Origin: Chthoniobacter flavus
Lineage (GTDB): Bacteria; Verrucomicrobiota; Verrucomicrobiia; Chthoniobacterales; JACTMZ01
Direction: 5' to 3'
NCBI GenBank assembly: GCA_945871065.1
Contig: CAMBUL010000028.1
Span: 1-32,090 of the forward strand
DNA: 32,090 nt
Made by a program: the position numbers and the translations under genes. Under the pieces are notes generated by a model. The model was not told the DNA's origin and ran no database searches. It saw nothing but the letters and a program-made list of their open reading frames with translations. Shown here one piece after another: positions 1 to 32,090 of this stretch (the first letter of the stretch is position 1; each line of letters opens with the position of its first letter).

Positions 1-810
1 GAATACACGCGCGAATTGGAGGCCGGACTGCGCGGCCGCTGGTGCGACCGCTACGAGTCGAAAGGCAAACGCAGCGGCGCCTTTTCCAGCGGGTGCTACG
101 GCTGCCCACCTTACATCCTCATGAATTACAAAACGGATGTGTTTGCCGACATGTTCACCCTCGCGCACGAGGCGGGCCACTCCATGCACACTTGGTATGC
201 GCAACGTGACCAGACCTTCCAGGACCACCATTATCCGATCTTCCTTGCCGAGGTTGCTTCCACTTTCAACGAGGAACTCCTCACCCACCACCTCCTCACC
301 CAGACGGACGATCCGCCCATGAAAGCGTATCTCCTCAACCGCCAAATCGACGACCTTCGCGGCACCATCTACCGCCAAACTATGTTCGCCGAGTTCGAGA
401 AAATTATCCATGAACGCCAGGAAGCCGGCGAAGCCCTCACCCTCGATACCCTCACCACTACTTACCACGAATTGCTGGTCACCTATTTCGGACCCGGCTT
501 CACCCTCGACCCGCAACTCGACCTCGAGTGCCTGCGCATCCCGCATTTCTACAGCGCGTTTTACGTCTACCAATACGCCACCGGCATGAGCGCTGCCATC
601 GCCCTCTCCCGCCAAGTGCTCGAAACCGGCGACCCGTCCCGCTACCTGGCCTTCCTCCAATCCGGCGGCCGGCAAGATCCCATCGACACCTTGAAACTCG
701 CCGGCGTCGACATGACCTCACCCACCCCTGTCAAGGCGGCCCTCCAACTTTTCGCCCAACGCGTCGACGAACTCTCCACCCTGCTCAAGATCGACCTCGA
801 TCAGCCATAA
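1..810 (+). CDS. pepF: Oligoendopeptidase F-type M3 zinc metallopeptidase (5' partial)
   Basis: This is the C-terminal 269 residues of an M3-family (thimet/oligoendopeptidase F) zinc peptidase, a cytosolic enzyme that cleaves short peptides. The reading frame is open from base 1, so the true start lies upstream of the window; the TTG at 16 is internal. The stretch KGKRSGAFSSGCYG near the beginning and the zinc motif HEAGH in TLAHEAGHSMHTWY (about residue 57) are typical of PepF, and the downstream glutamate in FLAEVASTFNEELL supplies the third zinc ligand. A full family member has about 600 residues, so roughly the first half is missing. A histidine kinase gene follows 36 bases later on the same strand. 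Family is secure; exact substrate is unknown. Confidence 0.93.
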   Translation, partial: EYTRELEAGLRGRWCDRYESKGKRSGAFSSGCYGCPPYILMNYKTDVFADMFTLAHEAGHSMHTWYAQRDQTFQDHHYPIFLAEVASTFNEELLTHHLLTQTDDPPMKAYLLNRQIDDLRGTIYRQTMFAEFEKIIHERQEAGEALTLDTLTTTYHELLVTYFGPGFTLDPQLDLECLRIPHFYSAFYVYQYATGMSAAIALSRQVLETGDPSRYLAFLQSGGRQDPIDTLKLAGVDMTSPTPVKAALQLFAQRVDELSTLLKIDLDQP

Positions 811-846
811 GCCCCCTCCCGGCCCCAGCGGGCCGTAGCCCCGACA

Positions 847-2034
847 ATGAAACGCGCCTTCCTCGACAAACTCCTCGCCCGCCTCCGCCGCATCCAACCG
901 GAAGACGTCGAAGCCTTCTTCGTCGAACTGGCCCGCGACAAACGTTTCCTCGAGACCATCTTCAACGCCATCCGCGAAGGCGTCATCGTCACCGACACCG
1001 CCGGCACAGTCATTTACATGAACGATGCCGCCGGACTCCTCTTTGGACTCGACCCCGCCGCCGCCCTCGGGCGTCCGCTGGCCGAAAACATCAGCGGACT
1101 GCGTTGGAAAGAACTGGCCCAAGGCCGCGAAGTCGTGACCCGCGACATCGAAGTTTTCCACCCCGCCCACCGCGTCCTCAATTTTTATGTCGTCCCGCTT
1201 CTGGCCGAGGACGACGACAAACCCGGACACCGCCAGCATGCCGGTTACGCCCTCATCATGCGCGACTTCACCGAGCGCCACCGCGCCGCGCAAGAAACGC
1301 TGGAAAGCGAACGCATCGCCGCCCTCCAACTCCTCGCCGCCGGCGTGGCCCACGAAATCGGCAATCCCCTCAATTCCCTCACCATCCATCTCCAACTCCT
1401 CGAACGCCGCCTGCGCAAACTCCCCGCAGAGCAGCAGAACACCCTCCTTCAACCGCTCGAAGTCGCGCAGGAAGAAATCAAACGCCTCGACACCATCGTC
1501 ACCCAATTCCTTCGCGCCATCCGTCCCGCCCCGCTCCAACGCACCCCGCACGACCTCAACTCCCTCGTCCGCGACGCTGCCGAATTTCTCGGACCGGAAC
1601 TCAAGTCCCGCAACATCCTCCTCGAACTCGACCTCGCCCCCGGACTCCCCGTCCTTGAAGTCGACCAGGACCAACTCAAGCAAGCGTTTTACAACATCGT
1701 CAAAAACTCGAGCGAAGCCATGAAGCAAGGCGGACTCCTCAAGATCCGCACCGGCGCCGACAGCGAATGGATCAACATCAGATTCGCCGACACCGGTGGC
1801 GGCATGACCCAAGAAGCCATGGCCCGCATCTTCGAACCCTACTTCACCACGAAGCAAAGCGGCAGCGGTCTCGGCCTCATGATCACCCAACGCATCGTCC
1901 GCGCCCACGGCGGAGAAGTCGTGATCGAAAGTGACCCCGGCAACGGCTTGAAAATTACCATCCGCCTCCCCCGTCACGACCGCCAGGTTCAAATGCTCCC
2001 CGGCGCCCCGCTTTCGCTCCCTGCCCCGAAGTAG
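847..2034 (+). CDS. PAS-domain sensor histidine kinase
   Basis: This 395-residue kinase has no obvious membrane segment and is probably cytosolic. A PAS domain occupies about residues 40-140 (IREGVIVTDTAGTVIYMNDAA). The HisKA dimerisation domain follows with phosphoacceptor His169 in GVAHEIGNPLNSL. The HATPase_c domain shows an N box (NIVKNSSEAM), a G1 box (FADTGGGM), an F box (IFEPYFTTK) and a G2 box (SGSGLGL). The catalytic core therefore looks intact. The architecture resembles NtrB-like two-component kinases, but no response regulator is visible in the window, so partner and signal are unknown. The gene starts 36 bases after the peptidase and could be co-transcribed with it. Confidence 0.9.
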   Translation: MKRAFLDKLLARLRRIQPEDVEAFFVELARDKRFLETIFNAIREGVIVTDTAGTVIYMNDAAGLLFGLDPAAALGRPLAENISGLRWKELAQGREVVTRDIEVFHPAHRVLNFYVVPLLAEDDDKPGHRQHAGYALIMRDFTERHRAAQETLESERIAALQLLAAGVAHEIGNPLNSLTIHLQLLERRLRKLPAEQQNTLLQPLEVAQEEIKRLDTIVTQFLRAIRPAPLQRTPHDLNSLVRDAAEFLGPELKSRNILLELDLAPGLPVLEVDQDQLKQAFYNIVKNSSEAMKQGGLLKIRTGADSEWINIRFADTGGGMTQEAMARIFEPYFTTKQSGSGLGLMITQRIVRAHGGEVVIESDPGNGLKITIRLPRHDRQVQMLPGAPLSLPAPK

Positions 2035-2139
2035 GATCGCGCACTCCAAGCGCGCTCTATCCTCTGCCCCCATGACAGCGAAACAATGAGCAAAGAATTT
2101 CCGCGCGCGACGCAATTCTCTTTAGGCTGTTTAGAACAT

Positions 2140-2295
2140 CCTCCCGTTTCCGAAGAAGCGTTCGCCCCCTGAATACCCTCGATCGGCACAGGTTGAGAAA
2201 ATTCGCGGCCGTTTCGTAATCCTCGGTCAGCAGCGGAACGTCGGGGAACGCCGCAACGCCAGTGACCAGACTCCCGTACCGACGAGCACCCTCAC
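2140..2295 (-). pseudogene. vapC PIN-domain toxin remnant
   Basis: This is a decayed VapC RNase toxin. A GTG at 2295 overlaps the vapB stop as GTGA and reads VRVLVGTGVWSLALRR, which matches the usual VapC N-terminus with the first catalytic Asp changed to Gly (DTSVW to GTGVW). That frame soon stops. Another frame carries the PIN-like segment PLLTEDYETAANFLNLCR, and a third carries EGIQGAN, which normally follows directly. About half of the expected 130 residues are missing between the N-terminal piece and the middle piece. With the active-site Asp lost, at least two frame changes and a deletion, it cannot be an active nuclease. The left end is approximate. Confidence 0.75.
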
Positions 2296-2683
2296 GCCCG
2301 TGCCCGCTGGCGCTTATAGTCGTAGTCCGGGTCAAACTCGACCTTCCCGAAAAGATCCAAGATGCGATCCTGCCGCAGGTGACGAATGTAGTCCGTTAAA
2401 GCCTGAGTGATACCAAGGGCCCATCGCATTTGGACTTTGTCCTTCGACCCCAGGGTAGGGTCGGACCTCCGGGCCGACCGCGAACATTTTCTCGGATTCG
2501 ACACGGCCGGTCCAACCGGAACGCAGTGAAGATGGCCCCTAGGCAAAGGCCCAGCCCTACCGCTCAATCCATAGTCGAAAAGCAAAAGGACGTTGGTATG
2601 ACTGCCTCCTTTTTGGTGCGGTCCTTGCCCAGCGCCGCAGCCTCTGCGATCAGCCGATCATCAAGTTGATGATTGGACGCCAT
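2292..2683 (-). pseudogene. vapB antitoxin interrupted by a 190-bp element
   Basis: This was a VapB antitoxin of about 66 residues. The N-terminal half starts at ATG 2683, preceded by a strong GGAGG site, and reads MASNHQLDDRLIAEAAALG followed by KDRTKKEAV. The C-terminal half (TQALTDYIRHLRQDRILDLF and on to DYDYKRQRARA) ends at 2292. Between them lies an inverted-repeat element (2410-2599). Removing the element and one copy of the 1-2 bp flanking duplication restores a continuous VapB frame ending in KEAVTQALTDYIRH. The gene is therefore an insertion-inactivated antitoxin whose partner vapC has also decayed. Confidence 0.8.
2410..2599. mobile_element. MITE-like 190-bp inverted-repeat element
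   Basis: The element begins ATACCAA and ends TTGGTAT (perfect 7-bp terminal inverted repeat). The outer 30 bases of the two ends match at about 22 positions when one is reverse-complemented. It carries no coding potential. A G (or GA) is duplicated at the flanks (2409-2410 and 2600-2601), and precise removal restores the vapB frame. Its core GGTAGGG...CCTCCGG...CCCTACC is shared with the repeat at 22989-23130, so it belongs to a dispersed family. The transposase source is not in the window. Confidence 0.7.
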
Positions 2684-2743
2684 GAAACACCTCCAAACGT
2701 AACCACATCCACTGCTCTGTGTGGTTCAATGAATTTTTGAAGC

Positions 2744-2869
2744 CGAACGTCCGCGATGACCGATCATCACGTGCTTTGGGCACGGCTTCTGCCCGCGAAG
2801 CGGAATCAGCAGGTGGCATGAGTAAAGTGCCGAAGGCATGGTGACTCGATCCATCGCTCTGTTCGCATT
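2744..2869 (-). repeat. attC-like hairpin repeat, copy A
   Basis: This 126-bp stretch lies 2 bases downstream of the YoeB-like toxin stop. It shares an identical 18-bp end (2744-2761) with copy B at 3424-3441 and a diverged opposite end (GGCATGG...TCCATCG...TCGCATT), with a variable middle. On the minus strand its ends read TGCGAAC and GTTCGGC. The inner arms (GCGATGG and CCATCGC types) pair imperfectly, giving a long bulged hairpin. This matches the layout of integron attC sites, although the canonical RYYYAAC/GTTRRRY boxes are not fully met. Confidence 0.55.
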
Positions 2870-2871
2870 TC

Positions 2872-3135
2872 TTATTCGTAGTGGCTCCACAATCGCAGCA
2901 CCTTTACTACTCGCTCCTTTTTGAGCACTTGGAAGACAAGTCTGTGCTGAATATTGATTCTTCGGGAATATGCACCGGCGAGATCGCCGATGAGCTTCTC
3001 GTAAGGGGGAGGATTCTGGAAAGGATCGTTGGCCAGAATATCCAATAAGGATTGAGCCTTCGGTTTCAGCCCAGCGCTGGCAAGCTTCTTGGCGTCTTTC
3101 TGCGCTTGCTTGGTGAAGACGAGGAGGTATTTCAC
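2872..3135 (-). CDS. YoeB/Txe-family mRNA-interferase toxin
   Basis: This 87-residue protein belongs to the YoeB/Txe branch of the RelE/ParE toxins, ribosome-dependent endoribonucleases that cleave translated mRNA. The C-terminus YSRRINIQHRLVFQV and VLRLWSHYE is the YoeB signature, including the terminal His-Tyr used in catalysis. I place the start at GTG 3135 because it gives the usual N-terminus MKYLLVFTKQAQKDAKKL and because its GTGA overlaps the antitoxin stop, implying translational coupling. The upstream alternative at 3156 would overlap the antitoxin by 25 bases. The gene appears intact and forms a module with the gene at 3132-3374. Confidence 0.87.
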   Translation of the reverse strand: MKYLLVFTKQAQKDAKKLASAGLKPKAQSLLDILANDPFQNPPPYEKLIGDLAGAYSRRINIQHRLVFQVLKKERVVKVLRLWSHYE

Positions 3136-3374
3136 CAATCGAGCTTTTTGGCGCACGCGGAAACTCGAGTGGCGAGTCCGGCACGAATGGATTCCCTCAT
3201 GCCAGGAATCGAGACCAAATAAAGGCTCTCCTGAATGGCACGCCAGTCGTCCTCGGCCACAAGAACAGCATTGGACCGCTTACCGGTGATCTGAATCGGC
3301 TCGTGCGAGTCCGAAGCATCGTCAAGGAGCTTATAAATCATGGATCGTGCTGTTGTTGCGGTGACTGTCTGCAT
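3132..3374 (-). CDS. YefM/Axe (Phd/YefM) family antitoxin
   Basis: This 80-residue protein has the YefM fold signature: an N-terminal DNA-binding part beginning MQTVTATTARSMIYKLLDDA, then ITGKRSNAVLVAEDDWRAIQESLYL, then a C-terminal toxin-wrapping tail. It should neutralise the YoeB-like toxin encoded immediately downstream with a GTGA overlap, and repress its own operon. No convincing Shine-Dalgarno site precedes the ATG at 3374. The gene lies between two copies of an attC-like repeat, which suggests that the module was carried as an integron cassette. Confidence 0.87.
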   Translation of the reverse strand: MQTVTATTARSMIYKLLDDASDSHEPIQITGKRSNAVLVAEDDWRAIQESLYLVSIPGMRESIRAGLATRVSACAKKLDW

Positions 3375-3423
3375 GGGAAAAGCGTCCGTGATTACGTGCG
3401 TATTGTCAAGCGATAGTATTCTG

Positions 3424-3540
3424 CGAACGTCCGCGATGACCTGCTGCTACTCGCTTTTGACACCAAAGCCTGCCCCGCAGACGACGTGCCAAAAGTGCCA
3501 CTTTAGGCATGGCAGTTGGGTCCATCGGTTTGCTCGCATT
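3424..3540 (-). repeat. attC-like hairpin repeat, copy B
   Basis: This is the second copy of the repeat at 2744-2869. The first 18 bases are identical and the far end is diverged. It abuts the stop of the frameshifted CopG-like antitoxin, just as copy A abuts the YoeB toxin. In minus-strand orientation its ends are TGCGAGC and GTTCGCA. The inner arms GGTCATCG-type and CCGATGGACC pair with one unpaired base, which resembles the extrahelical base of attC hairpins. The 680 bp between the GTT triplets of copies B and A would be one cassette carrying the YefM/YoeB pair. Confidence 0.55.
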
Positions 3541-3815
3541 AGTTTTTTTCCAAGAGCTCACCCTCAACATACTGGTGGATCAAACCGGAAATCAGCGCTT
3601 GGTAGGGAAGACCTTTTTTGAGGGCCTTTCTCTGGATGCCAAGCAAATCATGACTGCTCAGGCGCACGTTGATCCTTCTGTCTTTCTTGAATGTATTCTC
3701 CGAAGCCCGCTTCAAATCGGAGAGGAGTTTACGGGAGGGCCTTCTCAAGCTCGATAACTCCGCGCTCAAGGGCGTCTGCGATTTCTTTTTCTTCTGCTTC
3801 AGTGGTTGGCTTCAT
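3539..3815 (-). pseudogene. Frameshifted CopG/RHH-type antitoxin
   Basis: The ATG at 3815 follows a strong GAGGAG site and encodes MKPTTEAEEKEIADALERG then VIELEKALP before a TAA at 3729-3731. The adjacent frame continues RKLLSDLKRASENTFKKDRR then INVRLSSHDLLGIQRKALKK, GLPYQALISGLIHQYVEG and LLEKN. Together the two frames give a typical antitoxin of about 90 residues in which a K-D-R-R-I-N-V-R ribbon and an L-P-Y-Q-x-L-I-S helix are conserved. A single-base loss near 3732 explains the break. A TTG at 3767-3769 opens the downstream frame but would remove the conserved N-terminus. No toxin partner is recognisable beside it. Sequencing error is an alternative explanation. Confidence 0.7.
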
Positions 3816-3910
3816 TTTTGCTCCTCGTTGTAGAGTTTTGGCATCTTTCTTGAGGGGAAACCACGTCGCCAGCGCTTTCGGTAGTTCCTCGCGGGACACG
3901 GCAAATGCTC

Positions 3911-3968
3911 AAAAAAATTTCGGCCGCTTCGCGGGTTCCTGTGGCCGGGACGGCTGCCCGCCGCCCCG
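3911..3968 (-). terminator. Tandem hairpins with T-tract downstream of the PEP-CTERM gene
   Basis: On the minus strand, downstream of the stop at 4001, there is an 11-bp stem (GCCGGGGCGGC with its complement, one G-U pair, loop GGGCA). A short CCGC-GAA-GCGG hairpin follows and then ATTTTTTT. The second hairpin plus T-tract is a plausible intrinsic terminator for the gene at 4001-4952. Confidence 0.5.
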
Positions 3969-4000
3969 GCTCAAAGAGGAAAAGGGCAAAGAGCCAAAGA

Positions 4001-4952
4001 TCAAAGGGAACTCTTCCGGCGCTTCCAAAGATACACCGCTCCTGCTCCGAGCAACAGAAGCGCGTAAGTCGAGGGTTCAGGGACACTCGCGACACGAAAA
4101 CCGAGGTAGTTTTCCTCGATCGTCGGGGCGTCGCTGTACCGGAACGAGGAGCGCAAGCCGAACTCGGAGAAGCCCCAGCCGCCACCGCGGAACGCGCGAG
4201 TCTCGGACGACGAGCTATTTGACCCGTCAAAAGCACTTTCATTCCACTCAAAGATATTGCCGCCTTGGCCCATCGTGCCGTAGGGGCTCAAGCCTCCAGC
4301 GCTGGCCACTATGGCCGGAACCGAGGCAGTGCCATCGTAAACCGCACTGCTCGCATTGGTCCCGCTGGCCACCGCCGTCGGGGCCGTGTCGCTGCCCGTC
4401 GGATAGAGGAAATAGTTCGTCCCGGCCGCGTTGTAATACGCCGCCTTGTACCACTCGTTCTCGCTGGGCAGAAAATAAAAGGCATCCTTGTTCCGGTAGA
4501 GCATCCTTGTTCCGGTAGAGGTTGGTTCCGCCCGCCGTCCAGGCCTGCCCGCTGCTCCACAGAGCCATGCTCCAGTTGGTGGTAAAGGTCAGATTGTAGG
4601 CCGCCGTCTTCCCCGAGTTCGTGTTGAGGAAATTGACGAAGGCCGCTGCCTCATACCAGTCGATAAGCGCCGCTGGCTGGTTACCCGTCCACCTCCCCGC
4701 CGTGACATTCGCCATCCCGCTCGCCGTGGCCTTGGTAATGGCGTCTTGGGAGATCTCGTAAGTGCTCGCGCGATATTCGTAGGGTACCGCGCCATAGGTG
4801 GTCGTATCGGCCGCATTGCCCGTGTTGCCGACACCGACAAAGTCGATGGTGAACTCATTGCCACTCGTGCCGAAGGTGTCGGCTTGGGCGGAGGGTTGGA
4901 TGCTGAGAGTAAATGCGGCCAAAAGCGCCGCCACGAGATGCGATCTTTTCAT
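4001..4952 (-). pseudogene. PEP-CTERM SUMF1/FGE-like protein, broken by a 19-bp tandem duplication
   Basis: The protein would have about 310 residues: a signal peptide (MKRSHLVAALLAAFTLSIQP), a formylglycine-generating-enzyme-like (SUMF1) domain, and a C-terminal PEP-CTERM sorting signal (VPEPSTYALLLLGAGAVYLW then KRRKSSL). SUMF1 hallmarks include WYEAAAFVNFLN, FLPSENEWYKAAYYN, GQGGNIFEWNES, RAFRGGGWG and LGFRVA. Two frames are needed. The N-terminal frame runs from 4952 and the C-terminal frame covers about 4500 to 4001. The join is an exact 19-bp tandem duplication (4482-4500 and 4501-4519); removing one copy restores GTNLYRNKDAFYFLPSENEW. The product is expected to be exported and sorted by an exosortase. 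Slipped-strand phase variation, true decay and assembly error remain possible. Confidence 0.85.
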
Positions 4953-5482
4953 GGTTCTTTGTCTTTCAGGCCGTGGGTTAAACCGGCGAAACCGCCGCGT
5001 TATTTTAAACAGATCCACGGCCGTGGAACCTGAAAAGAGAACAACGTCGCCACCATGCTCCCCCTGCCCGCCCGCGCAAGGCAAATGTCAATCACGACAA
5101 AAGTTTCCCGGCCGCCCGACTAGAAATCGCCCAGACACTCAGGGCCAGCCCCAGCAGACCCATCGCATAAACAGGCGCCGCGTACAGCGCCGGGCGTTCC
5201 CTGCGCCTCTCCTATGTGGCATGTGGCGACCGTCCTCCCGGGAACATGGCGTCCGCCGCAGCGACACGGCGGATACGGATTTTCGGAAGTTCGACTTTCT
5301 GGAAGTGGTCAATCCGCTGCGGGCTAAACGGTGATATTGCTCAGTGCCCCTTCCGAGACCCATCCTGACTTAGAACATTTCTTGCCGCAGCGACTCCTAA
5401 AATTTGGTCAATCCTCATCTCGCGCTGCCTCTTGACCTCCAGTTACGACTATCTTGCGAGGATCCGCCGACTGGAAGAGCGC
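4953..5482. other. Intergenic stretch with fragments, no intact gene
   Basis: No convincing gene is seen. It holds a 12-bp perfect palindrome CCACGGCCGTGG (5015-5026) in the presumed leader of the PEP-CTERM gene. A minus-strand hydrophobic fragment (around 5120-5190, reading LYAAPVYAMGLLGLALSVWA) resembles the last membrane helix of a lost protein. The rest has the look of decayed sequence. Confidence 0.4.
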
Positions 5483-5518
5483 GGACGCTCCGATGTCAGC
5501 ACCACCATGATCTATTGA
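5483..5518 (+). pseudogene. Tyrosine-recombinase (integron integrase-like) box-II remnant
   Basis: Plus-strand codons read GRSDVSTTMIY and then TGA. This matches the box II region of integron integrases and XerC/D-like recombinases (GHxDVSTTMIYTH), including the nucleophilic Tyr, with the conserved H/K position changed to R and the protein ended right after the Tyr. Upstream codons no longer resemble an integrase, so only a scar of about 11 residues remains. Its strand is opposite to the cassette-like toxin-antitoxin genes to the left, as expected for an integron integrase. The short match makes the call tentative. Confidence 0.45.
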
Positions 5519-5527
5519 CTTTACCTC

Positions 5528-5761
5528 TCACCTCACCGCCCGCTTGAACACCGCGACATCCTTCCGTGTGAAACCCACCAATTCCCAGCCGTCCAACCCG
5601 CGCGCACTGAGCATCTCACCAAGGTTGCGATTATTCAGCGCGGCACTGACCACCAAATACTCCCACTTCGGAGTCCGGGCCTCGGCCAGCGGAGAAAGCC
5701 CGAGAAACAAACCGGCCGCCAAAGTGGCGGACATCATTCGTGGATTGCGCAGCATATTCAT
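5528..5761 (-). CDS. Small exported DUF4177-like protein
   Basis: This 77-residue protein has an N-terminal signal peptide or membrane helix (MMSATLAAGLFLGLSPLAEA) and a short C-terminal domain with the DUF4177 pattern: WEYLVVSAALN, then LNxRGLDGWELVGF-like spacing, then VAVFKR. DUF4177 proteins are small and of unknown function. I chose ATG 5761, preceded by GGCGGGG, over GTG 5788, because the latter adds residues that do not fit a signal peptide; ATG 5755 is also possible. It lies 80 bases beyond the Mn-permease gene on the same strand and could be read through from it. No role can be assigned. Confidence 0.65.
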   Translation of the reverse strand: MNMLRNPRMMSATLAAGLFLGLSPLAEARTPKWEYLVVSAALNNRNLGEMLSARGLDGWELVGFTRKDVAVFKRAVR

Positions 5762-5841
5762 CGCCCCGCCAAGCTGAGCTATCTCCACTCATCGAAGCGA
5801 GCCCGAAATGACCTGCCGGCCCCGCGCAACCCCTTGCCGAT

Positions 5842-6783
5842 TCAATTTGGAGCCGTCCAAGCTGGGAACGCAGCACGCCGCGGCCGCGTCACCGCCCAAG
5901 CGAGCAAGAAGAGCAGGGCCCCGACAACCACCATGGCCCCGGCCGGAGAGCAATTGAGCCAGACGGACAGCTGGTAGCCCAACACGCTGCTCAGTGCCGC
6001 GTGCAAAAAGACCAGCGCGAACCGGACCGGCAAACGATCGGACAATTGTGCGGCAAACATCGGCGGCACAACCAGCATGGCCACCGCGAGAATGGCGCCC
6101 ACCGCTTCGAAGACCGAGACGATGACGATCGAAAGCACGGCCATCAGTCCGTAGTGCCAGATCCCCACCCGGATACCGAGCGACTTGGCCAGGGCCGGAT
6201 CAAAGGACGTGACCAGCAATTCTTTGTAAAACACCGTGGCAAGCACGAGCAAGGCGACCAGCACGCCCGCCATGCGCACGACCGGAGTCGGGCCGAGGAC
6301 CAGCCCGAGAACCTCCACCGCCGGATCGAGCGGCACGAAAGCGATCTCTCCATAAAGCACACATTCGGCATCGAGGTGTACCGGTCCCTTCACCTCGGCC
6401 ACGCTGAGCAGAACCACGCCGGCGGCAAACAAGGTGGTGAAGGCGATGCAGATGGCCGCGTCGGTTTTGACCCGGGATTGGCGATGGATGAACTCAATGA
6501 TGCCCACCGTCAGGAGGCCCGTGGCCACCGCCGCGACAAACATCACCATCGTACCTCCCGACCGGAAGATCATGAAGGCCACGACCAAGCCGAACAAAAT
6601 GCTGTGGCTGATCGCATCGCCGACCAGTGCCATGCGACGCAAGAGCAAGTAAGTCCCGACCAGCCCGCAGGTCGCCACGACGAGAAAACCCATGACCACA
6701 ATCCAGAAAGAGACCATGAAGTCCTCCGTCCACGGCTGCACCATGACCCTCTGCCATTCGAAAGGCGGAATAAATCCAGACAT
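5842..6783 (-). CDS. mntD: Manganese/zinc-type ABC transporter permease (second permease)
   Basis: This roughly 313-residue inner-membrane protein is an ABC-3 family metal permease with about eight or nine hydrophobic helices. Characteristic segments are LLRRMALVGDAISHSILFG near the N-terminus, YKELLVTSFDPALAKSLGI in the middle (the ATPase-contact loop), and FEAVGAILAVAMLVVPPMFA. The upstream permease stop and this start overlap in GTGATG, so either GTG 6786 or ATG 6783 is used; I prefer the ATG. It is the last gene of the ATPase-permease-permease operon and should pair with the fused permease upstream to form the channel. Metal choice (Mn versus Zn or Fe) is inferred from the neighbouring MntR-like regulator and substrate-binding protein. 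Confidence 0.9.
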   Translation of the reverse strand: MSGFIPPFEWQRVMVQPWTEDFMVSFWIVVMGFLVVATCGLVGTYLLLRRMALVGDAISHSILFGLVVAFMIFRSGGTMVMFVAAVATGLLTVGIIEFIHRQSRVKTDAAICIAFTTLFAAGVVLLSVAEVKGPVHLDAECVLYGEIAFVPLDPAVEVLGLVLGPTPVVRMAGVLVALLVLATVFYKELLVTSFDPALAKSLGIRVGIWHYGLMAVLSIVIVSVFEAVGAILAVAMLVVPPMFAAQLSDRLPVRFALVFLHAALSSVLGYQLSVWLNCSPAGAMVVVGALLFLLAWAVTRPRRAAFPAWTAPN

Positions 6784-8234
6784 CACGCCGCACCTTTCTC
6801 CGCGTAGCCGGCAGCCCGTTCGGAGGGCGGCGCCCCGGCAGCCAAATCGGCCAAGCCCGGGATCAATTTTCCGTGCGGGTCACGCCGTGCGTAATTCAAG
6901 CGCCGCTCCAAGCGACGCACCGTCTCATCGCCCAGCATATGCTCGATCACCTCGGCATCATCGTGCACATGATCCGGAGCCAATTGCGCGGCATTGGTCA
7001 GATACAGCTCCCAGAGCCGGTGGTTGCGGACAATCTCGCAGGCCCGCTGCCAGCCTTCGGGAGTGAAGGCCACCCGACCGCCTTCCTCCGTGGCCAGTCC
7101 GGCCCGTTGCAACTCAGCGACCTCCCGCCGCGCCCCCGCCGCCGTCTCCCGCCGCCGGGCCGCCACGTTCCCGACCGCCACCACCTCCTCACGAAAACCG
7201 CCGTCCTCCATCACATGATAAATCGCCTTGAGTGTGTTCTCCCGGCGAATCCGCGCGGCCCGCGACCGTCGCCGCCACAATCGCCCGACCATCCCGTGTT
7301 TCGGGGCAAAGAGCAGAGCGAGCACAAAAAGGGCCGCCGCGGCCAGGACCATGAAAGGCCCAGTCGGCAAGCTCCGCCCGGTGAAGGAAAAGAAAGCCCC
7401 CGCCGCCCCGGCCAACATGCCAAACCCCGCCGACCAAGCCAGCATGGCCCCCATCCGATCGGTCAGGAGAAATGCGGCCGCCGCCGGAATGACCAACATG
7501 GCCGAGACCAGGACCACGCCGACAGCCTGCAGGGCCGACACAATCGCGAAGGCCAGCAACAACATGAGGCTGTAATGATAAAGCTTCACCGGCCACCCGA
7601 GCGACCGCGCGAACCCCTCGTCGAAACTTGTCAGCACATACTCTTTGTAAAAAAGCCCCACCGCCCCCAAAGCCAGTACGGTCACTCCGGCCAGCAACCA
7701 CACATCTTCCGGACCGAGCGCCGCTGCCTGGCCGAACATGAAGCCATCCAACCCGCTCTTCGCCCCGCCCGGCAAATTCTGGATCATGGTGAAGAGCACG
7801 ATGCCTACCCCAAAAAACGAGGAAAGGACAAACCCCAGCGCCGCGTCCTCCCGGTGTTTCGTGGTGGCCCGGATCCATTGCACCACGACCGCGCCGAGCA
7901 ACCCCGCCCCCACCGCTCCGGCGAAAATCGCCGCCGGATTCTTTGTCATACCCCACAAAAACCCGAGAGCCACCCCGGGCAAGACCGCATGGGAGAGCGC
8001 ATCACCCATCAAAGCCAGCTTGCGCACCACGAGGAAGGCGCCCATCAAACCGCAACACAGCCCGAGCAACATCGAGCCGCCCAGCGCATAGCGCACCGAA
8101 GGATCCTGCAGACTGAAAAAGCGCGCGGCCTGCGAACCAAAATTCCAGTCTGCCATTTCCCCGATGCGCGCCGCCTCGACCGGTGCGGCAGTGGTCAACA
8201 CCAGGAGCGCCACGAACCAGCCCAGCCTCCTCAC
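6783..8234 (-). CDS. mntC: Metal ABC permease fused to a DtxR/MntR-like regulatory domain
   Basis: This 483-residue protein has three parts. The first 25 or so residues resemble a signal peptide (LGWFVALLVLTTAAPVEA). Residues about 45-320 form an ABC-3 permease with VVRKLALMGDALSHAVLPGV, YKEYVLTSFDEGFARSLGW and LQAVGVVLVSAMLVIPAAAA. The last 150 or so residues look like an iron-dependent repressor: a degenerate winged helix (ENTLKAIYHVMEDGGFREEV) and the metal-binding/dimerisation part (RNHRLWELYLTNAAQLAPDH then VHDDAEVIEHML and RDPHGKLIPG). Permease-DtxR fusions are known in this transporter family. The cytosolic tail may sense metal and gate transport. The GTG start overlaps the ATPase stop as GTGA. 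Confidence 0.9.
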   Translation of the reverse strand: MRRLGWFVALLVLTTAAPVEAARIGEMADWNFGSQAARFFSLQDPSVRYALGGSMLLGLCCGLMGAFLVVRKLALMGDALSHAVLPGVALGFLWGMTKNPAAIFAGAVGAGLLGAVVVQWIRATTKHREDAALGFVLSSFFGVGIVLFTMIQNLPGGAKSGLDGFMFGQAAALGPEDVWLLAGVTVLALGAVGLFYKEYVLTSFDEGFARSLGWPVKLYHYSLMLLLAFAIVSALQAVGVVLVSAMLVIPAAAAFLLTDRMGAMLAWSAGFGMLAGAAGAFFSFTGRSLPTGPFMVLAAAALFVLALLFAPKHGMVGRLWRRRSRAARIRRENTLKAIYHVMEDGGFREEVVAVGNVAARRRETAAGARREVAELQRAGLATEEGGRVAFTPEGWQRACEIVRNHRLWELYLTNAAQLAPDHVHDDAEVIEHMLGDETVRRLERRLNYARRDPHGKLIPGLADLAAGAPPSERAAGYAEKGAA

Positions 8235-9007
8235 GGCTCCTCCCCAAGCGACTGGACCACGTCGGAAAGAATGGTCAGCCGCCCACCGTAGGTTTTCTGC
8301 AGCAACTCCGGCGTGAATACTTCCGCGGTCGGCCCCGCCGCCACGAGGCGCACGTTGAGAAGAACCAGACGATCGAAGTAATCCCGCGCGGTCGACAAAT
8401 CATGGTGCACCACGACCACCGTTTTGCCCCGCGCCTTCATCTCGCGGAGGAGATCAACAATCGCCGCCTCCGTGGCCGCATCCACCCCGGCAAAGGGTTC
8501 GTCCATGAAATAGAGGTCGCTCTCCTGGGCCAAAGCGCGCGCGAGAAAAACCCTCTGGCGCTGGCCGCCGGACAAATTGCCGATCTGCCGCCGCGCCAGA
8601 GGCAGCATCTGCACTTGATCGAGACAAGCCCGCGCAATCTCGCGGTCCGCCCGGCCCGGACGCCGGCCCGGAGGCAGGTGCCCGTACCGACCCATCAACA
8701 CGACATCCATCACGTTGACCGGAAAATCCCAGTCCACCGACTCCCGCTGGGGAACATAACCCGTGCGGCGTGCGTTTTGGGCCAGCGGACCACCGAAAAT
8801 TTTGACCCAACCGGCCGACAAGGGCAACAAGCCCAGCACCGCTTTGAGCAACGTCGACTTGCCCGCCCCGTTCGGACCGATAATTCCGGTCAGACTCCCC
8901 GCCGGCACGGTCAGATCAATCCCGTAAAGCACCGGCCGCCGGTCGTAAGCCACCGTCAGATCATGCACCTCCAAGGGCGGGGCCGTGGTGGAAAAATCTT
9001 TCATCAT
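8231..9007 (-). CDS. mntB: Manganese/zinc ABC transporter ATP-binding protein
   Basis: This 258-residue ATPase energises the importer. It has Walker A GPNGAGKST (about residues 43-51), a Q-loop followed by YVPQRESVDWDFPVNVMDVV, signature LSGGQRQRVFLARALAQ, Walker B LYFMDEPFAGVD and H-loop VVVHHDL, all intact. The YVPQRxxVDWDFP segment is typical of Mn/Zn/Fe ATPases of the TroB/MntB type. It is the first gene of the operon. The start is one of two tandem ATGs at 9007 and 9004, and a perfect 18-bp palindrome ends one base upstream, with no room for a Shine-Dalgarno site. Regulation by the divergent MntR-like protein is therefore likely. Confidence 0.94.
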   Translation of the reverse strand: MMKDFSTTAPPLEVHDLTVAYDRRPVLYGIDLTVPAGSLTGIIGPNGAGKSTLLKAVLGLLPLSAGWVKIFGGPLAQNARRTGYVPQRESVDWDFPVNVMDVVLMGRYGHLPPGRRPGRADREIARACLDQVQMLPLARRQIGNLSGGQRQRVFLARALAQESDLYFMDEPFAGVDAATEAAIVDLLREMKARGKTVVVVHHDLSTARDYFDRLVLLNVRLVAAGPTAEVFTPELLQKTYGGRLTILSDVVQSLGEEP

Positions 9008-9008
9008 G

Positions 9009-9026
9009 ATGTAGCAGATGCTACAT
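9009..9026. promoter_or_regulatory. Palindromic operator of the Mn importer/mntR divergent region
   Basis: This is a perfect palindrome, ATGTAGCA-GA-TGCTACAT. It sits one base upstream of the ATPase start and between divergent genes. A candidate minus-strand -35 TTGACA (9061-9066) lies upstream, so repressor binding would block the start region. The same TGTAGC/GCTACA arms recur before the substrate-binding protein gene at 10487-10502. Confidence 0.8.
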
Positions 9027-9085
9027 TACTCAGATATGTGTAATCCGGCGGTTGCCGGTCTGTCAAACCCCCATTCCCCGCCGCC

Positions 9086-9526
9086 ATGCCCGCCCGCACC
9101 CGCGACACCGCCGCCATCCAACACCACACCCGCCGCGCCCATGCGCAGGAGCGCGCCCAGGACTACGTCGAAGCCATCGCCGACCTCATGGCCGAGCACG
9201 GCGAGGCTCGGGCCACCGACATCGCCCGCTCGCTCGGGGTGACCCACGTCACGGTTATCCGCACGGTCCAGCGACTCCAGCGGGAGGGACTGGTCAAAAC
9301 CCTGCCTTACCGCTCGATCTTCCTCACTTCGGCCGGACGCGCCCTCGCTGCGCGGACCAAAGACCGCCACCAGACAGTCGTCGCCTTTCTCGAGGTGCTC
9401 GGCGTACCACGCGCGGACGCCATGGCCGATGCGGAAGGCATTGAACATCACGTCAGCCCCGCCACCCTCGCCGCAATGAACAAATTCCTTGCCGCACAAG
9501 GCCCGCGCCGGCGTACCGGAAAATAG
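9086..9526 (+). CDS. mntR: MntR/DtxR-family manganese-responsive transcriptional regulator
   Basis: This 146-residue regulator has an N-terminal winged helix-turn-helix (DYVEAIADLMAEHGEARATD, then IARSLGVTHVTVIRTVQRLQ and REGLVKT) and a C-terminal metal-binding dimerisation domain (LEVLGVPRADAMADAEGIEH then HVSPATL). The E-x-x-E-H-H pattern is the MntR/DtxR metal site. MntR proteins repress Mn uptake when Mn is replete. It is divergent from the importer operon with an 18-bp palindrome between them, and likely controls the importer, the separate substrate-binding protein gene, and possibly itself. The longer N-terminal extension before the winged helix is seen in alphaproteobacterial-type MntR. 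Metal specificity is by family, not proven. Confidence 0.9.
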   Translation: MPARTRDTAAIQHHTRRAHAQERAQDYVEAIADLMAEHGEARATDIARSLGVTHVTVIRTVQRLQREGLVKTLPYRSIFLTSAGRALAARTKDRHQTVVAFLEVLGVPRADAMADAEGIEHHVSPATLAAMNKFLAAQGPRRRTGK

Positions 9527-9571
9527 AGACCGCGACCAGCCAAGCGCACCCGTTCGTGAGAGTGCTGCTTG

Positions 9572-10483
9572 CTACTCCTTGGTCCCGTCCAAGCCCGCCA
9601 CGATGGTGGCGAGGTTGTAGCGCATCATCCCGTCGTAAGTCCCCACGTCGTAACCCCCCGCCATTTGACCCGGTTCACCCAGGGCATCGGAGAAAAGCTC
9701 GCCTCCGATCCGCGCCCCTGCATCCTGGGCCACGCGCTGCAAACCGGCCGGGTTGACGCTTGTTTCCACGAAAATAGCCGGCACTTTTTGCTCGCGGAGG
9801 AAGTCAACCAGTCCGGCCATATCGGACAAACTCGTTTCGCTCACCGTGGAAATCCCCTGGAGCGCGATGACCCGAAACCCGTAAGCCCGGCCGAAGTAGT
9901 TGAAGGCATCATGACTGGTCACGAGGATGCGTTGCCCCTCGGGCACCACCTCGGCCTGCTCGCGGCACCAGGCATCCAGCGCCCGCAATTCGGCGGCCAA
10001 CTTTTCCCCGTTGGCACGATAGACCGGCGCCCCGTCGGGATCCGCCTCCGACAAGCCGGCCACCACCGCAGGCACCGCCTCGGCCCAAAGCGAGGCATCC
10101 AACCAAATGTGCGGATCATAAAAGCCCTCGGAATCCTCCGGAGAAAGCAAGCGACTCTCCGGTACCGACTCGCTCACCGCAAAGACTTTGACCCCCTGCC
10201 CGGCCAATCGGGCAAACAAGTCGCCGAGACGGCCTTCCAAATTTAATCCGTTGTAGAAAATTGCGTCCGCCTTGGCCAAGCGCGATGCGTCCGCCGCGGT
10301 CGGCTTGTAAAGGTGCGGGTCCACCCCCGGGCCCATCAACTGCCGCACCTCGACCCGCTCGCCGCCCGTCCGCCGGACCAAATCGGCCACCATCCCGGTG
10401 GTGGCGACAACTTTTACTTCAGCCGCCGGCAAACCGGCGGCGCCCAGCAGCAAAAACCAAATGATGGTAAGATATTGTTTCAT
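9572..10483 (-). CDS. mntA: Manganese/zinc ABC transporter substrate-binding protein (TroA/MntA type)
   Basis: This 303-residue periplasmic protein has a signal peptide (MKQYLTIIWFLLLGAAGLPA). The four cluster A-I metal ligands are visible: His in DPHLYKPT, His in DPHIWLDA, Glu in IFVETSVNP and Asp in GTYDGMMRYN. There is no His-rich loop of the ZnuA kind, which favours manganese. I chose ATG 10483 rather than the upstream start at 10510 because it gives a clean signal peptide and the upstream codons overlap the operator. It is not contiguous with the ATPase-permease operon: mntR lies between, convergent with it. The matching operators imply coordinated expression. Confidence 0.92.
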   Translation of the reverse strand: MKQYLTIIWFLLLGAAGLPAAEVKVVATTGMVADLVRRTGGERVEVRQLMGPGVDPHLYKPTAADASRLAKADAIFYNGLNLEGRLGDLFARLAGQGVKVFAVSESVPESRLLSPEDSEGFYDPHIWLDASLWAEAVPAVVAGLSEADPDGAPVYRANGEKLAAELRALDAWCREQAEVVPEGQRILVTSHDAFNYFGRAYGFRVIALQGISTVSETSLSDMAGLVDFLREQKVPAIFVETSVNPAGLQRVAQDAGARIGGELFSDALGEPGQMAGGYDVGTYDGMMRYNLATIVAGLDGTKE

Positions 10484-10486
10484 AAA

Positions 10487-10502
10487 TGTAGCTTTAGCTA
10501 CA
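10487..10502. promoter_or_regulatory. Palindromic operator of the substrate-binding protein gene
   Basis: This 16-bp palindrome TGTAGCT-TT-AGCTACA ends 3 bases before the ATG at 10483. A candidate minus-strand promoter with TTGACA (10530-10535), a 17-bp spacer and TATTGC (10507-10512) would start transcription inside the palindrome. It shares its arms with the palindrome at 9009-9026, so both are probable sites for the same MntR-like repressor. Confidence 0.78.
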
Positions 10503-10506
10503 ATCT

Positions 10507-10535
10507 GCAATAACGACTACGGCCCGCTCTGTCAA
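10507..10535 (-). promoter_or_regulatory. Candidate promoter of the Mn substrate-binding protein gene
   Basis: A perfect -35 TTGACA (10530-10535) is followed by 17 bases and a weak -10 TATTGC (10507-10512) on the minus strand. The predicted start near 10500 leaves a leader of fewer than 20 bases and overlaps the operator at 10487-10502. Confidence 0.5.
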
Positions 10536-10569
10536 AAAATATTCCATGGTTGGGCGGCTCCCCCTCCCG

Positions 10570-10768
10570 AGTAACTCAAGTTATGGCGGACCCGCCAGCC
10601 TGTGGTTCGGGCAGGGGGCACGGGCGTCCCGCCCGTCACGATCCAAACCCATCGGCAGGATGCCGATGCCACACCCCAATGATTTGGGTCACGGGCGTCT
10701 CGCCCGCATGGTCTTTCGGAAAACGGGCGAGACGCCCGTTCCCCCTGGGCTTTGCCGCCCCAGTTACT
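10570..10768. repeat. 199-bp fold-back repeat with AGTAACT/AGTTACT ends
   Basis: The ends are a perfect 7-bp inverted repeat, AGTAACT at 10570-10576 and AGTTACT at 10762-10768. Inside, CAGGGGGCACGGGCGTCCCG at left matches the reverse complement of the right part with few changes. Several GGGCGTCCCGCCC-type small palindromes occur. No coding potential is seen. It fills the gap between hisF and the Mn substrate-binding protein gene, and could help terminate hisF or be a non-autonomous mobile repeat. Confidence 0.65.
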
Positions 10769-10790
10769 TCCCAAACCACGCCCGCCGCCC

Positions 10791-11570
10791 TCAACGGGTT
10801 GCGGCCAGCTCCGTCATCCGCACCGGAATGCCCCGCTCCGCGAGAAACGCCTTCACGTCCCCCACGGTGTATTCTCCGAAATGAAAAATGCTTGCCGCGA
10901 GCACCGCATCCGCTCCTGCGTTCTGTAAAACATCGGCCATGTGCTCGAGTTTCCCCGCGCCACCGCTGGCAATGACCGGAATGCTCACCGCCTCACTCAC
11001 CGCCCGCACCAACTCCATGTCGTAACCCTCCTTCGTCCCATCCGCATCCATACTGGTCAGCAAAATCTCCCCCGCCCCCAACTCCTCGACGCGCCGCGCC
11101 CAGGCCACCGCTTCCAACTCCGTTGGATTCCGCCCGCCATGCGTGTAAACCGTCCACCCACCCTCTGGCCGCCGCCGCGCGTCGATCGCCACCACGATGC
11201 ACTGGGACCCGAACCGCTCCGCGCCCTCGCGGACCAGCTCAGGACGCTGGAGGGCCGACGTGTTGATGCTCACCTTGTCCGCCCCCGCCCGCAACATCAC
11301 CTTCATGTCCTCCACCGAGCGGATCCCGCCGCCGACGGTCAAGGGCATGAAGCACTCCGAGGCCGTCCGCTCAACCACATCCACCATGGTCGCGCGGGCA
11401 TCGGACGAGGCCGTGATATCCAAAAAGACCAATTCGTCTGCCCCCTGCGCATCGTAAGCCTTGGCGCACTCGACCGGATCTCCGGCGTCGCGCAGGTTGA
11501 GAAATTTCGTCCCCTTGACCACACGTCCGCCGGTCACGTCGAGGCACGGGATGATGCGTTTGGTCAGCAT
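10791..11570 (-). CDS. hisF: Imidazole glycerol phosphate synthase cyclase subunit HisF
   Basis: This 259-residue beta/alpha-barrel enzyme uses ammonia from HisH to convert PRFAR to imidazole glycerol phosphate and AICAR, in histidine biosynthesis (cytosol). Family marks are the N-terminal [16 protein letters not shown] with catalytic Asp in CLD, the phosphate-binding VGGGIRS, the second catalytic Asp in VAIDARR, and [14 protein letters not shown]. Length matches the family (about 250-260). No other his gene is beside it, so it appears unlinked from a his operon. It is divergent from the amidase gene 84 bases away, and the 10570-10768 repeat follows its stop. Confidence 0.97.
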
Positions 11571-11654
11571 CCCCCGAGGATGCCCGCCGGCACCCCTCCG
11601 CGCAATCCGTCGTATTTGCTTTGCCTGAGCTCTCCGGTTTTTTACGTTCCATCG

Positions 11655-12260
11655 ATGCGATCACTTTTTTGCGCGGCCCTTTTGTCCGCCACAGTGATCT
11701 TCTTGACCGGGTGCGCGAGCACGAGCGGGGTCGGACGCTTCCACACTGTGGTCTTGGACGCGGGGCACGGCGGGATCGACCGGGGGGCCAAGGGCGTGGA
11801 CGGCTCAACCGAAAAAAAATACGCGCTCGACACGGCCAAACGGGTGGAGCGTAGGCTCAAGCGTGCCGGTTACCGCGTGGTCATGACCCGCAAGGGCGAT
11901 TACTTTGTTCCCCTGCCAACCCGCGCGGCCATTTCCAACCGCACACGGGGCGCGGTTTTTGTCAGCATCCATTACAACTGGGCCAGCCGCTCCAGCGCCA
12001 GCGGCACCGAAACCTACTACTACAACTCCCGCTCCTACCCGCTGGCCGCCAATATCCAACGGGAATTGGCCCGCGTCTCCGGCAACCGCGGGGTCAAGCG
12101 TGCCCGCTTCCACGTCCTGCGCAACAACGCCCGTCCGTCCGCCTTGGTCGAATGCGGCTTCCTCTCCAATTCCGGCGAGGCGCGCAAAGCCCGTTCCGCC
12201 TCGTACCGCCAGCGCGTGGCCGACGCCATCGTGCGCGGCATCGTGAAGTCATCAAGGTGA
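11655..12260 (+). CDS. N-acetylmuramoyl-L-alanine amidase (Amidase_3), lipoprotein
   Basis: This 201-residue enzyme should cleave the amide bond between N-acetylmuramic acid and the peptide stem of peptidoglycan. A lipoprotein signal peptide ([20 protein letters not shown]) ends at a lipobox cysteine, placing it at a membrane in the periplasm. The zinc site of Amidase_3 is visible: His in [11 protein letters not shown], Glu in STEKKYAL, His in VSIHYN, and catalytic Glu in VECGFLSN. The frame is open far upstream, but only the ATG at 11655 gives a signal peptide; the upstream part is antisense to hisF. No AMIN or SPOR domain is present, so this is a minimal catalytic unit. Confidence 0.92.
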
Positions 12261-12720
12261 AGCCGAGCCTCGACTTCCTGCCATCTACCCGCTCCACCAG
12301 CCAGAGCGACGATTGAACAATTGTTAACCAAGCAAATACGGAGAGATCCGCGCCCTCTGAACTTTGTTCCCTTCGTTACGTTGACTCCTTCGCTCCCGCT
12401 CATCTCGTCCTGCGGGTCCCGCTTGGGCGGGATCTTCCCTGAGCGCCCATGCGCTCCGGTGATCTGTTAAAAAAACTCTGATCATTTCCTCTCCGTGATC
12501 TCTGTGCCTTGGGGAGAGAAATTTCCGCTCCCCGCATCCCGAGCCTCGAACTCAGAAAACTCTCACGGAGACACGGAGAGCACGGGACTAAAAAATCACC
12601 GGAAACCCCTCTGCGTTCTCTGTGCCCTCTGTGGTTTGCCAAGCAATCGCGCTCGGAGTGCGCGATCCGCTGGAGACGACCCAACCCACCGGGGCCTTCC
12701 CCCCTTCGTTACCTTTTGTT
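12261..12720. repeat. Intergenic region with CTCYGTG-type dispersed repeats
   Basis: No gene is apparent in these 460 bases. Copies of a degenerate CTCTGTG/CTCCGTG repeat are present: CTCTCCGTGATCTCTGTGCC near 12489, an inverted copy (CACGGAGACACGGAGAG) near 12567, and CTCTGCGTTCTCTGTGCCCT near 12610. A second direct repeat, TGTTAAAAAAACTC, occurs near 12465 and 12717. This looks like accumulated non-coding repeats between the convergent amidase gene and ATP synthase operon. Confidence 0.6.
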
Positions 12721-12747
12721 AAAAAAAACTCCGGTCTTCAAACCGAG
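12721..12747 (-). terminator. Intrinsic terminator of the ATP synthase operon
   Basis: On the minus strand CTCGGT-TTGAAG-ACCGGAG forms a 6-bp stem with one bulged G, directly followed by eight T. The hairpin overlaps the last codons and TGA of atpC (12738-12740), so the operon ends almost at the stop codon. Confidence 0.7.
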
Positions 12748-13157
12748 CGGCGGCGGCGTTTGACGCCCAGCATGGCCAAGTTGCGCTTCAGTCCGGCTTC
12801 CAATCCGGCGGCCTCCTCGTCGCTCATGTTGGCCGCATTGGCCAGAGCGGTTTGCGCCCGCTCGATCGCCTTGGCCACTGCATCCTCATCGATCTCGCTC
12901 TCGCGCGTCACCATGTCGGTCAGGATGGAGATGCGGCCGGGCGTGATCTGGGCGAAGCCCTCGCCCACTGCGGCGTAAACCGTCTTGCCGTCATTGATCA
13001 CCACCAACTCACCCGGCTCGAGCATGGTCATGAGCGGTTCGTGCTGCGGGAGCACACCGATTTCCCCAGTCGTCGTCGGGATGACCACCTGATCGACCTG
13101 CTCCGCGGTACTGACCCCGGCGGGAGAGACGATTTCGAACTGGATTTTGGCGGCCAC
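12738..13157 (-). CDS. atpC: ATP synthase F1 epsilon subunit
   Basis: This 139-residue epsilon subunit is part of the F1 central stalk, coupling c-ring rotation to catalysis and inhibiting wasteful ATP hydrolysis. The N-terminal beta-sandwich shows IQFEIVSPAGVS, GEIGVLPQHEPLMTMLEPGE and AQITPGRISILTD. The C-terminal helical hairpin (AIERAQTALANAANMS and on) ends in a basic tail VKRRRRSV. It is the last gene of the operon, 3 bases after atpD, and its stop is inside the terminator hairpin. Confidence 0.95.
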   Translation of the reverse strand: MAAKIQFEIVSPAGVSTAEQVDQVVIPTTTGEIGVLPQHEPLMTMLEPGELVVINDGKTVYAAVGEGFAQITPGRISILTDMVTRESEIDEDAVAKAIERAQTALANAANMSDEEAAGLEAGLKRNLAMLGVKRRRRSV

Positions 13158-13160
13158 GCT

Positions 13161-14579
<1,419 letters not shown>

Positions 14580-15452
14580 TTAGCCCATGGCGATCTGGGC
14601 CGAGGAAATCTCGAGGATTTCCGTGGTGATCGCGGCCTGGCGTATTTTGTTGTATTCAAGGGTGAGGTCTTTGATGAGGGACTTGGCATTATCGGTGGCA
14701 TTCTTCATGGCCACCATGCGCGCACTCTGCTCGGACGCGCGGGCGTTGAGGATCATGGCATACAACTCGTTGCCGATGTAAAAAGGGAGCAACGCGTTGA
14801 GCACTTCTTGGGGGGAAGGTTCGAATTTGAAAGCGGACATGGCCTCCTCCACCGTAGTATCGGTATCCTCCACCTGCTTGCCGCCCATCTCGAAAGAGGC
14901 AATGGGTAGCACTTCGTGCGCCGCAGGCACCTGGAGCAGGGTGTTGATGAAATCGGTGTAAAGCACAACGGCACGGTCGCACTCGCCGGCCAGGAATTTT
15001 TCGATGATGAATTGCGCTACCGGTTTGACCTCCCCGTATTCCAGCGTGTCGCGCATCGGGAAGTCGGCCAGCAGGGGACGCTTGGTGCGGGCCAGAAAAT
15101 CAACCGCTTTTTTGCCCGAGGCAATGAAGCTGGTCGTAGCCGAATCGAATCGCTGGATCTCGCGAAAGAGGTTTGTGTTCAACCCGCCGCAAAGACCTTT
15201 GTCCGTCGCGACGACGTAGACCAAAGTGTGATGGACCGGGCGGGCCTGGAGGAGCGGATGGAGTTCGTCCTCGCTGTGCTTGCTCAAGGAGACAAGTACA
15301 CGGTTGAGCATGCGGGCGTAGGGACGGGCATCCAAGGCGCGCTGCTGCGCCTTGCGCATTTTCGCCGCGGCGATCATTTGCATCGCTTTGGTGATTTGCG
15401 CCGTGTTGCGGACCGATTTGATCCGGCGGCGGATGTCCCGTGTGCTCGGCAT
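14580..15452 (-). CDS. atpG: ATP synthase F1 gamma subunit
   Basis: This 290-residue subunit forms the rotating central shaft. The N-terminal helix reads MPSTRDIRRRIKSVRNTAQI and TKAMQMIAAAKMRKAQ, the usual gamma signature; the central Rossmann-like part holds YVVATDKGLCGGLNTNLFRE; and the C-terminal helix ends with LEYNKIRQAAITTEILEISS. All family landmarks are present at normal length. It lies 6 bases after atpA and 12 bases before atpD. Confidence 0.97.
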   Translation of the reverse strand: MPSTRDIRRRIKSVRNTAQITKAMQMIAAAKMRKAQQRALDARPYARMLNRVLVSLSKHSEDELHPLLQARPVHHTLVYVVATDKGLCGGLNTNLFREIQRFDSATTSFIASGKKAVDFLARTKRPLLADFPMRDTLEYGEVKPVAQFIIEKFLAGECDRAVVLYTDFINTLLQVPAAHEVLPIASFEMGGKQVEDTDTTVEEAMSAFKFEPSPQEVLNALLPFYIGNELYAMILNARASEQSARMVAMKNATDNAKSLIKDLTLEYNKIRQAAITTEILEISSAQIAMG

Positions 15453-15458
15453 GGGTCT

Positions 15459-16991
15459 TTACTTGTAGAATTGGGCAAACTCGTCGAAGGCGGCCTTCAG
15501 ATCGGCACCTAGCGCGTCATCGATCGCCTTCTTCGTGCGGATACTCTCGAGGAGGGAGGCTTTGCGCGTCTCGAGGAATTCCTGCTGCTTGGCTTGGAAG
15601 TCTTTGATTTTTTCGACCTCCACTTTGTCCATGTAGCCTTGCTGCATGGCGTAAAGCACCGCGGCCTGCATTTCGACCGGCAGCGGCTGGTATTGTTGCT
15701 GCTTGAAAAGTTCGACAATACGGCGTCCGCGCTCGAGGAGGCCTTTGGTTTTGTCGTCCAAGTCGGACCCGAACTGGGCAAAGGCCGCCATTTCACGGAA
15801 CTGGGCCAGCTCTCCCTTGATCTTGCCGGCCACCTGCTTGATCGCCTTGATTTGCGCGGCGGAACCGACGCGGCTGACCGACAGGCCCACGTTGATGGCC
15901 GGCCGAATGCCTTGGTAAAACAAATCGCCCTCAAGATAGATCTGGCCGTCGGTGATGGAAATGACGTTGGTCGGAATGTAGGCCGAGACGTCGCCGGCCT
16001 GCGTTTCGATGATAGGCAAAGCGGTGAGTGATCCCCCGCCCGCCTCTTCACTCAAACGCGCGCTGCGTTCGAGCAGGCGGGAGTGGAGGTAGAAGACGTC
16101 GCCCGGATAAGCTTCGCGGCCGGACGGACGTTTGAGCAGCAGTGACACCTGACGGTAGGCCACGGCCTGCTTGGACAAGTCATCGAAAACAATGAGCGCA
16201 TCCATGCCATTGTCCATGAACCATTCGCCGATCGCCGCGCCCGCGAAGGGCGCCAGGTACTGGCTGGCCGCGTCGTCCGAGGCCGAAGCCACCACGACGA
16301 TGGTGTAAGGCATGGCACCTTCCTTTTCCAAGGTGGCAATAACCCGCGCCACGTTGGCGTTCTTTTGGCCGATCGCCACGTAAATCGAATAAAGCGGACG
16401 GAAATCTTTGTCGCCCAAGGCCTCGCCCTGCTTGTTCAGGCGGGCTTGGCTGATAATCGAGTCGATCGCCACCGTGGTCTTGCCGGTGGCGCGGTCGCCG
16501 ATGATCAGCTCACGCTGTCCGCGTCCGATCGGAATCATCGCGTCGATCGCCATGATGCCGGTCTGCACCGGTTGGGTCACGGGGCGGCGCTTGATGATGC
16601 CGGGGGCGATTTTTTCCATCGGGTAGTAGGTGGTCGCCTCGATCGGTCCCTTCCCGTCGATCGGTTCGCCGAGCGTGTTGACCACGCGGCCGAGGAGCGC
16701 TTTGCCCACCGGGACGGAAAGGAGCCGTCCGGTCGTTTTGACCTCGTCGCCCTCTTTGATGTCGCCGTAGCTGCCGAGGAGAACGACACCGACTTCGTTT
16801 TCTTCCAGGTTGAGGGCGAGGCCGAAGACGCCGCCGGGGAATTCCACCATTTCGTTGAGCATGACATTGCTCAACCCTTCGACGCGGGCGATGCCATCGC
16901 CGACTTCGCGGACTTTGCCGGTGTTGGTGTGCGCGGCGCCGGCTTGCAGGCCTTTGATCTTGGATTCGATTTCTTCAACGAGTGTGCTCAT
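15459..16991 (-). CDS. atpA: ATP synthase F1 alpha subunit
   Basis: This 510-residue subunit alternates with beta in F1 and carries regulatory nucleotide sites. Seen are the N-terminal [20 protein letters not shown], the P-loop GDRATGKT (usually GDRQTGKT, here Q to A), the [20 protein letters not shown] segment, and [20 protein letters not shown] with the conserved Arg of the arginine finger. The single Q-to-A P-loop change is in the non-catalytic subunit and should be tolerated. It lies 23 bases after atpH. Confidence 0.98.
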
Positions 16992-17014
16992 GGGCTTGGT
17001 TTTTTAAATGGGTT

Positions 17015-17401
17015 TCAAACGGGTAGGGCTTCGAGACGGGCGCGGACACTGCCGTCCCACACGTCACTGCCGACGCGCACGCGCAGACCGCCGATCAGGT
17101 CGGGGCGCACCGCGGTAGCAAAGGTCAGGTCGTCGCCGTGGGACCGCGTGATCTCGTCGCGGACTTCTTTCATGGCGGCTTCGGAGAGAGGCGTGGCGCT
17201 CTCGATCACCGCATGGCGGCGCTCCAACTCGAGGCGGACCAGACGCGAGAAAACCTGCAAGATGCCAAGGTAGCCGCGCGGTTGGTCCGTCGCCACTGCT
17301 TCGGCCACGGCACGGACGCGCGTCGCGTCGAGTCGTCCTCCGGTCAGACAACCGCGGAAGAGCGAACGGGCGTTTTTGCGGGCCTCGCGGGGAGATCTCA
17401 T
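17015..17401 (-). CDS. atpH: ATP synthase F1 delta subunit, short form
   Basis: This subunit links F1 to the peripheral stalk. From ATG 17401 it has 128 residues, against about 175-185 in most bacteria; a start at 17458 would overlap atpF by 32 bases and add an Arg-rich, non-homologous leader. The N-terminal region SPREARKNARSLFRGCLTGG plus PRGYLGILQVFSRLVRLELE corresponds to the alpha-helical domain in condensed form, and the C-terminus LIGGLRVRVGSDVWDGSVRA has the OSCP/delta signature. The protein therefore appears to retain the C-terminal anchor with a trimmed N-terminal domain. The family call rests on the C-terminal signature and operon position. Confidence 0.9.
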   Translation of the reverse strand: MRSPREARKNARSLFRGCLTGGRLDATRVRAVAEAVATDQPRGYLGILQVFSRLVRLELERRHAVIESATPLSEAAMKEVRDEITRSHGDDLTFATAVRPDLIGGLRVRVGSDVWDGSVRARLEALPV

Positions 17402-17426
17402 CGGCGTGGGGCAAAAGCCAGCAGCT

Positions 17427-17936
17427 TCACGCCGCGATCTCCTTGATCGTCTCGTCATTGAGACGCTTCTGGTCGTCAGCGGTGAGGATTTTGCCGGTGA
17501 CTTTCGAGGTCGTGGCGGCGACCAGGCTGACCATGGCGCTTTTCACTTCGGCCTCCATCTTGCGGCGGTCCTGTTCGATCGACTCGTGGGCTTTGCGAAT
17601 GACGCCCTCGGCCTCGCCGATCGCTTCCTGCACGCGTTTCTCGCGCACCGCTTCGGCGCTGGCCCGGGCCTCGTCGATGAGGGCTTTGGCTTCCAGGTCG
17701 GCTTGGCCGAGAATTTCCTTGTAGCGCGCGTCGGCGGCGGCCAGTTGCTGCTTGATTTTCTCGGCGTTTTCCTGCGCCTCGGCAATGCGGCGTCGGCGTT
17801 CGGCCAGCACGTTGACGATCGGGCCGAAGGCGTATTTGTTCAGCACCCAATAAACGATGATGAAGATGATCGTCTGGGCGATGAACTTCGGCCAAGTGAC
17901 GCCGAAGCTGGCTAGAAGGTCTTGGAGAACGTTCAT
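17427..17936 (-). CDS. atpF: ATP synthase F0 b subunit
   Basis: This 169-residue protein forms the peripheral stalk. One membrane helix (PKFIAQTIIFIIVYWVLNKY, about residues 16-35) is followed by a long charged coiled coil (AERRRRIAEAQENAEKIKQQ and onward) with the conserved basic start. Only one b-type gene is present, so the stalk should be a b homodimer. It lies between atpE and atpH in the standard order. Confidence 0.95.
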   Translation of the reverse strand: MNVLQDLLASFGVTWPKFIAQTIIFIIVYWVLNKYAFGPIVNVLAERRRRIAEAQENAEKIKQQLAAADARYKEILGQADLEAKALIDEARASAEAVREKRVQEAIGEAEGVIRKAHESIEQDRRKMEAEVKSAMVSLVAATTSKVTGKILTADDQKRLNDETIKEIAA

Positions 17937-17991
17937 TTGATGGAGCGGAAAGGAGGCTGCGGCCGCCCGAGCGACCGCAGCCGAGGTGGCT

Positions 17992-18234
17992 TTACTGACC
18001 CGCGAAGGCGCGGATCAGGGCATAAATGGCGATGGCTTCCGCCAACGCCATGCCAAGGATGGCGAGGGTCATCACCTTGCCGAAGGCGCCGGGATTGCGG
18101 CCGACGGCCTCCACGGCACGGCCGCCGATGAGACCGATGCCGATACCGGCCCCGGCCCCGGCCATACCGAGGGTGAAACTACCCGTGATGCCGCCCGCGG
18201 TGGCGGCGGCTTCTGCTATGAGTGAGATGATCAT
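17992..18234 (-). CDS. atpE: ATP synthase F0 c subunit
   Basis: This 80-residue double-helix proteolipid forms the rotor ring. Helix 1 is glycine-rich (AGAGAGIGIGLIGGRAVEAV), the polar loop is GRNP, and helix 2 carries the ion-binding Glu in GMALAEAIAIYAL. The residues next to that Glu are Ala and Ile rather than the Ser/Thr of Na+-type rings, and helix 1 lacks the Na+-ligand Gln, so a proton ring is inferred. It follows atpB by 74 bases. Confidence 0.96.
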   Translation of the reverse strand: MIISLIAEAAATAGGITGSFTLGMAGAGAGIGIGLIGGRAVEAVGRNPGAFGKVMTLAILGMALAEAIAIYALIRAFAGQ

Positions 18235-18308
18235 GATGTCGTGTTATGTCTTGTGTTGTTGTTGCTCCACACCGCCCACACTTTGCGCATGGTCCCGGCG
18301 GGAAAGTT

Positions 18309-19175
18309 TTAGTGCGCTTCCTCTTCGTCGTGGGTGGTCGATAAGGTAATGTAGACCGCGCAAAGCAGGGTGAAAACCATGGCCTGGAGCAGTCCGATCA
18401 GCAGTTCGAGGAAGTAAAAGGGAAGGGGAAGAATGATACTAGAAAGGTAGGCGATGAAATCCGGCAACCCAAGTTGCTTTCCGAGGGTCAGCATGGTGAC
18501 GAGGAGGTTCTCCCCGGCAAAGACATTGCCGAAGAGACGCAGCGAGAGGGAAACCGGACGAAAGGCGATGGAGACGACCTCGATCACGCCGACCATGAAA
18601 AAAATCGGCATGAGCACGATGGCCATGACGCCCTTCAGCCCGCCTTTCACCCCGAACATGTGCTTGAGGAAACCGCCCACCCCCATTTCCCCGATCGACC
18701 AGTAAAGCCAGAGCACCATGAAGACGAGCGCCATGGCCAAAGTCATGTTCAGATCGGCGGTGGTCGGACGCAAGATGGCCACTTTGAGATTATCCGCACT
18801 GATACTGTGCCAAGCCCCGACCTGCGAAGAATCGGCCGCGAAACCAATCGAACCGACGCCGGGCAAGAGCGCGAACCAGTTCGAGAACAGAATGAAAATA
18901 AACAGGGTCGCGAGCAGCGAGAAAACCTTGCTCACCATATGCGGCCCGACAATTTCCTCCACCGTGTCGTAAAGCGTCTCCACAATCGCTTCGAAGCGAT
19001 TCTGCGGACCGTCCGGCACAAGTTTGACCTCCTTCGTGGCCCGCCGGGCAAACAAAAGCACAATCCCCATGACCAACAACGAGACAAAGATCGAATTGGT
19101 CAACCAGTCAGCTGCCAAGAAAAACTTGTCGGCATAGAGCGGGATAGCGGCGGCGATCGGGAAAGAAAAGCTCAT
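18309..19175 (-). CDS. atpB: ATP synthase F0 a subunit
   Basis: This 288-residue membrane protein provides the half-channels for proton flow. Features are the EAIVETLYDTVEEIVG helix, FILFSNWFALLPGVGS, the conserved arginine region SLSLRLFGNVFAGE with the essential Arg, and the C-terminal helix LPFYFLELLIGLLQAMVFTL. I chose ATG 19175; the upstream ATG at 19217 would read through a terminator-like hairpin and add a non-homologous tail. It is the first gene of the operon. No atpI or atpZ is seen upstream. Confidence 0.94.
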   Translation of the reverse strand: MSFSFPIAAAIPLYADKFFLAADWLTNSIFVSLLVMGIVLLFARRATKEVKLVPDGPQNRFEAIVETLYDTVEEIVGPHMVSKVFSLLATLFIFILFSNWFALLPGVGSIGFAADSSQVGAWHSISADNLKVAILRPTTADLNMTLAMALVFMVLWLYWSIGEMGVGGFLKHMFGVKGGLKGVMAIVLMPIFFMVGVIEVVSIAFRPVSLSLRLFGNVFAGENLLVTMLTLGKQLGLPDFIAYLSSIILPLPFYFLELLIGLLQAMVFTLLCAVYITLSTTHDEEEAH

Positions 19176-19182
19176 CGGAGAT

Positions 19183-19210
19183 AAAAAAGCCGCAAGCGCG
19201 AACTCGCGGC
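19183..19210 (-). terminator. Terminator/attenuator-like hairpin in the atpB leader
   Basis: On the minus strand GCCGCGAG-TTCGCG-CTTGCGGC forms an 8-bp stem with one G-U pair, followed by six T (19183-19188). It ends 7 bases before the atpB ATG. It could end transcripts of the decayed symporter, or act as an attenuator or 5' stabiliser of the atp mRNA. Confidence 0.6.
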
Positions 19211-19219
19211 CGAACACTT

Positions 19220-19249
19220 CTTATAAGCTGGTCTAATAATCCGACTCAA
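19220..19249 (-). promoter_or_regulatory. Candidate promoter of the ATP synthase operon
   Basis: On the minus strand, TTGAGT (19244-19249), an 18-base spacer and TATAAG (19220-19225) form a sigma-70-like promoter. Transcription would start near 19213, so the leader would consist almost only of the hairpin and T-tract at 19183-19210. Confidence 0.55.
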
Positions 19250-19323
19250 GAGCGAATTACGCGGAGAAACACCACAAAAACCTTTGCTCCCCCGTGGCAG
19301 GACCCGCTGAGCCCAGAGCGCCC

Positions 19324-19881
19324 CTAACGACCGGAGGAGTGGGGCGGCGCTCCGCAGAACCGGGACACCCCCAGCCCGACCAAAAGGATGACCAACGTCC
19401 CCACCACCACAATCATAAAGCTGTGGAACGGGCTCTGTCATTCCGCCGGCCACGCCGCCGATCCGGGGGTGAGGGTCATCCAGAGGATAACCAGGACCCC
19501 GGCCAGCACAGCGGTGACCGCCGCCGGATTCCCCGCCCGCCGCGAGATCAGCCCGAGCAAAAACAAACCCAGCATCCCGCCGGCAAAAATCCCGGAAAGT
19601 GTCCACCAGGCATCGAGTGCCGCTTTGACCCCGATCATGGCCAGCGCCACGCCGGTGCCCAGCGCACCCCAGACCAGCGACGCCCCGTGCAGAACGCGCA
19701 TCAACTCGCGCTCACCGGCCTCCGGCCGGAAAAATCTTTGATACCAATCGGTCAACAACAGCGTGGCCACGGTCGAACTCCGCCCCGAGCGGTAAAAATA
19801 TCATCCCACCCCGAGCATGGCGGCAAAGTAAAGACCGAGCACCACCCAGTCGACCAACGGAAGCGCTGCGGTTTCTATCAT
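19324..19881 (-). pseudogene. Sodium:solute symporter (SSS family) remnant
   Basis: A single minus-strand frame keeps both ends of an SSS-family transporter but lacks its middle. The N-terminus from ATG 19881 reads MIETAALPLVDWVVLGLYFA then [19 protein letters not shown]. It joins directly to the C-terminal part [20 protein letters not shown], with [20 protein letters not shown] later. A second in-frame TGA (19438-19440) precedes QSPFHSFMIVVVGTLVILLV. Roughly 350 residues of the usual 500 or more are gone. The first TGA sits where relatives usually have Trp, and the second may do so too. The deletion plus stops makes it non-functional. Confidence 0.82.
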
Positions 19882-19904
19882 CTCAACTTTCACCCATTGC
19901 CCTT

Positions 19905-21002
19905 TTAATAAAGCTCCACCGGCGAGCGTTTCCCGTCTTCCAAGCTTTTCTCGCGCGCTTTTTCCTCGCCCAGCGTGGCCACCCGCAATTCCCAGATGTC
20001 ACGGTTGATCGCCGCAAACGCCGCAGGGGAAAATTCCGCCGCCGGGGCCAGCTTTTTCTTAAAATCCGCCACCCGCCCGAGCGAAGCCGCCAGCAGGTCC
20101 GCCGGTTGCTTCTCCAGCACGGCCCGCGCCTCATCGAGCATATCCACCCGGTGACAAATCATGAGCAAGTCGTTCCCCGCGGCCAATGCGAGCGCCAGCA
20201 TGTCCTGGAATGAGGTCGTGTCGATAATCGCCCCCATATCCAAGTCGTCGGTCATGACCAATCCGCCAAATCCCATTTCGTGCCGCAGCAGACCGTTGAT
20301 CATGGCCGGCGAAAGCGAAGCCGGACGCATCTCCGGATCGAGAGAACCGTAGTGGATGTGACCGATCATCATGCTGTCGACCAACGGCGCGAAATGACGG
20401 AACACGGCCAGCTCGTTCGCCTCCATCTCGGCCCGCGAGCGCTCGATGACCGGGAATGAATGGTGCGGATCTTCCACCGCCGCGGCGTAACCGGGAAAGT
20501 GCTTGCCGCAACTCAGAATTCCGCCGGCCCGCAGGGCGGTGTTGAATTCACCGGCCAAGGCGATGACCTGCTCGACCGTCCGGCCGTAGCAACGCCCGCG
20601 CAGCGAGTTGTCCGCCTCGTCATCGAAGGAAAGATCGAGCACCGGACAAAGATCGAGATTGAAGCCGAAAAGCCGCAGGAGTTTCGCGGTCAACTCCCCG
20701 TGCCGCCGCACCAATTCCGGGTTCCCCCGGTCGCGCAACTGCTGCGCATTGGGCGGCTCTTCGCCGATCAAACGCAAGCGCGAGACGCGGCCGCCCTCCT
20801 GATCGATGGTGATGACCGGTTCGACCGCCGAAAGATCGCGCAGATCATCAATCAACTTCCGCACCTGTTCCGGCGACTGGATGTTGCGCCCGAAGAGAAT
20901 GAACCCGCCCGGTTGCACCCGCCGCAGCATGGCCCTCGTTTCCGCATCCAATTCCGTCCCCGGCACCCCGACCAAAAGCAACTGACCAACATCGTTCGTC
21001 AT
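19905..21002 (-). CDS. nagZ: Glycoside hydrolase family 3 beta-N-acetylhexosaminidase (NagZ-like)
   Basis: This 365-residue cytosolic enzyme (no signal peptide) should remove N-acetylglucosamine from anhydromuropeptides in peptidoglycan recycling. NagZ marks are PGGFILFGRNI near the N-terminus, ITIDQEGGRVSRL, the KHFPG motif (about residues 167-171) of the flexible loop with its catalytic His downstream, and the nucleophile region LVMTDDLDMGAI. Length matches NagZ (about 340-370), not the two-domain GH3 beta-glucosidases. A weakly conserved tail of about 60 residues follows the barrel. A periplasmic role is not supported. It stands alone between the symporter remnant and recQ. Confidence 0.9.
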   Translation of the reverse strand: MTNDVGQLLLVGVPGTELDAETRAMLRRVQPGGFILFGRNIQSPEQVRKLIDDLRDLSAVEPVITIDQEGGRVSRLRLIGEEPPNAQQLRDRGNPELVRRHGELTAKLLRLFGFNLDLCPVLDLSFDDEADNSLRGRCYGRTVEQVIALAGEFNTALRAGGILSCGKHFPGYAAAVEDPHHSFPVIERSRAEMEANELAVFRHFAPLVDSMMIGHIHYGSLDPEMRPASLSPAMINGLLRHEMGFGGLVMTDDLDMGAIIDTTSFQDMLALALAAGNDLLMICHRVDMLDEARAVLEKQPADLLAASLGRVADFKKKLAPAAEFSPAAFAAINRDIWELRVATLGEEKAREKSLEDGKRSPVELY

Positions 21003-21108
21003 GAGCGTTCAAAAACCAGATCTGTCTAGGAGTGTCGAGCAGAAGAACAAGGCAGAGGAGGCGGAATTTTCCCTTTTGCTGTGATCACTGCGAGCTCTGC
21101 GCTGAGAA

Positions 21109-22956
21109 TCATCCCCCCGCAAATCGCTGCCGCGGCTTGGTCGACAACCATCCCCCAATCGCGGCAAGGAACACCTGTCCGTAATCGGACAGCTTCCGCT
21201 CCCCCACCCCCGGTACTTGCAGCAGCGCCATCTCGTCCCGCGGATACTCCCGCGCCATGTGCCGCAGCGTCGCATCGGAAAACACGACATAAGGCGGCAC
21301 GTTGCGCGACCGCGCCAACTCGGCGCGCAACTTGCGCAACACCTCGAAAAGCCCCTCGTCGCACGCCACCTCGCCGGACCGCACCCGGCGCTTCTTCGGC
21401 CCCGCCGCATCCTGCACCGGCCGGACCATCGGACGGGTCAGCGCAACCTTCTCCCGCGCCCGCAGCACCTCGATCCCGCGCTCCGTCACGCTGATCGTGG
21501 CGAATTTGTCCTCCGAAGCCTCGAGCAATCCGAGCCGCAACAATTGCCGTCCGAGGTCCACCCAATACGCCCGCGGATGTTCTTGTCCGACTCCGTAAGT
21601 GCTGACCGTCTCATGCCCCCAGCGCAGGATTTTTTCCGATTTGCCGCCGGTCAACACCTCGACCGCATGTTGCAGCCCTGTGCTGAACCCGCTCTTCTGC
21701 CGCAACCGCAACACGCAGCTGAGCAACTTCTGCACATCCGTGGTGGCATCCCATTTTTCCCGCGGGGCGAGGCACTGGTCGCACGCCCCGCAATTTTCCT
21801 CCGTCCATTCCTCCCCGAAATATCCGAGCAAGGAAACCCGCCGGCAGCGCTCATCCTCCGCGAAATGCGTCATCTTTTCCAACTGCGTCCGTGCTTCCCG
21901 TCGGGCCTGCAAATCGGTGATCTCCTCGAAAAACCGCAAATACTTGACCACGTCGCCCCGCGAATAGAGGAGCAGACAATCGGAGGGCAACCCGTCGCGC
22001 CCCGCACGTCCGGTCTCTTGATAGTAGCTCTCGACGTTCTTCGGCAGGTCGGCATGGATAACAAAGCGCACGTTGGGTTTGTTGATCCCCATGCCGAAGG
22101 CGATGGTGGCGCAAATGACCTGGATGTCGTCGCGCAGAAACCCTTCCTGGTTGCGCGCCCGTTCCTCCGCCTCGAGCCCCGCGTGGTAAGGCGCCGCTTT
22201 GATCCCCGCCTCGCAGAGGGCCGCGGCCAGCGACTCCGCCATCCGCCGCGACTGCGCGTAAACAATCCCCGCCTCATCGGACCGCTCCCGCACGAATTGC
22301 ACCACCTGCGCGGCGGCCTTGGATTTCGGGATGACCCGGTAATTCAGGTTCGGACGATTGAAGCTCGCGAGGAAAATTTCCGGGTCCCGCAATTCCAGCT
22401 GCGTACGGATGTCCTCCTGCACCCGCGGGGTGGCCGTCGCGGTGAGGGCGAGAAGCGGCAGTCCGGGGAAACGTTCGCGCACCTCGCGCAGACGCCGGTA
22501 TTCCGGACGAAAGTCGTGACCCCATTCGCTGATGCAATGCGCCTCATCGACCGCGAGGGCCTTCATCCCCCACTCCGCCAGCTTGGGCAAAAATTCCGGC
22601 AGCATGAGCCGCTCCGGCGCGAGATAAAGGAGCCGGTATTCGCCGGCATACAACTTGGCAAAACGCTTGCGGGCCTCGGCCGAATCGAGGGTCGAATTCA
22701 AAAAGGTCGCCGCCACCCCGCTCGCCGTCAACTGGTCGACCTGATCCTTCATCAAGGCGATGAGCGGCGAAACCACCACGGTTAGTCCGTCCCGCACCAA
22801 AGCCGGCAGTTGGTAACACAAGCTCTTCCCGGCCCCGGTGGGTAAAATGGCCAGCGTGTCGCGCCCCGCGAGGAATGACTCGGCGATCTCCCGCTGGTGC
22901 GGACGGAAGGTGTCGTAGCCGAAGACTTCTTTCAGCTTTTGTTCCAGCGCGGGCAT
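21109..22956 (-). CDS. recQ: ATP-dependent DNA helicase RecQ
   Basis: This 615-residue 3'-to-5' helicase acts in recombination and fork repair. The ATPase shows the FRPHQREI Q-motif region, Walker A LPTGAGKS (about residues 39-45), the DEAH box VDEAHCISEWGHDFRPEYRR, and motif VI ETGRAGRDGLPS. The zinc domain has Cys in ERCRR and ENCGACDQC. The C-terminus carries a winged-helix (RQC) region and an HRDC domain (LFEVLRKLRAELARSRNVPP). The frame is open to 23586, but the ATG at 22956 gives the family start MPALEQKLKEVFGYDTFRPH; the extension covers a repeat and is antisense to nadD. Confidence 0.96.
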   Translation of the reverse strand: MPALEQKLKEVFGYDTFRPHQREIAESFLAGRDTLAILPTGAGKSLCYQLPALVRDGLTVVVSPLIALMKDQVDQLTASGVAATFLNSTLDSAEARKRFAKLYAGEYRLLYLAPERLMLPEFLPKLAEWGMKALAVDEAHCISEWGHDFRPEYRRLREVRERFPGLPLLALTATATPRVQEDIRTQLELRDPEIFLASFNRPNLNYRVIPKSKAAAQVVQFVRERSDEAGIVYAQSRRMAESLAAALCEAGIKAAPYHAGLEAEERARNQEGFLRDDIQVICATIAFGMGINKPNVRFVIHADLPKNVESYYQETGRAGRDGLPSDCLLLYSRGDVVKYLRFFEEITDLQARREARTQLEKMTHFAEDERCRRVSLLGYFGEEWTEENCGACDQCLAPREKWDATTDVQKLLSCVLRLRQKSGFSTGLQHAVEVLTGGKSEKILRWGHETVSTYGVGQEHPRAYWVDLGRQLLRLGLLEASEDKFATISVTERGIEVLRAREKVALTRPMVRPVQDAAGPKKRRVRSGEVACDEGLFEVLRKLRAELARSRNVPPYVVFSDATLRHMAREYPRDEMALLQVPGVGERKLSDYGQVFLAAIGGWLSTKPRQRFAGG

Positions 22957-22988
22957 AAGGGAAGAGCTTCTTTGCGGCGCGCCTTTAC

Positions 22989-23130
22989 GTCGAGGTTGGA
23001 GCGGCGGTCTGCGACCACCCAAGGTAGGGCGGGGCCTCCGGACCCGCCGCGGCTGGCGACATGCACCTGGCACGTCGGGGACGCCGCGCCCTACCTGGGA
23101 TGTTGTAGACCGCCAGCACAACCCCTCGAC
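22989..23130. repeat. 142-bp fold-back repeat between recQ and nadD
   Basis: Long imperfect inverted repeat with outer arms GTCGAGG (22989-22995) and CCTCGAC (23124-23130) and inner arms GGCGGTCT...AGGTAGGGC and their complement. The core GGTAGGG...GGGCCTCCGG...CCCTACC matches the core of the element inserted in vapB (2410-2599), so this is a second member of the same family, here sitting harmlessly between divergent genes. No coding potential is seen. Confidence 0.7.
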
Positions 23131-23181
23131 TCCGGAAACAAAAAGGCCGCAAAATCCCCCGATCCTTCCTAATCTCCTGCC

Positions 23182-23742
23182 ATGCGCACCGGCATCTTCG
23201 GCGGGAGTTTCGACCCGATCCACCACGGGCACCTCATTTTGGCCCGCGCGGCGCGTGAGAAACTCGGCCTCGACCGCATTGTCTTCATCCCGGCGCATCA
23301 ATCGCCGCACAAAACGGAAGGGACACCGGCCAGCGCAGAGGACCGCCTGGCCATGATCCAGCTCGCCATCGCGGGCGAAGACGGATTCGAAGTCGCCGAC
23401 CTCGAATTGCACCGCCCGCCGCCGAGTTACACGGTGGACACCTTGCGCGAGCTCCAAACCTCCCATCCGAACGACGAATTCGTTCTCCTTATCGGCGCCG
23501 ACAATGTCTCGAAGTTCGAAACTTGGTACGAACCGGACGAAATCCGCCGCCGCGCGCAGATCGTCGTTCTCGATCGCGCCCACCACAACATTCCGGGCGA
23601 ATGGCCTGTTGTCCGCCGCCTCGTCGACCTTTCTTCCACCGACCTCCGTGCCCGGGTTTCAGCCGGCCGCAGCATCCGTTATTTGACCCCGGACGCCGTC
23701 TGCGATTACATCAAGGCGAAAGGTCTCTACCGCCCCGCGTGA
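23182..23742 (+). CDS. nadD: Nicotinate-nucleotide adenylyltransferase
   Basis: This 186-residue enzyme joins nicotinate mononucleotide to AMP in NAD synthesis (cytosol). The nucleotidylyltransferase motif GGSFDPIHHGHL is at the N-terminus, PPSYTVDTLRELQ gives the substrate region, and the C-terminal SSTDLRARVSAGRSIRYLTP holds the SxTxxR-type ATP motif. Length is normal. Its stop overlaps the rsfS start as GTGA, so the two are translationally coupled, the common nadD-rsfS pairing. Confidence 0.96.
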   Translation: MRTGIFGGSFDPIHHGHLILARAAREKLGLDRIVFIPAHQSPHKTEGTPASAEDRLAMIQLAIAGEDGFEVADLELHRPPPSYTVDTLRELQTSHPNDEFVLLIGADNVSKFETWYEPDEIRRRAQIVVLDRAHHNIPGEWPVVRRLVDLSSTDLRARVSAGRSIRYLTPDAVCDYIKAKGLYRPA

Positions 23743-24104
23743 TATCCGACTCCGAATCCATCGCCCTCGCCGCCGCCCACGCCGCGGCGGGCAAAAAAGC
23801 CGAAGACATCCGCATCCTTGATCTGCGCAAGCTCTCGAGCTTCGCCGACTACTTCGTCATTTGCACCGGGACGAGCGATCCGCACCTCAAAGCCATCGGC
23901 TCCGAGATCCGCGAAAAGCTCCGCGATGACCTCGGTCTGACCGCCCACTCGGACGGCTTACCGGCCAGCCAATGGATCGTCCTCGATTACCACGGCGTCC
24001 TCATCCACATCTTCCAAGGCGAAAAACGCGACTTTTACGATCTGGAATCCCTCTGGCGCGATGCCCCCGTCGTGCCGTTCGAGGATACGCCAGCGCCGCG
24101 CTGA
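23739..24104 (+). CDS. rsfS: Ribosomal silencing factor RsfS
   Basis: This 121-residue protein (RsfS/DUF143, formerly YbeB) binds ribosomal protein L14 and blocks subunit joining when nutrients are scarce. Family segments are EDIRILDLRKLSSFADYFVI, CTGTSDPHLKAIGSEI, and QWIVLDYHGVLIHIF followed by YDLESLWRDAP. The frame is open much further upstream, but GTG 23739, overlapping the nadD TGA by four bases, gives the expected N-terminus VISDSESIALAAAHAAAGKK. Confidence 0.95.
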   Translation: MISDSESIALAAAHAAAGKKAEDIRILDLRKLSSFADYFVICTGTSDPHLKAIGSEIREKLRDDLGLTAHSDGLPASQWIVLDYHGVLIHIFQGEKRDFYDLESLWRDAPVVPFEDTPAPR

Positions 24105-24110
24105 GCATTT

Positions 24111-24815
24111 TTAGGCTGCCGCCGCGCCCGACATCTCGCTCGCGATGAAGATCATGAGCAGGCACGAGGCGCTATTAAGGAAAAGATAGAGCAGGAACTG
24201 CAGTTCGGTGGGCAACGAATAAAGCGCGATCAAGGCCGGCACCCAAAAAAACAGGTTCGGCAGGTAGAGCGGAATCAACCGCTGGAAAAAGACGGAGGGG
24301 GTCAACGCGGCCCGGGTTCTTCCCCAGTGGTAGCTATTTTTTTGCCAAGCGAACCAGACCACAACGAGCGGCAGGGCAAAAAGCGGCGCGAAGACGAGCT
24401 GGTCGACCAAAATTTTCAAGGCCACAGCCGTGGCCGCGCCAAAGCCGTCAAACCACTCGCCCTGCGCGCGGTAAAATTCATTCACGGCCAGGCCCAAGAT
24501 CGCCATCAGTCCGGACAAATGCATCCAGTCGCGCCAGGTTGGTGCGGGGCGGCCAGCCGGACGCAACCAAGCCTTGAGCATTTCGGGCAAGACCGCGCCG
24601 CTGAAAATATTGGCCGCGACAACAAAGAGGAGGCCGCCTGCCGATTTCCACTCCAACAACCAGTGAGCCACGTCCCGCACCGCTCCGCTCGCATAATAAC
24701 CCGCCGCGAGCAGACCGGCGAAAATTTGCAGCGCGAGAAATGCCGGCCAGTACAACTTCAAGGCCATCCCGGCCGGCGCGAGACTCGTGGCCCAAAAACC
24801 TCGGCTTCTGCTCAT
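24111..24815 (-). CDS. Polytopic membrane protein with Mpv17/PMP22-like C-terminus
   Basis: This 234-residue protein has about six hydrophobic segments and no signal peptide. I do not recognise a firm family. The C-terminal region, with KILVDQLVFAPLFALPLVVV, the W-and-P containing loop, then LIPLYLPNLFFWVPALIALY, follows the order seen in Mpv17/PMP22 proteins (DQ...P, then W/P-rich, then NF-like and VP). It is read from ATG 24815, whose ATGA overlaps the stop of the ArsR-methyltransferase gene, so both are translationally coupled in one operon. A role linked to SAM/SAH homeostasis is a guess from that coupling. Convergent with rsfS. Confidence 0.7.
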   Translation of the reverse strand: MSRSRGFWATSLAPAGMALKLYWPAFLALQIFAGLLAAGYYASGAVRDVAHWLLEWKSAGGLLFVVAANIFSGAVLPEMLKAWLRPAGRPAPTWRDWMHLSGLMAILGLAVNEFYRAQGEWFDGFGAATAVALKILVDQLVFAPLFALPLVVVWFAWQKNSYHWGRTRAALTPSVFFQRLIPLYLPNLFFWVPALIALYSLPTELQFLLYLFLNSASCLLMIFIASEMSGAAAA

Positions 24816-25732
24816 TTGCGCGCCGTGGCCAGCACCGTCTGGAAATGCGGCGCCTTGGCCTCGCGACTCACGACCGACACCTCGACATCCTTGAAGCCGG
24901 CCTTCTCGATCAGCCGGACCAACTCCACCTCGGAAAACCCGAGCCAGACGTGCGCGTAAAGGGTGCGCGCTTGTTCGAAGGAATGGCTCAAGAGGTCGAG
25001 CACCATGAGCCGTCCACCCGGTTTAAGGATCTGGTGCACCGCGGCCAGCGCTTTGCCCGGACTGGCCGCGTGGTGCAAGGCCTGACTGAAAAGCGCGAGG
25101 TCGACCGTGCCCGCCTTGATCGGCGGATGGTCAATCTCACCCAGCCGGTATTCCAAATTTTTCAGCCCGTGCTCGGTGGCCAGCTTGGACCCGAACTCGA
25201 CCATGGCCGGGGAGTTGTCCACCGCGATGACCTTCTTGGCCGTCCGCGCCAGCAGTTGCGAAAGCGTCCCCTCACCCGCCCCGAGGTCCGCGATGACCAT
25301 CGGCGGCAGCAACCGGAGCAAACCATGCGAGAGCGCCCGCCATGACCGCCCCGGCACATAAGTGCGCCCGAACTTGCCAGCCAATTGGTTGAAATATTCG
25401 CCCGCCTTGTCCTGCCGCTGGCGCAGCACCAGCTTCACGGCCGCGTCATCCTGCGCCGCTTCGGGCAATTCCTCGCCGCCGCTTTCGATCAGTTCCACGA
25501 TGGCCGACGGCACCGCGCCCCCGCGGGTGTAGTAGATGTTCTTGCCCGCCCGGCGGTCCGCCACCAGCCCCTCGGCCTTCAATTGCGCCAGATGGGCACT
25601 GGTCCGGGACTGCCCCATCCCGAGGATCTGCTGCAACTCGGCCACGGTGAGCCCTTCCTGCCCGACCAGCCGAAGAATCCGCAGCCGCGTGGGGTCGGAA
25701 AGTAGCTTGAGAATTTTCAGGGTGCCCGTCAT
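24812..25732 (-). CDS. ArsR-family regulator fused to a SAM-dependent methyltransferase (SahR-like)
   Basis: This 306-residue protein has two domains. The N-terminal winged helix (LKILKLLSDPTRLRILRLVG, ELQQILGMGQSRTSAHLAQL, KNIYYTRGG) is ArsR-like but lacks the Cys metal site, so it need not sense metal. The C-terminal half is a class I methyltransferase with VIADLGAGEGTLSQLLA (motif I), AVDNSPAMVEFGSKLA and LALFSQALHHAASP, HQILKPGGRLMVLDLLSH. Family knowledge: ArsR-type SahR regulators, some fused to a methyltransferase, control S-adenosylmethionine cycle genes in Proteobacteria. Its divergence from metK, with a large palindrome between, and ahcY nearby support a similar role. Start ATG 25732 is 10 bases from the palindrome. 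Confidence 0.88.
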   Translation of the reverse strand: MTGTLKILKLLSDPTRLRILRLVGQEGLTVAELQQILGMGQSRTSAHLAQLKAEGLVADRRAGKNIYYTRGGAVPSAIVELIESGGEELPEAAQDDAAVKLVLRQRQDKAGEYFNQLAGKFGRTYVPGRSWRALSHGLLRLLPPMVIADLGAGEGTLSQLLARTAKKVIAVDNSPAMVEFGSKLATEHGLKNLEYRLGEIDHPPIKAGTVDLALFSQALHHAASPGKALAAVHQILKPGGRLMVLDLLSHSFEQARTLYAHVWLGFSEVELVRLIEKAGFKDVEVSVVSREAKAPHFQTVLATARK

Positions 25733-25742
25733 TTTTTAAATA

Positions 25743-25776
25743 GACGCATCAAAATATCATGATATGTTGATGCGTC
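25743..25776. promoter_or_regulatory. 34-bp near-perfect palindrome between the ArsR-methyltransferase gene and metK
   Basis: Arms GACGCATCAA (25743-25752) and TTGATGCGTC (25767-25776) are perfectly complementary. The centre contains a perfect 12-bp palindrome ATATCATGATAT, with one mismatched pair between the two. Such symmetric AT-rich sites are typical ArsR-family operators. Placed between the divergent regulator and metK, it is the probable operator for both. Confidence 0.8.
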
Positions 25777-25814
25777 ACGAGGAAAAGCGGCTGAGTCAGC
25801 GGCTTCAACTCGTG
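25776..25814 (+). ncRNA. Structured leader hairpin of metK
   Basis: In the plus strand before metK a long symmetric hairpin can form: CACGAG (25776-25781) with CTCGTG (25809-25814), internal loop GAA/CAA, AAGC with GCTT, G/G mismatch, GCTG with CAGC, loop AGT. It ends 19 bases before the ATG. It does not match a SAM or SAH riboswitch class that I can recognise, and no Shine-Dalgarno site follows. It could be a leader RNA element or only a DNA palindrome. Confidence 0.4.
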
Positions 25815-25833
25815 GCTTAACCTCTCAATTCCA

Positions 25834-27018
25834 ATGACCTCTGACTACATTTTTTCCTCCGAGTCGGTCGGCGAAGGCCACCCCGACAAAGTTTGCGACA
25901 CCATTTCCGACGCCGTCCTCGACGCGTGCCTGAGCCAGGACAAAAAAAGCCGCGTGGCCTGCGAAACGCTGGTCAAAAGCAACATGGTAGTGCTGGCCGG
26001 TGAAATCACGACCGACGCCAAATTCGATTTCGAAAAGATCGTGCGTCAGGCCATCGGGGAAATCGGCTACGTCAACGACGACGACGTTTTCCACGCCGAC
26101 AAAGTGATCATCACCAAAGCGATCACCCAGCAGAGCCAGGACATCTCGCAGGGCGTTGACGCCAAGAAAGCCAGAGGTAAAAAGACCTCCGAGCAGGGCG
26201 CCGGCGACCAAGGCCTCATGTTCGGCTACGCCTGCAACGAGACACCGGAGTTGATGCCCGCACCGATCATGTTCGCCCACCGTCTCGGCCGCGAACTGAC
26301 CAAGATCCGCAAGAGCGGCAAAGCCCCCTGGCTCCGCCCCGACGCGAAGACGCAGGTCTCCGTGCGCTATGTCGACGGCAAGCCGAAAGAAATCACCGCC
26401 GTGGTCGTCTCCACGCAGCACGCCGACGGCGTTTCCCACGACACGATCGAGAAGTTCATCATCAACAACCTGATCAAGAAAGTTCTCCCGGCCAAGATGC
26501 TGACCAAGAACACCGAGTATTTGGTCAACCCGACGGGCAAATTTGTCATCGGCGGGCCCCAAGGCGACGCCGGCCTGACCGGACGCAAAATCATCGTCGA
26601 CAGCTACGGCGGCATGGGCCGTCACGGCGGCGGAGCTTTCAGCGGCAAGGACCCGAGCAAAGTCGACCGCAGCGCCGCCTACATGGGACGCTGGGTGGCC
26701 AAAAACATCGTGGCCGCCGGCCTGGCCGACCGCGCCGAAATCCAATTCGCCTACGCCATCGGTTATCCCAAGCCTGTCTCGGTCACGATCGACACCTTCG
26801 GCACGAACAAAGTCAGCGAGCGCAAACTCCAGAAGGCCGTCCTCGACACCTTCAGTTTCAAGCCCGCCGACATCGTCAAACAACTCAACCTCCTCCGCCC
26901 CATCTACAGCAAGACGACCAACTACGGTCACTTCGGCCACAAGTCCGGCCTGAAATGGGCCCCATGGGAGGACACGTCGAAAGCGAAAGAGTTGAGACGC
27001 AAGGCGGGGCTGAAATAA
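25834..27018 (+). CDS. metK: S-adenosylmethionine synthetase
   Basis: This 394-residue cytosolic enzyme makes S-adenosylmethionine from methionine and ATP. Landmarks are [20 protein letters not shown] at the N-terminus (catalytic His), the [15 protein letters not shown]-binding motif, [20 protein letters not shown] and the phosphate loop [20 protein letters not shown]. Length matches the family. An ArsR-methyltransferase regulator diverges from it across a 34-bp palindrome, and ahcY follows after a four-helix-bundle gene, giving a SAM-cycle unit. Confidence 0.97.
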
Positions 27019-27450
27019 GTTTTCAGTGATTCAGTTTACAGTGTTCAGCAAAACCACAGAGTTATGGCTTACCGGTCATTCGAGGAACTCGAAGTCTGGC
27101 AGCGGGCGTGCCGTCAGGCGGTGGAAATTTTTCGCCTCTTCGATGACTGTAAAAATTGGACCTTGCGCGACCAAATCCAGCGGGCGGCGCTTTCTGTTCC
27201 CTCAAACATTGCCGAGGGCTGCGAGCGCAATAGCGGGCCGGATTTTCAACGTTTTCTCAGCATTGCGCTTGGCTCCAATGCCGAATTACGCACCCAACTT
27301 TACATCGCTCGGCGTATCGGCGTCATAGAGCAAACATACCTCGAAACCCTCATGACCGAAGCCAAACAAATCTCCGCCATGCTGAATGGCCTCCGCAAAT
27401 CCCTAAAACCCAAACTGACCAAAAACTGAACACCGAAAACTGAAAACTTA
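27016..27450 (+). mobile_element. Inserted four-helix-bundle cassette bounded by inverted repeats
   Basis: TAAGTTTTCAGT (27016-27027, overlapping the metK stop) and ACTGAAAACTTA (27439-27450) are perfect 12-bp inverted ends, and GTGTTCAG (27041-27048) and CTGAACAC (27426-27433) form an inner pair. The unit contains only the gene at 27064-27429. The motif TTCAGTTTACAGT from its left end recurs at 28844-28856 after ahcY. This looks like a small mobile cassette inserted between metK and ahcY. Confidence 0.65.
27064..27429 (+). CDS. Four-helix-bundle protein (S23/IVS family)
   Basis: This 121-residue protein carries the S23/intervening-sequence signature: FEELEVWQRACRQAVEIFRL, RDQIQRAALSVPSNIAEGCE, RFLSIALGSNAELRTQLYIA and then TEAKQISAMLNGL. 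Members are found inside 23S rRNA intervening sequences and as stand-alone intergenic genes in many genomes; the Avd protein of diversity-generating retroelements is a structural relative. No reverse transcriptase is near. Molecular function is not established. Its ends carry inverted repeats, and it splits metK from ahcY, which argues for insertion. Confidence 0.9.
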   Translation: MAYRSFEELEVWQRACRQAVEIFRLFDDCKNWTLRDQIQRAALSVPSNIAEGCERNSGPDFQRFLSIALGSNAELRTQLYIARRIGVIEQTYLETLMTEAKQISAMLNGLRKSLKPKLTKN

Positions 27451-27456
27451 ACCACC

Positions 27457-28806
27457 ATGAGCACCACCACCCTTAAACCCACCAATGTCGCGCACTCCAA
27501 AGTTGCCGACCTAAGCCTGGCCGAATTCGGCCGGAAAGAAATCGATCTGGCCGAAACAGAAATGCCCGGCTTGATGGCCCTGCGTAAAAAATACGGCAAA
27601 ACTAAGCCTCTGGCCGGTGCTCGCATCGCTGGATGTCTGCACATGACCATCCAGACGGCGGTATTGATCGAAACTCTGGTTGAGCTGGGCGCTGAAGTCA
27701 CCTGGTCAAGCTGCAACATTTTCAGCACCCAAGACCACGCTGCTGCGGCCATTGCCGCTGCGGGCATCCCGGTTTACGCGTGGAAAGGTGAAACAGAGGA
27801 AGAGTTTCAATGGTGCATCGAGCAGACGATTAACTTCCCCTCCGGCCAACCATTGAACATGATTCTCGACGATGGCGGTGACCTCACCGACATGGTTCAC
27901 AAAAAGTATCCCGAGCTTCTCGCCGGGATCAAAGGCATCAGCGAAGAAACCACGGCCGGCGTCCATCGCTTGCAGCAGTTGGTCGAAACCGGCGAACTCA
28001 AAGTTCCCGCGATCAACGTCAACGACTCGGCCACGAAGAGCAAATTCGACAACCTCTACGGCTGCCGCGAATCCCTGGCCGACGGCATCAAGCGTGCCAC
28101 CGACGTCATGCTGGCCGGCAAGGTCGCCGTGGTTTGCGGATACGGGGACGTGGGCAAAGGCTGTGCGCACTCGCTACAGCGCTATGGCTGCCGCGTCATT
28201 GTCACCGAGATCGATCCGATCAACGCCTTGCAGGCTGCGATGGAAGGTTTCGAAGTGACCACCATGGAGGCCGCCGCCAAAGAGGGCAATTTGTTCGTCG
28301 CCGCCACCGGCAACCGCGACATCATCCTTGGCCACCACATGCTGGAAATGGCTGAAGATGCCATTCTTTGCAACATCGGGCACTTCGACACCGAGATCGA
28401 CATCGCCTGGCTGGAAAAAGAAGTTGCTGCTGGCCGGGTGACCAAAGACGAAATCAAGCCTGCGGAGATTGGTGCGGTTGAACGCTACACCTTCAAAGCC
28501 TCTGGCCGCTCGGTCATCATTCTGGCCAAGGGCCGTCTGGTCAACCTGGGCTGTGCCACCGGTCACCCCAGCTTCGTCATGAGCACCTCGTTCACCAACC
28601 AAGTACTGGCCCAGCTCGAGCTGTGGGAGCGGGGGGAAAAGTATGACGTCAACATTCACTTGATGCCCAAGATTCTGGACGAAGAAGTGGCCCGTCTTCA
28701 CCTTGATAAACTCGGGGTGAAACTGACGGTCTTGACCAAAGACCAGGCCGCTTACATGCACGTGCCGGTTGAAGGTCCCTACAAGCCGAACCACTACCGG
28801 TATTGA
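27457..28806 (+). CDS. ahcY: Adenosylhomocysteinase
   Basis: This 449-residue NAD-dependent enzyme hydrolyses S-adenosylhomocysteine to adenosine and homocysteine, clearing the product of methylation reactions. Seen are [20 protein letters not shown], the NAD-binding [40 protein letters not shown] with substrate residues, and the C-terminal HYRY end (KPNHYRY) that inserts into the neighbouring subunit. Length is normal. It follows metK after the inserted cassette and likely shares its regulation by the ArsR-methyltransferase protein, although the insertion could have separated its transcription. Confidence 0.98.
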
Positions 28807-28832
28807 CACGTGCCCGCCACGGCGGGCACGTG
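28807..28832. repeat. Perfect 11-bp-stem palindrome after ahcY
   Basis: CACGTGCCCGC, loop CACG, GCGGGCACGTG begins at the base after the ahcY stop. No T-tract follows, so it may stabilise the mRNA 3' end or act together with the terminator at 28880. Confidence 0.65.
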
Positions 28833-28879
28833 AGTTGGCTGTGTTCAGTTTACAGTTCACAGTCCAAAACAAGACATTA

Positions 28880-28905
28880 GGCCGTCCCGCAGGGACGGCC
28901 TTTTT
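28880..28905 (+). terminator. Intrinsic terminator of the metK-ahcY unit
   Basis: GGCCGTCCC, loop GCA, GGGACGGCC is a perfect 9-bp stem directly followed by five T. It lies 74 bases after ahcY and is the clearest rho-independent terminator in the window. Confidence 0.88.
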
Positions 28906-28973
28906 GTTTTCCCAAGTAGCGACGAGCGGCCCTGCCTCCTGTCGCGCCGCTCACTCTTGACACTCCTTATCTA

Positions 28974-28989
28974 CATGTAATTCTACATG
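28974..28989. promoter_or_regulatory. Palindromic operator of the plus-strand vapBC module
   Basis: CATGTA-ATTC-TACATG is a perfect 6+4+6 palindrome ending one base before the antitoxin ATG at 28991. A TTGACA (28957-28962) lies upstream as a candidate -35. Autoregulation by the VapBC complex is the expected role. Confidence 0.6.
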
Positions 28990-28990
28990 C

Positions 28991-29251
28991 ATGAGTATCA
29001 AAACTATCGCGGTTGGCACCCGCACCTACGACAAACTCGCCCACCGCAAGCAACCCGGTGAGTCCTTCACCAAGGTGATCGACCGCTTGCTCGCAACGAC
29101 CGCGTCCGCCGGAACCTGCGCCGATGCGGTGCGCGAGGCGGCGGCCATCTGGGGTAGCCAATCCGAGAACGCCTCAGCCGACGCAGACAAAATGGAAAAA
29201 GTCATCCGCGACAATCGGCGCCAAGCGCGTTGGGACATCGAAACCCCATGA
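28991..29251 (+). CDS. VapB-type antitoxin
   Basis: This 86-residue protein resembles DUF217/VapB antitoxins of the type paired with PIN toxins: MSIKTIAVGTRTYDKLAHRK then QPGESFTKVIDRLL in the N-terminal DNA-binding part, and an acidic-to-basic tail (KMEKVIRDNRRQARWDIETP) that should bind the toxin. Its stop overlaps the toxin start as ATGA. A 16-bp palindrome precedes the start. It appears intact. Confidence 0.83.
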   Translation: MSIKTIAVGTRTYDKLAHRKQPGESFTKVIDRLLATTASAGTCADAVREAAAIWGSQSENASADADKMEKVIRDNRRQARWDIETP

Positions 29252-29655
29252 TTTGCGCGGATACTACGGTCTTGATCGACGAATTCCGCGCCAAGGGAAA
29301 CCCTGCCGCTCCCGTCAATCGGGCGCTCCTGCAACATAGCGGCGAGGAACTGGTCATTCCCATAGTTGCTGCGGGCGAGTTTCTCGACGGCGCTGCTTTC
29401 GTCTCCGAACAACGCTGCCAAGAAGCCCTGATTCTGCTGCGTCAGCGCCGTACCATTGCCGCCGGGCTCGAGGTTGCCGAGCACTATGGTCGCATCGCCT
29501 CGAAACTACGTGCGGCCAAGGCGTTGGCCGGACGCTCCCACAACGAGCTGTGGATTGCCGCCACCGCCCGTTCTCTCGGCGCCCGCCTCCTCACCCGTAA
29601 TATCGAAGATTTCCACGCTATCAACGGGCTCGAAGTATTGTCCTACGGCAAGTAA
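29248..29655 (+). CDS. VapC PIN-domain toxin
   Basis: This 135-residue PIN-domain RNase starts at ATG 29248, overlapping the antitoxin stop (ATGA), giving MICADTTVLIDEFRAKG with the first acidic residue. Further acidic positions are Glu in AAGEFLDG and Asp in RNIEDFHAI. The usual N-D motif before the I-A-A-T helix reads HNELWIAATA, so the third acidic residue is Glu instead of Asp. VapC toxins cleave tRNA or rRNA; the target here is unknown. The Asp-to-Glu change may reduce activity but keeps the charge. Confidence 0.88.
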   Translation: MICADTTVLIDEFRAKGNPAAPVNRALLQHSGEELVIPIVAAGEFLDGAAFVSEQRCQEALILLRQRRTIAAGLEVAEHYGRIASKLRAAKALAGRSHNELWIAATARSLGARLLTRNIEDFHAINGLEVLSYGK

Positions 29656-29748
29656 GGGTCCACGCGGGACGTGAGGAATAAGCGGCCTGCCCGTCCGTCC
29701 GGCAAATCCATTTCCCCGAGCTGGTGAGTCTGCTAAGCATGCAGGGAG

Positions 29749-30732
29749 ATGCCTGCCCCGTCCCGCTACGATTCCATGGATTACCGCCGCTGCGGACGCA
29801 GCGGGCTCAAATTGCCCGTGCTATCGCTCGGCCTTTGGCACAACTTCGGCGCCCACGACGATTTGGCCAACGCGCGCGACATGGTCGTGCGCTCCTTCGA
29901 TGCCGGCATCACGCACTTTGATTTGGCCAATAACTATGGCCCGCCACCAGGCAGCGCCGAGCAAACTTTCGGACGCATCCTGCACGGGGACCTCGCCGCC
30001 CATCGTGACGAGCTGATCATTTCAACCAAGGCCGGATATCACATGTGGCCCGGCCCCTACGGCGAGTGGGGGTCGCGCAAATACCTGCTGGCCAGCCTCG
30101 ACCAAAGCCTGAAGCGCATGGGACTCGATTACGTCGATATTTTCTATAGCCATCGCCCCGATCCCGGGACGCCGCTCGAAGAAACGGTGGGAGCCTTGGT
30201 CAGTGCCGTCCGTTCCGGCAAAGCCCTCTACGTCGGCATTTCCAGCTATGACGCAGACCTCACCCGCCGTGCCGCCGAAATCCTCCGCGCCGAGCGGATC
30301 CACCTGCTCATCCACCAACCGGTCTACAATCTCTTCGACCGCTGGGTGGAGCACGGATTGTCCGAGGTCCTGCAGCAAGAAGGTATCGGCTGCATTCCTT
30401 TCAGCCCCCTCGCCCAGGGTCTGCTGGCCGGGCGTTACAGCAAGGGCATCGATCCGCAATCCCGCGCCGGCAAGCCCGATGGATTCCTGCGCCCGGAACA
30501 GGTGACGGAAGAGAAACTCCGCCGCATCCGCGCCTTGGCTGAAATCGCCATGGCGCGCGGCCAATCGCTGGCCCAATTGTCCATTGCCTGGCTCCTGGCC
30601 AAGCCCTGGGTCACCAGCGTTCTCATCGGGGCCAGCGGTTGGAGCCAGATCGAGGACAACCTCGGTGCATTGCGAAACATCGGCTTTAGCCCCGAGGAAC
30701 TCGCAGCAATCGACCAGGCTTGCAATTTGTAG
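29749..30732 (+). CDS. Aldo/keto reductase (YghZ/L-glyceraldehyde 3-phosphate reductase type)
   Basis: This 327-residue NADPH-dependent oxidoreductase has the AKR14/YghZ pattern. Its catalytic tetrad is visible: Asp in THFDLANNYG, Tyr in the same run, Lys in IISTKAGYHMWPGPYG and His in FYSHRPDPGTP. The WPGPYGEWGSRKYL segment is typical of YghZ-like enzymes, which reduce L-glyceraldehyde 3-phosphate and methylglyoxal in E. coli. Substrate here is not proven. A GGGAG lies only one base before ATG 29749; the next in-frame ATG, 29776, is a possible alternative start. It sits between toxin-antitoxin modules without an obvious partner. Confidence 0.93.
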   Translation: MPAPSRYDSMDYRRCGRSGLKLPVLSLGLWHNFGAHDDLANARDMVVRSFDAGITHFDLANNYGPPPGSAEQTFGRILHGDLAAHRDELIISTKAGYHMWPGPYGEWGSRKYLLASLDQSLKRMGLDYVDIFYSHRPDPGTPLEETVGALVSAVRSGKALYVGISSYDADLTRRAAEILRAERIHLLIHQPVYNLFDRWVEHGLSEVLQQEGIGCIPFSPLAQGLLAGRYSKGIDPQSRAGKPDGFLRPEQVTEEKLRRIRALAEIAMARGQSLAQLSIAWLLAKPWVTSVLIGASGWSQIEDNLGALRNIGFSPEELAAIDQACNL

Positions 30733-30760
30733 CGGTCGAAGGCAACAAAAACTGTCGCTT

Positions 30761-31171
30761 TCAATCCCAAGGATTGATCACTTTGACACCACCATCGGCA
30801 AAGTCCTTCACGTTACGTGTTACCACTGCAAGTTGGTGCACAGCCGCCGTGGCGAGAATCAAACCGTCGCGGAACGAGCGCGGGCGTTCGGCATGCAAGC
30901 GGCCGCACATTTCCCCGACCGCCTCGTCCACCGCGAGGATTCTTCCGGCGAAACTTGGCCTCACGCGCCCGTCGAGCCACACCTCAAGACTCTTCGCCTT
31001 GTTCCAGTCTTTCTTCCGCGCCAATTCGATACCGAGACGAATTTCGAGAAGCGTGATGGCGCTGAGAAAACACACCTCTGTCTTTCGCGCCGCCTGCCAT
31101 GCGGCCACGCGGACATCGCAACGTGCGGCCTTGCGCAACTCGGAGACCACGTTGGTATCGAGTAAGAACAA
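30761..31171 (-). CDS. VapC/FitB-type PIN-domain toxin
   Basis: This 136-residue PIN protein shows MFLLDTNVVSELRK (first Asp), ITLLEIRLGIELAR (Glu), FRDGLILATAAVHQLAVVTR (Asp) and NVKDFADGGVKVINPWD (fourth acidic site and C-terminal strand). The LDTNVVSE start and INPW end are typical of the FitB subgroup of VapC toxins. The start codon is TTG at 31171, with GAGG 9 bases upstream, and the antitoxin stop lies 3 bases before it. The pair is convergent with the aldo/keto reductase. Confidence 0.88.
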   Translation of the reverse strand: MFLLDTNVVSELRKAARCDVRVAAWQAARKTEVCFLSAITLLEIRLGIELARKKDWNKAKSLEVWLDGRVRPSFAGRILAVDEAVGEMCGRLHAERPRSFRDGLILATAAVHQLAVVTRNVKDFADGGVKVINPWD

Positions 31172-31174
31172 GGA

Positions 31175-31420
31175 TCAATCCTCCAAGGCAGCCGGGCGCG
31201 GTTTCTCCAAGAGGGGCGGAATCTCCAAGTCAGTGCCCCCTGCCTTTTCGTCACCGAGCATCTCGAGCAGTGTTTTTCCGGGACGACCGGAAGCGGTAGA
31301 AAGCCCCAGCCGTTCGCGAATCAGCTCGGCAATCCACCCGGACAGAGAAAGGTCCGCATCCACCGCGCGGTGCCGCGCCTCGCGGCAGAGGGTGTCGTCC
31401 AGCTTAATGGTCACGTTCAC
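31175..31420 (-). CDS. Ribbon-helix-helix antitoxin (VapB/FitA-like)
   Basis: This 81-residue protein starts with an RHH DNA-binding domain (MNVTIKLDDTLCREARHRAV then DADLSLSGWIAELIRERLGL). A proline- and acid-rich tail (GTDLEIPPLLEKPRPAALED) follows and probably wraps the downstream PIN toxin. The start is GTG 31420, with GTG 31414 as an alternative. Two direct TTGCACG copies (31423-31429, 31431-31437) lie just upstream and could be its operator. Confidence 0.82.
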   Translation of the reverse strand: MNVTIKLDDTLCREARHRAVDADLSLSGWIAELIRERLGLSTASGRPGKTLLEMLGDEKAGGTDLEIPPLLEKPRPAALED

Positions 31421-31524
31421 TATTGCACGTTTGCACGATTACACGGCTGCGTCAATGACGCCCAAAGTGATTTCGAGTCGCGCGAGGTGGCAAAGTTCGG
31501 CTTTCTTGCTCGATAGATCGTCGC

Positions 31525-31920
31525 TCACCACACCTCCATTGCCAAGGCGGGCACACGACGGAATTCGGCCGCGTTGCGCGTGACCAGGGTGAAACCGGCC
31601 GCACGCACGGTGGCCGCAATCACGAGATCATTCGGACCGATGGGTTTTCCTTTTTGCTGCAAAGCGTGACGTATGTCCGCCCAGTGGAAGGCCGCTTCGC
31701 CTTCGAAGGGCAACCGCTTGAGCGGCTCGAGAAGCTTTTCTAATTTCTTCCCGTTTTCGCGCGGGCGCGAACTCATCCGCGCACCCAGGAGCAGTTCCGC
31801 CCTCACCATTTCAGGCACGGCGTAATCGGCCGGACGCCCTTGCAAAAAACGGGCCGCGAGGGCGGGATCTTTGCCCCGCAGCAGATCGACAATCACGCTG
31901 GTATCGATCGCCCAAGTCAT
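31525..31920 (-). CDS. VapC PIN-domain toxin
   Basis: This 131-residue PIN RNase starts at ATG 31920 with MTWAIDTSVIVDLLRGKDP (first Asp). It continues with EMVRAELLLGAR (Glu), PIGPNDLVIAATVRAAGFTL (Asp) and VTRNAAEFRRVPALAMEVW. All four acidic positions but the last are clear; the last reads N-A-A-E-F with Glu. Its ATGA start overlaps the stop of the gene entering from the right edge, which is the antitoxin. The 31421-31524 gap holds no gene. Confidence 0.9.
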   Translation of the reverse strand: MTWAIDTSVIVDLLRGKDPALAARFLQGRPADYAVPEMVRAELLLGARMSSRPRENGKKLEKLLEPLKRLPFEGEAAFHWADIRHALQQKGKPIGPNDLVIAATVRAAGFTLVTRNAAEFRRVPALAMEVW

Positions 31921-32090
31921 TCCCAAGAAGCCGGCTGGTCGAGTTCTGGCCGGCCCTCCGGAGGAGCCACGAAATCGTCGTCCTCAACGCTTCCGATAAG
32001 TTCCCGGTAACCCGCGGGCCAATCATGGGATCCGGTTGCGGCGAGCAACTTTTCCCGCGCCCAGCGGGAGAGAGATACCCGCTCGCGCTT
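31917..32090 (-). CDS. VapB-type antitoxin, 5' partial at window edge
   Basis: A minus-strand frame open to the window end reads KRERVSLSRWAREKLLAATG, SHDWPAGYRELIGSVEDDDF and VAPPEGRPELDQPASWE, then TGA overlapping the toxin start as ATGA. The basic helix followed by an acidic, proline-rich tail is typical of the C-terminal part of antitoxins. The N-terminal DNA-binding start lies outside the window. The family is assigned from position and overlap rather than a clear signature. Confidence 0.72.
   Translation of the reverse strand, partial: KRERVSLSRWAREKLLAATGSHDWPAGYRELIGSVEDDDFVAPPEGRPELDQPASWE

Follow-up and report, generated by a model that had tools for sequence, protein, structure and literature searches.

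The ATP-synthase operon in an uncultured genus of Verrucomicrobia-type bacteria is preceded by a short leader consisting of a promoter, a hairpin and a T-run (Table 1), which, as judged from its sequence conservation, is real, under selection and specific to this genus. That it acts on the operon as a cis-regulatory element restricted to this genus is strongly supported. For the hairpin itself we tentatively favour a function as a leaky promoter-proximal intrinsic terminator, whose read-through would be set by a trans-acting factor. Leaders of this kind are already known in general; the minimal form is unusual. The source of the leader is a MAG of 2.53 Mb, and we use the term window for the whole analysed stretch of 32,090 nucleotides.

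Table 1. Features of the atpB leader and the ATP-synthase operon in the window (leader elements in order of transcription).
Feature	Position	Strand	Remarks
Leader sequence	19256->19173	(-)	TTCGCTC TTGAGT CGGATTATTAGACCAGCT TATAAG AAGT GTTC, hairpin GGCCGCGAGT-TCGC-GCTTGCGGCT, TTTTT ATCTCCG ATG
-35 box TTGAGT	19249-19244	(-)	CTTGA invariant in 10 genomes
Spacer between -35 and -10 box		(-)	18 bases, CGGATTATTAGACCAGCT
-10 box TATAAG	19225-19220	(-)	TATAA invariant in 10 genomes
Gap from -10 box to hairpin		(-)	8 bases
GTTC, probable transcription-start region	19215-19212	(-)	invariant; 5-8 bases past -10 box; predicted start
Leader hairpin GGCCGCGAGT-TCGC-GCTTGCGGCT	19211-19188	(-)	10 bp, loop TCGC
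Conserved 9-bp part of hairpin	19210-19189	(-)	22 bases
T6 run directly abutting the stem	19188-19183	(-)	4 of 6 columns invariant; first T closes the stem
ATCTCCG spacer from T-run to start codon	19182-19176	(-)	no Shine-Dalgarno; varies among genomes
atpB ATG	19175-19173	(-)
atpB, F0 subunit a, 288 aa	18309..19175	(-)	Pfam
atpE	17992..18234	(-)	Pfam
atpF	17427..17936	(-)	Pfam
atpH	17015..17401	(-)	Pfam
atpA	15459..16991	(-)	Pfam
atpG	14580..15452	(-)	Pfam
atpD	13161..14567	(-)	Pfam
atpC	12738..13157	(-)	Pfam
Terminator-like hairpin after atpC	12746-12731

The first-pass annotation of this DNA had described a TTGAGT-18-TATAAG promoter, and this layout was confirmed on the minus strand, with the hairpin 8 bases further on. 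The six T and the 7 bases from there to the atpB start were also placed correctly, and the eight ATP synthase genes reported downstream all have Pfam matches, in the order B, E, F, H, A, G, D, C. The stem had been given as 8 bp and is actually 10 bp long, including three G.U pairs; it closes a 4-base loop and has an energy of about -16.5 kcal/mol. With its G+C-rich stem directly followed by a U-run, the hairpin has the sequence features by which intrinsic terminators are recognised. Upstream of the promoter, positions 19316-19900 on the minus strand resemble the decayed 3' part of a sodium:solute symporter gene with a broken frame, and the tested ORFs of this stretch have no Pfam match.

The promoter alone is within chance, as 9 of its 12 bases match, and it is not listed by the strict promoter scan, which requires T as the last base of the -10 box. 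Among 20,000 dinucleotide shuffles of the 141-base intergenic region, 175 (0.9%) contained a hairpin of 9 bp or more with T5 after it. We accept the leader as real because it is conserved across the genus, the promoter by itself being unremarkable. The genus sample comprised the window's genome and ten relatives, nine of which have a readable atpB leader. All 10 genomes with a readable leader carry the block, in the same order and with nearly the same spacing, and the distance from hairpin to ATG is 33-35 bases across the genus copies. The AtpB proteins of these ten genomes are 72-97% identical to that of the window. The hairpin has 17 of 22 invariant columns, loop included, compared to 6 of 89 fourfold atpB sites (Fisher P=4e-11; ten genomes), and the mean pairwise identity is 95% in the hairpin and 53% at the fourfold sites. 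The constraint extends to the T-run (P=3e-4 on the fourfold rate). In more distant members the DNA further upstream is unrelated, so the leader block travels together with atpB.

Conservation of the hairpin in close relatives, which the first-pass annotation had named as its own test, holds in 9 of the 10 genomes (8 of the nine relatives). The exception is genome G005 (AtpB identity 96%), in which two breaks weaken the stem, which folds to -7.9 kcal/mol. In the G005 leader (L093, G005:C148:35864-35947) the first U is altered too and the rest is conserved; it is either a natural variant or an assembly error. Two-sided compensatory changes do not occur in the ten genomes. The stem is near-invariant, with 97.8% of cells paired, and because it hardly varies, covariation neither supports nor refutes the pairing.

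Outside the genus the leader was not found in the genomes of the order that were searched. When 213 genomes of the order were searched with a covariance model built on the 84-base block, exactly the ten genus genomes matched; the block is absent from the other 203, one of which is an incomplete genus member. None of 42 genomes from twelve other families has a comparable hairpin before atpB, compared to 9 of 10 in the genus (P=3e-9). If at most one mismatch to the 20-base hairpin core is allowed, the genus genomes have matches only before atpB; the copy of genome G007 at that place has diverged by two mismatches. The few other genus sites with two or three core mismatches are at about the level of a backward-pattern control, and with one near-exact hairpin copy per genome a dispersed repeat is ruled out. 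Exact matches to the 22-mer are found in records named Chthoniobacter, Chthoniobacterales and uncultured Verrucomicrobia, and in one Sphingomonas MAG; the latter match looks like chance, as both a T-run and any trace of the promoter block are missing there. No Rfam family matches the leader even at E<=1, so the hairpin is not assigned to any RNA family known there, and it was not found in viral contigs. In the literature searched we found no report of attenuation or of a leader hairpin at an atp operon.

For comparison with terminators at gene ends we surveyed 688 kb of the sister genome G010 with 564 crudely predicted genes. Hairpins with T-runs are typically located 20-40 bases past stop codons there and have energies of roughly -13 to -26 kcal/mol. 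The atpB hairpin of G010, at -15.9 kcal/mol, is inside this range by energy and T-run, and the survey shows no other terminator-like hairpin on the same strand in the 40 bases preceding a start. Being gene-end-like and uniquely placed before a start in G010, the atpB hairpin is by sequence a terminator in the wrong place. It does not terminate the upstream gene: the predicted end of that gene is 405 bases away in G010, and the hairpin follows atpB while the upstream DNA differs.

According to the reading that we favour, RNA polymerase would start at or just after GTTC, at about 19215-19210; this predicted start lies among pyrimidines at the usual distance from the -10 box. Some 25 transcribed bases would fold at once into the hairpin, and the polymerase would reach the U-run at about +31 to +33. 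There a fraction of the complexes would release a short RNA of probably ~30 bases, and the remaining complexes would read through into atpB-E-F-H-A-G-D-C. Read-through may be tuned via the hairpin or the polymerase, for example by a NusA/NusG-type factor or by a protein that binds RNA. Since no antiterminator can form, the read-through fraction would be set by such an influence, which would also account for the loop and the G.U pairs being no less invariant than the stem. The read-through mRNA would begin with the hairpin 3-5 bases from its 5' end and could also be protected by it. The window's genome encodes two NusG-family genes, the second of which (L115, G000:C89:4912-5190) is possibly a specialised NusG paralogue.

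We prefer the leaky terminator because it accounts for the U-run and for the exact junction between stem and U-run; the constrained T-run counts for termination since a pure stabiliser or a DNA operator would not need one. Against it, such a terminator is costly before an essential, highly expressed operon. Furthermore, given its two stem breaks and weak fold, the G005 leader suggests that a strong hairpin is dispensable in that genome, if the assembly is right. A more specific version, which we regard as quite doubtful, is a minimal attenuator of an F-type ATP synthase, with promoter, hairpin and U-run in ~33 transcribed bases and no antiterminator, whose read-through would depend on an energy- or growth-related factor acting in trans; the lineage lacks the Rex control that its relatives appear to have at this promoter.

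It is possible, though we consider it rather doubtful, that the hairpin serves as a 5'-end stabiliser. Lying some 5 bases or less from the 5' end of the mRNA, it would block pyrophosphohydrolase and 5'-end-dependent RNase E, and the unfolded U-rich spacer would keep the atpB start codon open. The geometry agrees with this, as the promoter position predicts a stem near the mRNA 5' end, an RNase E/G family protein is encoded in the window's genome, the computed accessibility of the ribosome site at atpB is moderate to high, and the class of 5'-terminal stem-loops is established in E. coli for ompA and papA, as indicated by the reference list of PMC3997798. However, the stem alone would suffice for stabilisation, which leaves the invariant loop, the conserved G.U pairs and the stem-touching T-run unexplained, and the same arrangement is found at no other gene in the 688 kb of G010. 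Conservation at the sequence level, loop included, would fit a 22-base imperfect inverted repeat which a regulator binds as DNA in the initially transcribed region or as 5' RNA, blocking or tuning expression with no real termination taking place, and some other control is plausible in a genus that has neither Rex nor the Rex operator. Nevertheless such a sequence-specific site is unlikely: the G.U pairs are conserved positions at which the DNA dyad is imperfect, the two stem changes of one base each that occur outside G005 preserve the RNA pairing and break the dyad, the genome has no second copy, and the T-run is again unexplained. The terminator, 5' stabiliser and binding-site readings are not mutually exclusive.

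Classical attenuation via alternative RNA folds or a leader peptide is very unlikely, even with a hairpin and T-run in front of a biosynthetic-type operon. The hairpin begins 0-5 transcribed bases from the predicted 5' end, so neither an antiterminator nor a leader peptide fits, and neither of these marks of an RNA-switch attenuator is found upstream of the terminator. An RNAalifold consensus fold does pair the leader with Ala codons early in atpB and includes one covarying pair, but this downstream partner would be transcribed only after the termination decision. The pairing between leader and coding region is not above that of synonymous recodings (fractions 0.07-0.81), and the conserved Ala and Asp/Glu codons explain the conserved bases of this fold, which we rejected. 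The covarying columns, 6 and 86 of A2 (window position 19211 and the third base of atpB codon 15), show G-C, C-G and U.G with one mismatch; with so few independent events this does not count as evidence. Hence, of the attenuation proposed by the first-pass annotation, the classical type has become unlikely and the part that stands as a possibility is termination modulated by a trans-acting factor; the stabilising 5' hairpin, its other proposal, is likewise a possibility. A coding origin, with the GTG at 19217 as the atpB start and the N-terminus encoded by the hairpin, has a negligible probability. The frame is open from this GTG in the window's genome, but in the alignment the codon is GCG or otherwise absent in several sisters (e.g. 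G010, G002 and G008) that keep the hairpin, which rules out protein coding as the origin of the hairpin conservation.

The U-run had also been proposed as a ribosome landing site in place of a Shine-Dalgarno (SD) sequence, for which we found little support. Since the genus as a whole is poor in SD sequences, the missing SD at atpB is ordinary: in a first count SD cores before starts were at background (10.5% versus 10.1%), and a larger set of starts showed a small SD peak at about -12 to -10. The window's genome does have the 16S-type 3' end GGATCACCTCCTTT, and Verrucomicrobia that combine scarce SD sequences with an intact anti-SD are known (PMC10783764). Before starts, TTTT is enriched 1.45x and AAAA 1.54x. 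As TTTT is no more enriched than AAAA, its enrichment reflects only general A+T richness, and the U-run as a genome-wide landing signal is ruled out. In G010 contigs C1-C10 (L038-L057, L095-L112), start codons are preferentially preceded by CC (29% of the ATG starts) and SD motifs are scarce.

In some other members of the order atpB is preceded by a different element. A perfect Rex-type palindrome TTGTGAA-N4-TTCACAA before atpB was found in 16 of 19 Rex-encoding genomes compared to 2 of 33 genomes without a Rex match (P=1e-8, with phylogeny ignored). The palindromes lie 100-450 bases upstream of atpB (L012-L031, L062-L083), usually with a CTTG -35 box a few bases further downstream. Many other families of the order have a CTTG box before atpB at the position that the -35 box occupies in the present genus. 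This pattern suggests that Rex may control the ATP synthase in Rex-encoding relatives. The Rex N-terminal domain is found in 0 of 11 genus genomes, and there is no Rex operator before atpB in the genus, the best match having 5-6 mismatches. A replacement of Rex control by the hairpin is a suggestion and not a result, because other Rex-less families are also without the hairpin.

The closest parallel in anatomy is greA/GraL of E. coli, a different gene in a different phylum, where the promoter is likewise followed by a close intrinsic terminator in the 5' UTR. According to the part of PMC6829880 that describes it, about two thirds of the transcripts stop at this regulated terminator, with 19 bases ahead of the hairpin compared to 3-5 in the atpB leader. 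The GraL RNAs end ~90 bases before the greA start (+150), whereas the atpB T-run ends 7 bases before the ATG. That account describes no classical antiterminator for greA/GraL, and the atpB leader has no room for one; greA/GraL yields short terminated RNAs, of which the atpB-leader counterpart is only proposed. The atpB leader shares with the ompA and papA stem-loops a strong hairpin a few bases from the mRNA 5' end, here a predicted one; unlike these it has a stem-touching conserved T-run and a near-invariant primary sequence including the loop. In the 5' terminators and attenuators of Naville and Gautheret, as presented in the main text of PMC2965389, the shared feature is a same-strand terminator before a gene start, up to 300 bases before the gene and for rimP 4-130 bases from the start; this main text names no ATP-synthase leader. 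Unlike catalogued 5' attenuators, the atpB leader has no riboswitch, T-box or leader peptide. In Streptomyces avermitilis Rex represses the atp operon (atpIBEFHAGDC; PMC5355995), which likewise places a point of transcriptional control at the promoter of the atp operon, in contrast to the present genus, which has neither Rex nor its operator.

The control of ATP-synthase expression is poorly known beyond a few model bacteria. The leader described here offers a compact, testable example of control in early elongation, in a genus that lacks its relatives' Rex operator. It also shows that selection can act strongly on terminator-like leaders with no room for an RNA switch, and attenuator surveys that seek alternative folds could miss such leaders.
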